A stretch of 64,000 bases of DNA from Cellulosimicrobium cellulans. GTDB lineage: Bacteria; Actinomycetota; Actinomycetes; Actinomycetales; Cellulomonadaceae. Both the position numbers and the translations under genes were made by a program. The notes beneath the pieces were generated by a model. It was not told the DNA's origin, did no database searches, and saw only the letters and a program-made list of their open reading frames with translations. Shown here one piece after another: positions 1 to 64,000 of this stretch (positions are counted from its first letter, which is position 1; every line of letters begins with the position of its first letter). Where the stretch lies: the NCBI RefSeq assembly GCF_016921195.1, contig NZ_JAFGYF010000015.1:1-64000 (forward strand). The letters run 5' to 3'.

Positions 1-74
1 CGTCGTGGTCGGGCCTGGCGGGAGCCGCGAGGAACGAGCGGCGGATGGTAGACGCGGCACCACCACCCACCCCG
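1..74. repeat. dispersed palindromic element, copy 1 (cut by window edge)
   Basis: Positions 4-51 match, in inverted orientation, the loop of the palindrome at 19817-19910 with only a few differences, and 52-74 resemble its outer arm. The other arm would lie to the left of the window. It is intergenic, downstream of the minus-strand aminotransferase. This is seen directly by comparing the two places; its function is unknown. Confidence 0.7.
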
Positions 75-110
75 ACCACCCAACCCAGCCACACGCCGTC
101 GGGCCCAAGA

Positions 111-278
111 ACCAGGGTTCTACCTCACGCGACCACGGTTCTATCCCGCGGGACCAGGGTTCTCTCTCGCGGGACCAGGGTTCTCTCTCGCGGGACCAGG
201 GTTCTCTCTCGCGGGACCAGGGTTCTCTCTCGCGGGACCAGGGTTCTACCTCGTGGGACCGGGGTTCTATCTCGGGAG
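111..278. repeat. 21-bp tandem repeat, about 8 units
   Basis: Eight head-to-tail 21-bp units run from 111 to 278. Four central units (153-236) share the core accagggttctctctcgcgg and are identical; the outer two on each side carry substitutions. The array begins 18 nt past the stop of the minus-strand aminotransferase, so it lies in that gene's 3' region. The 21-bp period keeps reading frames open, which explains the open frames through it, but I see no real gene there. The pure core and decayed edges suggest recent slippage or amplification. Confidence 0.9.
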
Positions 279-295
279 GCCGCGTGGCTCGACGA

Positions 296-1579
296 CTACT
301 GCGCGGCGGCCTCCGCGGCGGCGAGGAGGACGCAGGTCGCGACGCCGTCCATCGCGACGCGGACCTCCTCGATCGGGGGGAGCGTCGGGGCGAGGCGGAG
401 GACCTTGTCCTCGGGGTCCTTGCCGTACGGGAACGGGGCGCCGGCGGGGGTGAGCGCGATGCCGGCGGCCTTCGCGAGCTCGACGACGCGCGACGCGGTA
501 CCGGGGACGACCTCGAGGCTGACGAAGTAGCCGCCCTGGGGCTCGGTCCACGACGCGACGCCCGTGCCGCCGAGTCGGTCCGCGAGGATGCTCGTGACGG
601 CGTCGAACTTGGGGGCGATGATGTCGCGGTGCTTGCGCATGTGGGCGCGCACGCCGTCGGCGTCGCCGAAGAACAGCGCGTGGCGGAGCTGGTTGACCTT
701 GTCCGGACCGATGGACTGCGCGGACAGGTGCTTCTTGTACCAGGCGACGTTGGCGGGCGACGACGCGAGGAACGCGACGCCCGCACCGGCGAAGGTGATC
801 TTCGACGTCGAGGCGTAGAGGACGACGCGGTCGGGGTGGCCGGCCTCGGCGGCGAGCGAGATCGCGTCGGCGCTGCGGACCTCGTCGTCGGTGAGGTGGT
901 GCAGCGCGTACGCGTTGTCCCAGAGGATGCGGAAGTCGGGCGCGGCGGCGGGCACGGACACGAGCGCGCGCGCGACCTCGTCGGTGACGACCGACCCGTC
1001 GGGGTTCGCGTAGGTCGGCACGACCCACATGCCCTTGATCGTCGGGTCCTCGGCCACCAGAGCCGCGACGGCAGCCGCGTCGGGGCCGTCCGCGGTCATG
1101 GGCACGGTGACCATCTCGATGCCGAGGGCCTCGCACACGGAGAAGTGGCGGTCGTACCCGGGCACGGGGCAGATCCAGCGGACCTTCTCCTCGCGGCCCC
1201 ACGGGCGCTCGGACCCGGGGACGCCGAAGAGCGTCGCGTACGCGAGCGTGTCGTACATGAGCGTGAGGCTCGCGTTGCCGCCCGCGAGGAGCTGCTCGAC
1301 GGGCACGCCGAGCAGCTCGGCGAAGATCTCCCGGAGCTGCCGGAGCCCGTCGAGGCCGCCGTAGTTGCGCACGTCGGTGCCGTCGGCGTCGGTGTGCACG
1401 CCCTCGCCCGGGAGCGCGAGCAGGGCCTCGGAGAGGTCGAGCTGCTCGGCCGAGGGCTTGCCGCGCGTGAGGTCCAGCTTCAGCCCCAGGGCCTGCAGGT
1501 CGGCGTACGCGCGACGCAGGTCGTCGAGGGACGACGCGAGGGTGGAGGTACCGGGTGCGGTGTGCTCGGGCGTGGTCAC
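296..1579 (-). CDS. class I PLP-dependent aminotransferase (MocR/AspT-like subgroup)
   Basis: A 427-residue fold-type I aminotransferase, probably cytosolic and acting on aspartate/glutamate or alanine with a 2-oxo acid. Visible motifs are LTRGKPS near residue 37, YANPDG near 190, the DNAYALHHL segment near 221 and the Schiff-base lysine in ASTSKITFAG (Lys260). The TRGKPS start and the length match the actinobacterial aminotransferase group (PF12897-like) that includes corynebacterial AspT; substrate is inferred. The GTG start at 1579 has GGAGG abutting it and a TAGAGT box (1587-1592, read on the minus strand) 7 nt upstream, which suggests a leaderless transcript. That box overlaps the end of rocD, so the gene may have its own promoter inside the upstream gene. 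Confidence 0.9.
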   Translation of the reverse strand: MTTPEHTAPGTSTLASSLDDLRRAYADLQALGLKLDLTRGKPSAEQLDLSEALLALPGEGVHTDADGTDVRNYGGLDGLRQLREIFAELLGVPVEQLLAGGNASLTLMYDTLAYATLFGVPGSERPWGREEKVRWICPVPGYDRHFSVCEALGIEMVTVPMTADGPDAAAVAALVAEDPTIKGMWVVPTYANPDGSVVTDEVARALVSVPAAAPDFRILWDNAYALHHLTDDEVRSADAISLAAEAGHPDRVVLYASTSKITFAGAGVAFLASSPANVAWYKKHLSAQSIGPDKVNQLRHALFFGDADGVRAHMRKHRDIIAPKFDAVTSILADRLGGTGVASWTEPQGGYFVSLEVVPGTASRVVELAKAAGIALTPAGAPFPYGKDPEDKVLRLAPTLPPIEEVRVAMDGVATCVLLAAAEAAAQ

Positions 1580-1589
1580 CCTCCGGACT

Positions 1590-2849
1590 CTACCGATCCC
1601 GCGCGAGGTCCGTCAGGGCGTCCTCCAGGGCGGACAGGCCGGTCTCGAGGTCGTCGGCGGAGATGGTCAGCGGGGGAGCGAGCCGGATGGTCGAGCCGTG
1701 CGTGTCCTTGGCGAGGACGCCGCGCGCGAGCAGCGCCTCGCACAGGTCGCGACCGGTCCCGCGGGCCGGGTCCAGGTCCAGCCCCGCCCACAGCCCGAGG
1801 CCGCGGGCGCCGGCGAGCAGCCCGGCGTCCACGAACCCGCCGAGCCGGTCCTGGAACCGCGCGCCGAGCTCGCGCGCCCGCCGCTGCGGCTCGCCCGTCG
1901 CCAGGAGGTCGACGACCGCGAGGCCGACCGCGCACGCCAGCGGGTTGCCGCCGAACGTGCTGCCGTGCGTGCCGGGCGTGAGCACCGCGAGCACGTCGCG
2001 CCGGCCCACGACCGCGGACACGGGCAGGATCCCGCCGCCGAGCGCCTTGCCGAGGGTCACGAGGTCGGGGCGCACGCTCCACGTCTCGGTCGCGAGCGTC
2101 GTACCCGTGCGGCCGAGGCCGGACTGGATCTCGTCCGCGACGAGCAGCACGTCGCGCTCGGCGGTGAGGGCGCGGACGCGCGGCCAGTAGTCGGCGGGCG
2201 GCACGACCACGCCCGACTCGCCCTGCACGGGTTCGAGCAGCACCGCGACGGTCGAGTCGTCGACCGCCGCGGCGACGGCGTCGGCGTCGCCGTACGGCAC
2301 GACCCGGAAGCCCGGCGTGTACGGGTCGAACCCGCGGCGCGCGTCCTCGTCGTCGGAGAACGACACGATCGTCGTCGTGCGGCCGTGGAAGTTCCCGGAG
2401 CCGACGACGACCGTCGCCTCTCCCGGACGCACGCCCTTGACGTCGTACCCCCACTTGCGCGCGGTCTTGATCGCGGTCTCGACCGCCTCGGCGCCGGTGT
2501 TCATGGGGAGCACCAGGGAGTCGGGCCCGCCGGTGGTGAGCGGTCCGACGAGCGCGGCGAGCGCGTCGGCGAACGGGTGCAGGACGTCGTGGTCGAACGC
2601 GCGCGACGTGAGCGTGACGCGGCCGAGCTGAGCGGTCGCGGCTGCGACGAGCGCGGGGTGCCGGTGCCCGAAGTTGAGGGCCGAGTAGCCCGCGAGGAAG
2701 TCGAGGTAGCGGTGCCCGTCGACGTCGGTGACCCACGAGCCCTCGGCGGTCGCGACCGTCACGGGCAGCGGGTGGTAATTGTGGGCGAGCGCGTCGCGCG
2801 GGTTCCCGTCGGCCGTCCCGTCGACCGGGCGGACGTCCTGCGCGGTCAC
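1590..2849 (-). CDS. rocD: ornithine--oxo-acid aminotransferase
   Basis: A 419-residue class-III aminotransferase that converts ornithine and 2-oxoglutarate to glutamate semialdehyde and glutamate in arginine catabolism. Motifs are NTGAEAVETAIK (about 117-128), NFHGRT (about 153), the class-III signature ADEIQSGLGRTG (about 238-249), the PLP lysine in LGKALGGG (Lys268) and THGSTFGGNPLA. The start is the GTG at 2849, whose GTGA overlaps the stop of the upstream amidinohydrolase by 4 nt, so the two are translationally coupled. The frame stays open upstream, but that part is a shadow of the neighbouring gene. The context of an ornithine-forming partner favours ornithine over acetylornithine as substrate. 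Confidence 0.93.
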   Translation of the reverse strand: MTAQDVRPVDGTADGNPRDALAHNYHPLPVTVATAEGSWVTDVDGHRYLDFLAGYSALNFGHRHPALVAAATAQLGRVTLTSRAFDHDVLHPFADALAALVGPLTTGGPDSLVLPMNTGAEAVETAIKTARKWGYDVKGVRPGEATVVVGSGNFHGRTTTIVSFSDDEDARRGFDPYTPGFRVVPYGDADAVAAAVDDSTVAVLLEPVQGESGVVVPPADYWPRVRALTAERDVLLVADEIQSGLGRTGTTLATETWSVRPDLVTLGKALGGGILPVSAVVGRRDVLAVLTPGTHGSTFGGNPLACAVGLAVVDLLATGEPQRRARELGARFQDRLGGFVDAGLLAGARGLGLWAGLDLDPARGTGRDLCEALLARGVLAKDTHGSTIRLAPPLTISADDLETGLSALEDALTDLARDR

Positions 2850-3763
2850 GACGCGCTCCCCGGCGTCGCCACCGGCGACCCCGGCGTCGCCTCGCGGATC
2901 TCCAGGGTGCAGCACTTGGCGCCGCCGCCCCCGCGCAACAGCTCGGACGTGTCGACCGCGAGCGTCTCGTAGCCGCGCTCGCGCAGCGCTGCGGCGAGCC
3001 GCTCGGCGCGCGGCGCGTGCACGACGTACCTCCCGTCGCTCACCGCGTTGAGGCCCAGCACGACGGCGTCCTCCTCGGTCGCGAGGAGCGCGTCGGGGTA
3101 CCGCTCGCGCAGCACCTCCTGCGCTGCGGGCGAGAACGCGGGCGGGTAATAGACGACGTCCACGGACGCCTGGCCGGTGAGGCCTGGGTGCGTGCCGCCG
3201 TCGAGCGCCCGGGCACCCGCAGCCTCGCCGGAGTCTCCGCGCAGCACGGTGAGCGCGGTGTCGAGGTGGTAGAAGCGGGGGTCGACGAGCTCGAGCGTCA
3301 CGACCTCGCGCCCCCACAGCGCGGCGGCCTCGGCGTGCGCGGCGCGGTCTGTGCGGAATCCCGTCCCGGCGAGCACGACGTCGCCCGCCACGAGCAGGTC
3401 GCCCTCGCCCTCGTTGACGTGCTCGGCGAGGTGGGTGACGTACCCGTGGTCGGCGAACCACTTGAGGTAGGCGGGGCCCTCGGGCCCGCGCTCGGGGTGC
3501 GTGAAGCGCGCGGAGTAGACGAGGCCGTCGACGACGGTCGCGCCGTTGGCGGCGTAGACCATGTCCGGCAGGCCCGGGACGGGGTCGATCGTCTCGACGG
3601 TGTGGCCGAGGTCGCGGAACGTGTCGCGCAGGCGCTCCCACTGGGCGACCGCGAGCGGGGTGTCGACCGGGGTGCGCCGGTCCATCCACGGGTTGATCTC
3701 GTAGCTCACGGTGAAGTACGTGGGCCGGCACATGAGGTAGTGCCGGGGCTGGCCTGGGCGCAT
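2846..3763 (-). CDS. ddaH: dimethylargininase-like amidinohydrolase (DDAH / arginine dihydrolase family)
   Basis: A 305-residue member of the guanidino-group-modifying superfamily. Substrates in the family are methylated arginine (giving citrulline and dimethylamine) or arginine. The sequence shows the N-terminal MCRPTYFTVSYEINPWM segment, MVYAANGATV near 68, the catalytic His in FYHLDTAL (His166) and a C-terminal GGGGAKCCTLEI with the nucleophilic cysteine at 284 or 285. The ATG at 3763 follows GAGGAGG with good spacing. It is first in a coupled pair with rocD. Because the product feeds an ornithine aminotransferase, an arginine-to-ornithine (dihydrolase) activity is as plausible as true DDAH activity; sequence alone does not settle this. 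Confidence 0.85.
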   Translation of the reverse strand: MRPGQPRHYLMCRPTYFTVSYEINPWMDRRTPVDTPLAVAQWERLRDTFRDLGHTVETIDPVPGLPDMVYAANGATVVDGLVYSARFTHPERGPEGPAYLKWFADHGYVTHLAEHVNEGEGDLLVAGDVVLAGTGFRTDRAAHAEAAALWGREVVTLELVDPRFYHLDTALTVLRGDSGEAAGARALDGGTHPGLTGQASVDVVYYPPAFSPAAQEVLRERYPDALLATEEDAVVLGLNAVSDGRYVVHAPRAERLAAALRERGYETLAVDTSELLRGGGGAKCCTLEIREATPGSPVATPGSAS

Positions 3764-3930
3764 CGCCGCCTCCTCGCGGGAGCCGGGCTCGCCGGGGTGG
3801 TGCGGCCCGGGTGGTGGCCGGACGGGGGAACCCGTCCGGTGCTGCTGGTGGGCTGCCGGTTGGCTGCTGGATGCCAGCGTACGTCCGCCGCCCGGGCGCG
3901 TCCTGGGACGACGCGCGCTGCCCCGGGATG

Positions 3931-3971
3931 TTGACAGCGATATTCTATCGATATATCGTTACCGTATCGCT
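3931..3971 (+). promoter_or_regulatory. promoter and nested palindromic operator of the PadR gene
   Basis: A TTGACA -35 box (3931-3936) is followed by an AT-rich island unusual for this DNA. It holds three nested dyads: AGCGATA/TATCGCT at 3936-3942 and 3965-3971, TATCGATA at 3946-3953, and CGATATATCG at 3949-3958. A -10 hexamer such as TATCGT (3954-3959, 17-nt spacer) would lie inside the dyads. PadR-family operators are often of this ATATCGAT type, so autoregulation is the likely reading. This is the only recognisable element in the gap 3764-4068. Confidence 0.75.
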
Positions 3972-4068
3972 GAGCCCGAGATGAGGCTCGCGTCCACCGC
4001 GAGGCCGCACCGGCCCGCCACCGCTCCGCGGATCACCCGGAGCCCCACGAACACAGGAGACACATCCC

Positions 4069-4917
4069 ATGAGCTACGCACACCAGCACCGGGGCAGGAC
4101 CCCGGAGAACGTCCAGAACATGTCCCAGCCGTTCGGCGAGCGTCCCGGGTCGCGCCCGGACCGCCGTCGTCGTGACGGCTTCCCGCCCGTGCCCGACGAC
4201 GCGGCCTGGTTCCGCGGTGACGGCCCCTCCGGCCGTGGTCGGGGCGGCGCGCGCCGCGGCGGTGGCCGCGGGTTCGGCGGCCCGGCCGACGGCGGACGGG
4301 GCTTCGGCCCCGGCTTCGGCCCGGGTGGCCCCGGGTTCGGCCCGGGCCACGGCGGCCGCCGTCACGGGGGACGCGGCCCGGGCCGCGCCGGTCGCGGCGA
4401 CGTCCGCGCCGCCGTCCTGCTGCTCCTCGCCGAGCAGCCCATGCACGGCTACCAGGTCATCCAGGAGATCGCCGAGCGGAGCGAGGGCCAGTGGCGCCCG
4501 AGCCCCGGCGCGGTCTACCCCGCGCTGAACCTGCTCCAGGACGAGGGGCTCGTCGAGCTCTCGGCCGACGGCGGGCGTCGCCTCGCGACGCTCACCGAGG
4601 CGGGCACCGCGTACGTCGCGGAGCACGCCGCCGAGCTCGGCGACCCGTTCGCCGACGCCGCCGGTCGCGGTGGGCGCTCGCGGCGCGAGCTGCGCGCGGG
4701 CGTCGAGGCCGTCGCCGCGGCGGTCCACCAGGTCGCCCGCACGGGCACGGACGGGCAGGCGAAGGCCGCGGCGGAGCTCCTCGAGCGCACGCGCCGCGAG
4801 CTCTACCTGATCCTCGCCGGCCCGGCCGCGACCGGCGCGGCGCCCGACGCGGGCGACCCCGCGTCGTCGGGCGCGCCCGTGGAGGACGCCCCGGTCGAGG
4901 ACGAGCCGACGGCCTGA
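4069..4917 (+). CDS. PadR-family transcriptional regulator with Gly/Arg-rich N-terminal extension
   Basis: A 282-residue cytosolic DNA-binding protein. The winged-helix PadR domain spans about 108-185, with PMHGYQVIQEI near 124 and the family signature PGAVYPALNLLQDEGLV near 146. Residues 1-107 are a low-complexity extension rich in Gly, Arg, Pro and Phe, far longer than usual for the family. The C-terminal part (about 195-255) is helical and should form the dimerisation arm, ending in an acidic Pro-rich tail. AGGAGA lies 8 nt before the ATG. PadR proteins usually repress a linked exporter, but no ABC exporter is adjacent here; the nearest exporter is the MFS gene at 8825. The target is therefore unknown apart from probable autoregulation. 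Confidence 0.92.
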   Translation: MSYAHQHRGRTPENVQNMSQPFGERPGSRPDRRRRDGFPPVPDDAAWFRGDGPSGRGRGGARRGGGRGFGGPADGGRGFGPGFGPGGPGFGPGHGGRRHGGRGPGRAGRGDVRAAVLLLLAEQPMHGYQVIQEIAERSEGQWRPSPGAVYPALNLLQDEGLVELSADGGRRLATLTEAGTAYVAEHAAELGDPFADAAGRGGRSRRELRAGVEAVAAAVHQVARTGTDGQAKAAAELLERTRRELYLILAGPAATGAAPDAGDPASSGAPVEDAPVEDEPTA

Positions 4918-4939
4918 CCTCGCCGACCGCGCCGACCCT

Positions 4940-4999
4940 GCCGAACCCGGGGTCGCTCCTCATCCGCAGCCGTGGGTGGGGAGCGGCCCCGGGTTCGGC
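4940..4999. terminator. bidirectional terminator-like hairpin, family member 1
   Basis: Two 20-nt arms (4940-4959 and 4980-4999) pair with a single G-U and enclose a 20-nt loop. It sits between the convergent PadR gene (end 4917) and the START-like gene (end 5066). No U-tract follows. Almost the same arms recur at 20450-20505, also between convergent genes. Confidence 0.8.
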
Positions 5000-5065
5000 G
5001 CGTCTCGGGAGGGCGCGCGGCCGCAGAGGCTCCGGACCCGGGCCTCCTGGCGCCGGCCGGCCGTG

Positions 5066-5581
5066 TCAGCGGTGGGCGGACAGGCGGGTCTCGAGGCGAC
5101 GCAGCGAGACGTGCATCATCGCGCGCAGGGCGAGCCCGACGACGGGCGCGGTCGCCGCGCGGGGGACCGGGCCGGCGAGGTAGGCCTCCTCCCACCACAC
5201 GACGCGGCAGCGGCCGCGGCCGAGCGGCACGACGTCGAACCCGGCGTCCCCGAGCAGCACCGGCCCGAGCTTGCGCACGCGCGTGGTCCCGGTGCGCTCC
5301 GCCGCGACGGACGGGCGGTCGAGCGACTCGACGACCATGCGGTCGGTGAAGCCGCGGCCCGTGCGCCCGACGCGCGGACCGCTCACCATCGTGAAGCGGT
5401 CGCCGACCTCCGGGCCGCGGGTCGCGGGGGTCGCCATGACGGTGAGGGGGATCCAGCGCGGGTGGGTGCGCGGGTCGGCGACCCACGCGAACGCCACGGA
5501 CGCGTCGACGTCGAGCTCGCGCGCCACGGCGACCCGCCGTACGGGTCGCCGCGGTCGGGGCGCCCCGTCGGCGCCCGTCAC
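5066..5581 (-). CDS. SRPBCC/START-like family protein (polyketide cyclase/dehydrase type)
   Basis: A 171-residue protein whose first 60 residues fit the SRPBCC fold: a basic start, ELDVDASVAFAWVADPRTHPRWIP (the usual helix and D-P-x-x-x-x-W turn), then alternating beta strands ending in a long C-terminal helix with RRLETRL. These proteins make a hydrophobic ligand-binding cavity; the ligand cannot be told. No signal peptide or membrane segment. Its start overlaps the stop of the upstream hydrophobic protein by 4 nt (5578-5581), so the two are probably one translation-coupled unit. Confidence 0.8.
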   Translation of the reverse strand: MTGADGAPRPRRPVRRVAVARELDVDASVAFAWVADPRTHPRWIPLTVMATPATRGPEVGDRFTMVSGPRVGRTGRGFTDRMVVESLDRPSVAAERTGTTRVRKLGPVLLGDAGFDVVPLGRGRCRVVWWEEAYLAGPVPRAATAPVVGLALRAMMHVSLRRLETRLSAHR

Positions 5582-6498
5582 TCCGCGTCGCGCGCGGGGG
5601 AGCGGTCCCGCCGCGCGCGCCCCGGCAGGAGGCGACGGCGTCGCCGCGGGGTCGCCGCGTCGTCGGGCACGGGGACGAGCCGCGGCGGCGCGTCCTCGAC
5701 CGGTGACTCCACGACCTCCAGGAGCCGCCCGAACACCGTCGGCGGCGGCCCGAACGCGCGCCGGGACTGGCCGATCACGCCGTGCCCGAGCGCGCGTGCC
5801 CCCGCGACGCCGACCACGGCCCCGACGCCGAACGGCACCAGCCGCCCGATCGCGAGACCCGACTGCTTGGCGAGCTGCGTGCGCAGGAAGCGGTTGCCGA
5901 GCGCCTTGTTCACCTTGACCAGTGTCCCGGCGGGCATGCTCGTCAGCAGGACCTTGCCCCAGGCGAGGCCGGAGCCCTGGGTCGCGCGCTCGACGTCGCG
6001 CGCGCCCTTCTCGCCGAGCACCGTGGCGAGGAGCAGGGCGCGGCGGCGCGCGACGTCGTCCACGGCGATCCCGTGCACGTCCGCCACCGCGAGCGCGAAC
6101 GCGGCCGAGGACGCGAAGAACGTCGCGATGTCGCTCGACGTCAGCGCGATCCCGACGCCCGTCCCGACCGCCGGGAACGCCGCCGCCGCACCGACGGCGC
6201 CGCCCGCGGCCTGGATGACCATCAGGTACTCGCGCTCGAGGATCCGCACGATCTGGGCCGGGCTCGCCTCCGGGTTCCGGCGACGGACCGCGTCCACGTG
6301 CGCGCGGACGACGTGCGACGGGATCGTCACGGCCTTGTCGAGCGCCGCGTCGAGCAGGGGCGTGGGCCGGTAGGCGGCCCAGTCGACGGCGTCCTGCGTC
6401 GAGACGTCCGCGCGCGTGCCCGCGGGCGGCGGCGTGCCGTACGCAGGCGTGCCGCCACGCGGCACAGGGGTTCTCGAGGGGTCCTGCTGGTGCGCCAT
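5578..6498 (-). CDS. conserved hydrophobic protein, possibly EcsC-like
   Basis: About 306 residues. After a Pro-rich head there is an amphipathic region (LLDAALDKAVTIPSHVVRAH), then Gly/Ala-rich hydrophobic stretches (VIQAAGGAVGAAAAFPAVG, LVPFGVGAVVGVAGARALG) and a basic tail. This pattern resembles the EcsC-like proteins of actinobacteria, which are poorly characterised; the call is tentative. I use the ATG at 6498 because GGGAG lies 6 nt upstream; an in-frame ATG at 6513 has no comparable site. The 3' end overlaps the START-like gene by 4 nt, which suggests a shared role. Confidence 0.65.
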   Translation of the reverse strand: MAHQQDPSRTPVPRGGTPAYGTPPPAGTRADVSTQDAVDWAAYRPTPLLDAALDKAVTIPSHVVRAHVDAVRRRNPEASPAQIVRILEREYLMVIQAAGGAVGAAAAFPAVGTGVGIALTSSDIATFFASSAAFALAVADVHGIAVDDVARRRALLLATVLGEKGARDVERATQGSGLAWGKVLLTSMPAGTLVKVNKALGNRFLRTQLAKQSGLAIGRLVPFGVGAVVGVAGARALGHGVIGQSRRAFGPPPTVFGRLLEVVESPVEDAPPRLVPVPDDAATPRRRRRLLPGRARRDRSPARDAE

Positions 6499-6529
6499 GG
6501 CGTCTCCCGTCATCGCGTGCGGCTCCGCG

Positions 6530-7048
6530 TCACTCGCGGGTCTCGACCTCCCGGCCGGCGCCCTCCGGCTGGAAGAGGTACTCGACCTCGGCCCCGGCCT
6601 TGACCGTCCTCCCTACCGTGCACGCCTTGTCGATCGCTCGCGCGGCGACCGTGACGAGGCGGTCGCGCGCGTCGTCGTCGAGCGAGGTGAGGTCGATGTC
6701 GTACGTGCCGGTGATCTTCGGGTAGCGCTCCTCCTCGAGCAGCTTGGCGCCCTCGACGTGGATCGTCACCGCGTAGTCGTCGCCGAGCCGGCGCGCGAAC
6801 GTCCGGTCCGTGCTCATGCCCGCGCACGCGGCGAGGGCGATCTTCAGCAGCTCTCCGGGGGTGAACACCGCGCCCTCGCTCGCCGGGCCGATCGACACCT
6901 GGGCGCCGCGCGCCGAGTGCCCCGTGTACGTGCGGGTGCCCGTGCGCTCGACCCAGAGCGCGTCGGCCGGCGCGGGGGACGGTGCGGGCACGTCGCGCTC
7001 CGCCTCGTCGGCGGGGCTCAGGCTGGTCTCGGAAGGCTGCGTCGTCAT
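6530..7048 (-). CDS. OsmC-family peroxiredoxin-like protein
   Basis: A 172-residue OsmC/Ohr-superfamily protein. Such proteins reduce organic hydroperoxides with two reactive cysteines; here these are Cys75 in ALAACAGMS and Cys143 in KACTVGRTV. FTPGELLKIALAACAG matches the OsmC helix that carries the first cysteine. Residues 1-28 are a disordered Ala/Pro/Glu-rich leader. The ATG at 7048 follows AGGA by 7 nt. The long open frame upstream is not supported by any start signal. It lies between a hydrophobic protein and NADH dehydrogenase, each with its own ribosome site. Confidence 0.88.
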   Translation of the reverse strand: MTTQPSETSLSPADEAERDVPAPSPAPADALWVERTGTRTYTGHSARGAQVSIGPASEGAVFTPGELLKIALAACAGMSTDRTFARRLGDDYAVTIHVEGAKLLEEERYPKITGTYDIDLTSLDDDARDRLVTVAARAIDKACTVGRTVKAGAEVEYLFQPEGAGREVETRE

Positions 7049-7209
7049 GCGTGAATCCTCGCACTCGTCGGGTCGCGGCGTCCGGGAGGTCCGCCCTCCG
7101 GGGAACGCGCGGCCGGCGCGGGCGATTCCCTCGTCCTGCCCGGACGAGGTCGGTCGAGCCGCCCGCGTCGCGTCGGTCGGGGCGGGCCGTGGCGCCCCGG
7201 ACGGCGGGC

Positions 7210-8646
7210 TCAGGCCGCGCGGACGGGCTCCGGCGCGGGGCGCGGCCTCGCCGGTGCGGCGGTGTCGTCCTCGCCCGGGCGCTCGGTCCGGCGCTCGGCC
7301 GGTCGCGCGGTCGTGGCGCGCGAGGCGGGGGCGGCCGCCACGAACGCGTCGCGGGGGTGCTGCACCGCGGCGAGCGAGACGACGTCGCGCCCGAACAGCG
7401 CGCCCGTCGCCCACACGGCGACCACCCGGGCCGTGCGCTCCCACGTCGGGATCGCGAGCACGTGGTACCCGCGGTGCACGAGCCACGCGAGGCGCCCTCG
7501 CACGACGAGCCGGCGGAACTCGAACACGCCCGAGCCGAGGCCGAGCGTCGCGACGACGCCGAGGCTCTCGTGCACGTACGGCCGCGTCGGTCGCCCGCGG
7601 CGCGCGGCGACGAGGTTGCGGGCGAGGCGCCGACCCTGCCGCACCGCGTGCTGCGCGTTGGGGACGGTGAGCGCGCCCGGGCGCGGGACCGCGAGGTCGG
7701 GGACGGCCGCGCCGTCGCCCGCGGCCCACGCGTCGGGGACCGTGTCGTCCACCGTGCCGACCCGCAGGTCGGGTCGCGTGACGAGGTAGCCGCGCGCGTC
7801 GACGGGCAGGTCCGTGTGCGTCGCGACGACGGGGTTCGCCGCGTTGCCCGCGGTCCACACGAGCAGACCCGTGGCGAACGACTCGCCGGTCGAGAGCGTC
7901 ACGACGCCGCCCTCGGCGGACACGAGGCCGGCCTCCAGGTGCACGTGCGCACCGCGGCGCTCGAGCTCGCGCACGACCCACCGTCCCGGTCGCTCCGTGA
8001 CCTCCGGCAGGATGCGCGCGTTGCGCTCGACCAGGTGGAACCGCAGCTCCGCCGGGTCGATCTCGGGGTACACGCGCGTGAGGTCGTGCGCGAGCGAGAG
8101 GAGCTCCGCGAACCCCTCGACGCCGGAGAACCCGCCGCCGACGAACGTCACGGTCAGCAGGCGCTCGCGCTCCGGCCCCGCGGGCAGGCTCGCCGCGCGG
8201 TCGAACGACGTGAGCAGCCGGTCGCGGATCGCCACGGCCTCCTCGACGTGCTTCATGCCGATCGCGTGCTCGGCGACGCCCGGCACGGGGAACACGCGCG
8301 TCACGGCGCCCGCCGTGACGACGACCGTGTCGTACGCGAGGTCGTACGACTCGCCCGAGCGCGGTCGCACGACGACCGTGCGGCGCGCGTGGTCCACGCG
8401 CTCGACGGTGCCGTCCACGAGCCGCGTGCGGCGCAGGTGGCTGCGGTGCGCGACGGCGGCGTGCCGCGCCTCGACCGAGCCCGCGACGACCTCGGGCAGG
8501 AACGGCTGGTAGGTCATGTACGGGCGCGGGTCGACGAGCACCAGCTGGACCTCGCCGCGGCGCAGCTCGCGCCGCAGGCGCTTCTCGAGCTCCCGGGCCG
8601 CCGTGAACCCGGCGTAGCCCCCACCGACGACGACGATGCGTTCCAT
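7210..8646 (-). CDS. ndh: type II NADH dehydrogenase (NAD(P)/FAD-dependent oxidoreductase)
   Basis: A 478-residue non-proton-pumping NADH:quinone oxidoreductase. It has an N-terminal FAD dinucleotide fold (ERIVVVGGGYAGFTAAREL), a second Rossmann motif (TVTFVGGGFSGVEGFAELL), the AAGDGAAVPDL segment of the flavin site and a C-terminal amphipathic region around residues 390-440 that in this family docks on the membrane. The last 40 residues are disordered and Pro/Arg/Ala-rich. The ATG at 8646 is preceded by AGGAGG at ideal spacing, so the open frame to 8718 is not used. It could feed electrons to menaquinone in the respiratory chain. No neighbour obviously depends on it. Confidence 0.92.
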   Translation of the reverse strand: MERIVVVGGGYAGFTAARELEKRLRRELRRGEVQLVLVDPRPYMTYQPFLPEVVAGSVEARHAAVAHRSHLRRTRLVDGTVERVDHARRTVVVRPRSGESYDLAYDTVVVTAGAVTRVFPVPGVAEHAIGMKHVEEAVAIRDRLLTSFDRAASLPAGPERERLLTVTFVGGGFSGVEGFAELLSLAHDLTRVYPEIDPAELRFHLVERNARILPEVTERPGRWVVRELERRGAHVHLEAGLVSAEGGVVTLSTGESFATGLLVWTAGNAANPVVATHTDLPVDARGYLVTRPDLRVGTVDDTVPDAWAAGDGAAVPDLAVPRPGALTVPNAQHAVRQGRRLARNLVAARRGRPTRPYVHESLGVVATLGLGSGVFEFRRLVVRGRLAWLVHRGYHVLAIPTWERTARVVAVWATGALFGRDVVSLAAVQHPRDAFVAAAPASRATTARPAERRTERPGEDDTAAPARPRPAPEPVRAA

Positions 8647-8824
8647 GACCGCCTCCTGTGCGGCGCGCCCTGTGCGCGCCTCACCCTGTCGACCGGGTGG
8701 CGGTCCACCTCGTGACATCGTGCGCCAGCGCGGTGCCGAGCGCCACGACCACCGGCGGCCACGCGAGGGCCGGGGAGCGGGGAGGCGTCGTCCGGTGACG
8801 ACCGGCCGTGCGGCGGCGGGACGG

Positions 8825-10438
8825 CTACTGGCGAGCGCTCGCCGTCGGCGGCTGGGCTGCCCGGGACCGCTCGGCGCGCGCGACCAGACCCGCTGTCTCG
8901 GAGAGTCTCGTCTCCTTCATGAAGAACGCGATGACGAAGCCGACGACGCCGAGCGGGACGAGGTACCAGAACGCCGGGGCGAGCGCGTCCGCGTAGGCGT
9001 TCACGACGACGTCGTGCACCGCCCCGGGCAGGTGGTCCACGGTCTCGGGGGTGAGCGAGTCCGGTCCGAGCCCCTTCGGGACCTGCCCGGCCGGAACGCG
9101 TGCCATCGCGTCGTCCAGCGACGCCGTCAGGCGCGTGGTGAAGGCGGTCGAGAGGATGCTGGTCCCGACCGCCGCGCCGATCTCCCGCAAGAAGTTGTTG
9201 GTCGACGTGGCCACGCCGACGAGCTCCGGGGCGACCGAGTTCTGGACCGCGATGACGATGGTCTGGATCACGAGACCCAGGCCGAAGCCGAGGACGAAGA
9301 TCATCGCGCCGAAGGTCGCCACGGAGATCTCCGCGGTGATCCGCGTGAGCCACACCAGGCCCAGTGTCGCGACCCCCATGCCGACGATCGGGAACACCTT
9401 GTACCGGCCCGTGCGCGCGATGAGCAGCCCGGAGCCGATCGCCGTGATCATCAGCCCGGCGGTCATCGGCAGCATGAGCAGGCCTGACTCCGTCGGGCCC
9501 ACGCCGCGTGCCATCTGGAGGAAGGTGGGCAGGAACGACAGGGCGGCGAACATCGCCATCCCGAGCACGAAGGCGATGGAGACCGAGACGGAGAACGTCG
9601 GGCTGCGGAACAGGCCCAGGGGGATCAGGGGATCGCTCGCACGCGTCTCGACGAGCAGGAAGGCGGCCGCCGCGGCAAGGGTCGCCGCGACGAGCCCGAG
9701 GAGCAGCGGGTCCGACCAGTCGTAGCCGGGCGCATCCGTGAGCGACGTCCAGCTGGTCACCAGGACGATCCCCGCGGTGCCCACCGCGAGGAGGGCGGCG
9801 CCCAGCACGTCGAAGCGCCGGGTCGAGCGGTGGGACGGGATGCGCAGCTTGAACCACGCGATGCCGAACGCGGCGATCCCGACCGGGACGTTGATCCAGA
9901 AGCACCACCGCCACCCCGGACCTTCGGTGAACCATCCCCCCAGCAGCGGGCCCAGCACGGTGGCGATGCCGAACACCGCGCCCATGGGGCCCATGTACCT
10001 GCCGCGGTCTTGCGCCGAGACGATGTCGGCGATGATGGCCTGCGACAGGATGACCAGCCCGCCGCCGCCGAGCCCTTGGACGGAGCGCCACGTCACGAGC
10101 TCGACGAACGACCCCGACAGCGCGGAGCCGGTCGAGCCGACGACGAACAGGGCGATCGCGACGAGGAACGGGACGCGGCGCCCGACGAGGTCGCCGACCT
10201 TGCCGTAGATCGGCATGACGATCGCGATGGCGAGCAGGTAGGCGGTGACGATCCATCCCTCGTGCTCGACCGCCCCGAGGTCTCCGACGATCGTGGGCAG
10301 GGCCGTCCCGACGACGGACTGGTCGAGAGCCGACAGGAACATCGCCGCCATGAGAGCGGCGAAGATCACGTAGACGGAGCGCTTGGTGAGGGCGACGTCC
10401 GCGGCGTCTCCCGGAGATGCACCGACGGACGCTGTCAT
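8825..10438 (-). CDS. MFS drug exporter, DHA2 family (14 TM)
   Basis: About 537 residues with the EmrB/QacA layout: TM1 with [17 protein letters not shown], the loop motif [10 protein letters not shown], the motif [11 protein letters not shown] near TM5, and a long series of hydrophobic helices ending near residue 505, so 14 TM segments are likely. Expected role is proton-driven export of hydrophobic drugs or metabolites. I place the start at the ATG at 10438 because TACCGT (10446-10451 on the minus strand) precedes it by 7 nt with no Shine-Dalgarno sequence, the leaderless pattern; a GTG at 10447 is the alternative. It is divergent from thyA. No regulator is adjacent. Confidence 0.9.
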
Positions 10439-10579
10439 ACGCGCCACGGTAGGGCGAGGGGGAACGCCGAACCACCGGAGGCCGCAGAATCACCCGGTGC
10501 CCGCCCGCTCTCGACAGGCCGACGACCGGGCGGACCGGCGGGCCAGGGTTCCGGGGGCTGCGGCGGGCGCGGCGGTGCC

Positions 10580-12091
<1,512 letters not shown>

Positions 12092-13060
12092 TCAGGCGGG
12101 GTCGTCGAGGCGTCGGAGGGCGTCGACGACGAGGTCCCAGAAGCGGGTGTGGTCGAGGGTGACCGCGACCTGGGTGCGGCAGTCGTCGGGGCCGGGCTCG
12201 TCGCCGCGCAGGTCCGCGACGGTCATGCCGGTCGTCAGTGCGCCGTGGAGCTCGACGTCCAGCGGGGCCCGGCGCGTCGTCATGACCTCGGGGTCGATCA
12301 CGGCTGCGACCGCGCAGGGGTCGTGCACGGGCGGGTACAGGAAGCCCTGCGCCGAGCGGTACGTCGCACCGTAGAAGTCGAGCAGCTCGCCGACGAACCG
12401 GGCGGGCGCGGTGTCGAACGCGGAGAGCCGGTCGCGCACGTCGGGCGTCGCGACGGCCTGGTGCGTGAGGTCCAGGCCGACCATGGTCACGGGCCACGGC
12501 TCGTCGAGCACCACGTGCGCGGCCTCCGGGTCGGCGAGGACGTTGAACTCCGCGACGGGCGTGCGGTTGCCCACGTGGTAGCCGCCGCCCATCATCACGA
12601 CCTCCCGCACGCGTGGCACGATGCGCGGCTCCTTGCGTGCCGCCATGGCGACGTTCGTCAGCGGCCCCGTCGGCACGAGCGTGATCTCGCCGGGCTCCGC
12701 GCCCATGACCGTGTCGACGATGAGGTCCACCGCGTGACGGCGGTCGACGGCGCGGTGCGGGGCGGGCAGGACCGGCCCGTCCATGCCGGACTCGCCGTGG
12801 ATGTCCGGCGCGACGATCCGCGGCCGGACGAGCGGTCGGTCGCACCCTGCCGCGACCGGGACGTCGATCCCGGCGAGCTCGGCGACCGCGAGCGCGTTGC
12901 GCGTGACCTTCTCCAGCGTCTGGTTCCCGGCGACCGTCGTCACGGCGACGAGCTCGACCGCGGGGCTGCCGTGCGCGAGGAGCATCGCGATCGCGTCGTC
13001 GTGGCCGGGGTCGCAGTCGAGGAGGACGCGGCGTGGTGCGTCGACAGGGGCTGTAGGCAT
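12092..13060 (-). CDS. nucleoside hydrolase (IunH family)
   Basis: A 322-residue inosine-uridine-preferring-type nucleoside N-ribohydrolase, releasing bases from ribonucleosides for salvage. The calcium-binding DCDPGHDDAIAM motif is at residues 15-26, with VTTVAGNQTLEKVTRNAL, the LVPTGPLTNVAMA segment, VVMMGGGYHVGNRTPVAEFN and the late His/Asp of HDPCAVAAVIDP. Substrate preference is not decidable here. The ATG at 13060 sits 6 nt after a GAGGAT box, a form shared with three other genes of the window. No operon partner. Confidence 0.93.
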   Translation of the reverse strand: MPTAPVDAPRRVLLDCDPGHDDAIAMLLAHGSPAVELVAVTTVAGNQTLEKVTRNALAVAELAGIDVPVAAGCDRPLVRPRIVAPDIHGESGMDGPVLPAPHRAVDRRHAVDLIVDTVMGAEPGEITLVPTGPLTNVAMAARKEPRIVPRVREVVMMGGGYHVGNRTPVAEFNVLADPEAAHVVLDEPWPVTMVGLDLTHQAVATPDVRDRLSAFDTAPARFVGELLDFYGATYRSAQGFLYPPVHDPCAVAAVIDPEVMTTRRAPLDVELHGALTTGMTVADLRGDEPGPDDCRTQVAVTLDHTRFWDLVVDALRRLDDPA

Positions 13061-13176
13061 GCGCCCATCCTCGCGCGGGGCCGGGTTCCGGCGCGCAGCC
13101 GGGACCGGAGCGTGGTGCGCTTCGCCTCGAACCGCCGCCGGCGGCTAGGCTGTCCCCGGTCCTGCCCCGGGGCCGC

Positions 13177-13249
13177 GCGCCTGTAGCTCAGGGGATAGAG
13201 CACCGCTCTCCTAAAGCGGGTGTCGCCAGTTCGAATCTGGCCAGGCGCA
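13177..13249 (+). tRNA. tRNA-Arg (anticodon CCT)
   Basis: A 73-nt cloverleaf: acceptor stem 13177-13183 with 13242-13248 (7 perfect pairs), D-loop AGCTCAGGGGATAGAGC, anticodon stem CCGCT/AGCGG and anticodon CCT at 13210-13212, T-loop GTTCGAATC. It decodes AGG, a rare arginine codon in high-GC actinobacteria. CCA is not encoded. A TAGGCT -10 box lies at 13146-13151. Confidence 0.97.
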
Positions 13250-13282
13250 CCGAACGCCCCTCTGCTCGCCGCGCGGGCCGGC

Positions 13283-13657
13283 TTAGCCGACGACGCGCAC
13301 CGCGACCACCTGGCACTGCACCGGGTACGACTCCGCGCACACGTCGGCCCACACCTCCACGGCGTCGCCGTCGACCAGGGCGTCGCCGTCCACCCGCGCG
13401 CCGTCCGCGTCCAGGACCACGGTGCTCGCCGACAGGAGCGACATGCCCTCGTAGTAGGGGTCCGAGGCATCGACGAGCCGCGGCGCGCCCTCGTCACGGT
13501 CGACGGTCCCGTCGACGTCGGCGGGCCGGTCCGGAGGCGCGGTGGCCCCGTCGGGGTCGTCGGCTGCGCACCCCGCCAGCAGCGGGGTGAGCCCGACCAG
13601 GAGGGTCAGCGCGAGGGCGGTCGCGCGGAGGGCGGGAGCGTACGGGAACCGGCGCAT
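13283..13657 (-). CDS. small secreted lipoprotein of unknown function
   Basis: A 124-residue protein with a basic N-terminus, hydrophobic segment and a lipobox (LLAGC, Cys about 30), so it should be a diacylglyceryl-anchored surface lipoprotein. After a Pro/Asp-rich linker the mature part is a compact beta-rich domain with VVLDADGARVDGDALVDGDAVEV and two cysteines in VCAESYPVQCQVV that could form a disulphide. I do not recognise the family. It ends 34 nt from the tRNA-Arg gene and is convergent with it. Next upstream is another envelope protein on the same strand. Confidence 0.75.
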   Translation of the reverse strand: MRRFPYAPALRATALALTLLVGLTPLLAGCAADDPDGATAPPDRPADVDGTVDRDEGAPRLVDASDPYYEGMSLLSASTVVLDADGARVDGDALVDGDAVEVWADVCAESYPVQCQVVAVRVVG

Positions 13658-13699
13658 CCTCGGATCCTCCCACCGCCGCCGTGGCGCGTCCGCGCGATC

Positions 13700-14788
13700 C
13701 TAGGCGGTGGCGGAAGCGGAGGCGGGCGTGGACGGTGCGGGGGTCGGCGCCGTGCCGGTGCTCCCGCCGGTCTCCGCCTCGGCACCCTCGCCCGTTCCTG
13801 CGCCCGTGCCCTCGCCGGTGCCGGGCACGGGTTCCGTCGGCTCGGGCACCGGCGTCGTGGGGTCCGGCGATGGCTCCTGCGTGGGTGCCTCGGTCGGCTC
13901 CGGCGTCGGCGTGGTCGTCGGCCCGTCGGTGGGTGCCGGGGTGGGCGTGGTCGACGGCGCGGGCGCCGGCTCCTGCGTCGGCACGGTCGACGGGTCCACG
14001 GCCGGGCTCGACGGCGCGGGCGTCGGGGGGTCGTCCGTGCCGGTCGAGCGCTCGCGGCTGATCGTCGTCCCCGAGCCCTCCACGCCTCGCACGGCGTCGG
14101 AGATCGGCTTGCCGATCGCGAGCTCGACCACGAGGACGACACCCATCACGACGACGAACAGCGCGAGCGCCGAGACGGTCAGCACCCGCCCGCGGCCGTA
14201 GCGGTCGACGAGCCGCAGCCAGGCGTTCTGCGGCTGCTCCGGGTCCGTGCCCGGCTCGAGCGGAGCGCCGACGTCGCCCCGGTCCACGGTCTTCCCCGTC
14301 GCGGTCGTGTCGTCCGGCTCGACGGCGGCCGTCGCGCCGGCGTCGGGCGCCGCGTCGTCCACGACGACCGTCCCGCGCGGCACGCTCGCGACGGCCGTCG
14401 TGACGCTGGTGGGCGTCGCACGGTCGCGCGAGGTAGTGCCACCGGTGGTCACCTGCACGACCTTGCCGACGACGGGCACGAGCTGCTCGCGGGTCTTCTG
14501 GATCGAGCGCGTGTAGACGTAGTTCGCGACGACGGTGAGGGCGCTCGCGATGCCGGCGCCGATGATCGTGCCGGCGGTCCCGAAGTACGAGAGCAGCACC
14601 GTGGTGCTCACGGCGGCGAGCGCGCTCGCGACGACCTGCGTGAGGGAGAGGCGGGCCGGGGCCTCGCGCTCCTTCGCGGGTGTCGCCTCCGCGGCGGCGC
14701 GCCCGGCCTCGCGGCCGGCGTCGCGGGGCGCGGGGCGGGGGTCGAGGGAGCCGTCGTCGTCGGGGCGGGGAACGGGGGGCGTCGTCAC
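13700..14788 (-). CDS. membrane protein with extracytoplasmic Pro/Thr-rich tail
   Basis: About 362 residues. A hydrophobic pair of segments (ALAAVSTTVLLSYFGTAGTI and IGAGIASALTVVANYVYTRS) is followed by a hydrophilic linker, a strong TM helix (VSALALFVVVMGVVLVVELA) and a tail of about 95 residues made almost wholly of Pro, Thr, Ser, Glu and Gly, typical of a wall-spanning stalk. The tail may be O-mannosylated, since a protein O-mannosyltransferase is encoded at 38113; that link is inference. I choose the GTG at 14788; the frame continues to a GTG at 14923 but that part has atypical composition. Function unknown. Confidence 0.7.
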   Translation of the reverse strand: MTTPPVPRPDDDGSLDPRPAPRDAGREAGRAAAEATPAKEREAPARLSLTQVVASALAAVSTTVLLSYFGTAGTIIGAGIASALTVVANYVYTRSIQKTREQLVPVVGKVVQVTTGGTTSRDRATPTSVTTAVASVPRGTVVVDDAAPDAGATAAVEPDDTTATGKTVDRGDVGAPLEPGTDPEQPQNAWLRLVDRYGRGRVLTVSALALFVVVMGVVLVVELAIGKPISDAVRGVEGSGTTISRERSTGTDDPPTPAPSSPAVDPSTVPTQEPAPAPSTTPTPAPTDGPTTTPTPEPTEAPTQEPSPDPTTPVPEPTEPVPGTGEGTGAGTGEGAEAETGGSTGTAPTPAPSTPASASATA

Positions 14789-15568
14789 GTGGTGCGGGTT
14801 TCCGGTCGTCGGCGGGCAGGACCGCCCGCCGCCACCGGCCGTGCACGACGGCCGCGCGCCAGGGACCGGCGTCGGGCCACGGGCGTCCTCCCACGGTAGG
14901 CCGCTCGTGTGGACCTCGCTCACGGGCGCCGTGCCGGGGGCTCAGAGGAACGGGAGAGATCCTGTGACGCCGCCGTTCCGAGCGCCCTGCGGGCCCGCCG
15001 GGGCCCGTCGTCGCCCCCGGCGACCTCCGGCCGCTGGGCGACGCGGAGGGCGCCCGACGACGGCGATCTATCCTGCCGAGGGTCGTGTGGACCATCGCGG
15101 GCCCTCGGGAGCCTCGCCGTGGGACAGGCATGGTGGCGTGCGTCACAGCGTGGAGGCCGTCGGTCGGGGCGCGAATTCGCGGAATCGCGTGCATGTTGTG
15201 GACAGTCGTCCAGGTGGTTCTCAGACGCCTCGGGAGACTCCGGGTGATTCATGCGTCCAGGACCGCGGGCTGTGTTGACGCCTGGCATCCTGCCGTGCAA
15301 GATAGTCCTCGACAGCGCGCATCGCCTGCCCCCTGCGCGGTGCGCGCTGTTTCACACTTCTCCGGGAGAACACCCCGGAATAGCCCGGAACGACGGCCTC
15401 GGAACACGAATTCTCGTGATCCGGGGCCGTTCGTCGTCCCGCCTCCGACGCGTCCCACGCTCGACCCGTGGGTGGGCGGCCACGGACCGGCGCCCACCGC
15501 CGGACCGGGTCGCCGACCCTCCGGCGCGCCGCGCCGGGCCTCGCGAGGCGGACGGTTAGCGTCGGAGG
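14789..15568. other. long region without a recognised gene
   Basis: About 780 nt between the divergent membrane protein and the large helicase-like gene. Between 15170 and 15320 it is less GC-rich than its surroundings, and a TATCCT promoter-like hexamer lies at about 15070. The open frames crossing it lack a credible start or recognisable protein. A small RNA, or the promoters of both flanking genes, could be here; nothing more can be supported. Confidence 0.4.
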
Positions 15569-18500
15569 GTGAATGCCGCAGCCCGCACCAGCTCAGCCGC
15601 CCGGAGCGTGGCCGATCCTGCTCGGCTGCCCGCGACCGCTCCCGACGGGACGGACCAGCCCGACGCGCCGGACGACGGCGTGACCCCGTCCCGCCCCGTG
15701 CTCGTCCCCGAGCCCACCACGGCCGACCTCGTCGGCGAGGCGGTGGCCCGGTGGCGCGCGGGCCTCGTCGAGCTCGCCGGAGGATCGTCGCTCGCCGACG
15801 TCTCCCTCCTGGGCGACGCCGTCGTGGACCTGACGGCGGCGCACCCCTCGGGCGTCGCGCAGCTCTTCGCCGGACGTCCGACACGCCTCTCCAACCTCTT
15901 CCGCGAGGGCGGGTCTCTCCCGGCCGCCCGCCGGCGGGCACGGGCCGTCGTGGTCCGCGCCGCCGAGCACGCCCAGCGCTACGGCGTCGCGCCGACGTAC
16001 CTGGCGATCGGGGTCGCGACCTGGACCCAGAGCCTCGCGGCACCGCTGGCCGAGGACGACGTCGCGGCGCTCGCGCGGGTCGCGGGCCGCACCCCGGCGA
16101 CGATCGTCCCGAGCGCCGGCGACGACGCGGCGGCCCCGGACGAGGCCGGGACCGGCAACCCCACGGACGGGGACGCGCAGGCACCCGCGGCCCCCGGCGC
16201 GCCGGGCGAGCCCGCCGGGCACGACGACGCACGGGTCCCCGACGCCGGGTACCACCTCCGGGGCGCGGTCGAGGAGACCGAGCAGGAGCCGACGTCCCGC
16301 ACCGTGCGCGCCCCCGTGCTCCTGCGCCCCCTGACCGTGACCCCGCGCGGGGACGGCGAGACCGACTACGAGCTGACCCTCGAGCCGACGGCGGAGATCA
16401 ACCCCCTCCTCGCGCGCACGCTGCGCGCGCACGGCGCGCTCCTCGACCCGGTGACGCTCGCGCGCTCGACGTTCACCGGTGCCGGGTTCGACCCCGGTGA
16501 CGCGACCCGCCGGATCGCCGCGCTGGGCCAGGCCGTCCTCGACGACTTCGACCTGACCCATCGCGTCCTCGTCGGCACGTTCGTGCACCCCGGGCAGGTC
16601 CTCGTCGACGACCTCGACGAGCTCGCGCCCGCCCTCGAGCGGCACGAGGTCGTCGCGGCCCTCGCCGGGGACGAACGCTCCGCCGCGGCGCTGCGCGCCG
16701 AGCTGCCCGCCCCGCGCGTCGGCGACGCCGACCCGGTGCACGAGCGCGGCGCCGGCGACCTCGACCCGTCCCAGCGCCACGTCGTCGACGTGCTCGCGAG
16801 CGGGTCGCACCTCTTCGTCGACGCCCCGGCCGGGTCCGACGTCGCGGGCACGCTCGCCGCGGTCGTCGCGGAGGCCGCGGCGTCCGGGCGCCACGTCCTG
16901 TACGTCCCGGGGCACCGCCGGGCAGCGGACGCGCTCCTGGCCCGGCTCGACGAGCTGGGCCTGGGCGGCCTGGTGCTCGACATCGTCCCCGAGCCGACGT
17001 GGCGCGAGACGGCCTCGCACCGCCTGCTGTCGGCGATGGCCGCCGAGCCCGAGCCGGGGGAGGACGAGGACCTCGCGCGCACGCGCGACGCGCTGCTCGG
17101 CGCGCGCGCCCGGCTCGCGGGGTACATCGAGGCGCTGCACCTCGTGCGCGACCCGTGGGGCGTCTCCGCGTACGACGCGCTCCAGGCGCTCGCCCGGCTG
17201 ACCGCCGAGCGCCCGGCCCCCGACACCCGGGTGCGGCTGACGACCGAGGTCGTGCTCGGGATCGGGCCGCAGCGGGAGCGGATCGCGGCCGAGCTGCGCG
17301 AGGCCGCGCTGCTCGGCGCGTTCACGGCGCGCGCGACGTCGACCCCCTGGTACGGCGCGTCCCTCACCACGGCGCAGGAGGCGCACGACGCGCTCGTGCG
17401 CGTCGAGCGGCTGCGCACGCACACGCTCCCGCAGCTGCGAGCCCAGGTCGAGCAGGTCGCGCAGCGCACCGGGCTGACGCCCGCGACGACGCTGCGCCAG
17501 TGGGGCGACCAGCTCACGATGCTCGGGGGGATGCGCGGGACGCTCGACGTCTTCCAGCCGCTCATCTTCGAGCGCACCGCGCAGGACATGGTCGAGGCGA
17601 CCGCGACCAAGCAGTGGCGCGAGCAGCGCGGCGTCGAGATGGGCTGGTTCGCCCGGCGCCGGCTGCGCCGCCAGGCGCGCGACATGGTGCGTCCCGGCGT
17701 GCGCGTGCCCGACCTGCACGCCGCGCTCGTCGAGGTGCAGGCGCAGCGCGCGGTCTGGCAGGAGCAGTGCCCGCGCGGTGGCTGGCCGGTCCTGCCCGAG
17801 GGGTTGTCCGCCATCGAGGACACGCACGAGGCCGTGCGCATCGACGTCGAGGAGCTCGCCCCCGCGCTCGACGGCACCCCCGGCGGCAGCGACCTCCTCG
17901 ACGCCCCGCTCGACGCGCTCGCGACGCGGCTGGACGCGCTCGCCGAGGACGCCGAGTCGCTCGACTCCCTGCCCGCGCGGACCGCGATCCTGCGCCGGCT
18001 CACCGACCTCGGCCTCGGCGAGCTCCTCGCCGACCTCGCGGCGCGGCGCGTCGAGCCCGACTTCGTGGGACCCGAGCTCGAGCTCGCGTGGTGGAGCTCC
18101 GTCTTCGAGCAGGTGCTCGCCCAGGACCAGGCCCTGGCCGGGCAGGACGGAGCCGGCCTGGACGCGCTCGCGCGCCGGTTCCGCGACCTCGACCGCAGGC
18201 ACGTCGCGTCGCTCGCGGCACCCGTCCGCGCGGCGGTCCGCGACCACCTCGGGACCGCGATGCGCGAGCACCGCGACGAGGCCGAGGACCTGTTCACCGA
18301 GCTGCTCGAGGGCCGCCTCGTGAGCCTGCGGGAGACGGCCGAGAAGCACCCCGCCGTGCTGCGGCGCCTCCGTCCCGTGCTCGTCGCCACGCCGACCCTC
18401 GTGCCGCACCTCGTCCCCGCCACGCGCACCGTCGACCTCGTGGTGCTGGACGCGATCGAGCACGCGCCCGTCGAGCTCGTGCTCTCCGCGCTCGCCCGCG

Positions 18501-19702
18501 GCCGCCAGGTCGTCGCGGTGGGCGACCCGCGCGCCGCCTCGACCGACACCGTGCGCGCCCTCGCCGAGCTGCTGCCGTCGGTCCAGCTCCTCGCCGACGG
18601 GTCGCGCCGCGACCCGTTCGTCACGACGTTCCTCGCTGCGCACGGCTACGACGGCGTCCTGCGGCCGGCGCCCCTGCCGCGCGCCGAGGTCCTCGTCCAG
18701 CTCGACGTCGTCGACGGCGCCGGCATGCCCGACCCGACGTCCGGCGCGGTCGAGAGCACCCAGGCCGAGGTCGACCGGGTCGTCGAGGTCGCGATCGAGC
18801 ACGCGCTCACGCGACCCGACGAGTCCCTCGCGATCGTCACGGTCACGCCGCTGCACGCCGACCGCATCCGCGACGCCCTCCTCGTCGAGGTGCGCCAGAA
18901 CCCGGCGCTCGCCGGCTTCTTCTCCGGGTCGCGGGCCGAGCCCGTGGTCGTCGCCGACGTCTCCGGCGTCGCCGGGCTCGTGCGCGACACGATCGTCCTG
19001 TCCGTCGGGTTCGGCCGGACCCCGCACGGTCGCGTGCTCCACCGGTTCGGCATCCTCAACACCCCGGGCGCCGAGGCGATGCTGCTCGACTCCGTCGGCG
19101 CGACCCGGCGCCGCCTCCACGTCGTATCGTGCTTCACCGCGGGCGACCTCGACCCCGAGCGCCTGCGCGGCGCGGGCGCCCGCCTGCTCGCGGAGGTCCT
19201 CGACCTGGCCGAGCAGCGCAGCGGCGCCGCCGACCAGGTGACCCTCGGGAACGGCGTCGACCTCGGCGGCAGCCCCGACCGGCTCGTGCTCGACCTCGCC
19301 GAGCGCCTCTGGCGCGCCGGCCTCGTCGTCGAGACCGACTACGGCATCGGCGACGGCGACCGCATCCCGCTCGTCGTCGGCCACCCCGACCTGCCCGGCG
19401 AGCTCCTCGTCGCCGTGCTCACCGACGACGCCGCGTACGTCGCCGAGCGCAGCGTGCGCGTGCGGGACCGGCAGGTCGCCGAGCGCCTCGAGCGCATCGG
19501 GTGGACCGTCGCGCAGGTGTGGTCCGCCGCCGCGTTCCTCGACCCCGCCAAGGAGGCCGAGCGCATCCGTCGGGTCGTGCAGGCGGTGCGCGACGCGCGG
19601 CTCCCGGAGACCGGGGGCGTCGCGCAGACCGGCGGTGGCGACCGGATCGTCGTCGTGCCGGTGATCGACGACGACGAGCAGCACGGCGACGACGACCTCT
19701 GA
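15569..19702 (+). CDS. very large DUF4011/DNA2-like helicase homologue with degenerate ATPase motifs
   Basis: A 1377-residue protein. The N-terminal part (about 50-112, LLGDAVVDLTAAHPSGVAQLF and TRLSNLFREG) and the C-terminal block RDTIVLSVGFGRTPHGRVLHRFGILNTPGAEAML match the layout of actinobacterial DUF4011 superfamily-1 helicases. The expected Walker A GTGKS is replaced by GSDVA (422-426, Val425 at the lysine position), and the Walker B DEAS by DAIE (961-964, Ala962 at the catalytic glutamate). A C-terminal restriction-endonuclease-like module (about 1240-1330) has lost the D-L-A-V and G-I-E-C-D-G pattern. It should therefore not hydrolyse ATP and may be a structural or DNA-binding paralogue. 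The GTG at 15569 follows TAGCGT by 6 nt. Confidence 0.8.
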   Translation: MNAAARTSSAARSVADPARLPATAPDGTDQPDAPDDGVTPSRPVLVPEPTTADLVGEAVARWRAGLVELAGGSSLADVSLLGDAVVDLTAAHPSGVAQLFAGRPTRLSNLFREGGSLPAARRRARAVVVRAAEHAQRYGVAPTYLAIGVATWTQSLAAPLAEDDVAALARVAGRTPATIVPSAGDDAAAPDEAGTGNPTDGDAQAPAAPGAPGEPAGHDDARVPDAGYHLRGAVEETEQEPTSRTVRAPVLLRPLTVTPRGDGETDYELTLEPTAEINPLLARTLRAHGALLDPVTLARSTFTGAGFDPGDATRRIAALGQAVLDDFDLTHRVLVGTFVHPGQVLVDDLDELAPALERHEVVAALAGDERSAAALRAELPAPRVGDADPVHERGAGDLDPSQRHVVDVLASGSHLFVDAPAGSDVAGTLAAVVAEAAASGRHVLYVPGHRRAADALLARLDELGLGGLVLDIVPEPTWRETASHRLLSAMAAEPEPGEDEDLARTRDALLGARARLAGYIEALHLVRDPWGVSAYDALQALARLTAERPAPDTRVRLTTEVVLGIGPQRERIAAELREAALLGAFTARATSTPWYGASLTTAQEAHDALVRVERLRTHTLPQLRAQVEQVAQRTGLTPATTLRQWGDQLTMLGGMRGTLDVFQPLIFERTAQDMVEATATKQWREQRGVEMGWFARRRLRRQARDMVRPGVRVPDLHAALVEVQAQRAVWQEQCPRGGWPVLPEGLSAIEDTHEAVRIDVEELAPALDGTPGGSDLLDAPLDALATRLDALAEDAESLDSLPARTAILRRLTDLGLGELLADLAARRVEPDFVGPELELAWWSSVFEQVLAQDQALAGQDGAGLDALARRFRDLDRRHVASLAAPVRAAVRDHLGTAMREHRDEAEDLFTELLEGRLVSLRETAEKHPAVLRRLRPVLVATPTLVPHLVPATRTVDLVVLDAIEHAPVELVLSALARGRQVVAVGDPRAASTDTVRALAELLPSVQLLADGSRRDPFVTTFLAAHGYDGVLRPAPLPRAEVLVQLDVVDGAGMPDPTSGAVESTQAEVDRVVEVAIEHALTRPDESLAIVTVTPLHADRIRDALLVEVRQNPALAGFFSGSRAEPVVVADVSGVAGLVRDTIVLSVGFGRTPHGRVLHRFGILNTPGAEAMLLDSVGATRRRLHVVSCFTAGDLDPERLRGAGARLLAEVLDLAEQRSGAADQVTLGNGVDLGGSPDRLVLDLAERLWRAGLVVETDYGIGDGDRIPLVVGHPDLPGELLVAVLTDDAAYVAERSVRVRDRQVAERLERIGWTVAQVWSAAAFLDPAKEAERIRRVVQAVRDARLPETGGVAQTGGGDRIVVVPVIDDDEQHGDDDL

Positions 19703-19757
19703 TTTCGGCCCGCCCGTTCGGGGTCGTCACCCTGGACGCGGGGTCGGGGAGCGACGG

Positions 19758-19821
19758 CCCGCGTGGTCGGGCTGGGTGCGGGTCGGGGGGACACCACCCG
19801 CGTGGTCGGGCTGGGTGCGGG
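19758..19821. repeat. 25-bp direct repeat pair
   Basis: Two identical 25-nt copies at 19758-19782 and 19797-19821, period 39 nt, in the gap after the helicase-like gene. The second copy overlaps the left arm of the palindrome at 19817. Confidence 0.85.
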
Positions 19822-19910
19822 GTGGGAGGCGGCGCCGGGTCTACATCCGCCGCTCGTACCTCGCGGCTCCCGCCAGGCCCGCCACGACCCGGCGCCGCCT
19901 CCCACCCCGC
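19817..19910. repeat. dispersed palindromic element, copy 2
   Basis: Perfect 24-bp inverted arms (19817-19840 and 19887-19910) enclose a 46-nt loop. The loop is nearly identical, in the opposite orientation, to positions 4-51 of this window. The gap 19703-20076 holds this element and the direct repeats. It has no coding capacity and looks like a REP/MITE-type unit; the mobilising enzyme, if any, is not in the window. Confidence 0.85.
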
Positions 19911-20076
19911 CACGTCGTCTCACCGTGGGCAGCGCTGCCGGCGAAGACGCGGTGCTCGCCGTTGTGCGGTGCAGCCTGTCGCGCGGCTCCCGTGTCGGGG
20001 CGTCCTCGCGTGTCTCGCCGGCTGGGGGCGGGTGTCGGGCTGACGTCGGGCGCTCCTGCGGTGCGACGATGGACGC

Positions 20077-20316
20077 GTGAGCACCGCGTCCGACCCGATT
20101 CCTGACCGCCCGCACGACGCGCCCGACGGCGCGGGGCCGCGTCGGCGGCCGCGCCGGGCCGTACGGCGGGGGAAGGAGAGCGAGGTCGTGTCCGGGGTGA
20201 GCGCCGACGAGCGGTCCGAGGGCTGGGGTGACGAGGCGGCGCCCGGACGTGGGGGCCGGGGCGAGAACGACGACCGGCTGCTCGGCGACGTCCCGCCGCA
20301 CTACGGGCGGCACTGA
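20077..20316 (+). CDS. small conserved hydrophilic protein
   Basis: A 79-residue, very charged and probably disordered protein. The end, NDDRLLGDVPPHYGRH, preceded by EGWGD, resembles short actinobacterial proteins that finish in (N)D-x-x-L-x-x-D-x-PPHWG, which I recall as widespread but uncharacterised. The GTG at 20077 sits 6 nt after a GACGAT box, the same form found before the nucleoside hydrolase and sugar dehydrogenase genes. No membrane segment or known domain. It is followed by a bidirectional hairpin. Confidence 0.6.
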   Translation: MSTASDPIPDRPHDAPDGAGPRRRPRRAVRRGKESEVVSGVSADERSEGWGDEAAPGRGGRGENDDRLLGDVPPHYGRH

Positions 20317-20449
20317 CCGTTCGTCACCGACCGCGCGCTCCTGAGCGTGCGCCACGACAGCGCCCACTGACGGCGGGCGCTGACGGCACTCGCGCGACGA
20401 GTCCCGCGGCCGGTCCGTGGCGGCGGTCGTCGGCCCCGCGCTGATGCGC

Positions 20450-20505
20450 CGAACCCGGGGTCGTTCCCCAATCTCGGCGTGAGGTGAGGAGCGACCCCGG
20501 GTTCG
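20450..20505. terminator. bidirectional terminator-like hairpin, family member 2
   Basis: Arms 20450-20467 and 20488-20505 (18 nt, one G-U) around a 20-nt loop, between the convergent small gene (end 20316) and mscL (end 20553). The right arm equals that of the hairpin at 4940-4999 except for one base; the loops differ. Confidence 0.8.
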
Positions 20506-20552
20506 TCCGAGGGGCGCCGCGTGGGCTCGGGCGGCGGTGGGGTGGGGCGTGC

Positions 20553-21020
20553 TCAGAGGCCGCGCGGCGGTGTCGGGCCGCCGGGCGCTCCGCCCGGGCC
20601 GCTGCCCGCCTGGGCTGCGAGGAGGTCGCGGATCTCCTGGAGGACGCGCACGTCCTCCGCCGGCGCCTCGGGCTCGGGCTCGACGTCCTGCTTGCGGCGC
20701 TCGGCGAGCTTGTTCATCGGCAGGACGATGACGAAGTAGAGCGCGACCGCGATGATGAGGAACTGCAGGACCGCGTTGAGGATGCCGCCGACGGAGAGGA
20801 CCGAGGCCTCCACCTCGCCATGGGCGGGTCGCAACGTGATGTCCCACAGGTTCGAGATGTCAGGCTTGCCGAAGATGGCCCCGATGATGGGGTTGATCAG
20901 GTAGGTGACGATCGCGTCGACGACCGAGGAGAACGCGGCTCCGATGACGACGCCGACCGCCAGGTCGATCGCGTTGCCGCGGAGCACGAACTCCTTGAAT
21001 CCCTGGAACACGCCCTTCAT
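20553..21020 (-). CDS. mscL: large-conductance mechanosensitive channel MscL
   Basis: A 155-residue homopentameric channel that opens on hypo-osmotic shock. TM1 is IDLAVGVVIGAAFSSVVDAIV, preceded by the conserved GFKEFVLRGN helix; the loop contains NPIIGAIFGKPDISNL; TM2 is LNAVLQFLIIAVALYFVIVL followed by NKL. The C-terminal cytosolic helix VRVLQEIRDLLAAQ is present and is followed by a Gly/Pro tail. The ATG at 21020 has AGGGA about 9 nt upstream; the longer open frame is not used. It probably stands alone, ending at the hairpin at 20450. Confidence 0.97.
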   Translation of the reverse strand: MKGVFQGFKEFVLRGNAIDLAVGVVIGAAFSSVVDAIVTYLINPIIGAIFGKPDISNLWDITLRPAHGEVEASVLSVGGILNAVLQFLIIAVALYFVIVLPMNKLAERRKQDVEPEPEAPAEDVRVLQEIRDLLAAQAGSGPGGAPGGPTPPRGL

Positions 21021-21175
21021 GTGCTGCTTCCCTCTCAGGTCGGTGGTCCGCGTGGCGGCGGTGCCACGACAGGTGCACGCGCGATCCTCCCAACGCGGGT
21101 GCCGACGGGCAACGGCCCCGCCCGGCGGGTCGGGGACCGGCCGTCGGTCCGCCCGTCGGCGCTCGGGGTCGCCCG

Positions 21176-21910
21176 TCAGGGCACGAGGACGGCAGTGACG
21201 GGTGTCTGCCCGCTCACGGCCGCGAGCCGGACCGCCTCCTCGGGGCGCACGGCGACGAGCGTCACGACGTCCGTGCCTGGCCCGACCGCGCCGAGCAGCC
21301 CGCCCCCGCCCCCGCTCGCGGGCTCCGGTGCCGGCACGACGACGGCCGCACGGGCGAGGTACGGGTCGACGGTCACCGGGTCCTGGCCGTCGGTCGGCAC
21401 GTCCGTCAGCGCGGTCGTGAGCGCATGGTCGCCCGCAGCCAGGAGGTCGACGCGGTCCCCCGGGCCGAGGAGGGCCGCGACGCCGGGGTCGAGCCGGACG
21501 GGCGCGACGACCGTGCCCGCGGGAGCTGCGGCGGCGAGCTCGCCGCCGGCGACGAGCGCGTCCTGGAGCAGGGTGCCCGCGGGCAGGGTGACGGTCGCGC
21601 GGCGCCCGACGACGTCGTCGGGCCGTGCCGCGGCGCCGGCCGGGACGACCTCGACGGACACGAGGTCCACGCGGAGGTCCGCCTCCGTCAGCACGGCCCC
21701 GGCCGGTACCTCCTGCGTCGTGACGACGGCGGGTGCGGTCGGTGGAGGGGGAGGACGGAGCGCCCCGACGACCACGGTGGCCGCGACCCCGCAGCACAGC
21801 GCGGCCACGACGAAGCGGGACCGCCACCACAACCCGCGCAGCAGCCGTCGCCGCGCGGGCGAGCGGTCAGGTCGCGGGTGGGGATCCGGCAGGCGGGACG
21901 AGCGGAGCAT
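21176..21910 (-). CDS. SAF-domain protein (CpaB/RcpC-like)
   Basis: A 244-residue protein with one N-terminal TM helix (RFVVAALCCGVAATVVVGALR), a short Pro stretch, then a SAF domain (about 60-130: VVTTQEVPAGAVLTEADLRVDLVSVEVVPAG and LPAGTLLQDALV). CpaB/RcpC proteins with this architecture belong to Flp/Tad pilus assembly, where they sit in the envelope and may bind peptidoglycan or the secretin. No other tad gene is in the window, so the link is by family only. The start is the first in-frame codon at 21910, just before the membrane anchor. Confidence 0.8.
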   Translation of the reverse strand: MLRSSRLPDPHPRPDRSPARRRLLRGLWWRSRFVVAALCCGVAATVVVGALRPPPPPTAPAVVTTQEVPAGAVLTEADLRVDLVSVEVVPAGAAARPDDVVGRRATVTLPAGTLLQDALVAGGELAAAAPAGTVVAPVRLDPGVAALLGPGDRVDLLAAGDHALTTALTDVPTDGQDPVTVDPYLARAAVVVPAPEPASGGGGGLLGAVGPGTDVVTLVAVRPEEAVRLAAVSGQTPVTAVLVP

Positions 21911-22066
21911 GGCGCGACGGTAGCCGCGCGCCGGGCGACGGCAGGCGCCGACCGTCGAGGACCTGTGGACGGGACGCGGCGTCGACGCCCGGACGCGCCG
22001 TGCGGAGCGGGCTGTGGTCGACCGTCACCGCCAGGGCCGTCGCGGACCAGGCCCCTGGGTGTCGGG

Positions 22067-22372
22067 TCAGGAGGCGGTCGAGCTTCCCGACGACGACGAG
22101 GTGCCGCTCGAGCTGCCGGACGTGCTGCTCGCGCCGGACGCCGCGGAGGCGGCGGCAGGCTTCGACGCGGCGGGCGACGTCGACGACTTCCCGCCCGAGC
22201 GCGAGTCCGTGCGGTAGAAGCCCGAGCCCTTGAACGTCACGCCGACCGAGGAGAACACCTTGCGCAGGCGGCCCGAGCACTCGGGGCACACCGTCAGGGC
22301 GTCGTCGCTGAACGACTGGTGGATGTCGAAGGCGTGACCGCAGGCGGTGCACGTGTACGCGTAGGTGGGCAC
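22067..22372 (-). CDS. FmdB-family zinc-ribbon protein
   Basis: A 101-residue protein. Residues 1-45 are the FmdB/Cxxc_CxxC_SSSS zinc ribbon: PTYAYTCTACGHAF with one CxxC, and TVCPECSGRLRKVFSSVGVTFKGSGFY with the second. The remainder is a Ser/Ala low-complexity tail. Its role is unknown; FmdB-like ribbons are often regulatory or assembly factors. The GTG at 22372 has GAGGAG about 7 nt upstream. It is divergent from the penicillin-acylase gene; the 165-nt gap carries that gene's -10 box. Confidence 0.9.
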   Translation of the reverse strand: MPTYAYTCTACGHAFDIHQSFSDDALTVCPECSGRLRKVFSSVGVTFKGSGFYRTDSRSGGKSSTSPAASKPAAASAASGASSTSGSSSGTSSSSGSSTAS

Positions 22373-22537
22373 GGGTTCTCCTCGTTCACGAGACGGCCGT
22401 CGGGACGGCCGCCGGCGGGTCGGGATCGGGTCGGTCTCGGCCGGGTCGTCGGTGTCAACACCGCCTGGCACTCGAAACTTCCGAGTGCTAATCATACGCG
22501 GACCGGCGCTCGCCCCGGGCCGGGTAGTCTCGCATCC

Positions 22538-25201
22538 GTGTCTGTGCACGAACCCGCCGAGGCCCCCGCCGGTGACACCGTCCCCGGTGCCGACCCCGCG
22601 ACCCCGGTCGAGACCACGGCCCCGCCCCGGCGTCGACGGTCCGGCCGCCGGCGCGTCCTGATCGGCGTGGCCGTGCTGGTCGTCCTCGCGCTCGTCGCCG
22701 GCGCCGCTCTCGTCGTCGTCACCGTGCGTCGACCGCTGCCGCAGACCGCCGGCGAGATCGAGCTCCCCGGGCTCGAGGGCCAGGTCACGGTGCTGCGCGA
22801 CGCCCTGGGCGTGCCGCAGATCTACGCGGACACCCCCGAGGACCTGTTCCGCGCCCAGGGCTACGTGCAGGCGCAGGACCGCTTCTTCGAGATGGACTAC
22901 CGCCGGCACGTCACCGCGGGACGGCTCGCCGAGCTCGTGGGCGACAACCCCGACGCGATCGCCGCCGACACCGTGACGCGGACGTTCGGCTGGCGGCAGG
23001 TCGCCGAGGAGGAGTGGGACGTCGTCTCGCCCGAGACGAAGGCGTACCTCCAGGCCTACGCCGAGGGCGTGAACGCGTACCTCGAGACCCGCAGCCCGTC
23101 CGAGATCGCGATCGAGTACACCGTGCTCGGACTCCAGGTCGACGTCGTCGAGCCCGAGCCCTGGGACCCCGTCGACTCGCTCGCCTGGCTCAAGGCGATG
23201 GCGTGGGACCTCCGCGGCAACTACGACGACGAGCTGGAGCGCGCGCTGTCGTACAGCACCCTCCAGGACGCCGGGCGCGTCGCCGCGCTGTTCCCCGCCT
23301 ACCCGTCCGACGTCAACGCGCCGATCCTCGATCCCGGCGAGCTCGACAACCCCCAGCAGGTCGCGCTCGAGCTCGGCCCCGAGGCTCGCGCCGCGTACGG
23401 CTCGGAGCACCTCCGGAGCGCGCTCGAGGCCGCGGACCGTGCGCTCGACGCCGTCCCCGTGCTTATCGGGCGCGGCGAGGGCACGGGCTCCAACTCGTGG
23501 GTCGTGTCCGGCGACCACACCGCCAGCGGCAAGCCGATCCTCGCCAACGACCCGCACCTGAGCCTCGGCGCCCCCGGGATCTGGGCGCAGGTCGGGCTGC
23601 ACTGCAACGAGGTGGGGCCGCAGTGCGCGTTCGACGTCGCGGGCTTCTCGTTCGCCGGGTTCCCCGGCGTCATCATCGGCCACAACGCGCAGCTCGCGTG
23701 GGGCCTGACGAACATGGGCGCCGACGTCACCGACTTCTTCGTCGAGCGCGTGCGCGACGACACCTACCTGCGCGGGGACGAGTGGATGCCGCTCGAGACC
23801 CGCACCGAGACGCTGCGCGTCGCCGGGGGAGAGGACGTCGACCTCGAGATCCGCTCGACCGTGCACGGGCCGATCGTCTCCGAGGCGATCCCCGCGACCG
23901 AGTCCGCCGTCGAGACTCCCGCCCTCGACACGCGCCTGGGCGAGTACGCCGTCTCGCTCCAGTGGACCGCGCTCGAGCCGGGCCGCACCGCCGACGCGGT
24001 CTTCGCGTTCAACCTCGCGCAGGACGCCGACGACATGCAGGCCGCCGCCGCGCTGTTCGAGGTGCCCGCCCAGAACATCGTCTTCGCGACGGTGGACGGC
24101 CAGATCGGCTACCAGGCGCCCGGCAAGATCCCGGTCCGCCAGGCGGTGCCCGACGCCGAGGTGCCCTCGGACGGCACGTGGCCGCGCGACGGCTCCGACG
24201 AGCGCTACGACTGGCAGGGCTACGTCCCGAGCGAGCAGATGCCGCGCGTCGTCGACCCTGCCGAAGGGTTCGTCGTCGCCGCCAACCAGGCCGTCCTGCC
24301 CGCCGGCGTCGCGCCGTTCCTCACGACCGACTGGGACTACGGCTACCGCTCGCAGCGCATCCGCCAGCTCCTCGAGGCCGAGATCTCCGCCGGACGGCCC
24401 GTCGACGTCGACACGATGAACGAGATCCAGACGGACGACCGCAGCCCCTACGCCGAGGTGCTGGTGCCGCTCCTGCTCGACCAGGAGATCGACGACAGCT
24501 TCGCCGCCGAGGGGCAGGCGCTCCTCGCGGACTGGGACTACCGCACCGACACCGACTCCGCCGCGGCCGCCTACTTCGCCGCCGTCTGGCGCAACCTGCT
24601 CCAGCTCACCTTCTGGGACGACCTGCCCGAGTCGGCGCGGCCGAACGGCGGGAGCCGCTGGCTCGCCGTCGTGCAGAACCTCCTGGAGAACCCCACCGAC
24701 CCGTTCTGGGACGACCGCCAGACCGTCAGCGTCGTCGAGACCCGCGACGAGGTCCTCACCCAGGCGCTCGTCTCCGCGCGCCTGGACCTCACCGTCGAGC
24801 AGAGCAAGCAGCCCTCCGACTGGGCCTGGGGCACGCTCCACGTGCTCGCCCTCGAGCACCCGGTCCTCGGCGGCGAGTCCATCCCCGGCCCCGTCCGCAA
24901 CTGGGTCAACCCCGACCCCGTCGGCATGCCCGGCGGCTCGTCGATCGTCAACGCGACGGCCTGGGACGCGGCCTCCGGCTCGTTCGACGTGACGGCGGGC
25001 CCGTCGATGCGGATGGTCGTCGACCTCGACGACCTCGACCGCTCCACCTGGGTCACCGTCACCGGGACCTCCGGCCACCCGGCGTCCACGCACTACTCCG
25101 ACCAGCTCAAGACCTGGGCCGGCGGCGAGACCTACGACTGGCCGTTCTCCACCCAGGCCGTCGCCGAGGCGAGCAAGGACGAGCTCACGCTCGTCCCGTA
25201 G
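22538..25201 (+). CDS. penicillin acylase family protein (Ntn hydrolase, membrane-anchored)
   Basis: An 887-residue precursor. Residues 1-35 are cytosolic and basic, followed by a TM helix (VLIGVAVLVVLALVAGAALVV). The alpha region begins with VTVLRDALGVPQIYADTPEDLFRAQGYVQAQDRFFEMD, diagnostic for the family. GSNSWVVSG carries the expected N-terminal Ser of the beta subunit exposed by autocatalytic cleavage; NDPHLSLGAPGIW and GVIIGHNAQLAWGLTNMG follow. Family members cleave amide bonds of penicillins, acyl-homoserine lactones or lipoamino acids; the substrate here is unknown. The GTG at 22538 follows TAGTCT (22525-22530) by 7 nt, a leaderless layout. The 3' end faces the folate gene 12 nt away. 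Confidence 0.93.
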   Translation: MSVHEPAEAPAGDTVPGADPATPVETTAPPRRRRSGRRRVLIGVAVLVVLALVAGAALVVVTVRRPLPQTAGEIELPGLEGQVTVLRDALGVPQIYADTPEDLFRAQGYVQAQDRFFEMDYRRHVTAGRLAELVGDNPDAIAADTVTRTFGWRQVAEEEWDVVSPETKAYLQAYAEGVNAYLETRSPSEIAIEYTVLGLQVDVVEPEPWDPVDSLAWLKAMAWDLRGNYDDELERALSYSTLQDAGRVAALFPAYPSDVNAPILDPGELDNPQQVALELGPEARAAYGSEHLRSALEAADRALDAVPVLIGRGEGTGSNSWVVSGDHTASGKPILANDPHLSLGAPGIWAQVGLHCNEVGPQCAFDVAGFSFAGFPGVIIGHNAQLAWGLTNMGADVTDFFVERVRDDTYLRGDEWMPLETRTETLRVAGGEDVDLEIRSTVHGPIVSEAIPATESAVETPALDTRLGEYAVSLQWTALEPGRTADAVFAFNLAQDADDMQAAAALFEVPAQNIVFATVDGQIGYQAPGKIPVRQAVPDAEVPSDGTWPRDGSDERYDWQGYVPSEQMPRVVDPAEGFVVAANQAVLPAGVAPFLTTDWDYGYRSQRIRQLLEAEISAGRPVDVDTMNEIQTDDRSPYAEVLVPLLLDQEIDDSFAAEGQALLADWDYRTDTDSAAAAYFAAVWRNLLQLTFWDDLPESARPNGGSRWLAVVQNLLENPTDPFWDDRQTVSVVETRDEVLTQALVSARLDLTVEQSKQPSDWAWGTLHVLALEHPVLGGESIPGPVRNWVNPDPVGMPGGSSIVNATAWDAASGSFDVTAGPSMRMVVDLDDLDRSTWVTVTGTSGHPASTHYSDQLKTWAGGETYDWPFSTQAVAEASKDELTLVP

Positions 25202-25213
25202 TCCCGGGGTCGG

Positions 25214-25846
25214 CTACGGGAGCCAGCGCCAGCCGAGGGGGGTCGCGACGGCGTCGACGGTCTTGTCGTGCGACTCCACGGGGAGCGGGCGGTCGGACGC
25301 GTCGTAGACCTCCTCGGGGAACACGACGGCGACGACCTTGGTCCCGGGCCGCAGGTGCTCGAGGGCGCGGTCGTACCAGCCGCCGCCCTGGCCGAGCCGG
25401 ACGCCGCGCGAGTCGACGGCGAGCGCGGGGGCGATGACGACGTCGGCCTGGGCGATGGCCTCGGCGCCGAGCGGCGGGGTGCCGGGTTCGGGCGGTCGGC
25501 CGGGGGCGCGCACCTGGAGGTCGGCCGGGCCGTCGTACAGGGCCCAGTCGCGCTGGAGGCCGGCGCCGAGCACAGGGAGCAGGACGCGCACGCCGCGCGC
25601 GGAGAGGCGTTCGAGCATCTCCGTGGTGCCGGGCTCCGCGGGGCGGGCGGCGTAGGTCGCGACGCACGTGGCGGCGGCGACCTCGGGGATGGTCTCGACG
25701 ACGTCGGCGATCGCGGCGGCCGCTTCCTTGCGGAGCCGCTCGGACCGCGCCTGGCGGTTGGTGCGGATGGCCTTGCGGAGGATCTCCTTCGCGTCCTCGG
25801 CTTCGATGCTTCCGTGCAGGGGGTACGGCTGGACCGGGCCATTCAT
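25214..25846 (-). CDS. 5-formyltetrahydrofolate cyclo-ligase
   Basis: A 210-residue 5-FTHF cyclo-ligase (YgfA/MTHFS family) making 5,10-methenyl-THF with ATP. The family signature GQGGGWYDRAL is at about 152-162, preceded by ADVVIAPALAVDSRGVRLG; the N-terminal EILRKAIRTNRQARS fits the basic start of the family, and the sequence ends VATPLGWRW. It is divergent from the mutase fusion gene; the 179-nt gap holds both promoters. Confidence 0.93.
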   Translation of the reverse strand: MNGPVQPYPLHGSIEAEDAKEILRKAIRTNRQARSERLRKEAAAAIADVVETIPEVAAATCVATYAARPAEPGTTEMLERLSARGVRVLLPVLGAGLQRDWALYDGPADLQVRAPGRPPEPGTPPLGAEAIAQADVVIAPALAVDSRGVRLGQGGGWYDRALEHLRPGTKVVAVVFPEEVYDASDRPLPVESHDKTVDAVATPLGWRWLP

Positions 25847-25947
25847 GTCCCTATTGTCACCCGGCCCGCGGTTCCGTGCGGACGCCGCGCGGGTGACCTT
25901 CGGCCGTGGTGGGCCGGATCGGGTTCCTTCGACGGGTCTCGGGTGCC

Positions 25948-26001
25948 TATGATCGGGGTGAGCCAGTAGTTCGGACTCCTGACAAATGAGTCGTTGTCCG
26001 A
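25948..26001 (+). promoter_or_regulatory. promoter and dyad upstream of the nucleotidyltransferase-mutase gene
   Basis: A TATGAT -10 box (25948-25953) precedes a dyad made of TCGGAC (25971-25976) and GTCCGA (25996-26001), with an inner GACTC/GAGTC pair. It lies in the would-be 5' UTR, 25-75 nt before the ATG. It could be an operator or an RNA hairpin; no regulator can be named. Confidence 0.5.
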
Positions 26002-26025
26002 CGGAGGTCGACCAGTGAGGACGCC

Positions 26026-28272
26026 ATGACCGCGACGACGCCCGCGAAGCCCAGCGCCACGACCCCGCGTCCGCGCGGTGGAGCGCACAGCCGGACCGCG
26101 AGGGCCGCCGTCGTGCTCGCCGCGGGGCACGACGCCGCGTCGCGCCAGCTCCTGTCCCGGCCGCTGGGCAGCGCGACGGTCGTCGAGCTGGCCGTGGCGA
26201 ACGTGCGCCGCGTGGTCGACGCGAGCCGCATCGTCGTCGTGGTGGCGCCCCACGACCCGACGGTGCGCGAGCTGCTCGGCGAGGACGTCGTCTACGTGGA
26301 GCAGGAGGCGCCGCTCGGCACGGGCGACGCGGTCCTCGCCGCGCGCGGGGCGGTCGCCTCCGTGCTGGGGCCCGGGGTCGAGGAGCCGGTGCTGGTCGCG
26401 TACGCGGACACGCCCCTGCTGCGCTCGGAGTCGCTCCTGGGCCTGCTCACGCGCCACACGCTCACCGGCGCGGACCTGTCGCTCCTCTCCGCCGTCGTCG
26501 ACGACCCGGACGGCTACGGCCGCGTGGTGCGCGCCGAGGGCGAGATCACCGCGATCCTCGAGTCGTCCGAGGCGGGCGGCGTCGTCGAGCCGCGCACGGA
26601 GATCAACGTCGGTGCGTACGTCGCGGCGCCGGGCCTGCTGTTCGGCGAGCTCGAGCGCATGGCGTCCGACGGAGAGCATCGCCTCACCGAGCTGGCGCGC
26701 CGCGTCATCGGCGCGGGCAAGCGCATCTCGTCGTACCGGATCGTCGACGTCGACGAGGTGCGCGGCATCAACACGCCCGACGAGCTCGCCCAGGCGGCGG
26801 ACATCGTCCTCAAGCGCCTGTTCGTCCCGAAGAAGAACACGGACACCAAGATCGTCTTCGGCACCGGCGGCTGGCGCGCGGTCATCGGCGAGGGCTACAC
26901 GCTCGCGAACGTGCGCCGGCTGTGCCAGGCCATCGCGAACGAGACGATCCGCCGCGGCCTCGACGCCAAGGGCGTCGTGATCGGCGGCGACCGCCGCTTC
27001 CTCTCGCGCGAGTCGGCCATCGCCGCGGCCGAGGTCTTCGCGGGCAACAACATCGCCGTGACCCTCCTGCCCGACGACGTCCCGACGCCGCTCGTGACGT
27101 TCGCCGCGCCCTACCTCGGCGCGGCGTACGGGATCATCGTCACGTCGAGCCACAACCCGCCCGAGTGGAACGGCATGAAGGTGTTCCGTCAGGACGGCTC
27201 GCTCCCGCTCGACGACGAGACGGACCGCTACCAGGACGAGGCGAACGCGCTGTCCGTCGACGACGTCATCACGCTCGACATCGACGTGGCCCGCCGCACG
27301 GGCGTCGTCGTCGACCGGTCGCTCACCGACCCGTACGTCGACGCGATCGAGCGGATCATCGACGTCGAGGCCGTGCGCGGCTCGGACCTCCAGGTGATCG
27401 TCGACCCGATGTACGGCACGAGCCAGCTCACGCTCGGCACGATCCTGTCCGACATGCGCGTGCGCTCGGAGTTCATCCACGCGACGCACAACCCGCTGTT
27501 CGGCGGCGTCGCGCCCGCGCCGGACCTCCAGCGCCTGAGCACGCTCGTGACGATGATCCAGCAGGGCGGGGGACGCTACGACCTCGGCATGGCGACGGAC
27601 GGCGACTCCGACCGCATCGGCATCGTCGACGAGACCGGCGAGTACATCTCCACGAACGACCTGCTCCTGCTCCTGTACTGGTACCTGCACGAGGTCCGCG
27701 GCGAGAAGGGCGGCGTCGTGCGCAACCTCGCGACGACGCACCTGCTCGACCGGCTCGCCGCCCACTTCGGCGAGGAGTCGCGCGAGGTCAAGGTCGGCTT
27801 CAAGCACGTCACCGCGGGCATGGAGGAGATCGGCGCCGTGCTCGGCGGCGAGTCGTCCGGCGGCCTGACGATCCGCGGCTGGATCCTCGGCAAGGACGGC
27901 ATCTTCGCGTGCGCCCTGGTGGCCGAGATGCTGGCCCGCACGGGCAAGCGGATCTCCGAGCTGCGCGCGATGATCTACGAGATCACGGGTCGCCTCTCGA
28001 CGCTCGAGGCGGGCGTGCCCGCGACCCCGGAGATGCGCGTCGAGGTGCCGCGGCGCCTCGAGGCGGAGCCGCTCACGCACGTCGGCCCGTACCCCGTCGT
28101 CTCGGTCTCCCACCTCGACGGCACCAAGATCCTCCTCGAGAACGACAACTGGGCGCTCCTGCGGTTCTCCGGAACCGAGCCCGTCCTGCGCATGTTCGTC
28201 GAGGCGGACTCGCCCGAGAAGGCCGCCGAGCTCCTCGAGTGGCTCCGAGGGTTCGTCACCGCCGGCGTCTGA
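26026..28272 (+). CDS. GlmU-like nucleotidyltransferase fused to hexose-phosphate mutase
   Basis: A 748-residue two-domain cytosolic protein. Residues 27-260 follow the GlmU pyrophosphorylase fold: LGTGDAV (97-103), YADTPLL (126-132), DPDGYGRVVR (160-169) and EINVGAY (192-198), but the nucleotide loop LAAGxGTRMxS is replaced by LAAGHDAASR (31-40). Residues 270-748 are an alpha-D-phosphohexomutase with the phosphoserine loop TSSHNPPEWNG (Ser375), metal loop DGDSDRIG (525-532), sugar loop GGESSGG and phosphate site FSGTEPVLRM. Paired with the GH94 phosphorylase 79 nt downstream, it should handle the sugar-1-phosphate released there, by mutation to the 6-phosphate and perhaps by nucleotide transfer. 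The ATG follows GAGGA by 7 nt. Confidence 0.85.
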   Translation: MTATTPAKPSATTPRPRGGAHSRTARAAVVLAAGHDAASRQLLSRPLGSATVVELAVANVRRVVDASRIVVVVAPHDPTVRELLGEDVVYVEQEAPLGTGDAVLAARGAVASVLGPGVEEPVLVAYADTPLLRSESLLGLLTRHTLTGADLSLLSAVVDDPDGYGRVVRAEGEITAILESSEAGGVVEPRTEINVGAYVAAPGLLFGELERMASDGEHRLTELARRVIGAGKRISSYRIVDVDEVRGINTPDELAQAADIVLKRLFVPKKNTDTKIVFGTGGWRAVIGEGYTLANVRRLCQAIANETIRRGLDAKGVVIGGDRRFLSRESAIAAAEVFAGNNIAVTLLPDDVPTPLVTFAAPYLGAAYGIIVTSSHNPPEWNGMKVFRQDGSLPLDDETDRYQDEANALSVDDVITLDIDVARRTGVVVDRSLTDPYVDAIERIIDVEAVRGSDLQVIVDPMYGTSQLTLGTILSDMRVRSEFIHATHNPLFGGVAPAPDLQRLSTLVTMIQQGGGRYDLGMATDGDSDRIGIVDETGEYISTNDLLLLLYWYLHEVRGEKGGVVRNLATTHLLDRLAAHFGEESREVKVGFKHVTAGMEEIGAVLGGESSGGLTIRGWILGKDGIFACALVAEMLARTGKRISELRAMIYEITGRLSTLEAGVPATPEMRVEVPRRLEAEPLTHVGPYPVVSVSHLDGTKILLENDNWALLRFSGTEPVLRMFVEADSPEKAAELLEWLRGFVTAGV

Positions 28273-28286
28273 CGGCACCGGACCTT

Positions 28287-28310
28287 CCCCCACCCCCACC
28301 CCCACCCCCA
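28287..28310. repeat. (CCCCCA)4 tract, potential i-motif/G-quadruplex
   Basis: Four runs of five C separated by single A, with further CCCC runs to 28330, lie between the mutase and phosphorylase genes. The template strand carries GGGGGT repeats that could form a G-quadruplex. Length variation by slippage is likely. Confidence 0.8.
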
Positions 28311-28351
28311 CAGCCCCTAGCCCCACCCCCACGACAGGAACCAGAGCAACG

Positions 28352-30808
28352 ATGCGCTACGGCCACTTCGACACCGCGCACGACGAGTACGTCGTCGAGC
28401 GCCCCGACGTCCCGGTCTCGTGGACGAACTACCTCGGCAGCAAGAACCTGTGCACCGTGCTGTCGCACACCGGCGGGGGGTACTCGTACTACAAGAGCTC
28501 GCAGTACGGGCGGATCACGCGGTTCCGGCAGAACGGTGTCCCGGTCGACCGGCCGGGCCACTACGTGTACCTGCGCGACGACGCGGACGGCGACTACTGG
28601 TCGGTCTCGTGGCAGCCGGTCGGCAAGCCGTTCGTCGGCCCCGGCGAGGAGCTGGACCCCGCGGGCAAGGCGGGCCGGTGGACGACCCGGCACGGGCTCG
28701 GCTACTCGACGTTCCGCGCCGAGTACAAGGGTGTCGATGCCGAGCAGACGGTCTTCATCCCCGTGGACGACGACGTCGAGGTCTGGGACGTCCGGCTGAC
28801 GAACACGACGGACGAGGTGCGCGAGCTCACCGTCGGGTCGTACGTGGAGTTCAGCTTCCACACGATCACGATCGACAACCAGAACCTGCAGATGTCGCTC
28901 TACGCGTCCGGTTCCTCCTACGAGGACGGGATCATCGAGTACGACTTCTACTACGAGCCGTGGACGTACCACTTCTTCACGTCGAGCGAGACGCCGTCGT
29001 CGTACGACTCGCTGCGCGACAACTTCATCGGCCCGTACCGCTCCGAGGCGAACCCGGTCGCGATCGAGCGCGGGCACGGTTCGAACGAGTCCGCGACGAC
29101 GCAGAACCACTGCGGCTCGCTCCAGCACAAGGTCACGCTCGCGCCGGGCGAGACCAAGCGCCTCGTCTACATGCTCGGCTACGGCTCGCGCGACGCGGCC
29201 GGTCGTGCGATCCAGGCGAAGTACTCGGACGTCGCGACCGTCGACGCCGAGCGCGCGCGGCTCCGCGCCTTCTGGCGCGCCAAGCAGGACAAGCTGCGGA
29301 TCCGCACGCCGCACGAGGGCATGAACACGATGATCAACTCGTGGACCCTCCTCCAGGCGGAGACGTGCGTGCAGTGGTCGCGCTTCGCGTCGTTCGTCGA
29401 GGTGGGCGGTCGCGCGGGCCTCGGGTACCGCGACACCGCGCAGGACGTCATGAGCGTCATCCACTCGAACCCGACGAAGACGCGCCAGCGCATCGTCGAG
29501 CTCCTGCGCGCGCAGACGGAGGCCGGGTACGGCCTGCACCTGTTCGACCCCCAGGCGTTCGACCCCGACGCAGAGAAGCTGCCCGACGTCCCGTCGCCGA
29601 CGATCGTGCCCACGGTCGACCCGAAGGACCTCATCCACGGCCTCGAGGACACGTGCTCGGACGACCACCTGTGGCTCGTGCCGTCGGTCGTCGAGTACGT
29701 CAAGGAGACGGGCGACCGCGCGTTCCTCGACCTGGAGATCCCCTTCGCCGAGGGCACGCCCGCGACGGTGTACGACCACCTGGTCAGGGCGCTCGAGTTC
29801 TCCGCGCAGCAGGTGGGCCAGAACGGCGTCGCGCTCGGCCTGCGGGCCGACTGGAACGACTGCCTCAACCTCGGCGGCGGCGAGACGTCGCTCGTGACAT
29901 TCCTGCACGCGTGGGCGATCGGCGCGTTCCTCGAGATCGCGGAGCCGCTCGCCGCGGCGGGCGACGAGCGGGCCGAGGCGGACGTCGCGCGGTTCACGGC
30001 GGAGCGGGAGCGCATCGCGAAGGTCGCGGACGCCCAGCTCTGGGACGGGCGCTGGTGGATCCGCGGTTACACGCGCGACGGCGTGAAGATCGGCTCGGCC
30101 GAGAACGAGGAGGGCAAGATCTTCCTCGAGCACCAGGCCTGGCCCGTCATCGCGGGCATCACGAGCCAGGAGCGCGGCGAGGCGTCGATGGACGCGGTGC
30201 GCGAGCTGCTCGGCTCCGAGTACGGCAACCACCTCAACTGGCCGGCGTTCACCACGGTCGACGACACGGTCGGGTTCGTCACGCGCGTCTACCCGGGCAT
30301 CAAGGAGAACGCCGCGATCTTCTCGCACCCCAACGCGTGGCCGATCATCGCCGAGGCGATGCTCGGGCGCGGCGACGAGGCGGTGCAGTTCTACGACGCG
30401 ATCCTGCCGTACCACCAGAACGACAACATCGAGGTGCGCGGCGCGGAGCCGTACGCGTACGTCCAGTTCCTCTACGGCCGCGACCACGAGTGGTTCGGCA
30501 AGGCGCAGAACCCCTGGCTCACGGGCACGGCCGGGTGGATGTACACCGCGGTGACCAAGTACGTGCTCGGCGTGCGCCTCGCGCTCGACGGCCTCGTCGT
30601 CGACCCGTCGATCCCGAAGGACTGGGACGGGTTCGAGGTGCGCCGCGAGTGGCGCGGCGCCGTCTACGACATCGAGGTCCGCAACCCCGACCACGTGTCG
30701 AAGGGTGTGCGCTCCGTGACGGTCGACGGCGTCGAGCACGACCCGGCCGCCCCGATCCCCGCGCTGCCCGCGGGCACCGAGGCGAAGGTCGTCGTCACGC
30801 TGGGCTGA
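28352..30808 (+). CDS. GH94 phosphorylase, probably N,N'-diacetylchitobiose phosphorylase
   Basis: An 818-residue intracellular GH94 enzyme. It starts MRYGHFD-x-x-x-x-EYV like all disaccharide phosphorylases of the family, and the general-acid Asp lies in GLRADWNDCLN (Asp500/503). Segments DRPGHYVYLRDD, YWSVSWQPV, RTGLGYRDTAQD-like GLGYRDTAQDV, AGYGLHLFDP, DTCSDDHLWL and NPDHVSKGV agree with my recollection of Vibrio chitobiose phosphorylase, whereas cellobiose phosphorylases carry GMGFRDSNQD at the same place. Expected reaction: (GlcNAc)2 + Pi to GlcNAc-1-P + GlcNAc. No signal peptide, so an importer must supply the disaccharide. AGGA precedes the ATG. Cellobiose phosphorylase remains the alternative. 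Confidence 0.85.
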   Translation: MRYGHFDTAHDEYVVERPDVPVSWTNYLGSKNLCTVLSHTGGGYSYYKSSQYGRITRFRQNGVPVDRPGHYVYLRDDADGDYWSVSWQPVGKPFVGPGEELDPAGKAGRWTTRHGLGYSTFRAEYKGVDAEQTVFIPVDDDVEVWDVRLTNTTDEVRELTVGSYVEFSFHTITIDNQNLQMSLYASGSSYEDGIIEYDFYYEPWTYHFFTSSETPSSYDSLRDNFIGPYRSEANPVAIERGHGSNESATTQNHCGSLQHKVTLAPGETKRLVYMLGYGSRDAAGRAIQAKYSDVATVDAERARLRAFWRAKQDKLRIRTPHEGMNTMINSWTLLQAETCVQWSRFASFVEVGGRAGLGYRDTAQDVMSVIHSNPTKTRQRIVELLRAQTEAGYGLHLFDPQAFDPDAEKLPDVPSPTIVPTVDPKDLIHGLEDTCSDDHLWLVPSVVEYVKETGDRAFLDLEIPFAEGTPATVYDHLVRALEFSAQQVGQNGVALGLRADWNDCLNLGGGETSLVTFLHAWAIGAFLEIAEPLAAAGDERAEADVARFTAERERIAKVADAQLWDGRWWIRGYTRDGVKIGSAENEEGKIFLEHQAWPVIAGITSQERGEASMDAVRELLGSEYGNHLNWPAFTTVDDTVGFVTRVYPGIKENAAIFSHPNAWPIIAEAMLGRGDEAVQFYDAILPYHQNDNIEVRGAEPYAYVQFLYGRDHEWFGKAQNPWLTGTAGWMYTAVTKYVLGVRLALDGLVVDPSIPKDWDGFEVRREWRGAVYDIEVRNPDHVSKGVRSVTVDGVEHDPAAPIPALPAGTEAKVVVTLG

Positions 30809-30832
30809 CTAGCGCGACTCCCACGGCACGAC

Positions 30833-30876
30833 CCGACGGTCCGTGCGCCACCACACGGTGGCGCGCGGGCCGTCGG
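30833..30876 (+). terminator. strong hairpin terminator after the GH94 gene
   Basis: A 20-bp stem (30833-30852 with 30857-30876, two G-U pairs) and a 4-nt loop ACAC, starting 25 nt after the stop. No U-tract. Confidence 0.8.
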
Positions 30877-30952
30877 TGGTGTCACCCTGTGCACCGAGGA
30901 CCGGGCGCCCGCCCGTGCCCGCCGAGAGCTCCCCGAGGACGGTCACCGCCGG

Positions 30953-31603
30953 ATGACGCACAAGATCACGCGCGGCTGGACCGTCACCAAGCCGTGGCCC
31001 GTGACCCTGCGGGACGACACGCTGGGCGGGTCGATCGTGCTGCGCCCGCTGCGCCGTCGGGACGCGAACGCGTGGATGCGCCTGCGCGCGCGCAACGCGG
31101 AGTGGCTCGAGCGCTGGGAGGGCACGTCGCCGCGCCCCGGCAGCGGGGGAGGACCGCCGACGTTCGCCGAGTACGTCCGCGTCCTGTCCGCCCAGGCGCG
31201 GGCCGGGTCGTCGCTGCCGTTCGCCGTCGAGCTGGACGGCGAGCTGGTCGGGCAGCTCACGGTCTCCTCGATCACCTACGGGTCGCTGTGCGGCGCGAGC
31301 ATCGGCTACTGGGTGAGCGAGCACGTCGCGGGGAGAGGCGTCATCCCGACGTCCGTCGCCATGGCGACCGACTACTGCTTCGCGGTCCTCGGCCTGCACC
31401 GCATCGAGATCAACATCCGCCCCGAGAACGGCCCGAGCCTGCGCGTCGTGGAGAAGCTGGGCCTGCGCGACGAGGGCGTGCGCGAGCGGTTCCTGCACAT
31501 CCAGGGGGCCTGGCGTGACCACCGCACGTTCGCGATCACGAGCGAGGAGGTCCCGGGCGGTCTCCTCGCGCGCTGGCAGGCGACGCGACGCGAGACCATC
31601 TGA
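30953..31603 (+). CDS. GNAT-family N-acetyltransferase (RimJ/RimL-like)
   Basis: A 216-residue acetyl-CoA-dependent acyltransferase. IVLRPLRRRDANAWMRLRARN opens the fold, PFAVELDGELVGQLTVSSI gives the central strands, and IGYWVSEHVAGRGVIPTSVAMATDYCF contains the pyrophosphate-binding loop; IEINIRPENGPSLRVVEKLGL is typical of the RimJ/RimL ribosomal-protein alanine acetyltransferases. Target unknown. The ATG at 30953 has only a distant GAGGA (14 nt); an internal start before VTLRDD is possible. It stands between two terminators. Confidence 0.88.
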   Translation: MTHKITRGWTVTKPWPVTLRDDTLGGSIVLRPLRRRDANAWMRLRARNAEWLERWEGTSPRPGSGGGPPTFAEYVRVLSAQARAGSSLPFAVELDGELVGQLTVSSITYGSLCGASIGYWVSEHVAGRGVIPTSVAMATDYCFAVLGLHRIEINIRPENGPSLRVVEKLGLRDEGVRERFLHIQGAWRDHRTFAITSEEVPGGLLARWQATRRETI

Positions 31604-31664
31604 GCCAACCGACACGCCGGAGCGCGTGCGGAGCGTGGCCGCACGCCTCGCCTACGGTCGTGAT

Positions 31665-32933
31665 GTGGAATCGGCCTCGGGGATCGTCGCGCTCGCGGTG
31701 TTCCTGCTGTGGGTCGGGTTCTACGTCCCGCACCGGGTGCGCCACCGGCAGCAGCTGCTGGAGGCGCGCACGGACGACCGCTTCTCCGGCTCCCTGCGCG
31801 TCCTGGCCGTCGCCGGCCCGGGCGGTGGGGGGATCGGCCGGTGGGACGCGCGGCTCGACGGCGTCACGATCGTCGCCGCGATCGCCTCCGGTCCCGCCGG
31901 CGGCGGGCGTCCCCTGCTCGGGGGATCGGGGACGCAGGGCCGGTCCGAGGACCGGACGCACGAGGAGGAGGGAACGCACGCCATGGGGAGCACCGTCAGC
32001 GCGTCACCCTCGCGCGGGGCACCGCCGCGCCGTCAGCCGGCACCCGAGCAGTCCCGCCTCGCCCTCCTCGAGCGGCGCGCCGCCGCGGCGCGCCGCCGGC
32101 TCGCGCTCACCGTCGTGCTGCTCCTCGCGAGCGTCGCGGTGTGGGTCGTGGCCGCGCTCGGGTACCTCCCGTGGTGGGCCGGCGTGGTCCCGACGTCGCT
32201 CCTCGCCCTCGTGCTCGTGCTGGGCCGCCGGGCGGTGCTCGCCGCGCAGCGGTCCGACGCCGCGTGGCTGGCCGAGCGTCGCGCTGCCGCCCGTGCCGCG
32301 CGCGGGACCGTGCTCGGCGCGCCGCCCGCGCCGCGGGGCGCACGTCCGCGTGTCACCGGCCGCGCCGTGCACGGGTCGCAGGTGAGCACGCAGATGATCC
32401 CGCGCGTCACACCGCAGGACCTCGCGCGGGCGAACGCCACCGCTGCGGCGCTCTCCGGGGCGTCCGCGGCTGCCGCCTCGTCGCCGCGCGAGCGCACCAC
32501 CGCGTCGACCACGACGGCGGCCGCAGACCCCGGCTCCGAGGAGCCCGCCTCTGGTCGCGACGGCTCGGGCGTGGCGGCCGTGGTCGTCACGGAGGTCTCG
32601 GTCGAGGCGGCGGAGGTCGTCGAGGTCGAGCCCGTCGACGAGGACCACGTGCCCTCGGGCCGTGCCTGGGACCCGGTGCCCGTGCCGCCGCCGACGTACA
32701 CGATGAAGCCCACGGCCCCGCGCCGCGAGCCCGCCCCGCTCACGGACGAGGACGTCGTCTCGCCCGCCCTGGCCGGTGCCGCGCCCGCTCCGGTCCCCGC
32801 GGCGGAGGTCGTCGACGCCGTGCCGTCGGGCGCGCCCGAGCCCGCCGCGGGCGACGAGCGCAAGCCGTCGACCGAGACGCTCGGTCTCGATCTCAACGAG
32901 ATCCTCGCTCGTCGTCGGGCCGCGGGGCAGTAG
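31665..32933 (+). CDS. actinobacterial membrane protein of unknown function
   Basis: About 422 residues. A TM helix at the very N-terminus (GIVALAVFLLWVGFYVPHRVRHRQQLLE) is followed by a cytosolic linker, two more helices (LALTVVLLLASVAVWVVAALG and WWAGVVPTSLLALVLVLG), and a long disordered Ala/Glu/Val/Pro-rich C-terminus ending in a conserved-looking amphipathic motif TLGLDLNEILARRRAAG. That end helix may be a protein-docking site. I recall proteins with this organisation in many Actinobacteria next to a GNAT gene but cannot name a function. The GTG at 31665 follows TACGGT (31653-31658) by 6 nt, leaderless type. Confidence 0.7.
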   Translation: MESASGIVALAVFLLWVGFYVPHRVRHRQQLLEARTDDRFSGSLRVLAVAGPGGGGIGRWDARLDGVTIVAAIASGPAGGGRPLLGGSGTQGRSEDRTHEEEGTHAMGSTVSASPSRGAPPRRQPAPEQSRLALLERRAAAARRRLALTVVLLLASVAVWVVAALGYLPWWAGVVPTSLLALVLVLGRRAVLAAQRSDAAWLAERRAAARAARGTVLGAPPAPRGARPRVTGRAVHGSQVSTQMIPRVTPQDLARANATAAALSGASAAAASSPRERTTASTTTAAADPGSEEPASGRDGSGVAAVVVTEVSVEAAEVVEVEPVDEDHVPSGRAWDPVPVPPPTYTMKPTAPRREPAPLTDEDVVSPALAGAAPAPVPAAEVVDAVPSGAPEPAAGDERKPSTETLGLDLNEILARRRAAGQ

Positions 32934-33007
32934 CTCCGGCGGGCCCGGCGGCCGGGAGCCGGTTTGCGAGACCCCGCCCTCGGGGTGCTAGTCTGTACCT
33001 CGCTCAA

Positions 33008-33080
33008 GGGGCTATGGCGCAGTTGGTAGCGCGTCTCGTTCGCAATGAGAAGGTCGGGGGTTCGAATCCCCCTAGCTCCA
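33008..33080 (+). tRNA. tRNA-Ala (anticodon CGC)
   Basis: A 73-nt cloverleaf with acceptor stem GGGGCTA/TAGCTCC (one G-U), D-loop GGCGCAGTTGGTAGCGC, anticodon CGC at 33041-33043 in a loop TTCGCAA and T-arm GGGGGTTCGAATCCCCC. It reads GCG, an abundant alanine codon here. CCA is not encoded. TAGTCT (32989-32994) is the likely -10 box. Confidence 0.97.
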
Positions 33081-33087
33081 CCGGGTG

Positions 33088-33117
33088 AAGGCCCCGGACC
33101 TCACGGTCCGGGGCCTT
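33088..33117 (+). terminator. terminator of tRNA-Ala
   Basis: A perfect 13-bp stem (33088-33100 with 33105-33117) and loop TCAC, followed by CGTCGTCC rather than a T-run. It starts 8 nt after the tRNA. Confidence 0.92.
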
Positions 33118-33215
33118 CGTCGTCCGCCAAAAGTGCTCGGACGGGGTCTCACCGGTCGGCGCGGCGCTCGCGGAGGCGCCGCGCAGGCGTGCGAGCGCCC
33201 ACCTATGCTGGCCGC

Positions 33216-34112
33216 GTGGCCCTCACCGAGCTCGTCCCGGTCCCCGGCGGGACGTTCCGCATGGGTTCCGACCACCACTACCCCGAGGAAGGGCCCGCGC
33301 ACGACCGGGAGATCGAGCCGTTCCTGCTGGAGCGGCACGCGGTGACGAACGCGCAGTACGCGGCGTTCGTCGCGGACACCGGCTACGTGACCGTCGCGGA
33401 GCGCGCGCTCGACCCGGCCGACTTTCCGGGTGCTGACCCGGCGGACCTCGTACCCGGGGGGCTCGTGTTCACCCCGACGGCCGGTCCGGTCGACCTGCGC
33501 GACTGGCGGCAGTGGTGGCGCTGGCAGCCCGGGGCGTCGTGGCGCTCGCCGCAGGGACCGGGCTCCGACGTCGACGACCGCCCGGACCACCCGGTGGTGC
33601 TCGTCGCGTTCGAGGACGCGTCGGCGTACGCGGCGTGGGCGGGCCGCCGCCTGCCGACGGAGGCCGAGTGGGAGCGTGCCGCGCGCGGCGGGCTCGAGGG
33701 CGCCGAGTTCGCGTGGGGCGACGAGCTCGCGCCGGGCGGACGGCCGATGGCGAACACGTGGCTGGGCCGGTTCCCGTACCTCAACGAGGGCTGGGGCGGG
33801 ACGTCGCCCGTCGGCTCCTACGAACCGAACGCGTACGGGCTGGTGGACCTCGTCGGGAACACGTGGGAGTGGACGGCCGACACGTTCACCCCCCGTCACG
33901 TCGTTCCCGGGACGCGCGGGCCGGACGCCGGTGCGCGGCCGAACCTCCTGGCCCCGACCACGTCGCCCCAGGTCATGCGCGTCACCAAGGGCGGGTCGCA
34001 CCTGTGCGCGCCCGAGTACTGCCGCCGGTACCGGCCCGCGGCCCGGTCACCGCAGTCGGACGACAGCGCGACGACCCACCTCGGGTTCCGCTGCGCCGCA
34101 GACGCCGGTTGA
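33216..34112 (+). CDS. formylglycine-generating enzyme
   Basis: A 298-residue FGE-sulfatase-domain protein: GGTFRMGSDHHYPEEGPAH at the start, VSYEDA-like VAFEDASAYAAWAGRRLPTEAEWERAARG in the middle, and the C-terminal KGGSHLCAPEYCRRYRPAARSP with two cysteines five apart (Cys264 and Cys269), the spacing of the copper-binding pair in true FGEs. It should oxidise a Cys in C-x-P-x-R of sulfatases to formylglycine with oxygen. No sulfatase lies in the window, so it must act on clients elsewhere. The GTG at 33216 is set by TATGCT (33204-33209) 6 nt upstream and lacks a Shine-Dalgarno site. Confidence 0.92.
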   Translation: MALTELVPVPGGTFRMGSDHHYPEEGPAHDREIEPFLLERHAVTNAQYAAFVADTGYVTVAERALDPADFPGADPADLVPGGLVFTPTAGPVDLRDWRQWWRWQPGASWRSPQGPGSDVDDRPDHPVVLVAFEDASAYAAWAGRRLPTEAEWERAARGGLEGAEFAWGDELAPGGRPMANTWLGRFPYLNEGWGGTSPVGSYEPNAYGLVDLVGNTWEWTADTFTPRHVVPGTRGPDAGARPNLLAPTTSPQVMRVTKGGSHLCAPEYCRRYRPAARSPQSDDSATTHLGFRCAADAG

Positions 34113-34115
34113 CGG

Positions 34116-34154
34116 ACGACGAAGGCCCCCACCGACGGCGGGGGCCTTCGTCGT
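34116..34154 (+). terminator. terminator after formylglycine-generating enzyme
   Basis: A perfect 15-bp stem (34116-34130 with 34140-34154) and 9-nt loop, starting 4 nt after the stop. It shares the sequence GGGGCCTTCGTCG with the tRNA-Ala terminator. It also faces the end of the converging DUF4190 gene. Confidence 0.93.
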
Positions 34155-34193
34155 GTGCGGAGAGCGGACGGAGCGCTCCGTGCGGTGAGCGTG

Positions 34194-34688
34194 TCAGCCG
34201 CAGGTGTACGTGACGCCGTCCTCGAAGTGCGTGCCCGGGCCGAGCTCGGCGCACTTCTCGAGGACCGCGGACGTGGTGACGCCGATGATGATGCCGACGA
34301 CGATCGAGATCACCAGCATGACGGCACCGACGATGATGCCCGCGAGGGCGACGCCGTTCTTGTAGCCGGCCTTCTTCGACTTGTTGTAGGCGATGATGCT
34401 GAGGATCAGGCCCACGATCGAGAGGCAGCCGAGGAAGGACAGGACGAGGCCGACGATGCCCATCGTCTTGCCGGGGTCCTGGGCCGGGGCGGAGTACCCG
34501 GGCGTGCCGCCCTGCGGGGCGTTGTACTGCGGCGCGTGCGGCGCGCCGTACTGGGGCGCCTGCGGGGCGCCGTACTGCGGGGCCTGCGGCTGCTGGGGCT
34601 GGCCGGGCTGCGGAGCGCCGTGCGCGGACGGTCCGGACGGCGTCCCGCCGGGCTGTGGGGTCTGGTCGGGCTGGTCGGGGGTCGACAT
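34194..34688 (-). CDS. DUF4190-type membrane protein with QYGAP repeats
   Basis: A 164-residue protein. Residues 1-70 are a Pro/Gln/Gly/Ala-rich cytosolic head with three APQY(G/N)AP repeats; then two TM helices (IVGLVLSFLGCLSIVGLILSII and ALAGIIVGAVMLVISIVVGIIIG) joined by AYNKSKKAGYKNG, the DUF4190 pattern, and a short extracytoplasmic end with two cysteines. Function is unknown; small proteins of this type may scaffold envelope processes. The ATG at 34688 has GAGGAGA upstream. Confidence 0.85.
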   Translation of the reverse strand: MSTPDQPDQTPQPGGTPSGPSAHGAPQPGQPQQPQAPQYGAPQAPQYGAPHAPQYNAPQGGTPGYSAPAQDPGKTMGIVGLVLSFLGCLSIVGLILSIIAYNKSKKAGYKNGVALAGIIVGAVMLVISIVVGIIIGVTTSAVLEKCAELGPGTHFEDGVTYTCG

Positions 34689-34877
34689 GCGATCTCCTCG
34701 GCGATGGGTTCGGGCCCGGCCAGTATGCCGGTCGAGGTCGCTCGGCGTCCCGAGCGCCCGCGGCGCGTCCGGAACACGGGTGGCCGGTTCCTCCGCCGTC
34801 CACCCGACGGGCCGACCGTCACGACTCCCACACATCCGTGGGTCGGCGGGGCGTGGGGCATGCGCGATGATGGGGGC

Positions 34878-36506
34878 GTGAACTCTCGGAAGGTCCGATT
34901 CGTCCCTGTCGTCCTCCCCGTCGTCCTCAGCCTCGGTGCCGCTGCGGCGCTCGGTGGCTGTGCCGCGGAGGCCGCGAAGGCCGACGGACCGTCCTCGGGC
35001 GAGACCGGGCTCGTCGCGCGTGCCGCGGAGCCCAGCGACGGCGTCCTCGTGCTGGACTCGACCGACCCCGCGGAGCTCGCACTGACGAGCAGCCAGGCGT
35101 TCTTCACGTCCGCGCCCGTCGTCGTCCTCGCCGTCGCCGACGACGAGGCGGCGCGCGCCACGGCGGCCGCCGCGGCGGTCGAGCTCGCCGCGCCCGTGCT
35201 CCTGGTCGGCGGTGCCATCTCCGACGGAGGGCTGCGCACCGAGCTCGCCCGGCTCGGCACGGTCGCGGTCGTCGAGGTCGGCGAGGCGGACGCGCCCCCG
35301 GGGCAGGAGGACGCGGGCGAGACCCCGGAGCGCGCCACGCTCGGCGACGTCGAGGGCGTCGAGCGGGTCCTGCTCGACGTGGGCGCGCTCGGCGCCGACG
35401 GGGCGCTCGACCCGCACGACCTCGACGACGTCCGCGCCGCGCTGCCCGAGCGCGGCGAGCCGGAGACGCTCACGGAGGTCCTCGCGCTCACGGAGCAGGG
35501 GAGCCTCGACGCGCCCGGCGGCCCGCAGTCCGCGGCGATCGCGACGGCCCGCGCGGCCGGGGCGGTGCCGCTCGAGGTGCCGCAGGGCGACCCGCGCTCC
35601 TCCGCCGAGGTCGTCGACGCGATCGCGGCCGCGAAGGCGCTCGCGGTCGTGGGCATCGGGGAGAGCTTCGGGTCGGCGGACGAGCTCGCGTGGCGGCTGC
35701 GCACGGCCGAGGCCGGCGACCTGCTCCCGAGCGGGTCGCAGCTCGTGCTCGCCGACGGCGTGCGGTACGTGGCGGTCGAGGCGGACGCCGTGACCTCCGG
35801 GCTCCGAGCGGTGGGGGAGCAGGCGCTGACCGACGCCGTCACGCGCGCCGAGGACGCGGCGGCGTCGTACGCGGAGGCGGTGCCGGAGGAGACCGTCGTC
35901 CCGGTGCTCGAGGTCCCGGCGACCCGGGCGTCGTCGAAGCCCGGCGAGGACCGGGACTACTCGACCGAGATCCCGACCGAGGAGCTGCTGCCGCTCGTGG
36001 ACGCGGCGGCCGCGGCGGGGGTCATGGTCGTGCTGCGCCTCGAACCGGGCCGCGCGTCGTTCGACGAGCAGGTGGCCGAGTACGCGGACGTCCTCGCCCG
36101 CCCGACGGTGGGCGTGGCGCTCGACGTCGACGCGCGCCGGGTCGGTGACGGTACCCCGAGCGGCACCGTGGACGCGGCCGAGCTGGGCGCGGCGATCGAC
36201 GCGGTCGGCGAGGTCGTGCGAGCCGAAGGGCTGCCGCAGAAGCTCGTCGTGCTGCAGCGCTCGGACGCGGACGCGATCCGGGGGGCGTCGGGCCTCGACC
36301 TGGGGTCGGGGGAGGCGGCCGTGGTCCTGCGGTCCACCTCGGGAGACAGCTACGGCGCGCGGGTGCGGGACTGGGGGCTGCTCCTCGACGGGCTGCCGCA
36401 GGGCGTGGCCGCCGGTTGGACGACGGGTTCGTCGGACCCGGCTCGCGACGTCGAGGGCGTCCTCTCGCTCGACCCGAGCCCGCGCTACATCGCGCCCTCG
36501 CGCTAG
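34878..36506 (+). CDS. secreted lipoprotein with cell-wall-binding-repeat-like and TIM-barrel-like regions
   Basis: A 542-residue lipoprotein: signal segment VRFVPVVLPVVLSLGAAAALGGC with lipobox Cys about 27. The first half contains patterns such as SAPVVVLAVADDEAARATAAAAAVELAAPVLLVGG, resembling putative cell-wall-binding repeat 2 units. The second half (about 330-540) has TVVPVLEVPATRASSKPGEDRDYSTEIPTEELLPLVDAAAAAGVMVVLRLEPGR and reads like a beta/alpha barrel of unknown activity. The GTG at 34878 follows GATGAT by 6 nt. It is not obviously linked to its neighbours. Confidence 0.7.
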   Translation: MNSRKVRFVPVVLPVVLSLGAAAALGGCAAEAAKADGPSSGETGLVARAAEPSDGVLVLDSTDPAELALTSSQAFFTSAPVVVLAVADDEAARATAAAAAVELAAPVLLVGGAISDGGLRTELARLGTVAVVEVGEADAPPGQEDAGETPERATLGDVEGVERVLLDVGALGADGALDPHDLDDVRAALPERGEPETLTEVLALTEQGSLDAPGGPQSAAIATARAAGAVPLEVPQGDPRSSAEVVDAIAAAKALAVVGIGESFGSADELAWRLRTAEAGDLLPSGSQLVLADGVRYVAVEADAVTSGLRAVGEQALTDAVTRAEDAAASYAEAVPEETVVPVLEVPATRASSKPGEDRDYSTEIPTEELLPLVDAAAAAGVMVVLRLEPGRASFDEQVAEYADVLARPTVGVALDVDARRVGDGTPSGTVDAAELGAAIDAVGEVVRAEGLPQKLVVLQRSDADAIRGASGLDLGSGEAAVVLRSTSGDSYGARVRDWGLLLDGLPQGVAAGWTTGSSDPARDVEGVLSLDPSPRYIAPSR

Positions 36507-36541
36507 GCCGGAGGGGCTTGGCCGCGCCCCGAGCGGCGGGT

Positions 36542-36576
36542 TAGGGTGTGTCGCTCGCAAAAGCCGAATCGATTCG
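36542..36576 (+). promoter_or_regulatory. promoter and LacI-type operator of the GH20 gene
   Basis: TAGGGT (36542-36547) may be the -10 box. The perfect 12-bp palindrome CGAATCGATTCG at 36565-36576, with a central CG typical of LacI-family operators, would lie just after the transcription start, where a bound repressor blocks initiation. Confidence 0.6.
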
Positions 36577-36602
36577 ATCCCAGCCAGACGACGAGGTACC
36601 CG

Positions 36603-38108
36603 ATGGTCTCGGTCATCCCCCAGCCCCAGCAGGTCGAGCCCGGGACGGGCCACGTCCCCGTCGTCACGCTGGAGGTCCACGCGCTCGGTCTCGAGCGGAC
36701 CGCCCCGTGGCTCGGGGACCTGGCCGCCGCGCTCCTGAGCGGCCTCGACGGTGTCGCCGCGACGCACGACGACCCGGCGTCCGGCGCCGCGGCGGGTGCC
36801 GCGTCGCGCTCCGCGACCCCCACCGCGCTCGTGCTCCGGATCGACGAGCTGGCCGGTCCGGAGGGCTCCACGAGCCCGGAGCGGTACAGCCTGGTCGTGG
36901 ACGAGGCCGGCGTGACCGCGACCGCCGCCGAGCCCGCCGGGCTGCTCCACGCGGTGCAGACGCTGCGGCAGCTCGTCGAGGCGCCCGGCCCGGGCGACGA
37001 GCCCGCGCGGGTGCCGCACGTCGTCGTGCACGACGCGCCCCGGTACCCCTGGCGCGGCCTGTCCGTGGACGTCGCGCGGACGTTCTTCGGCCTCGACGCC
37101 CTGCGTACCGTGATCGACGTCGCCGCGGCGTACAAGCTCAACGTGCTCCACCTGCACCTCACCGACGACCAGGGCTGGCGCATCGAGTCCCCGTCCCGCC
37201 CCGAGCTCGCCAAGCTCTCCTCGGGGAGCGACACGTCCGGCGGGAAGGGCGGCCACCTGTCGCTCGCGGACTTCCGCGCGCTGCAGGACCACGCGGCGGA
37301 GCGCTTCGTGCGTGTCGTGCCGGAGATCGACGTCCCCGGCCACATCAACGCGGCGACGCACGTCTACGGCGACCTCATGCCCGACGGCGTCGCGACCGAC
37401 GCGTACTCGGGCATCGAGGTCGGCTTCTCGCGTCTCACGTTCGATCTGCCCGCGACGGAGCCGTTCCTGCGCGACGTCTTCACGGACCTCGCCCGCGCGA
37501 CGGACGGGGAGCACGTGCACCTCGGCGGTGACGAGGTGCTGAAGATGGAGCCCGCCGAGTACGCGCAGTTCGTCGAGCTGTGCGAGCGCCTGATCCTCGA
37601 GGCCGGGAAGAAGCCGGTCGCGTGGCAGGAGGCAGCCAAGGCGCCGCTGCGCCCGGGCACTCTCGTGCAGTACTGGGACACGCACCCCATGGACCTCACG
37701 TACCTGGTCGACGCCGCGAAGGCCGGGGCGCGCGTCATCCTGTCGCCCGCGAACCGCGTCTACCTCGACATGCGCTACACGGCGGACTTCGACCCCGCCC
37801 TGGGGCAGGAGTGGGCCGGTCTGGTCGACGTGCGCGACTCCTACGACTGGGAGCCCGAGGAGGTCGTGCCCGGACTGCCGGTCGACACGATCGAGGGCGT
37901 CGAGGCGGCGGTGTGGACCGAACGCGTCCCGACGCTCGACGCGCTGTTCACCATGCTCCTGCCGCGCCTGAGCGCCGTCGCGGAGGTCGGCTGGACCGCA
38001 CCGGAGCGCAAGGACTGGGACGGCTTCCGTCGCCGCGTCGCCCGCGAGGCGCACGCCTGGCGCCGCGCGGGGATCGCGTTCCACGAGTCCGCGCAGGTCG
38101 AGTGGTGA
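36603..38108 (+). CDS. intracellular GH20 beta-N-acetylhexosaminidase
   Basis: A 501-residue GH20 enzyme. An N-terminal GH20b-like domain (1-145) precedes the barrel that begins HDAPRYPWRGLSVDVARTFF. The LHLTDDQGWRIE strand, PEIDVPGH and the catalytic pair in HLGGDEVLKM (Asp310, Glu311, substrate-assisted mechanism) are present, and WTERVPTLDALFTMLLPRL closes it. There is no signal peptide, so it acts in the cytosol on imported chito-oligosaccharides or muropeptide sugars, complementing the GH94 phosphorylase 6 kb away. The ATG at 36603 has GAGG 8 nt upstream; an upstream in-frame start at 36546 lacks one. Confidence 0.93.
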   Translation: MVSVIPQPQQVEPGTGHVPVVTLEVHALGLERTAPWLGDLAAALLSGLDGVAATHDDPASGAAAGAASRSATPTALVLRIDELAGPEGSTSPERYSLVVDEAGVTATAAEPAGLLHAVQTLRQLVEAPGPGDEPARVPHVVVHDAPRYPWRGLSVDVARTFFGLDALRTVIDVAAAYKLNVLHLHLTDDQGWRIESPSRPELAKLSSGSDTSGGKGGHLSLADFRALQDHAAERFVRVVPEIDVPGHINAATHVYGDLMPDGVATDAYSGIEVGFSRLTFDLPATEPFLRDVFTDLARATDGEHVHLGGDEVLKMEPAEYAQFVELCERLILEAGKKPVAWQEAAKAPLRPGTLVQYWDTHPMDLTYLVDAAKAGARVILSPANRVYLDMRYTADFDPALGQEWAGLVDVRDSYDWEPEEVVPGLPVDTIEGVEAAVWTERVPTLDALFTMLLPRLSAVAEVGWTAPERKDWDGFRRRVAREAHAWRRAGIAFHESAQVEW

Positions 38109-38112
38109 CCCG

Positions 38113-39855
38113 TCAGATCCAGGTGGGCAGCCACATGTGCAGGCGCCAGAACCAGTACGGCACCTGCCACGCCGTCCAGATCGGGTAGAAGAACACGCTG
38201 ACGGCGCCGATCGTCGTGAGCAGGACCGTGAGCCCCACCCGCACGCGCGCCCGCGCGACCGGGCGGTGCTCGGTGCGTTCGAGCGCGAGCGTCATCGCGT
38301 ACACGAGCGTGAGCACGACCCACGGCGTGAACACTATCGAGTAGAACGTGAAGATGGTCCGCTCGGCGTAGAGGAACCAGGGCGCCCACCCGGCGACGAT
38401 GCCGCTGAGCACGGCGAGCGCCCGCCAGTCCTTGAGCCGCACGAGCGCCCAGAGCGCGACGAGGACGGCGAGCGCCGCCGTCCACCACAGCACGGGGTTG
38501 CCGAGCGAGGTGATCGCCCGTGCACAGCGCTCCGCCTCGCAGCCGGCCTCGCCGGGGTCGTAGGAGCGCCAGTAGAACGACGTGGGGCGCCACTGGAGGA
38601 TCCACCCGAGCGGGTGCGCCTCGTACGTGTGCTCGGACGTGAGCCCGTTGTGGAAGTCCCACATCTTCAGGTGGTACTCCCACAGCGACCGCAACCCGGG
38701 CGGGAGCCACTGGACCCCCTCGCCCGGGTGGTCGAGCGCCCACTGGCGCATGTACGCCCCGGGGGAGCGCAGCCACGACGTCCACGACGCGAGGTAGGCG
38801 AGCGCCGCCGTCGGAAGCATGACGAGCGCGGCCGGGATCGCGTCGCGCACGAGCGCGTCCTCCCACCAGCGCCCGACGCCCGCGGTGCGGCGCGCCGTCG
38901 CGTCCCACAGCACCGACACGACGGCGAAGACGGCGAGGAAGTACAGCCCCGACCACTTGACCCCGCACGCGAGACCGAGCGCGACCGCCGCGGCGAACCG
39001 CCACCACCGCCACCCGAGCCCGGGCCCGTAGCGCCGGATCGTCCCGCCCGCGTCGAGGATCGCCGCGCAGCGGTCGGCGAGGCGGCGCCGGGCCTGCTCG
39101 CGGTCGAGCAGCAGGCACCCGAAGGCGACGAGCACCCAGACCATGAGCATGTTGTCGAGCAGGCCGGTGCGCGAGTGCACGATCGCCTCGCCGTCCACGG
39201 CCATGAGCGCGCCGGCGACGATCCCCATCGCCGTCGACGCGAACAGGCGCCGGGCGATCCGCGCCACGAGCACCACGGCCACGACCCCGACGACCGCGGA
39301 CGCGATGCGCCACGACCACGGGTTCTCCGCCCCGCCGAAGAACCTCATCCCGAGGGCGATCATCCACTTGCCGAGCGGGGGGTGGACCACGTAGTCGGCC
39401 GTCGGGAGGAACGAGTTCACGTCCCCGGCCTCGAACGCCGGGTTCGGCTCCTCGGGCCAGTCCGCCTCGTACCCGACCTGGAGCAGGGTCCATGCCTGCT
39501 TGACGTAGTACGTCTCGTCGAACACGAGCGTGCCCGGACGGCCGAGGTTCCACAGCCGCAGCACCGCCGCGACGGCCGCGACGATCGCGACCCCGAGCCA
39601 CCCCCAAAGCCGGTCGTGCGCGGTCGCCCCGAGCGCCAGACGGCGGGGCCCGAGCAGCGCGAGCAGGAGGCGCTCGCGGTGGCTCAGGTCGGGCGCGTCG
39701 TCGGCGTCCTGCCCGGAGCCGGTGGCCGGTGCGTCGGCGCCGGAGCGGGCGTCGTCGGGCTCGGCGCCGGACGCCCGGCCGGACGCGTCGGGCTCGTCGG
39801 GGACGTCGGTCGCGTGCCGAGGTCCGGGGTGCGCGTCGGCGGGCGGCTGGGACAC
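38113..39855 (-). CDS. dolichyl-phosphate-mannose-type protein O-mannosyltransferase
   Basis: About 580 residues, polytopic GT39 (PMT) glycosyltransferase that mannosylates secreted proteins from polyprenyl-phosphate mannose. After a disordered Ala/Asp/Ser head of about 80 residues come 9-11 TM helices. The first periplasmic loop has LVFDETYYVKQAWTLL with the family's catalytic D-E pair, followed by HPPLGKWMIALG. The GTG at 39855 is favoured because TACGAT (39863-39868 on the minus strand) precedes it by 7 nt; an ATG at 39864 overlaps that box. The gene ends 4 nt from the GH20 stop and is divergent from rsmI, an arrangement common in actinobacteria. Confidence 0.9.
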   Translation of the reverse strand: MSQPPADAHPGPRHATDVPDEPDASGRASGAEPDDARSGADAPATGSGQDADDAPDLSHRERLLLALLGPRRLALGATAHDRLWGWLGVAIVAAVAAVLRLWNLGRPGTLVFDETYYVKQAWTLLQVGYEADWPEEPNPAFEAGDVNSFLPTADYVVHPPLGKWMIALGMRFFGGAENPWSWRIASAVVGVVAVVLVARIARRLFASTAMGIVAGALMAVDGEAIVHSRTGLLDNMLMVWVLVAFGCLLLDREQARRRLADRCAAILDAGGTIRRYGPGLGWRWWRFAAAVALGLACGVKWSGLYFLAVFAVVSVLWDATARRTAGVGRWWEDALVRDAIPAALVMLPTAALAYLASWTSWLRSPGAYMRQWALDHPGEGVQWLPPGLRSLWEYHLKMWDFHNGLTSEHTYEAHPLGWILQWRPTSFYWRSYDPGEAGCEAERCARAITSLGNPVLWWTAALAVLVALWALVRLKDWRALAVLSGIVAGWAPWFLYAERTIFTFYSIVFTPWVVLTLVYAMTLALERTEHRPVARARVRVGLTVLLTTIGAVSVFFYPIWTAWQVPYWFWRLHMWLPTWI

Positions 39856-39898
39856 GCAGGCCATCGTAGGGGCACCCGGGTGTGGAACCCTGGGAGCC

Positions 39899-40789
39899 AT
39901 GTCCTCCTCGACCGACGCGCCCGACGCCGACCGGCCCACGACCCCGCGGGAGGCCGGGCACCTGGTGCTGGGCGGCACCCCGATCGGGAACGCGGAGGAC
40001 GCGAGCCCGCGGCTGCGGCGCCTCCTGGCGGAGGCGGACGTCGTCGCGGCGGAGGACACGCGCCGCCTGCACGCGCTCGCGCATCGGCTGGGCGTGCCGG
40101 TCGGCGGGCGCGTCCTCAGCTTCCACGAGCACAACGAGTCCGACCGCGCGGACGACCTCCTCGACGTCGTCGACGGCGGCGGGACGGTGCTCGTCGTGTC
40201 GGACGCAGGCATGCCGAGCGTGTCCGACCCCGGCTTCCGCGTCGTCGCGCGCGCGGTCGAGCGCGGGGTCCCGGTCACGACGGCGCCCGGGCCGAGCGCC
40301 GTCCTCACCGCCCTGGCGCTCTCGGGGCTCCCGACGGACCGCTTCTGCTTCGAGGGCTTCCCGCCGCGCAAGGCGGGCGACCGGTCGCGCGCGCTGGCCG
40401 CGCTGGCCGACGAGCCGCGCACGCTCGTGTTCTTCGAGGCGCCGCACCGCGTGGCGGAGACCCTCGCCGCGATGGCCGACGCGTTCGGCGCCGACCGGCC
40501 GGCCGCCGTCGCGCGCGAGCTCACCAAGACGTACGAGGAGGTGCTGCGGGGACCCCTGGCCGAGCTCGCGGAGCGCGCCGCCGAGGAGCAGCTCCGCGGG
40601 GAGATCTGCGTCGTGGTCGGCGGTGCGCCGCCGCGCGGCCCCGTCCCGCTCGCCGAGCTCGTCCCGGGCGTGCTGGCTCGCGTCGACGGCGGGGAACGGC
40701 TCAAGGAGGTCGTCGCGGACGTCGCCCAGGACGCGGGGGTCGCGAAGCGGGACCTCTACGCGGCGGCGTTGGAGGCGCGCCGCCGCTGA
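39899..40789 (+). CDS. rsmI: 16S rRNA (cytidine1402-2'-O)-methyltransferase
   Basis: A 296-residue SAM-dependent tetrapyrrole-methylase-fold enzyme that modifies C1402 in the ribosomal P site. Motifs: LVLGGTPIGNAEDASPRLRRLL (family start LxxxxTPIGN), VVAAEDTRRL, SFHEHNE, VVSDAGMPSVSDPGFRVV, APGPSAVLTALALSGLP and VARELTKTYEEVLRG. The ATG at 39899 follows a GGGAG only 2 nt away. It is divergent from the O-mannosyltransferase. The stop lies inside a hairpin shared with the converging nicotinamidase gene. Confidence 0.96.
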   Translation: MSSSTDAPDADRPTTPREAGHLVLGGTPIGNAEDASPRLRRLLAEADVVAAEDTRRLHALAHRLGVPVGGRVLSFHEHNESDRADDLLDVVDGGGTVLVVSDAGMPSVSDPGFRVVARAVERGVPVTTAPGPSAVLTALALSGLPTDRFCFEGFPPRKAGDRSRALAALADEPRTLVFFEAPHRVAETLAAMADAFGADRPAAVARELTKTYEEVLRGPLAELAERAAEEQLRGEICVVVGGAPPRGPVPLAELVPGVLARVDGGERLKEVVADVAQDAGVAKRDLYAAALEARRR

Positions 40790-40797
40790 GGCGGCGG
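40780..40797. terminator. short bidirectional hairpin between rsmI and nicotinamidase
   Basis: A perfect 7-bp stem CCGCCGC/GCGGCGG with loop TGAG; the rsmI stop codon is in the loop and the converging gene ends 12 nt later. Confidence 0.6.
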
Positions 40798-40808
40798 GAG
40801 AGGAGCCG

Positions 40809-41408
40809 TCAGCGCCCGACGGCGGTGCTCGGCTCGAGCGCGACGCCCGCCGCGGCGAGCTCCTCGCGCGCCGCGGCGCCCAGCTCGGGCGTGACCGGCA
40901 CGGTGAGGTCGGTGAGGACCCGGGTGGCGAGGCCGAGCGCGTGCGCGTCGAGCGCCGTCGCCCGCACGCAGTGGGACTCGGCGATGCCGACCACGTCGAC
41001 GGCCTCGATCCCGGCGTCGCGCAGGAGGTCCGCGAGGGGGCGGCCGCCGACGTCGACCCCCTCGAAACCGGAGTACGCGGCCTGGTACTCGCCCTTCTTC
41101 ACCCCGGCGTCGGGCGCGAGGTCGGCGAGCGCGGGGTGCAGCTCGGCGTTCGGGGTGCCCGCGATCCCGTGCGGGGGCCACGTGTCGACGAAGTCCGGCT
41201 CCGGGCTCCAGTGCTCGCCCGGGTCGACGTGCCAGTCCTGGGTCGTGACGACGAGGTCGTAGGCGTCGCGGTGGTCGCGCGCGTGGTCGGCGATGCGCTG
41301 CGCGACGGCGTTCCCGCCCTCGACCCCCAGCTCCCCGCCCTCGCAGAACGTGGGCTGGACGTCGACGACGATCAGCGCGCGGCGCACCGCGGGAGTGTTC
41401 TCGCTCAT
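40809..41408 (-). CDS. nicotinamidase / isochorismatase-family cysteine hydrolase
   Basis: A 199-residue cysteine hydrolase with the triad Asp16 (ALIVVDVQPTF), a lysine in GVKKGEYQAAYSGFEG (Lys104/105) and Cys147 (ESHCVRATALDAHALG). The metal-binding set DWH-x-D and an H at PPHGIAGT match PncA-type nicotinamidases, so hydrolysis of nicotinamide to nicotinate in NAD salvage is the likely job. The ATG at 41408 gives the usual short N-terminus. Confidence 0.9.
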   Translation of the reverse strand: MSENTPAVRRALIVVDVQPTFCEGGELGVEGGNAVAQRIADHARDHRDAYDLVVTTQDWHVDPGEHWSPEPDFVDTWPPHGIAGTPNAELHPALADLAPDAGVKKGEYQAAYSGFEGVDVGGRPLADLLRDAGIEAVDVVGIAESHCVRATALDAHALGLATRVLTDLTVPVTPELGAAAREELAAAGVALEPSTAVGR

Positions 41409-41535
41409 GCGCCCACTCTGCCACCCGGGACGGGGTGTGGGGAGCCTGCGGGCGGGGCGTCGAGCCCGCCGGGCGCGTCCCGCGCGCGGGTGCGAGAGTG
41501 GGAGCAGTCGTGACCCGAGCATCCGGGAGGACCCG

Positions 41536-42006
41536 ATGAGCGACGACCCGACGCCCGCCGCGACCCCTCCGGCCGGCACGCCGGAGCGGCCCATCGGGTA
41601 CTGGCTCAAGCTCGTGGACCGGCTCATCGACGAGAGCCTCGACGGCGTGTTCCAGCACTCGGGGCTCACGCGCCGGCACTGGCAGGTGCTCAACACGATC
41701 CGGGACGGCGTGAGCGAGGAGGCGAGCGTCGACGGCGTCCTCTCGCCCTTCACGGGAGCGGGGGCGGGGCACGGGGCCGGCGCCGTGACGGCGGAGATCG
41801 ACGACCTCGTGCGGCGGGGCTGGGTCGCGCGCGACGGCTCCGGCCTGCTCTCCGTGACCGTGGCCGGCAACCACGCGTACCACGACCTGCTCGACGCCGT
41901 GTCGCTCGCGCGCGAGCGCGTCGCCGAGGGCGTGAGCCGCGAGGAGTACGCCCAGACGGTCGCGACGCTTGAGCGGATGGCGCGCAACCTCGGCTGGACG
42001 GGCTGA
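41536..42006 (+). CDS. MarR-like winged-helix regulator
   Basis: A 156-residue protein. After a Pro/Ala head come PIGYWLKLVDRLIDESLDGVFQHSGLTRRHWQVLNTI, which fits the first helices of MarR proteins, and VTAEIDDLVRRGWVARDGSGLLSVTVAG, which fits the wing. Residues 65-90 (GVSEEASVDGVLSPFTGAG) replace part of the usual recognition region, so it is a divergent member. The ATG at 41536 follows GGGAGG by 5 nt. It might regulate the divergent nicotinamidase gene, but I see no operator. Confidence 0.78.
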   Translation: MSDDPTPAATPPAGTPERPIGYWLKLVDRLIDESLDGVFQHSGLTRRHWQVLNTIRDGVSEEASVDGVLSPFTGAGAGHGAGAVTAEIDDLVRRGWVARDGSGLLSVTVAGNHAYHDLLDAVSLARERVAEGVSREEYAQTVATLERMARNLGWTG

Positions 42007-42134
42007 CCCCCGCCCGCGGCGAGCATGCCGCGAGACGCGGCCACGCGGCGTCGGGCAGCAGGCGTACCCTGCGAGACCCGCGACCCGTGCGCACCCCCGC
42101 GCCCGGGAGCGCCGCACAGAGCTGGAGCACTGCG

Positions 42135-43316
42135 ATGGAGTTCCGCCGGATCCCCGGTCTGCCGCCCTACGTCTTCACGATCATCGACGGGCTCAAGATC
42201 GAGGCACGCCGAGCGGGGCGCGACGTGGTGGACCTCGGCTTCGGCAACCCCGACCTGCCCAGCCCGCAGGTCGCGGTCGACAAGCTTGCCGAGGCCGCCC
42301 AGAACTCGCGCAACCACCGCTACTCCGCGTCGCGCGGCATCCCCAAGCTCCGCGAGGCCGTCGCCGGGCTGTACCAGCGCCGGTTCGGCGTGAGCCTCGA
42401 CCCGGGCACCGAGATCATCTCGACCATCGGTGCCAAGGAGGGCTTCAGCCACCTCATGTGGGTGCTGCTCCAGCCGGGCGACGTCGCGCTCGTCCCCACG
42501 CCCAGCTACCCGATCCACATCTGGGGCCCCTACTTCGCGGGCGCCGACGCGCGCCAGGTCCCCATCGGCGACGGCACCGACGCCGCCGGGTACATCGACC
42601 GGATCATCGAGGCGTGGGAGCTCGGTTGGCCCAAGCCGCGCGTGGTCGTGCTGTCGTTCCCCCACAACCCGACGACGACGGTCGCGACCAAGGAGGACCT
42701 CCAGCGCCTCGTCGACTGGGCCCGGGACAAGGACGTCGTGCTCGTGCACGACCTCGCGTACGCCGACATGACGTTCGACGGGTTCCGCCCGCCCTCGATC
42801 ATGGAGTGCGAGGGCGCGCGCGAGGTGGCGGTCGAGCTGTACTCGATGACGAAGTCGTTCTCCATGGCGGGCTGGCGCGTCGCGTTCCTCGTGGGGCGCC
42901 GCGACGTCGTCGGGGCGCTCGCCAAGCTCAAGAGCTACCTCGACTACGGCACGTTCCAGCCGATCCAGATCGCCGCGACCGTGACGCTCAACGAGGCGAC
43001 CGAGTTCCCGCAGGAGATCTCGTCGGTGTACGAGTCGCGGCGCGACGCCCTGTACGACGGGCTCCAGCGCATCGGCTGGGACATCCACAAGCCCGGCGGC
43101 ACGATGTTCGCGTGGGCCCGGATCCCCGAGCCCTACCGCGACATGGGCTCGATCGAGTTCGCGACGCACCTCGTCGAGGAGTGCGACGTCGCCGTGTCCC
43201 CGGGCGTCGGGTTCGGCCCCGGCGGCGACGAGTTCGTCCGGTTCGCGCTCATCGAGAACGAGCACCGCATCGGGCAGGCGATCCGCGGCCTCAAGCGCGG
43301 TCTCACCCGCCTCTGA
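42135..43316 (+). CDS. alanine-synthesising aminotransferase (AlaC-like)
   Basis: A 393-residue class-I aminotransferase. It matches AlaC-type glutamate-pyruvate aminotransferases: EFRRIPGLPPYVFTIIDGLK at the start, DLGFGNPDLPSPQ, NHRYSASRGIPKLREAV, FPHNPTTTVA, the PLP lysine in YSMTKSFSMAGWR (Lys240) and PGGTMFAWARIP. Cytosolic. GGAG is about 9 nt before the ATG. It stands 128 nt after the MarR-like gene and is probably transcribed alone. Confidence 0.92.
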   Translation: MEFRRIPGLPPYVFTIIDGLKIEARRAGRDVVDLGFGNPDLPSPQVAVDKLAEAAQNSRNHRYSASRGIPKLREAVAGLYQRRFGVSLDPGTEIISTIGAKEGFSHLMWVLLQPGDVALVPTPSYPIHIWGPYFAGADARQVPIGDGTDAAGYIDRIIEAWELGWPKPRVVVLSFPHNPTTTVATKEDLQRLVDWARDKDVVLVHDLAYADMTFDGFRPPSIMECEGAREVAVELYSMTKSFSMAGWRVAFLVGRRDVVGALAKLKSYLDYGTFQPIQIAATVTLNEATEFPQEISSVYESRRDALYDGLQRIGWDIHKPGGTMFAWARIPEPYRDMGSIEFATHLVEECDVAVSPGVGFGPGGDEFVRFALIENEHRIGQAIRGLKRGLTRL

Positions 43317-43374
43317 CGGTCGAGGCGACGCCGGGGCACGTGCGGCCGCGAGCGCGGCGCGCGACGATGGGCGC

Positions 43375-44622
43375 ATGCCCACGACCCGGTCGACCGCGCG
43401 ACGGGCGTGGCCCTCGGTCGCGGTGAGCGCCGCCGTCGCGCTGCTGGCGGCGTGCACGCCCGACGACGGTCCGGAGCCCGCCCCGGGCCCGTCGGTCACC
43501 ACGGCCACCGCCGCGCCGAGCGAACCCGCGGAGACGAGCTCGCCCGCGCCGGAGCCGGGGCTCGTCGTCGTGCCCGAGGTGCGGGTGGACGTGGCCGAGG
43601 TCGCGGCGGGGCTGCCCGCGCCGTGGGGGCTCGCGGCGCTCGCGGACGGGACGCTGCTCGTCTCGCTGCGCGACGAGCGCCGGCTGGTCGTCGTGGACCC
43701 GGCGACGGGCGCCGTCGAGCCGGTCACGGGACCGGGCGCGGACGACCTGCGGGACGGCACGGTCGCGCGCGGCGAGGCGGGCCTCCTCGGGGTCGCGGTC
43801 GGACCCGCCGACGGCGCGGCGCCGGGGGAGGTGTTCGTCTACCGGACCGCCGCAGGCGGGAACGAGGTGCTGCGCGGGACGCTCACGGGCCGCGAGCTGT
43901 CGGCCCTCACCCCGATCGTCCAGGGGATCCCGGCGGCGTCCACGCACGACGGCGGCCGGCTCGCGTTCGGACCGGACGGCTACCTGTACGTGACGACGGG
44001 GGACGCGCAGCAGCGCGGCGCGTCGCAGGTCGCCGGCGCGCTCAACGGCAAGATCCTGCGACTGACGGTGGACGGCGGCCCCGCGCCGGGGAACCCGGAC
44101 CCGGCGTCGCCGGTGTGGAGCCTGGGGCACCGCAACGTCCAGGGCGTCGCGTGGGACGTGACGGGCCGCATGCTCGTGTCGGAGTTCGGGCAGGACACGT
44201 TCGACGAGCTCAACGTCGTCGTGCCGGGCGGGAACTACGGCTGGCCGGAGGTCGAGGGGGTCGGCGGCGCGTCGTCCGGGTTCGTCGACCCGGTCGCGAC
44301 GTGGGCGACGTCGGACGCCTCGCCGAGCGGGCTGGCCGTGACCCGCGAGGGCGCGTACCTGGCCGGCCTCCGGGGCGAGACGCTGTGGCGCGTGCCGTTC
44401 GCGTCGCCCGAGGGCGGGGCGTCGGCCGACGCGTTCGGCGCACCCCAGGCGGTGCTCACGGACCGGGGCCGGTTGCGCGCGGTCCTCGTGGACCCGGCGA
44501 CGCCGCTCGGGGACGACGGCAGGGCGGTGCTCTACGTGCTGACGAACAACACGGACGGTCGGGGAGACCCGCGCGACGGCGACGACCGGTTGCTCCGGGT
44601 CGCGGTGACGCCGGCAGGGTGA
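43375..44622 (+). CDS. PQQ-dependent sugar dehydrogenase-like lipoprotein
   Basis: A 415-residue secreted lipoprotein (lipobox LLAAC, Cys about 27, then a Pro/Thr/Glu linker). The mature part is a six-blade beta-propeller of the soluble aldose dehydrogenase/GSDH family: VAAGLPAPWGLAALADGTLLVSLRD, GEAGLLGVAV, HDGGRLAFGPDGYLYVTTGD, ALNGKILRL, SLGHRNVQGVAWD and SEFGQDTFDELNVVVPGGNYGWP. These fit family members that oxidise sugars outside the cell with PQQ; no PQQ biosynthesis gene is here, so cofactor use is unproven. The ATG at 43375 follows GACGAT by 6 nt. Confidence 0.9.
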   Translation: MPTTRSTARRAWPSVAVSAAVALLAACTPDDGPEPAPGPSVTTATAAPSEPAETSSPAPEPGLVVVPEVRVDVAEVAAGLPAPWGLAALADGTLLVSLRDERRLVVVDPATGAVEPVTGPGADDLRDGTVARGEAGLLGVAVGPADGAAPGEVFVYRTAAGGNEVLRGTLTGRELSALTPIVQGIPAASTHDGGRLAFGPDGYLYVTTGDAQQRGASQVAGALNGKILRLTVDGGPAPGNPDPASPVWSLGHRNVQGVAWDVTGRMLVSEFGQDTFDELNVVVPGGNYGWPEVEGVGGASSGFVDPVATWATSDASPSGLAVTREGAYLAGLRGETLWRVPFASPEGGASADAFGAPQAVLTDRGRLRAVLVDPATPLGDDGRAVLYVLTNNTDGRGDPRDGDDRLLRVAVTPAG

Positions 44623-44746
44623 GCCCGTCGGACCGTGGGTCCGTGACCGCCGTCGCGGGATCGGCGAGCGTCCGAGATCGACCCTCGAGGGTCGACGTCG
44701 CACCGTGGCGGTCGCTCCCCGCGGATGCACGGGCTGACCAGTCGGT

Positions 44747-44778
44747 TTGGAGTGCGATAACGAATCGGTTACGGTCGA
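44747..44778 (+). promoter_or_regulatory. promoter with tandem GTnACG-like motif, G5 gene A
   Basis: TTGGAG (44747-44752), a 17-nt spacer and TACGGT (44770-44775). Within it GATAACG and GGTTACG repeat with an 11-bp period (44756-44773). The same layout is found before G5 gene C, and the motif also before gene B. Confidence 0.75.
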
Positions 44779-44982
44779 GTGTCTCGCGTTGCCGCCCACC
44801 GGGGACAGGTGTATTGGCCGGCCGTGGGATGCGGCCTCTCTCGGGCGCCCAGGGCGCCGGTGGCCGCAGGACGCCGGATCGGCTGGTCGAACCGGGCGCG
44901 CCCGCCACGCTGCGGAGCGCCCCCGAGGCGCGTGCGCGCCGGCGACCCCCGTGCCCGGGAGCCCCCGACGACTTGGACCACT
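44779..44982 (+). promoter_or_regulatory. long conserved leader of G5 gene A
   Basis: About 200 nt of GC-rich untranslated leader. It shares with the leader at 52341-52598 the blocks GCCGGATCGGC (near 44876) and GTGCCCGGGA followed by CGACGACT, ending just before a GTG that has no Shine-Dalgarno site. Such conservation outside the coding region suggests a structured cis-acting RNA. c-di-AMP (ydaO-type) riboswitches precede many actinobacterial resuscitation-factor genes, but I could not match that consensus with certainty. Confidence 0.5.
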
Positions 44983-46266
44983 GTGCACAACCCCTTCCGT
45001 TCCCGCACGCCCCAGAACCCCGACATCGAGACCCTCGCCCCGGACGTCGCCCCGTCGACCGAGGCGCCCGAGACCACTCCGACGCCGAGCCGCCGCGCCG
45101 CCCGCTCCACGCGGGCGCTGCGCTCGACGCGCCGCCGCCGCTGGTCGATCGTCACGGCGGTCACCGCCGTCGCGCTCGTCGGCTCCGGCGCCGTCGCGTA
45201 CGGCGAGGCCGACAAGACCGTGACGATCGACGTCGACGGCGAGACGACCACCGTCAGCACCCTCGCCGGCTCGGTGGGCGGCGCGCTCGACGCCGCCGGC
45301 ATCGAGGTCGGGGCGCGCGACCAGGTCGCGCCCGACCCGGGCTCGGCACTGGACGACGGTGACGAGGTCGTGGTGCGCCTCGCCAAGCAGGTCACCGTCC
45401 AGACCGACGGCGCGCAGTCCGACGTCTGGCTCACCGCGCTCGACGCCGACGAGGCGCTGCAGACCCTCGCGGAGCGCGGCGGCGACGTACGCCTCGTCGC
45501 GTCCCGGTCGGGCGAGCGCGCGTCGCTCGACCTGCGCCTCGACACCGACGGCCCGGTGAACGTCGTGGCCGACGGCAGGACGACGGTCGCGCCCGACGGC
45601 AGCATCGGCATCCCCGCGATCCTCGAGCAGCAGGGCGTCGAGCTCGGCGAGCTCGACCGCGTGAGCGTCCAGCGTGTCGAGGCGGCCGAGCCGGGCGCCC
45701 CGACGGTCTCGCTCGTCGTGCAGCGCGTCGTCGTCGAGCAGCAGCAGACGACGACCCCCGTCCCGCACGGGACGGTCCAGCAGACCGACGACTCGAAGTA
45801 CACCGACGAGTCCGCCGTCGCCCAGGCCGGCGCCGACGGCGTCACCACGACGACGTTCGAGGTCACCCTCGTGGACGGCGTCGAGGAGTCGCGCGAACAG
45901 CTCTCCCAGGAGGTCACGACGGCGCCGGTGGACGAGGTCGTCGTCACGGGGACCAAGGAGCGGCCGAAGGACCCGCGCGCGATCGGGCAGGCGATGGCCG
46001 CCGAGCGTGGCTGGACCGGGTCGCAGTGGACGTGCCTCGAGAAGCTGTGGACCAAGGAGTCCAACTGGAACCCGACGGCGGACAACCCGACGTCGAGCGC
46101 CTACGGCATCCCGCAGTCGCTGCCCGGCTCGAAGATGGCGAGCAAGGGCGCCGACTGGGCGACCAACCCCGCGACCCAGATCGCCTGGGGCCTCGACTAC
46201 ATCGCCGGCTCGTACGGCTCGCCCTGCGGCGCGTGGTCGCACTCCCAGGCGACCAACTGGTACTGA
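44983..46266 (+). CDS. G5-domain cell-wall lytic transglycosylase, paralogue A
   Basis: A 427-residue exported protein: cytosolic head, TM anchor (WSIVTAVTAVALVGSGAVAYG, about 54-74), DUF348 repeats (about 78-235, each like TVTIDVDGETTTVSTLAGSVGGAL), a G5 domain (about 245-325, ending EEVTT-type VTTAPVDEVVVTGTKE) and a C-terminal lysozyme-like fold with ERGWTGSQWTCLEKLWTKESNWN (catalytic Glu359), SSAYGIPQSLPGSKM and AWGLDYIAGSYGSPCGAW. It should cleave peptidoglycan during growth or resuscitation. The C-terminal domain is an SLT-like type, different from the Rpf domain of paralogue C. The GTG at 44983 aligns with that of paralogue C (both GTGnnnAACCCCTTCC). Confidence 0.9.
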   Translation: MHNPFRSRTPQNPDIETLAPDVAPSTEAPETTPTPSRRAARSTRALRSTRRRRWSIVTAVTAVALVGSGAVAYGEADKTVTIDVDGETTTVSTLAGSVGGALDAAGIEVGARDQVAPDPGSALDDGDEVVVRLAKQVTVQTDGAQSDVWLTALDADEALQTLAERGGDVRLVASRSGERASLDLRLDTDGPVNVVADGRTTVAPDGSIGIPAILEQQGVELGELDRVSVQRVEAAEPGAPTVSLVVQRVVVEQQQTTTPVPHGTVQQTDDSKYTDESAVAQAGADGVTTTTFEVTLVDGVEESREQLSQEVTTAPVDEVVVTGTKERPKDPRAIGQAMAAERGWTGSQWTCLEKLWTKESNWNPTADNPTSSAYGIPQSLPGSKMASKGADWATNPATQIAWGLDYIAGSYGSPCGAWSHSQATNWY

Positions 46267-46326
46267 GGGCCGATACCGACGGCCGGCACCGACGACTGGT
46301 GCCGAGGCGTCCGAGCCGGACCGCTC

Positions 46327-46364
46327 CGAACGGGCCCGCGACCCCGAGGTCGTGGGCCCGTTCG
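46327..46364 (+). terminator. terminator of G5 gene A
   Basis: A 17-bp stem (46327-46343 with 46348-46364, one G-U) and loop CCGA, about 60 nt after the stop. No U-tract. Confidence 0.88.
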
Positions 46365-46385
46365 CCTCCCACGTGACCACGGGCG

Positions 46386-46399
46386 GACCACGCGTGGTC
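46386..46399. promoter_or_regulatory. 14-bp palindrome upstream of metG
   Basis: GACCACGCGTGGTC is a perfect palindrome; an additional GTGACCAC at 46373-46380 can pair with its right half. It lies 40 nt before the TAGGAT box of metG and could be an operator. Confidence 0.45.
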
Positions 46400-46452
46400 A
46401 TGACCCGGACCGCGCCCCGACCGGGCGACGGTCCCGACTAGGATCGGGCACC

Positions 46453-48246
46453 ATGACCCACATCCTCTCGGCCGTGGCGTGGCCCTATGCCAACGGACCG
46501 CGCCACATCGGCCACGTCGCAGGTTTCGGTGTCCCGTCGGACGTCTTCAGCCGGCACATGCGCATGGCGGGTCACGACGTCCTCATGGTCTCGGGCACGG
46601 ACGAGCACGGGACGCCCATCCTCGTGCAGGCGGACAAGGAGGGCGTGACGCCCCAGGAGCTCGCCGACCGGTACAACCGGGTCATCGTCGAGGACCTGCA
46701 CCAGCTCGGGCTGTCGTACGACCTGTTCACACGGACGACGACGCGCAACCACTACGCCGTCGTGCAGGAGATGTTCCGCACGGTCCACAAGAACGGGTAC
46801 ATGGTCGAGCAGACGACCATGGGCGCGATCTCGCCGTCCACGGGCCGCACGCTGCCGGACCGCTACATCGAGGGCACGTGCCCCATCTGCGGCTACGACG
46901 GCGCGCGCGGCGACCAGTGCGACAACTGCGGCAACCAGCTCGACGCGATCGACCTCATCAACCCGCACAGCCGCATCAACGGCGAGACGCCCACGTTCGT
47001 CGAGTCGAACCACTTCTTCCTCGACCTGCCCGCGTTCGTCGACGCGCTGGGGGACTGGCTGCGCACGCGCACCGCGTGGCGCCCGAACGTCCTGAAGTTC
47101 TCGCTCAACCTGCTCGACGACGTGCGCCCGCGCGCCATGACGCGCGACATCGACTGGGGCATCCCCGTCCCGCTGCCCGGGTGGGAGCAGAACTCGAGCA
47201 AGCGCCTGTACGTGTGGTTCGACGCGGTGATCGGCTACCTCTCGGCGTCGATCGAGTGGGCGCGGCGCAGCGGCGACCCGGACGCGTGGCGCGCGTTCTG
47301 GAACGACCCGGAGGCGCGGTCGTACTACTTCATGGGCAAGGACAACATCACGTTCCACTCCCAGATCTGGCCGGCCGAGCTGCTCGGCTACGACGGGCGG
47401 GGGAGCAGGGGCGGGGCCCCGGGCCCGTACGGGAACCTCCAGCTCCCGACCGAGGTCGTGTCGAGCGAGTTCCTCAACGTCGAGGGTCAGAAGTTCTCCT
47501 CCTCGCGCGGCGTCGTCATCTACGTCCGGGACATGCTGGCCCGCTACCAGCCGGACGCGTTCCGGTACTACGTCGCGTCGGCCGGGCCGGAGACGCAGGA
47601 CGTCGACTTCACGTGGGCGGACTTCCAGCGCCGTACGAACGACGAGCTCGTCGCGGGCTGGGGCAACCTCGTGAACCGCACGGCGAACCTGGTGCACAAG
47701 AACTTCGGTGCCATCCCCGAGCCGGGGCAGCGCCAGCCGATCGACGAGGGCGTCCTCGCCGCGACGACGACCGCGTTCGGCCGCGTGGGCGAGCTCATCG
47801 CGACGCACCGCCAGCGCGCCGCCGTCGCGGAGGCGATGAAGACGGTCGGTGAGGTGAACAAGTACGTGTCCGACACCGAGCCGTGGAAGCTCAAGACCGA
47901 CCCGGACCGCCTCGCGACCGTGCTGCACACCGTGACCCAGGCGGTCAGCGACCTCAACACGATCCTGTCGCCGTTCCTGCCGCACTCCGCGCAGCAGGTG
48001 CACGAGGCGTTCGGCGGCACGGGCACGTTCGCGCCGCAGCCGCGCATCGACGAGGTGACGGACCTCGACGACGACTCGCGCCACTACCCGGTCATCACGG
48101 GCGACTACCGCGCCGCGGGCCTGGCGACGTGGGAGCCGAAGCCGGTCGTGCCGGGCACCCCGGTCGGCAAGCCGACGCCGGTGTTCACCAAGCTCGACGA
48201 CTCGATCGTCGAGGAGGAGCTCGACCGCTTGCGCGAGACCGCCTGA
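46453..48246 (+). CDS. metG: methionyl-tRNA synthetase
   Basis: A 597-residue class-I synthetase charging tRNA-Met. The HIGH-type motif is [15 protein letters not shown], the zinc knuckle has four cysteines in [20 protein letters not shown], and the KMSKS equivalent is KFSSSRG in [20 protein letters not shown]; the anticodon-binding helices follow ([17 protein letters not shown]). It lacks the C-terminal tRNA-binding EMAP domain, as in many actinobacteria. The ATG at 46453 follows TAGGAT (46439-46444) by 8 nt, leaderless type. tatD starts 2 nt after the stop. Confidence 0.97.
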
Positions 48247-48248
48247 CG

Positions 48249-49271
48249 GTGGCCAAGCAACGCGAGCGCGGGTGGCCGCCGGACCCGGACCCGCTGCCGG
48301 TCCCGGTGGTGGACAACCACACGCACCTCGACTCGATCGCGCACGTCCTGCCCGACGACGTCCCCGCCCCGAGCGTCGCGGACCACCTCGCGCGGGCGGC
48401 GTCCGTGGGCGTGGACCGGGCCGTCCAGGTCGGCTGCGACCTCCCCGCCGCCCGCTGGACGGACGCCCTGCTGCGCGGCGCCCCCGCGGCCTGGGAGACG
48501 ACGTCGGGAGCCGCGCCCGAGCATGGGCTTACCGCCCGTCCGGGTACGGTGACGGGCGACAACCCCATGCTCGGCGGGGGGCCGGCGGAGGGCGCGCGGT
48601 TGCTCGGGGCCGTCGCGATCCATCCGAACGAGGCGGTGCTGCACGGTGGGGTGCGGGAGGTCGGGCCGGACGGGCTCGAGCCCGACCCGCAGGCGCACCA
48701 CGACGTACCGCTCGACGACGCCGTCGCGGAGATCGCGGCGATCGCGCGCGGCAACGAGCGCGTGCGGGCGATCGGCGAGACCGGGATGGACCTGTTCCGG
48801 ACCGGTGCGCGGGGCGAGGCCGTCCAGCGCGAGGCGTTCCGCGCGCACGTCGCGCTCGCGAAGGAGCTGGGTCTCGCGCTGCAGATCCACGACCGCGACG
48901 CGCACGCCGAGGTGCTCGACGTGCTCGCGCGCGACGGCGCCCCGGAGCGGACGGTCTTCCACTGCTACTCGGGCGACGCCGCGATGGCCCGGTTCTGCGC
49001 GCAGCAGGGCTGGTACCTGTCCTTCGCCGGCCCGGTGACGTTCCGCGCGAACGAGGAGCTGCGGGCGGCGCTGCGCGCGGTGCCGCTCGACCAGGTCCTG
49101 GTCGAGACGGACGCGCCGTACCTCACGCCGCACCCGTACCGGGGCCGGCCCAACGCCCCGTACGTGCTCCCGACGACCGTCCGTACCGTCGCGGAGGTGG
49201 TGGGCATGCCGCTCGCGGACGTGTGCGCGCGGGTCGCCGCGACGTCGGTCGCGGTCTACGGGCCCTGGTGA
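48249..49271 (+). CDS. tatD: TatD-family metal-dependent hydrolase with internal palindrome-coded insertion
   Basis: A 340-residue TatD nuclease. The metal ligands are visible in VVDNHTHLDSI (His24, His26), IGETGMDLFR, QIHDRDAH, FHCYSGD and VETDAPYLTP. Usual length is about 260; here an N-terminal extension of 20 residues and an insertion at about 75-118 between LPAARWTDAL and LLGAVAIHPNEAV explain most of the excess. Part of the insertion (about 90-109) is coded by a 24-bp-arm palindrome. The GTG at 48249 is 2 nt after metG, so the pair is co-translated; metG-tatD-rpfB is a conserved actinobacterial order. Confidence 0.93.
   Translation: MAKQRERGWPPDPDPLPVPVVDNHTHLDSIAHVLPDDVPAPSVADHLARAASVGVDRAVQVGCDLPAARWTDALLRGAPAAWETTSGAAPEHGLTARPGTVTGDNPMLGGGPAEGARLLGAVAIHPNEAVLHGGVREVGPDGLEPDPQAHHDVPLDDAVAEIAAIARGNERVRAIGETGMDLFRTGARGEAVQREAFRAHVALAKELGLALQIHDRDAHAEVLDVLARDGAPERTVFHCYSGDAAMARFCAQQGWYLSFAGPVTFRANEELRAALRAVPLDQVLVETDAPYLTPHPYRGRPNAPYVLPTTVRTVAEVVGMPLADVCARVAATSVAVYGPW
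48517..48574. repeat. palindrome inside tatD
   Basis: Arms 48517-48540 and 48551-48574 match at 21 of 24 positions around a 10-nt loop. The frame stays open through it. It looks like a REP-type hairpin inserted in-frame in a variable surface loop of the TatD barrel. Confidence 0.75.
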
Positions 49272-49333
49272 CGCGGGCGCGAACGGGGACCGGGCCCACC
49301 GCCCCATCCGGGCGAACCGGAGGTTTCGTCCTG

Positions 49334-49356
49334 GGTCACGTTTCGGCTACGGTCGA
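49334..49356 (+). promoter_or_regulatory. tandem GTnACG-like motif, G5 gene B
   Basis: GGTCACG and GGCTACG with an 11-bp period, then GTCGA, the same arrangement as before G5 genes A and C. TACGGT (49348-49353) is the probable -10 box; the -35 region is weak, so activation may be needed. Confidence 0.65.
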
Positions 49357-49447
49357 GTTCGTGCGTCGCGCGCCGTGCGCCGACGACGCGCCCCATCCGT
49401 TCTCGGCGGTCGCCGAGGGACGATCCCCCGCAGAAGGGACCGCGCGC

Positions 49448-50614
49448 GTGCTCGCACCTGACGGAACCGGTCGCCGGCGCCTGCAACGGCTGGCGGCCCA
49501 GGGCGTCGTCGTCGCGAGCCTCGTGGTCGTCACGGGTGCGTTCGCCTCGCTCCACAAGAGCGTCACGCTCGACGTCGACGGCGAGCTGCACGAGGTCTCC
49601 GCGTACGGGCGCACGGTCGCCGAGGTGCTCGACTACCAGGACGTCCGGGTCGGTGCGGACGACCTCGTCGAGCCCGGACTGGCGGAACCCGCGCGCGACG
49701 GCGGCACGATCGTCGTCCGGTCGAGCCACGACGTGACGGTCGAGATCGACGGCCAGGTCCAGACGATCTCGACGACCGCCCGCACCGTCGGGGAGCTCCT
49801 CACCTACCTCGGTCCGCGGGCCGAGGGCGCCGTGACCGAGGTGTCCCGCACCCAGGCGCTCGGCCGCGACCCCATCCGGGTGTCGACGTTGAAGACCGTG
49901 CACGTCGCCGTGGACGGCGCGGTCATGCCCATCACGACGGCGGAGCCCACGGTGCGCGGCGTCCTCGCGACGGCAGGCATCGTGCTGGCCGAGGGCGACA
50001 GCACGTCCGCCCCGCTCGACGCGGCCGCGGTCGACGGCATGCTCGTCCTCGTGAGCAGGGCCGCCGCGTCGGCGACGACCGTCACGGAGGTGCTGCCCTT
50101 CGAGACGGAGGAGGTCGAGGACCCGAACCTGCCGCAGGGGCACCGGGTCGTCGTCCAGTCCGGCCGCGTGGGCGAGGCGACCACGACGTACGCCGTCCAG
50201 ACGCTCGGCGGCGCCGAGGTGTCGCGCACCGTCCTCACGCGCACGGTCACGACGGAGCCGCGGAACGAGATCATCAAGGTCGGGACGATGGACGTCTCGG
50301 TCTCGGTCGACCCGGGCTCGGCGCGGGCCATCGGCCGCTCGCTGGCCGCCCAGCGCGGCTGGGGCGACGACCAGTTCGTGTGCCTCGACAAGCTCTGGAC
50401 CAAGGAGAGCAACTGGCGCGTCGACGCCGACAACCCGAGCTCGAGCGCGTACGGGATCCCGCAGGCGCTGCCCGGGTCGAAGATGTCCAGCGCTGGGGCC
50501 GACTGGCGCACCAACCCCGCGACCCAGATCACGTGGGGCCTCGGCTACATCGAGGGCCGGTACGGCACGCCGTGCTCGGCGTGGTCACACTCGGTGGCCA
50601 AGGGCTGGTACTGA
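49448..50614 (+). CDS. G5-domain cell-wall lytic transglycosylase, paralogue B
   Basis: About 388 residues: basic head, TM anchor (GVVVASLVVVTGAFASLH, about 18-35), DUF348 repeats (about 37-200, three VTLDVDG/VTVEIDG/VHVAVDG units), a G5-like region (about 210-280) and an SLT-like lysozyme domain with QRGWGDDQFVCLDKLWTKESNWR (catalytic Glu320), SSAYGIPQALPGSKM and WGLGYIEGRYGTPCSAW. Its catalytic domain is closest to paralogue A of the two other G5 proteins. I use the GTG at 49448 because GAAGGGA lies 8 nt upstream; a GTG at 49361, 8 nt after TACGGT, would add 29 residues in a leaderless start. It takes the place where rpfB normally follows tatD. Confidence 0.87.
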   Translation: MLAPDGTGRRRLQRLAAQGVVVASLVVVTGAFASLHKSVTLDVDGELHEVSAYGRTVAEVLDYQDVRVGADDLVEPGLAEPARDGGTIVVRSSHDVTVEIDGQVQTISTTARTVGELLTYLGPRAEGAVTEVSRTQALGRDPIRVSTLKTVHVAVDGAVMPITTAEPTVRGVLATAGIVLAEGDSTSAPLDAAAVDGMLVLVSRAAASATTVTEVLPFETEEVEDPNLPQGHRVVVQSGRVGEATTTYAVQTLGGAEVSRTVLTRTVTTEPRNEIIKVGTMDVSVSVDPGSARAIGRSLAAQRGWGDDQFVCLDKLWTKESNWRVDADNPSSSAYGIPQALPGSKMSSAGADWRTNPATQITWGLGYIEGRYGTPCSAWSHSVAKGWY

Positions 50615-50681
50615 CGACGGCGCGCGCCCGCGGTCCGCGAGCGCCACGCCTCGGGGGCGGCTCGACGGAGCCGACGGCCAG

Positions 50682-51080
50682 CTAGCGCGCGAGCATCTCG
50701 AGGTAGTGCGGGTTCTGCATGATCCCCAGCACGTTGCCGAACGGGTCGACCACGGACGCCGTGACGAAGCCGGTGCCCTCGCCGCGCTCGACGACCCCCT
50801 CGTACTCGGTGGCGCCGAGCGCGAGCAGCCGGGCGAAGGCGTCGCGCACGTCGTCGACGTGCCAGTTCACGATCGCGCCCCCGGGCGTCTCCGGCTGCGG
50901 GCGTGGTGACCACGGCCGGGCGATGATCCCCAGCTCGTCCTGGCGGTCACCGACGCGGAACTCCACGTACCCGCCCGGCACCACGTAGTAGGGCTCGGTC
51001 CCGAGCACCTCGGCGTACCACGCGGACGCGGCCTCGAGGTCGTCGGCCCACAGGTTCAGCGTCGCCATCCCACGCAGCAT
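50682..51080 (-). CDS. VOC-family (glyoxalase-like) protein
   Basis: A 132-residue vicinal-oxygen-chelate protein with two beta-alpha-beta-beta-beta units: TLNLWADDLEAASAWYAEVLGTEPYYV and NWHVDDVRDAFARLLALGATEYEGV, ending FVTASVVDPFGNVLGIMQNPHY. It may be a metal-dependent dioxygenase, glyoxalase or ligand-binding protein; the sequence gives no substrate. The ATG at 51080 follows GAGGAGA by 6 nt. It is divergent from the WYL regulator, with one operator between them, so it is a likely target. Confidence 0.9.
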   Translation of the reverse strand: MLRGMATLNLWADDLEAASAWYAEVLGTEPYYVVPGGYVEFRVGDRQDELGIIARPWSPRPQPETPGGAIVNWHVDDVRDAFARLLALGATEYEGVVERGEGTGFVTASVVDPFGNVLGIMQNPHYLEMLAR

Positions 51081-51165
51081 GCTCGTCTCCTCGTCGTCGT
51101 CCGGGCGCACGGCCCGGGCCTGCGGTCGTCGACCCCGGCGGGACCGACACCACGACCGTAGGGGG

Positions 51166-51192
51166 CCATGCGGAACGTGCGGTTCCGCATGG
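51166..51192. promoter_or_regulatory. perfect 11-bp inverted-repeat operator
   Basis: CCATGCGGAAC (51166-51176) and GTTCCGCATGG (51182-51192) with a 5-nt spacer, midway between the divergent VOC gene and WYL regulator. Position overlaps the expected -35 region of the regulator. Confidence 0.85.
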
Positions 51193-51210
51193 TCGGGCAG
51201 GATGGGATCC

Positions 51211-52236
51211 GTGCTCGACACCTCGGTCCGACTCCTGCGCCTGCTCGCGCTGCTCCCGTCGCGGCCGACGTGGTCGGGCCCCGAGCTGGCCGAGCGGCTC
51301 GGCGTCACGACCCGCACGGTCCGCAACGACGTCGAGCGGCTGCGGCTCCTGGGGTACGAGGTGCGTTCCGCACCCGGGACCGCGGGCGGCTACCGGCTCG
51401 GGTCGGGGGCCGCGCTGCCGCCACTCCTGCTCGACGACGAGGAGGCGGCCGTCGTCGCGGTGTCGCTGCGGGCCGCCGCCACGGGGTCCATCGCGGGGGT
51501 CGAGGACGTCGCGCGTCGCGTCCTCGTCAAGCTCGACACCGTGCTCCCTGCGCGGCTGCGCGCGCGGGCGGACGCGCTGCGTGCCGCGGTCGCGAGCGCG
51601 CCGGCGGGAGGGCCGGCCGTCGACCCGCGGGTGCTCGCCGACGTCGCGGCGGCCGTCGCCGCGAGGACGGGCCTGCGGCTCGAGTACCGGGCGCACGACG
51701 GCGAGACCACGTCCCGCGCGGTGGAGCCGTACCGGCTCGTCCACGTCGGTCGGCGGTGGTACCTGCTGGCGTTCGACCTCGACCGGGACGACTGGCGGAC
51801 GTTCCGGGTCGACCGGCTCCGCCTGCGCACCCCGGGTGGTCCGCGCTTCGTGCCGCGCCCCGTACCGGGTGGCGACGCGGTCGCCCACGTGGTGCGCGGC
51901 GTGGCGTCGATCGCGTGGGCGCACCCCGCGCGCGTGCGTCTGCACGCGCCGGCGAGCGTCGTGGCGGACCGGATCGCACCGGGCACGGGGGTGCTCGTCG
52001 ACGACGGCCCGGACGCCTGTGTGCTCGAGACCGGAGGGACGTCGCTCGCCGAGCTCGCGGGGTTCCTGCTGGGCCTCGACGTCGACCTCACGGTCCTGGA
52101 CCCGCCCGAGCTCTCGGAGACGCTGTCGCGGGTGGGGCTCAGGGCCGTGCGGTCCGGGGGTGCCGGCCCGGGGCGTGCGGGATCGGGCTCGGCGGAGGGC
52201 GGCCCCGGGAGTGACGCCGACGGTGACACCGGGTGA
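51211..52236 (+). CDS. HTH-WYL transcriptional regulator
   Basis: A 341-residue DeoR/YafY-type regulator. The N-terminal winged helix is LDTSVRLLRLLALLPSRPTWSGPELAERLGVTTRTVRNDVERLRLLGYEV; the WYL domain follows (about 145-235: VEPYRLVHVGRRWYLLAFDLDRDDWRTFRVDRL, with RWYLLAF as the WYL element) and a C-terminal WCX part. WYL domains sense ligands, often nucleotides. The GTG at 51211 gives the usual start of the family (x-D-T-S-x-R-L-L); an ATG at 51202 is possible. It probably controls itself and the VOC gene through 51166-51192. Confidence 0.92.
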   Translation: MLDTSVRLLRLLALLPSRPTWSGPELAERLGVTTRTVRNDVERLRLLGYEVRSAPGTAGGYRLGSGAALPPLLLDDEEAAVVAVSLRAAATGSIAGVEDVARRVLVKLDTVLPARLRARADALRAAVASAPAGGPAVDPRVLADVAAAVAARTGLRLEYRAHDGETTSRAVEPYRLVHVGRRWYLLAFDLDRDDWRTFRVDRLRLRTPGGPRFVPRPVPGGDAVAHVVRGVASIAWAHPARVRLHAPASVVADRIAPGTGVLVDDGPDACVLETGGTSLAELAGFLLGLDVDLTVLDPPELSETLSRVGLRAVRSGGAGPGRAGSGSAEGGPGSDADGDTG

Positions 52237-52308
52237 GAAGCGCGTGGAGGCGCGGGCGACATAGGTGCAGAAATCTGGACAGAACCTCCTAGCGTAGCGA
52301 CTCAGGGG

Positions 52309-52340
52309 TTGGACTTCGATAACGGATCGGTTACGGTCGA
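52309..52340 (+). promoter_or_regulatory. promoter with tandem GTnACG-like motif, rpfB-like gene
   Basis: TTGGAC (52309-52314), 17-nt spacer, TACGGT (52332-52337). GATAACG and GGTTACG repeat with an 11-bp period in the spacer and -10 region, exactly as before G5 gene A. Confidence 0.75.
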
Positions 52341-52598
52341 ACGTCGCTCGCGCGTGAACGGCACGCTGCCACGGTCCGTCCGGACCGCGGGAGACGTGCC
52401 CGGACCACGCGGGCGGTGCGCCGTCGTCGGGCCCTGGGGAAGGGGTGCCGGGGTGGCGCCGGCAGCCGGATCGGCCGCTCGAGACCCGCGGACGCACGTG
52501 TGCGCCCGCCGCGGAGGACGTACGTCCGCCGCGGGCCGCGGGTGGTGCTCACGCGCCGTCGAGCCACCGTGCCCGGGACGCACGACGACTGGACCCGA
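52341..52598 (+). promoter_or_regulatory. long conserved leader of the rpfB-like gene
   Basis: About 255 nt of untranslated GC-rich leader with several strong hairpins, for example CGCCGCGGAGGACGTA paired to TACGTCCGCCGCGG around 52507-52536. It shares blocks with the leader of G5 gene A, including GCCGGATCGGC and GTGCCCGGGAC. A cis-regulatory RNA is likely; identity with the c-di-AMP riboswitch class is possible but not shown. Confidence 0.5.
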
Positions 52599-54020
52599 GT
52601 GAAGAACCCCTTCCACCGGACCGCTGACGCGGCCGGCGCCCCCGAGAGCGCCGACACGAACCTTCAGGACCCCCTGACCACCTCCGAGACCCCCGCCGGC
52701 GGCCTCGCGGAGAGCCACGAGAGCCCCGCGACCACCACCCGCCGTCGCCGCTGGCCCCTCGTGGCCGGCGCCACCACCGTCGTCCTCCTCGCGACCGGCG
52801 CCGTCGCCTACGGCAACGCGCGCAAGACCGTCGAGCTCGACGTCGACGGCCAGATCACCACCGTGACGACGTTCGCCGGCTCCGTCGAGGGCCTGCTCGC
52901 CGAGCAGGACGTCGCCGTCGGCGACCGCGACCTCGTCGTCCCGGACATCGACTCCGCCCTGCGCGGCGGCGGCGACGTCGTCGTGCGCTACGGGCGCGAG
53001 GTGCCCGTCCAGGTCGACGGCTCCCAGTCCTCCGTCTGGCTGACCGCGCTCGACGCGGACGAGGCCCTGACGACCCTCGCCACGCGCGGCAGCGACGTGC
53101 GCCTCGTGGCGTCGCGCTCCGGCGAGCGTGCGTCCCTCCCGATCCGTCTCGACGCGGACGGCCCCGTGAACGTCGTCGCGGACGGCGAGACGAAGGTCGC
53201 GCCCGACGGCAGCATCGGCATCGACGCGATCCTCGACCAGCAGGGCATCCAGCTCGGCGAGCTGGACCGCGTCCACGTCGAGAAGACCGAGCAGCTCGCC
53301 GCGACCCAGGCCGACGCGGCTGCCGAGGCCGCGCCCGCCGCGGACGCCACCGCTGCCGCGGACGCCGACGCGACCGAGGACGCCGAGGCTGCGGCGGACG
53401 CTGCGCCGGTCTCGCTCGTCGTGCAGCGCGTGAAGGTCGAGGAGGTGCCCACCGAGAAGGCCGTCCCGTTCGAGACGGTCACCGAGGAGGACGCCAACCG
53501 CTTCAAGGACCTCGACCCGGTCGTGAAGCAGGAGGGCGCCGAGGGCGTCCACACGACCGTGCACCGCGTCACGACGGTCGACGGCGTCGAGGAGTCGCGC
53601 GAGCTCGTCTCCGAGGGCGTCACCACGCCCCCGGTGAACAAGATCCTCGTGCAGGGCACCAAGGAGCGCCCCAAGCCGCAGCCGAAGGTCGAGACGCAGC
53701 AGCGCTCGTCGTCCTCCTCCTCGTCCTCCTCTTCCTCGTCGGGTGGTTCGTCCGCGCCGGCCGCGGACCTCGGCTCCGCTCCCGGCGGTGTCTGGGGTGC
53801 GCTCGCGCAGTGCGAGTCCGGCGGCAACCCCGCGACGAACACGGGCAACGGCTACTACGGCCTCTACCAGTTCTCGCTCTCGACGTGGCGGGCGATGGGC
53901 GGCTCCGGCCTCCCGTCGGAGGCCTCGGCCGCCGAGCAGACGCAGCGCGCCCAGGCGCTCCAGGCCCGCTCGGGCTGGGGCCAGTGGCCCGCGTGCGCGC
54001 GCAAGCTCGGGCTCCTCTGA
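52599..54020 (+). CDS. rpfB: resuscitation-promoting factor RpfB-like protein, paralogue C
   Basis: A 473-residue exported muralytic protein: TM anchor (WPLVAGATTVVLLATGAVAYG, about 52-72), DUF348 repeats (about 75-235), a low-complexity Ala/Asp/Glu stretch (about 237-268), a G5 domain (about 272-355), a Ser-rich linker and a C-terminal Rpf domain, GGVWGALAQCESGGNPATN (catalytic Glu406) with GYYGLYQFSLSTWRAMGG. Rpf domains cleave peptidoglycan and wake dormant actinobacteria. It precedes rsmA-ispE, the place expected for rpfB. No ribosome site precedes the GTG. Confidence 0.95.
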   Translation: MKNPFHRTADAAGAPESADTNLQDPLTTSETPAGGLAESHESPATTTRRRRWPLVAGATTVVLLATGAVAYGNARKTVELDVDGQITTVTTFAGSVEGLLAEQDVAVGDRDLVVPDIDSALRGGGDVVVRYGREVPVQVDGSQSSVWLTALDADEALTTLATRGSDVRLVASRSGERASLPIRLDADGPVNVVADGETKVAPDGSIGIDAILDQQGIQLGELDRVHVEKTEQLAATQADAAAEAAPAADATAAADADATEDAEAAADAAPVSLVVQRVKVEEVPTEKAVPFETVTEEDANRFKDLDPVVKQEGAEGVHTTVHRVTTVDGVEESRELVSEGVTTPPVNKILVQGTKERPKPQPKVETQQRSSSSSSSSSSSSGGSSAPAADLGSAPGGVWGALAQCESGGNPATNTGNGYYGLYQFSLSTWRAMGGSGLPSEASAAEQTQRAQALQARSGWGQWPACARKLGLL

Positions 54021-54061
54021 CCCGGTAGGAATCTCGCGGCCGCTCGGTGGCCGCACCGCCG

Positions 54062-54088
54062 AGGGCGGGGCGCGCAGCGCCCCGCCCT
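54062..54088 (+). terminator. terminator of the rpfB-like gene
   Basis: A perfect 12-bp stem with loop GCA, followed by TCGTCGT. It begins about 40 nt after the stop and separates the gene from the rsmA promoter. Confidence 0.9.
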
Positions 54089-54143
54089 TCGTCGTGCCGC
54101 GCCGCGGTTCCCGGCACCCGGCGGGTCGGTAGGCTTGCCTGTC

Positions 54144-55082
54144 ATGAGCGACGCCCGAGGAGCCCTGCTGGGTCCGGCCGAGATCCGTGACCTGGCGGGG
54201 CGCCTCGGCGTCCGCCCCACCAAGACCCTCGGCCAGAACTTCGTGCACGACGGCGGCACGGTCCGCAAGATCGTGCGGGCCGCGGACGTGCGCCCGGGGG
54301 AGCGCGTCGTCGAGGTGGGACCGGGGCTGGGCTCGCTCACCCTGGGACTCCTGGAGGCCGGGGCGAGCGTCGTCGCCGTCGAGATCGACCCGGTCCTCGC
54401 GAAGCAGCTCCCGACGACGGTCGCCGCGCACGTCCCCGACGTCGGCGACCGCCTTCAGATCGTGGGCGCCGACGCGCTGGAGGTCACCGCCCTGCCCGGG
54501 GAGCCGCCCACGGCGCTCGTCGCCAACCTCCCGTACAACGTCGCGGTGCCCGTGCTGCTCACGTTCCTCGAGCGGTTCGACTCGCTCGAGCGCGTGCTCG
54601 TCATGGTGCAGGCGGAGGTCGCCGACCGGCTCGCCGCCCCGCCCGGGTCGCGCACCTACGGGGTCCCGTCGGTCAAGGCCGCCTGGTACGCCGACGCCCG
54701 CCGCGCCGGGACGATCGGTCGCAGCGTGTTCTGGCCGGTGCCGAACGTGGACTCCGCGCTCGTCGCGCTCGACCGCCGCGAGCCGCCGGCCACGACCGCG
54801 ACGCGCGAGCAGGTGTTCGCCGTCGTCGACGCGGCCTTCGCGCAGCGGCGCAAGATGCTGCGGTCCGCGCTGTCCGGTCTCGCCGGGTCCGCGAGCGTGG
54901 CTGCCGAGGTCCTCGAGGCCGCCGAGGTCGACCCGCAGGCGCGCGGCGAGGTGCTCGACGTCGCGGCCTTCGCGCGCGTCGCGGAGCACCTCGTCCTGCG
55001 CGGCGGCCTCGCCGAGCGCCCCGCCCGTGGCGCGGCACCCGCGGAGCGTCGCACCGGGCGACCTGGCACAGTGGACGCGTGA
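54144..55082 (+). CDS. rsmA: 16S rRNA (adenine1518/1519-N6,N6)-dimethyltransferase
   Basis: A 312-residue KsgA/RsmA enzyme dimethylating two adenines in the 3' hairpin of 16S rRNA. Motifs are [29 protein letters not shown] (SAM loop), [13 protein letters not shown], the catalytic [12 protein letters not shown] and [15 protein letters not shown]. The ATG at 54144 lies 8 nt after TAGGCT (54130-54135), leaderless type; an upstream in-frame TTG overlaps that box. Its stop overlaps the ispE start by 4 nt. Confidence 0.97.
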
Positions 55083-56029
55083 CACCCCCGCGTCCGCCGA
55101 GCATCGCCCTCGCGCCACCCCCGTCCGTCCGCGTGCGCGCACCCGGCAAGGTCAACCTGTCGCTGCGGGTCGGGGCGCTCCAGGACGACGGCTACCACCC
55201 GCTCGTGACGATCTTCCAGGCCGTCGGGCTCAGCGAGGACGTCGTCGCCCACCAGGTGCCGCCGGGCTCGGGCGTCTCGCTCAGCGTGACCGGTCTCCAG
55301 GCCGACGTGGTGCCGACCGACGAGACGAACCTCGCGTGGCGGGCCGCCGTCGCGCTCGCCGAGCACGTCGGCGTCGACCCGGACGTCCGGCTCGAGATCC
55401 ACAAGGAGGTCCCCGTCGCGGGCGGCATGGCGGGCGGCTCCGCCGACGCCGCGGCCGCGCTCGTCGCGTGCGACGCGCTGTGGGACGCCGGGGTGCCGCG
55501 CGCCGACCTGGTCCGCCTCGCCGCGGGGCTCGGGGCCGACGTCGCGTTCGGTCTGGTGGGGCACACCGCCGTCGGGACGGGACGCGGTGACCTGCTCACG
55601 CCGGCCATGACGCGCGGCGAGTTCCACTGGGTCTTCGCGGTCCAGGCGGAAGGGCTCTCGACGGCCCAGGTCTACCGGACGTACGACGAGACCGTCGGCG
55701 GCCCGGCCGAGCTCGACCTCGCCGAGGACACCGCGCTCATGCAGGCGCTGCGCGCGGGCGACGCCGTCGGGCTCGGGCAGGTGCTGCGCAACGACCTCCA
55801 GGGCCCCGCGCTGGCCCTGCGCCCCGAGCTCCAGCGGACGATCGACGTCGCGACCGAGGCCGGTGCGCTCGGCGCGATCGTCTCCGGCTCCGGCCCGACC
55901 GTCGCCGCCCTCGCGCGCAGCCGCCAGCACGCGCTCGCGATCGCCGCGTCGTGGACCGCGAACGACGCGTGCGACACCGTCTGGTGCACCACCGCCCCCG
56001 CCGCCGGTGCCCGCGTCGTCGCGCACTGA
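55079..56029 (+). CDS. ispE: 4-diphosphocytidyl-2-C-methyl-D-erythritol kinase
   Basis: A 316-residue GHMP kinase of the MEP isoprenoid pathway. [16 protein letters not shown] opens the fold (with the catalytic Lys region), [12 protein letters not shown] is typical of Isp[18 protein letters not shown] is the ATP loop and [15 protein letters not shown] closes the site. It starts with a GTG inside the rsmA stop (GTGA, 55079-55082), so it is translated by coupling. The product supports quinone and polyprenyl carrier synthesis. Confidence 0.97.
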
Positions 56030-56098
56030 CCCGCCGCGCACGGAACGCCGAGGGCCTGCCCCCGCGCGACCCCGGTTCGTCGGCGACGTGCGGGTCGG

Positions 56099-57130
56099 CT
56101 ACCGGGCGTGCTCGCGGAGCCAGGCGAGCTGGCGGGCGAAGCGGTAGGCCTGCCCGCCCTCGTGCTCGTTGAAGCGGTAGACGTCGATCGCGCGCGCGAC
56201 GTCCCGGGCCTGGCCACCCGCACCGGCGGCCCAGCCGTTGTAGGCCGCGTACACGGTCGAGGGCGGGCAGACCGGGTCCATGAGGGCGACCGAGAACAGG
56301 CCGGGGGCGGTCGCGCGGCGGGCGAGGCTCGCGCCGTCGAGGTAGGAGAGCGTGCGGAAGACGGCGTCCTCGTGCTCGCGGTGGACGGCGAGGTAGCGCG
56401 TGATCTCCGAGTACGGCGGGCGGTCGGTGATCTCGACGGCGCGGCGGTAGTGGCTGAGGAACGGGACGTCGGGCATCGCGGCGACCAGACCCTCGGTGAG
56501 GCCGGCGACGGCGATGGTCAGGCCGCCGCCCTGGCTCACCCCGGTCACGGCGACGCGCGCGGGGTCGATCCCGTCGACCGCCCGTACCGCGTCCACCGCC
56601 CGTACGGCGTCGGTGATGACACGGCGGTAGTAGTGCTCGTGCGGGTCGAGGATGCCGCGGGTCAGGAAGCCCGGCGTGGCCGGTCCCGATCCGACGGGGT
56701 CGGGCGTGTCGCCCCCGGCCCCCCATCCGCTGCCCTGACCGCGCGTGTCGACGACGAGGTGCGCGTAGCCCGCGCTCGCCCACAGGAGGTGCTCGTGCGG
56801 CAGCCCGCGCCCGCCGCCGTACCCCAGGTACTCGACGACGGCCGGGAGCGGCGCGGTTTCTCCGGCCGCGACCGCGCGATCGGCCGCGGTCGGCCGGACG
56901 AGCCAGCCCTTGACGGGCTGGCCACCGAAGCCCGCGAACGTGACGTCGTCGACCACGACGGTCTCCAGGCCGGCGTCGACGCGCTCCAGCCGGATCGTCT
57001 CGGCGAGCTCCCCGCCCGCCGCGCGGGACTCGGCGAGAGTCTGCGCCCAGAACGCGTCGAGGTCGGCGGGCTCGTCGAGCGCGGGCGCGTAGGTCTCGAG
57101 CTCGGCGAGGGGCAGGTCGAAGAGCGGCAC
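56099..57130 (-). CDS. CE7-family acetyl esterase (acetyl xylan esterase / cephalosporin C deacetylase)
   Basis: A 343-residue alpha/beta-hydrolase of the AXE1/CE7 type: PLFDLPLAELETYAP at the start, the family motif RGQG (about 130-133), the nucleophile elbow GVSQGGG (Ser199) and the end HEGGQAYRFARQLAWLREH with the catalytic His. Such enzymes, usually hexameric and intracellular, deacetylate small acetylated sugars. The GTG at 57130 is chosen because GGAGGA is 9 nt upstream and it gives the typical N-terminus; the ATG at 57172 would add 14 atypical residues. It is divergent from the secreted propeller gene, with a LacI-type operator between. Confidence 0.92.
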   Translation of the reverse strand: MPLFDLPLAELETYAPALDEPADLDAFWAQTLAESRAAGGELAETIRLERVDAGLETVVVDDVTFAGFGGQPVKGWLVRPTAADRAVAAGETAPLPAVVEYLGYGGGRGLPHEHLLWASAGYAHLVVDTRGQGSGWGAGGDTPDPVGSGPATPGFLTRGILDPHEHYYRRVITDAVRAVDAVRAVDGIDPARVAVTGVSQGGGLTIAVAGLTEGLVAAMPDVPFLSHYRRAVEITDRPPYSEITRYLAVHREHEDAVFRTLSYLDGASLARRATAPGLFSVALMDPVCPPSTVYAAYNGWAAGAGGQARDVARAIDVYRFNEHEGGQAYRFARQLAWLREHAR

Positions 57131-57225
57131 GGTGGCGATCCTCCGGGGGCGCACAAGTCTGATGTCGGACATCGGTGTCGGGTCGGGACGACTCTAGCGC
57201 CGCCACGAGGACCGCCGCGCCGCGC

Positions 57226-57276
57226 TAATAATGCGCATCATCCCTTTGACCGGTGCAGGGCCGGTGCGGCGAGACT
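57226..57276 (+). promoter_or_regulatory. LacI-type operator and promoter of the secreted propeller gene
   Basis: TAATAATGCGCATCATCC (57226-57243) contains the palindrome ATGCGCAT. TTGACC follows at 57246-57251 and GAGACT at 57271-57276. The arrangement repeats at 59541-59590, with the same 20-nt step from operator start to -35 box. Confidence 0.8.
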
Positions 57277-57351
57277 GCCACCAGCCGCCGCCGCGCGCGC
57301 GGCGCCCGGTCGGCGACGAGGCCGCCGGTGAGGAACCGATGGAGGTCCCCT

Positions 57352-59367
57352 GTGAGAACCCGAGCAGCAGCACCACGCCGCAGACGCGGTGTCGCGCCCG
57401 CGGCGGTCGCCGCCCTGACCGTGATGCTGGCGGCCGGCGCGCTCGTCCCAGCCGTCGCCGCACCGTCGCCGGCCACGACAGCCGGACCCGTAGCGGTGAG
57501 CACCGCGGCGGCCGACGTCCCGTCCGCCGCCGACCTCCCGGTCTTCGAGTACCGCGGCGTGATCACCGACAAGGAGTCGATGAGCTACAACCCGACGGAC
57601 GAGTTCATCTTCCCGAGCGTCTTCCACGCGGGCGCCTACCTCGACGACCCGTTGGGGGAGTGGTACCTCTACTACGCCCCGCACGACGCCCCGGGCGGCA
57701 TCTCCCTCATGTACGCCGACTCGCTCGAGGGTCCGTGGACGGAGTACGCGCACAACCCGATCGTCGCGAACGAGTGGCTCCCGTTCTACGAGCGCGTCTC
57801 GCACGTCTCGTCGCCCGACGTCCTGTGGGACGACGCGACGGACCAGGTGCTGCTGTACTTCCACGGCGAGAACTCGACGACGCGGTGGGCGACGTCGCCC
57901 GACGGCGTGACGTTCGACGACTCCGGGGTCGCCGTGACCAACGCCGACGGGGGTGCGGGGACCACCGAGACGTCGTACGCGCGCGTCGTCGAGCACCCGG
58001 ACCCGTCGTCCGGCTACCGGTTCGCGATGACCTACATGCAGAACCGGACCGACGACATCCGGCGCATCAAGGTGGCCGAGTCGGTCGACGGCAAGGCCTG
58101 GGACGTCCGGCCCGACCCGCTCGTCGTGCCCGACGCCGCGACCGGGACGAACGTGTCCGGCGGCAACCTGTGGGAGTGGGAGGGCCAGCTCTACGTGATC
58201 TACCACGGCTCCACGGGCATCACGTTCGCCCGCACGCTCGACCCGACGATGACGCAGGTCGGGCCGCGGTGGGAGCTTCACAAGGCCAGCGGCGTGGGCG
58301 ACGACACCGGCCGGGTGGCCGCGCCCGAGATCGTCACCGACGGCGACGAGACGTACCTCTTCTACGAGTCCGGCGACCGCCTGGGCGCGACGATCGCGTG
58401 GGCGCAGCGCGACCCCGACGCCGTGCGGCCTCCCGAGCCCGGCCAGGACCCCGACCCGCTGCGCGAGCAGTGCAGCGGCGCGGCGTCCGACGAGTTCGAC
58501 GGCGCGGCGCTCGACCCGGCGCGCTGGTCCGTCGTCCGGCCGGGGAGCGCCCGGCACGAGCTCGCGGACGGCGCCCTGCGCATCCCGACCTACGCGACCG
58601 GCGTCGCGGGCGCGTCGCTGCCGCTCCAGGCGGTCCCGGACGGGCCGTGGGAGGTCACGACGGCCGTCTCGGTCTCCCCGACCGAGCGCTTCCAGCAGGG
58701 CGGTCTGCTCCTCTACCGCGACGACGCGAACTACGCGAAGCTCGACCTGGTGCACGGGTCGCTCGGACCCCGCCTCGAGTTCATCTGGCGCCAGGACGGT
58801 ACGGACCGCAACACCGGATTCGACTCGGTCGTCCCGCCGGCGGGCCTCGGCGACACGTTCTGGCTGCGCCTCGCGAGCGACGGGACCGCCGTGCAGGCGT
58901 CGGTGTCGGTCGACGGCGTCGAGTTCGCGCCGTGGGGCCGCACGGTGGACGTCGCCGCGCTCGGCGCGACGGGCGTCGGGCCGTTCGCGATGCGCGGTTC
59001 GGCGACGCCCCCGGAGATCGTCGCGTCGTTCGACTGGTTCCGCTGGACCCCGACCGCCGCGGAGGCGGCCGCGTGCGACGACGCGCCCGCCGTCGAGGTG
59101 CAGACGGCGACGCGCTGCCTCGCGGGCCGCGCGTACGTCGCGGTGACGGCGCGCAACGAGGGGGACGCCGCGGCGACGGTCCGCCTCGTGACGCCGTTCG
59201 GTGAGCGCACCGTGGCCGACGTCGGGCCCGGTCGCAGCGCCTACCAGTCGTTCGCGACGCGCTCCACGTCGGTCGCGGCCGGCGAGGCGACGGTCGACGT
59301 CACCGGGACCGACGGTGCCCAGCACGGATCGCTCTCGGCGACGTACGACGCGCTGACCTGCGGGTAG
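57352..59367 (+). CDS. secreted beta-propeller glycosidase-like protein with DUF1349-type module
   Basis: A 671-residue secreted protein. The signal peptide is long, with hydrophobic core AVAALTVMLAAGALVPAVAA. Residues about 60-365 form a GH43/GH117-like five-blade propeller (DEFIFPSVFHAGAYLDDPLGEWYLYYAPHD, VSSPDVLWDD, YARVVEHPDP, AAPEIVTDGDETYLFYESGD). Residues about 385-560 (SDEFDGAALDPARWSVV, GLLLYRDDANYAKLDLV) look like a DUF1349/laminin-G sandwich, and a final beta-rich domain follows. Substrate unknown; the locus suggests an acetylated plant or bacterial glycan. The GTG at 57352 follows GGAGG by 8 nt. Confidence 0.82.
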   Translation: MRTRAAAPRRRRGVAPAAVAALTVMLAAGALVPAVAAPSPATTAGPVAVSTAAADVPSAADLPVFEYRGVITDKESMSYNPTDEFIFPSVFHAGAYLDDPLGEWYLYYAPHDAPGGISLMYADSLEGPWTEYAHNPIVANEWLPFYERVSHVSSPDVLWDDATDQVLLYFHGENSTTRWATSPDGVTFDDSGVAVTNADGGAGTTETSYARVVEHPDPSSGYRFAMTYMQNRTDDIRRIKVAESVDGKAWDVRPDPLVVPDAATGTNVSGGNLWEWEGQLYVIYHGSTGITFARTLDPTMTQVGPRWELHKASGVGDDTGRVAAPEIVTDGDETYLFYESGDRLGATIAWAQRDPDAVRPPEPGQDPDPLREQCSGAASDEFDGAALDPARWSVVRPGSARHELADGALRIPTYATGVAGASLPLQAVPDGPWEVTTAVSVSPTERFQQGGLLLYRDDANYAKLDLVHGSLGPRLEFIWRQDGTDRNTGFDSVVPPAGLGDTFWLRLASDGTAVQASVSVDGVEFAPWGRTVDVAALGATGVGPFAMRGSATPPEIVASFDWFRWTPTAAEAAACDDAPAVEVQTATRCLAGRAYVAVTARNEGDAAATVRLVTPFGERTVADVGPGRSAYQSFATRSTSVAAGEATVDVTGTDGAQHGSLSATYDALTCG

Positions 59368-59390
59368 CACGGCGCGCTCGGGCTGCGCAG

Positions 59391-59430
59391 CGGGCCCAGG
59401 GAGGCACCTCGGAGTGCGTCCCTGGGCCCG
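59391..59430 (+). terminator. terminator after the secreted propeller gene
   Basis: A perfect 12-bp stem (59391-59402 with 59419-59430) and an inner GCAC/GTGC pair, followed by TTCGTGC. It starts 24 nt after the stop. Confidence 0.85.
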
Positions 59431-59485
59431 TTCGTGCATCCCCCGCGGACCTGCCACGTCCGGCCGGGCCCCGCGGTGGCCGGGC

Positions 59486-59590
59486 GATTATGCGGATCAC
59501 CGCTGGGACGCCGAGCCGCGCATCCGCGCTGCTCACGACGTAATAATGCGTATTACCCCGTTGACCCGCGGGCCGTGGGCTGGCGAGACT
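59486..59590 (+). promoter_or_regulatory. LacI gene promoter with two operator-like sites
   Basis: TAATAATGCGTATTACCC (59541-59558), TTGACC (59561-59566), 18-nt spacer and GAGACT (59585-59590) copy the layout at 57226-57276. A weaker related site GATTATGCGGATCAC lies at 59486-59500, 55 bp upstream. Autoregulation by the following LacI protein is likely. Confidence 0.78.
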
Positions 59591-59627
59591 CCTGGCACGT
59601 CGTCGACGACGTGATCGAGGAGGATCC

Positions 59628-60770
59628 ATGCCGAGGCACCGCATCACCCAGGCCGACGTCGCCGCCATGGCAGGCGTCAGCCAGGCGACGGTCTCGTTCG
59701 TGCTGAACGACAGCACGCCCGCCGGGGTGCGGATCAGCGAGGAGACCCGTCAGCGCGTGCTCGACGCGATCCGGATCACGGGGTACTCGGCGAATCCCGT
59801 GGCCCAGCGCCTCGCGGGCGGGCACAACCAGATCCTCGGGGTGTTCACCTACGAGGCGACGTTCCCGCGCGCCGGCCGTGACTTCTACGGCCCGTTCCTC
59901 GTCGGCATCGAGCACGCGGCCGAGAAGCTGGGGATCGACATCCTGCTCTTCACGAGCGCGCGCGTCGTCGACGGGCGCCGCCGCCTGACCCGCGACGGCT
60001 GGCAGCGCCTCGGGATCGCCGACGGCTGCCTGCTGCTCGGCCAGCACGAGGACCGCGGCGAGCTCCAGCACCTGCTCGACACAAACTACCCGTTCGTCTT
60101 CATCGGCAAGCGCGGCAGCGACGGCGGCCGCCTGCCCTACGTCGGCGCCGACTACGTCGCGGCGACCGCGCGCCAGGTCGAGCGCCTCGTCACGCTCGGT
60201 CACGAGCGCATCGGCTACGTCGGGCCGCGCGGCACCGACCAGCCGACGCTCGACCGGGTCGACGCCTACCGCGCCACGATGAAGGCGCACGGGCTCACCG
60301 TGCGCTTCGTCGAGCTCGACGACGTCCCGGCCACGGCCGCGGAGATCGTCGACCAGCGCCTCACGGCCGTCGTCGTCGCGCCCGAGAACTACCCGGAGGA
60401 GCTCGTGGACGAGCTCGAGGGGCGCGGCGTGCGCGTGCCCGACGACGTCTCGTTCCTCCTCCTGGGCCAGCCCCACCACGGGCGCCCGGGCGGGCGCCGG
60501 TGGTCCGGGTTCTCGATCCCGCGCGAGGAGATGGGGGCGCGCGCCCTCGTCCTGCTGTCGCGTCTCGTCGCCGAGTCCGGCTCGGGCCGCTCCGACCGCA
60601 AGGCCGCGCGCGCCGCCCGGGTGCCCGAGGACGAGCTGCACCAGCTCCTCGAGTGCGTCGACGTCGACGGCGAGACCGTCGCCGCGCCTCCGCCCGTACC
60701 GCCCCCGGGCACCAGACCGCCCTTGCCGACCTCAGAGCACCAGAGCACCAGAGAAACGGAACCAGCGTGA
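59628..60770 (+). CDS. LacI-family transcriptional regulator
   Basis: A 380-residue repressor: HTH ITQADVAAMAGVSQATVSFVLND with the hinge region, then a periplasmic-binding-protein-like sensor (GVFTYEATFPRAGRDFYGPFLVGIEHAAEKLGIDILLF and RIGYVGPRGTDQPTLDRVDAYRATMKAHG). It should bind sugar ligands and release the operators at 57226 and 59541. The C-terminal 30 residues are a Pro-rich tail. GAGGAGG lies 5 nt before the ATG. Its stop overlaps the start of the FAD oxidoreductase by 4 nt, so the regulator leads the transport operon. Confidence 0.95.
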   Translation: MPRHRITQADVAAMAGVSQATVSFVLNDSTPAGVRISEETRQRVLDAIRITGYSANPVAQRLAGGHNQILGVFTYEATFPRAGRDFYGPFLVGIEHAAEKLGIDILLFTSARVVDGRRRLTRDGWQRLGIADGCLLLGQHEDRGELQHLLDTNYPFVFIGKRGSDGGRLPYVGADYVAATARQVERLVTLGHERIGYVGPRGTDQPTLDRVDAYRATMKAHGLTVRFVELDDVPATAAEIVDQRLTAVVVAPENYPEELVDELEGRGVRVPDDVSFLLLGQPHHGRPGGRRWSGFSIPREEMGARALVLLSRLVAESGSGRSDRKAARAARVPEDELHQLLECVDVDGETVAAPPPVPPPGTRPPLPTSEHQSTRETEPA

Positions 60771-62398
60771 CCCATCCAGACCTCCAAGCAGACGTCCTCG
60801 TCGTCGGCGGCGGGCTCGGCGGCGTCGCCGCCGCGCTCGCGGCGGCGGAGCGCGGCGCCCGCGTCGTCCTCACCGAGGAGCACCCGTGGATCGGCGGGCA
60901 GCTCACGTCCCAGGCGGTGCCGCCGGACGAGAGCCCCTGGGTCGAGCGGTTCGGCGTCACCGCGCGCTACCGCGCGCTGCGCGACGGCATCCGCGACGTG
61001 TACCGGCGCTCGTACCCGCTCACCGACGCCGCGCGCACGTGGGACGCCCTCAACCCCGGCGCGGGCTGGGTCTCCAAGCTGTGCCACGAGCCGCGCGTCG
61101 CGGTGGGCGTGCTCGAGGAGATGCTCGCCCCGTGGCGGTCCGCGGGCCGCGTCCGGCTGCTCGAGCGCGTGCGCCCGACGGCGGCCACGACCGACGGGGA
61201 CCGCGTCACCTCCGTGACGCTCACCCCGGTCGCGGCCGACGCCGGGGACGCGCCCGTGACGGTCCACGCGGCGTTCGTCGTCGACGCGACGGAGACGGGC
61301 GAGCTCCTGCCGCTGACGGGCACCGAGTACGTCACGGGGTTCGAGTCGAACCGTGAGACCGGGGAGCCGAGCGCGCCCGACGAGGCGCAGCCGGACAACG
61401 TGCAGGCCCTGAGCGTGTGCTTCGCCGTCGAGCACGTGGACGGCGACCACACGATCGACCGCCCCGAGCGGTACGACTTCTGGAGCACGTACACCCCGGG
61501 CCCGTGGAACGGGCGGCGCATGCTGTCGTGGGAGGCGCCCAACCCGCGCACGCTCGCGATGGACGTGCGGTCCTTCACGCCGAACCCGGGCGACGACGCG
61601 CGCGCCGTCGACGCCGACCAGTCGAAGAACCCCGGCGACGGGAACCTCTGGACGTTCCGGCGCATCGCGGCCCGCGACCTCTTCGCGCCGGGCCACTACG
61701 CGAGCGACCTGTGCCTCGTGAACTGGCCGAGCATCGACTACTTCCTCGCGCCCGTGCTCGACGTGCCGCGCGACGTGGAGGAGGCGCGGCTCGCGGACGC
61801 CCGGCAGCTCAGCCTGTCGATGCTCTACTGGATGCAGACCGAGGCACCCCGCCCCGACGGGGGGACCGGCTTCCCGGGGCTGCGCCTGCGGCCCGACGTC
61901 ATGGGCTCGGCCGACGGCCTCGCCCAGGCGGCCTACCACCGCGAGTCCCGCCGCCTGCGCGCCGTGACGACCGTGACGGAGAACGACGTCTCGTACGCCG
62001 TGCGCGGCGACCGGGGCGCGACGCGCTACGACGACTCGGTCGGCGTCGGCATGTACCGGATCGACCTGCACCCCTCGACGGGCGGCGACACGTACATCGA
62101 CGTCGCGTCGACGCCGTTCGAGATCCCCCTCGGCGCGCTGCTCCCGCAGCGCGTGACCAACCTGCTCGCCGCCAACAAGAACATCGGCACGACGCACATC
62201 ACCAACGGTTGCTACCGGCTGCACCCCGTGGAGTGGAACGTCGGCGAGGCCGCCGGCCACCTCGCGGCCCACTGCCTCGCGACGGGGCGCACGCCGCACG
62301 CCGTCCAGTCGAAGGCCGACCTGCTCGCCGACTACCAGGACGAGCTCGTCCGGGCCGGCGTCGAACTGCGCTGGCCCGCCGAGGCGCACCCCTACTGA
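60767..62398 (+). CDS. FAD-dependent oxidoreductase (FAD_oxidored family)
   Basis: A 543-residue flavoprotein with an N-terminal dinucleotide fold (ADVLVVGGGLGGVAAALAAAERGARVVLTEE) and the signature WIGGQLTSQAVPPDE; NLLAANKNIGTTHITNG-x-x-RLHPVEWNVGEAAG near the end is the conserved flavin-contact segment of this family. Members often sit in sugar ABC-transporter operons and may oxidise a sugar or its derivative; the reaction is unknown. No signal peptide. It starts with a GTG overlapping the LacI stop. Confidence 0.88.
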   Translation: MTHPDLQADVLVVGGGLGGVAAALAAAERGARVVLTEEHPWIGGQLTSQAVPPDESPWVERFGVTARYRALRDGIRDVYRRSYPLTDAARTWDALNPGAGWVSKLCHEPRVAVGVLEEMLAPWRSAGRVRLLERVRPTAATTDGDRVTSVTLTPVAADAGDAPVTVHAAFVVDATETGELLPLTGTEYVTGFESNRETGEPSAPDEAQPDNVQALSVCFAVEHVDGDHTIDRPERYDFWSTYTPGPWNGRRMLSWEAPNPRTLAMDVRSFTPNPGDDARAVDADQSKNPGDGNLWTFRRIAARDLFAPGHYASDLCLVNWPSIDYFLAPVLDVPRDVEEARLADARQLSLSMLYWMQTEAPRPDGGTGFPGLRLRPDVMGSADGLAQAAYHRESRRLRAVTTVTENDVSYAVRGDRGATRYDDSVGVGMYRIDLHPSTGGDTYIDVASTPFEIPLGALLPQRVTNLLAANKNIGTTHITNGCYRLHPVEWNVGEAAGHLAAHCLATGRTPHAVQSKADLLADYQDELVRAGVELRWPAEAHPY

Positions 62399-62450
62399 CG
62401 CGGGCCCCCGCCCGCACCGACACGGCCACCCTCAGTCCGAAGGAGAACTG

Positions 62451-63785
62451 ATGACCCCCCTGACCCCCCGCCGGAACCCGAACCGGCGCCGCCTCGTGAG
62501 CGCACCGCTGGCCGCCGGCGGCGTCGCGCTCGCCCTCGTCCTCACCGCGTGCTCCGGCGGCGGCGACGACGTCGCCGGCGAGCCGAGCACGCCGAGCGAG
62601 CCCGTCGAGCTGCGCATGACGGTGTGGACCGCCGACGAGACGCAGCTCGCACAGTTCCAGGAGATCGCCGACGCGTACGTCGCGGAGAACCCGGACCTCG
62701 TGTCCGGCGTGACGTTCGAGACGATCCCGTTCGAGGACTACACGACGTCGCTCACCACGCAGCTCGCGGGCGGCAACCCGCCGGACCTCGCCTGGATCCT
62801 CGAGAGCTACGCGCCCGAGTTCGTGGCGAGCGGCGCGCTCGTCGACGTCGCCCCGAAGCTGCAGGAGACGGAGGGGTACGAGTACGACGACCTGCTCGAC
62901 TCGTCGCTCGCGCTGTGGGAGAAGGACGGCGGGCTCTACGCCTACCCGTTCTCCAACTCGCCGTTCGCGCTGTTCGTCAACACCGACCAGGTCGCCGCGG
63001 CGGGCCAGCCGAACCCGGCCGACCTCGTCGCGTCGGGCGACTGGACCTACGACCAGGTCCGCGACATCGCGGCGGCGGCCGCTGCGACGTCGGGCAAGCA
63101 GGGCCTCGTGGTGCGCGACTTCGACTACAAGGTGTGGGAGAACCTGTCGACGATCTGGGACGGCTGGGACGCGGCGCCATGGAGCGAGGACGGCACGCAG
63201 TGCACGTTCACCGACCCCGAGATGGTCGACGCGCTCACGTGGATCCACGACGCGACGTTCGTCGACAAGGCGCTGCCCGGTCCGGGCACGACGGCCGACT
63301 TCTTCGCGGGCGACTCCGCCATGACGATCACGCAGATCAGCCGCGCGTCGTCGCTCGACGACTCGTTCGGGTGGGACGTCGTGCCGCTGCCGGCGGGTCC
63401 GGCGGGCCAGCAGAACGTCATCGGCCAGGCGGGCATCGGCGTCTTCGCCGCCGGTGAGCACCCCGACGTCGCCGCCGACTTCCTCGCGTGGTTCACCAAC
63501 CCGGAGAACGCCGAGACGCTCGCCGCCTACTTCCCGCCGCCGCGCGAGTCGCTCCTCACCGCCGAGACGCTCGGGGCCGCCAACCCGAAGCTCAGCGAGG
63601 AGCAGCTCCAGGCGGTCGTCGTCGACGGCATCCAGGGTGCCGTGACGAAGCCGTCGCACCAGAACTTCGCCAAGCTGCAGGACACGGTGCGGGCCGAGCT
63701 CGACGCGCTGTGGACCGCGGACGCCGACGTCGAGGGCGTGCTCGCCGACACCTGCGCGGCGATCCAGCCCCTGCTCGAGGACTGA
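62451..63785 (+). CDS. sugar ABC transporter substrate-binding lipoprotein
   Basis: A 444-residue extracellular solute-binding protein (family 1). The signal peptide ends in the lipobox LVLTAC (Cys about 34). The mature part shows ELRMTVWTADETQLAQFQEIADAYVAENPDL, the TQLAGGNPPDLAWI hinge motif and DFLAWFTNPENAETLA. It captures a sugar or oligosaccharide and passes it to the permeases that follow. AAGGAG is 6 nt before the ATG. The ligand is probably what the LacI protein senses. Confidence 0.94.
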   Translation: MTPLTPRRNPNRRRLVSAPLAAGGVALALVLTACSGGGDDVAGEPSTPSEPVELRMTVWTADETQLAQFQEIADAYVAENPDLVSGVTFETIPFEDYTTSLTTQLAGGNPPDLAWILESYAPEFVASGALVDVAPKLQETEGYEYDDLLDSSLALWEKDGGLYAYPFSNSPFALFVNTDQVAAAGQPNPADLVASGDWTYDQVRDIAAAAAATSGKQGLVVRDFDYKVWENLSTIWDGWDAAPWSEDGTQCTFTDPEMVDALTWIHDATFVDKALPGPGTTADFFAGDSAMTITQISRASSLDDSFGWDVVPLPAGPAGQQNVIGQAGIGVFAAGEHPDVAADFLAWFTNPENAETLAAYFPPPRESLLTAETLGAANPKLSEEQLQAVVVDGIQGAVTKPSHQNFAKLQDTVRAELDALWTADADVEGVLADTCAAIQPLLED

Positions 63786-63787
63786 GC

Positions 63788-64000
63788 GTGGCGTCCTCCG
63801 CACTCGCACGACGGGACGCGGCCGTGGGCTACACCATGGTCGCGCCCGCCGTGCTCGGCGCGCTCGCGTTCGTCGTCGCGCCGCTGGTCGCCGTCGTCTG
63901 GTACTCGCTGCACGAGTGGAACGTCCTCGCGAACACGTTCACGTTCGCGGGTGCCGACAACTACGAGCGCATGCTCGCGGACCCCGGCCTGCGCGACTCG
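63788..64000 (+). CDS. sugar ABC transporter permease, N-terminal part (cut by window end)
   Basis: The first 71 codons of a MalF-type permease, starting with a GTG 2 nt after the binding-protein stop. The TM segment YTMVAPAVLGALAFVVAPLV and the loop VWYSLHEWNVLANTFTFAGADNYERML are characteristic of the family. A second permease would be expected beyond the window. Confidence 0.9.
   Translation, partial: MASSALARRDAAVGYTMVAPAVLGALAFVVAPLVAVVWYSLHEWNVLANTFTFAGADNYERMLADPGLRDS

What the first reader, a model, noticed from the sequence alone, without database searches (positions are those of the whole stretch)
26026..30808. Nucleotidyltransferase-mutase fusion next to a chitobiose-type phosphorylase
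A GlmU-like domain fused to a phosphohexomutase lies 79 nt before a GH94 enzyme that resembles N,N'-diacetylchitobiose phosphorylase. Phosphorolysis would give GlcNAc-1-P, which the mutase domain could turn into GlcNAc-6-P and a GlmU-like domain into UDP-GlcNAc. One polypeptide could thus sit at the branch between catabolism and cell-wall precursor synthesis. The GH20 hexosaminidase at 36603 fits the same theme.
Basis: partly seen in the sequence, partly recalled or inferred. Interest (0 to 1): 0.8.

Follow-up and report, generated by a model that had tools for sequence, protein, structure and literature searches.

The report
Mutase fused to remodelled GlmU domain
Next to a likely chitin-sugar phosphorylase, this bacterium carries an enzyme that should feed the released sugar phosphate into metabolism, and the extra front part of that enzyme resembles a cell-wall-precursor enzyme whose catalytic loop has been rebuilt while its binding pocket was kept, which hints at a sensor rather than a second enzyme.

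Summary
ORF 26026-28272 (748 aa) joins a GlmU-type nucleotidyltransferase (NT) domain to a complete phosphohexomutase; 79 nt later, 28352-30808 encodes a GH94 enzyme scoring 1034 bits with Vibrio proteolyticus chitobiose phosphorylase and at most 496 with other solved entries. The pairing is conserved: of 396 genomes of the order, 19 have this GH94 type and 18 of those the fusion, 16 on the same contig. Fused mutases form one clade spanning three phyla. UDP-GlcNAc synthesis is not supported: in 49 distinct NT domains the GxGTR glycine and arginine and the PK lysine are replaced in all, the threonine in 48. Against this, a shifted arginine is conserved in 46, so the loop is remodelled, not decayed, and activity is not excluded. 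Pocket positions are kept in 38-43 of 43 main members; dN/dS is 0.21; the genome has a separate intact GlmU. Best reading: a catabolic pair, (GlcNAc)2 -> GlcNAc-1-P -> GlcNAc-6-P, like Vibrio VC0612/VC0611, whose mutase gained a probably non-catalytic GlmU module, perhaps a regulator (inference). New variant of a known kind; interest 0.55.

The parts
26026..28272 (+). Fusion gene: remodelled GlmU-type nucleotidyltransferase domain + alpha-D-phosphohexomutase, 748 aa
26101..26820 (+). GlmU-type NT domain, residues about 26-265; keeps LAAG, Q93, G98-T99, D128, Y164-G165, E179, N194 and N249 (roles in uridine, metal and GlcNAc binding recalled from GlmU)
   Evidence: AF2 pLDDT 93.5 and Foldseek TMq 0.88 to S. 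pneumoniae GlmU
26116..26169 (+). Former signature loop, residues 31-48 (LAAGHDAASRQLLSRPLG): GxGTR and PK replaced and three residues shorter than GlmU; residues 37-43 predicted as a short helix; R40 conserved in 46 of 49 domains
26848..28257 (+). Phosphohexomutase domain, residues about 275-744; phosphoserine loop TSSHNP (373-378), metal loop DGDSDR (525-530), sugar loop GGESSGG (607-613), phosphate loop RFSGTEP (713-719)
28273..28351 (+). 79-nt gap between the two genes, with a C-rich (CCCCCA)n tract at 28287-28332
28352..30808 (+). GH94 phosphorylase of the N,N'-diacetylchitobiose phosphorylase type, 818 aa; D503 aligns with D492 of the V. proteolyticus enzyme (catalytic role of D492 recalled)
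36603..38108 (+). GH20 beta-N-acetylhexosaminidase, 5.8 kb downstream; thematically related, linkage to the pair not shown to be conserved

Best explanation
This is a two-gene unit for intracellular chitin-disaccharide catabolism. GH94 splits (GlcNAc)2 with phosphate into GlcNAc and GlcNAc-1-P (inferred from family). The mutase half of the fusion turns GlcNAc-1-P into GlcNAc-6-P, which enters the NagA route (inferred). The front half is a GlmU uridylyltransferase module whose NTP-phosphate loop has been rebuilt (shown in sequence), so it probably no longer makes UDP-GlcNAc at a useful rate (inferred). It kept its fold (predicted) and most metal, uridine and GlcNAc positions, and is under purifying selection (shown). 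Most likely it is a non-catalytic binding or regulatory module for the mutase (inferred).
For: GH94: 1034 bits to the solved V. proteolyticus ChbP against at most 496 bits to any other solved entry. Mutase: four domains and all loops. [quoted passage not shown] A Subdoligranulum plasmid has ChbP (53% identity) followed by a stand-alone mutase of this family without NT, with ABC sugar-importer genes further on. Co-occurrence: 18 of 19 genomes with ChbP-type GH94 have the fusion, 16 on one contig, among 396. Loop: in 49 distinct NT domains G and R of GxGTR and K of PK replaced in 49, T in 48; Q, G-T, D, N, T, N kept in 43 of 43 main members, Y of GYGR in 40, its G in 41, E in 38. Loop mutants of homologues: GlmU R18A 6000-fold down, GalU double mutant about 500-fold down, as stated in PMC4643126 (passages). 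Selection: NT dN/dS 0.209 (0.161-0.267), GlmU NT 0.142 (0.099-0.201), mutase 0.065. Separate intact GlmU, a GlmM and a NagA-like gene in the genome.
Against: No assay of any of the three activities. An Arg (window R40) near the old loop is conserved in 46 of 49 NT domains and might stand in for the lost Arg. The NT domain evolves faster than its mutase, and six genomes of one group (f20/g42) also lost the sugar-site hairpin, so a GlcNAc-binding role cannot hold there. One Chloroflexota fusion (G201) has no detected GH94. Three of 17 genomes of the genus showed no fusion, one of them 83% complete. NagB was not searched for. No conserved GlcNAc-type operator was found upstream.
Confidence: 0.67

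Rival explanations
1. One reading: the fusion is a true bifunctional enzyme whose GlmU-like half makes UDP-GlcNAc from GlcNAc-1-P, so one polypeptide serves both catabolism and wall synthesis.
For: GlmU-like predicted fold; pocket positions kept in 38-43 of 43 main members; an Arg close to the place of the GlmU Arg is conserved in 46 of 49; the neighbouring GH94 would supply GlcNAc-1-P.
Against: G and R of GxGTR and K of PK replaced in 49 of 49 and T in 48; loop mutants of homologues lose 500- to 6000-fold activity (PMC4643126 passages); intact GlmU elsewhere in the genome.
Confidence: 0.13
2. The NT half is only a structural or tethering domain, for example for folding, oligomerisation or docking to GH94, and its pocket binds nothing of importance. 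(This shares the catabolic core of the best explanation, so the odds overlap.)
For: Faster evolution than the mutase; in f20/g42 genomes the sugar-site hairpin is deleted but the fusion persists with ChbP.
Against: Outside f20/g42 the pocket positions are kept in 38-43 of 43 members over three phyla, which a mere scaffold would not need.
Confidence: 0.25
3. GH94 is a cellobiose-type phosphorylase and the mutase an ordinary phosphoglucomutase; the unit serves cellulose breakdown.
For: Relatives of this host degrade cellulose (general knowledge); GH94 includes many Glc-1-P enzymes (PMC8950772 passages).
Against: Twice the bit score to ChbP over CBP entries; the mutase has a GGESSGG sugar loop unlike the genome's GlmM (GGEQSG), shared with the stand-alone mutase beside a ChbP in Subdoligranulum.
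Confidence: 0.05
4. The NT domain performs another reaction with its rebuilt loop, such as use of a different nucleotide or another sugar-phosphate reaction.
For: The new loop is itself conserved: in 49 domains Asp at the old GTR glycine in 39, Ser at the old Met in 39 and Arg in 46 at the next well-filled column. Leishmania UDP-Glc pyrophosphorylase works without the GxGTR Arg (PMC4643126 passage).
Against: No homologue with such chemistry is known to me (recall); acidic residues stand where the triphosphate would lie (inference from the alignment).
Confidence: 0.08

Closest known systems
Vibrio (GlcNAc)2 operon, VC0612 (chitobiose phosphorylase) and VC0611 (GlcNAc-1-P mutase)
   Same: ChbP in one operon with a GlcNAc-1-P mutase, same inferred chemistry (PMC5209532, passages)
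   Different: VC0611 is recalled as a stand-alone mutase without an NT domain (recall, not fetched); different phylum
GlmU N-terminal uridylyltransferase domain
   Same: Predicted fold (TMq 0.88 to 1hm8), best family match, pocket positions
   Different: No acetyltransferase half, GxGTR and PK replaced, fused to a mutase
GMPPA, non-catalytic paralogue of GDP-mannose pyrophosphorylase B
   Same: A nucleotidyltransferase-family protein without catalysis that regulates: GMPPA binds GDP-mannose and inhibits GMPPB (PMC11228364, abstract and passages)
   Different: GMPPA is a separate protein acting on an NDP-sugar synthase; here the module is fused to a mutase and ligand binding is untested
GalF of E. 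coli
   Same: NT paralogue with an altered GLGTR loop and very low activity (PMC4643126, passages)
   Different: GalF keeps residual activity and is not fused to a mutase
V. proteolyticus chitobiose phosphorylase (1v7v)
   Same: Full-length match, 1034 bits, aligned catalytic region
   Different: The window enzyme is not among the three GH94 ChbPs listed in PMC8950772 (V. furnissii, V. proteolyticus, Ignavibacterium album; passages)

Membership tests
GlmU uridylyltransferase | LAAGxGTR NTP-phosphate loop and PK lysine | tested here: not met
   of 49 distinct domains 0 keep G or R in register, 1 keeps T, 0 keep Lys (1 Arg); a shifted Arg is present in 46
GlmU uridylyltransferase | Metal and uridine/GlcNAc positions (Q76, T82, D105, G140, E154, N169, N227 in E. 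coli numbering, recalled) | tested here: met
   38-43 of 43 main members; not met in the 6 f20/g42 members for T82, G140, E154, N169
GlmU uridylyltransferase | GlmU-type fold | tested here: met
   AF2 model pLDDT 93.5; the first 37 Foldseek matches are GlmU chains
GlmU uridylyltransferase | C-terminal acetyltransferase half | tested here: not met
   NT is followed directly by PGM_PMM domains
alpha-D-phosphohexomutase (PGM/PMM) | Four domains with phosphoserine, metal, sugar and phosphate loops | tested here: met
GlcNAc-1-P mutase | Activity on GlcNAc-1-P | not testable with these tools
   inferred from ChbP linkage and the Vibrio precedent
GH94 N,N'-diacetylchitobiose phosphorylase | Closer in sequence to characterised ChbP than to CBP | tested here: met
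   1034 versus 447-493 bits for CBP entries; by score only, no GH94 tree was built
GH94 N,N'-diacetylchitobiose phosphorylase | Phosphorolysis of (GlcNAc)2 | not testable with these tools
   needs assay
Regulatory NT pseudoenzyme (GMPPA-like) | Loss of catalysis with retained ligand binding and effect on a partner | not tested
   only the sequence preconditions were examined; binding and regulation need experiment

The most novel reading that the evidence does not exclude
The fused GlmU module is an allosteric sensor of UDP-GlcNAc (or of UTP or GlcNAc-1-P) that throttles the mutase, so that GlcNAc-1-P released by chitobiose phosphorolysis is spared for the cell's separate GlmU when wall precursor is short and burned when it is plentiful. 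It would be a wall-precursor gauge built into a catabolic enzyme from a rebuilt copy of the wall-precursor enzyme itself.
Probability: 0.35. Interest if true: 0.75.

Novelty: new variant of a known kind. Interest (0 to 1): 0.55.

Why it matters
ChbP yields GlcNAc-1-P, the direct substrate of GlmU's uridylyltransferase, so a cell using it has to share that metabolite between burning and building. A GlmU-derived module with a rebuilt catalytic loop, on exactly the competing enzyme, makes control of this branch point directly testable with purified proteins. It also warns annotators: on present evidence the protein should not be named a bifunctional UDP-GlcNAc pyrophosphorylase/mutase. It is a clear case of an enzyme module that, as far as the tree shows, was fused once, changed its signature loop and kept its pocket in most members over three phyla.

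Tried and rejected
DasR-type operator upstream of the fusion: the recalled consensus TGGTCTAGACCA gave 4 matches with up to 2 mismatches in the window (chance mean 0.88; 3 of 100 shuffles reached 4). The nearest, at 25690, lies inside the divergent gene and recurs only in close relatives, so no regulatory claim is made.

GH20 as part of the unit: found within the fetched flanks of 2 of the 37 loci (L053, L065). For Cellulosimicrobium the 8-kb flank stops short of the expected place, so it was not testable there.

First dN/dS run: the GH94 column was spoiled by spurious upstream frame; only the bounded rerun is used. There 13 of 14 genomes were used for all four genes; G012 was dropped because the GH94 start motif was not found.

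First tree lost 8 rows to a too-strict motif, among them the key L066; the second restored them. Both give one fused clade. In the second, L066 is flagged as a long branch, so its place as nearest outgroup is unsure.

The full recount showed T of GxGTR kept in 1 of 49 (an f20/g42 member), and an Arg conserved in 46 of 49 at the next well-filled column. My earlier wording that no basic residue is conserved in the loop was wrong. I lowered the best explanation from 0.72 to 0.67 and raised the active-enzyme rival from 0.08 to 0.13 and the other-chemistry rival from 0.06 to 0.08 for that reason; the scaffold and cellobiose rivals were trimmed by 0.02 and 0.01 to match.

Frames: L058 and L062 have a frame break in or near the NT half. 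I did not decide between sequencing error and mutation, and left them and the truncated L064 out of A1 and. The Oerskovia merdavium locus (L057 and L160, the same sequence) has other sequence after the fusion while its GH94 begins at base 103 of another contig: assembly join or insertion, undecided.

Papers: searches showed no title or abstract start describing this fusion; several listed only part of what they found (15 of 775, 25 of 41, 10 of 30), and the library holds only open-licence papers. The Chitinispirillum (PMC4814513) and Acidobacteria (PMC6252331) papers, passages only, describe the ChbP to GlcNAc-1-P mutase route by annotation; the passages mention no fusion.

Full report
What is there. 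ORF 26026-28272 (748 aa) and ORF 28352-30808 (818 aa) lie in the same direction 79 nt apart. The first has a nucleotidyltransferase (NT) domain followed by the four domains of a PGM/PMM mutase; the second is GH94. The NT part is GlmU-derived: GlmU models are its best NCBIfam matches (up to 115.9 bits here, 176.3 bits in the Chloroflexota member L061), and an AlphaFold2 model of the NT domain (pLDDT 93.5) has GlmU chains as its first 37 Foldseek matches, best TMq 0.88. The host is probably a Cellulosimicrobium: the nearest named loci, from C. cellulans and C. funkei strains, are 98% identical over the fusion.

The GH94 enzyme. Against the sequences of solved structures it scores 1034 bits with V. 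proteolyticus chitobiose phosphorylase (1v7v) and at most 496 bits with any other entry; that 496-bit entry (8bou) also bears the chitobiose name, and the cellobiose phosphorylases score 447-493 bits. A review lists three characterised GH94 chitobiose phosphorylases, from V. furnissii, V. proteolyticus and Ignavibacterium album, all giving alpha-GlcNAc-1-P (PMC8950772, passages). Activity here is inferred, not shown.

The mutase. The phosphoserine loop (TSSHNP), metal loop (DGDSDR), sugar loop (GGESSGG) and phosphate loop (RFSGTEP) are all present. In one search the sugar loop GGESSGG is shared by all 6 fused mutases shown and by stand-alone relatives L067, L069, L084 and L176 (AGESSGG in L066), and differs from the genome's own GlmM (GGEQSG) and from the stand-alone L095 (GGEESGG). 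[quoted passage not shown]

The NT domain has a rebuilt catalytic loop. I aligned 49 distinct NT domains with six GlmU proteins of the genus (66 domains extracted, duplicates removed by the part after the first 40 letters; L058, L062 and L064 left out for frame breaks or truncation, recounted in full). The G and R of GxGTR are replaced in 49 of 49, T in 48 of 49, and the lysine of PK in 49 of 49 (one Arg, in L094); most loops are two or three residues shorter. Among the 43 'main' members Q, G-T, D, N, T and N are kept in 43 of 43, the LAAG glycine in 42, the GYGR glycine in 41 and tyrosine in 40, and the E154-type glutamate in 38 (E. coli numbering and roles recalled). But the new loop is not random: of the 49, 39 have Asp at the old GTR glycine, 39 have Ser at the old Met, and 46 have Arg (window R40) at the next well-filled column. 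That Arg could stand in for the lost one, or grip a bound ligand; the alignment of this gapped loop is uncertain by a residue or two.

Why I still think it does not make UDP-GlcNAc. [quoted passage not shown] coli GlmU R18A lost 6000-fold activity (citing Brown et al. 1999), and that the GalU loop double mutant lost about 500-fold (PMC4643126, passages). The same paper notes that Leishmania UDP-Glc pyrophosphorylase works without this Arg, so its loss alone is not proof. The genome has a separate GlmU with the loop intact (LAAGEGTRMKSSTPKMLH), a GlmM over its cut-off, and a NagA-like gene just below its cut-off (210.6 against 225.65 bits).

It is not decaying junk. Over 13 genomes of the window's own genus, pooled dN/dS is 0.209 for the fusion NT (95% by codon bootstrap 0.161-0.267), 0.142 for the GlmU NT of the same genomes (0.099-0.201), 0.174 for the first 380 residues of GH94 (0.132-0.225) and 0.065 for the mutase (0.045-0.092). 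So it is constrained, perhaps somewhat less than GlmU (the intervals overlap) and clearly less than its own mutase.

Conservation of the unit. Within the genus 14 of 17 genomes, own included, have the fusion; three showed none, one of them 83% complete. Of 37 named loci, 32 have both halves (two with a frame break), one is truncated and four match over the mutase only. In 396 genomes of the order, 19 have a ChbP-type GH94 at 780 bits or more; 18 of them have the fusion, 16 on the same contig; the 19th (G927, 69% complete) has a contig that begins inside the GH94 match. Six genomes with a 45-46% identical GH94 have no fusion at E <= 1e-130, and 15 genomes have a match over the mutase part only (470-504 bits) and no GH94 at E <= 1e-160. 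In 73 locus rows with the fusion (rows, not genomes; several genomes appear twice), GH94 lies within 488 nt downstream on the same strand in 69. The exceptions are one Oerskovia assembly (two rows), a contig end, and the Chloroflexota genome G201, in which no GH94 was found, although the tool warns that an empty answer shows nothing by itself. Elsewhere the fusion is rare: in the phylum of L061 (Chloroflexota) 4 of 350 genomes including the centre genome itself, in the phylum of L060 (Acidobacteriota) 1 of 347, which is the centre genome itself.

Origin. In a tree of 37 mutases the 19 fused rows form one clade (98/96; one change in 99% of bootstrap trees). Its nearest outgroup is a stand-alone Chloroflexota mutase (L066, a long branch, so its place is unsure) encoded beside an ABC sugar importer; then come stand-alone mutases of Bacillota and of a group in the window's own order. 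The actinobacterial rows nest among Chloroflexota rows. One of the stand-alone outgroup mutases, on a Subdoligranulum plasmid, directly follows a 53% identical ChbP, with ABC importer genes further downstream. So the mutase-ChbP partnership exists without the NT domain, and the NT domain was added later, once as far as this tree shows. The changed loop is common to all 49 descendants compared.

Further loss in one branch. In six draft genomes of one group (f20/g42) the NT half has also lost the GYGR...E hairpin, with T82 -> P and N169 -> D, yet the fusion and ChbP persist, on the same contig in five of the six. This counts against an indispensable GlcNAc-binding role in that branch and for a partly structural one.

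How it most likely works. Shown in sequence: the architecture, the conserved partner, the complete mutase, the rebuilt NTP loop and the kept pocket. Inferred from families: (GlcNAc)2 + Pi -> GlcNAc + GlcNAc-1-P (GH94); GlcNAc-1-P -> GlcNAc-6-P (mutase); onward by NagA. Inferred with less support: the NT module binds UDP-GlcNAc or a relative and tunes the mutase. The precedent is GMPPA, a catalytically inactive pyrophosphorylase paralogue that binds GDP-mannose and inhibits its active partner (PMC11228364, abstract and passages). I give the catabolic core with a probably non-catalytic NT module 0.67, and the UDP-GlcNAc-sensor reading 0.35.

The anatomy and the catabolic idea hold; the UDP-GlcNAc-making step is not supported, though not excluded without an assay. 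This is a new variant of a known kind: the Vibrio-type ChbP/GlcNAc-1-P mutase pair with an added, remodelled GlmU module.

Noticed in passing
window 28287-28332: C-rich tandem tract (CCCCCA, about 7 copies) fills much of the gap between the fusion and GH94.
   Followed up: no
L170, L171, L172, L173, L175, L019: In six draft genomes of one group (f20/g42) of the window's order the NT half has lost a further hairpin (GYGR to E154 region) while the fusion and ChbP persist.
   Followed up: partly
L060 6577-7908 and 12790-14718: In the Terriglobia MAG an AmpG-like MFS transporter (141 bits, below the 350-bit cut-off) precedes the fusion-ChbP pair and a GH3 enzyme follows it.
   Followed up: partly
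L213 7053-8534, 8762-10180 and 11025-12341: A group of the window's order (f11/g31) has a stand-alone mutase of this family near a ROK-type regulator and a GHMP kinase, without detected GH94.
   Followed up: partly
L058 and L062, within 8001-8983: Frame break in or near the NT half of two otherwise similar fusions (Paraoerskovia sediminicola, Luteimicrobium album); error or mutation not decided.
   Followed up: no
window 33045-34112: Sulfatase-modifying factor (FGE-type) protein, 264 bits, between the pair and GH20.
   Followed up: no
window 21425-25201: Penicillin amidase family protein, 785 bits over residues 453-1247 of the ORF; the true start is probably well inside the ORF.
   Followed up: no
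own genome G000:C18:374208-375029: A second, weak GH94-like stretch (40.7 bits) inside a long frame elsewhere in the genome.
   Followed up: no
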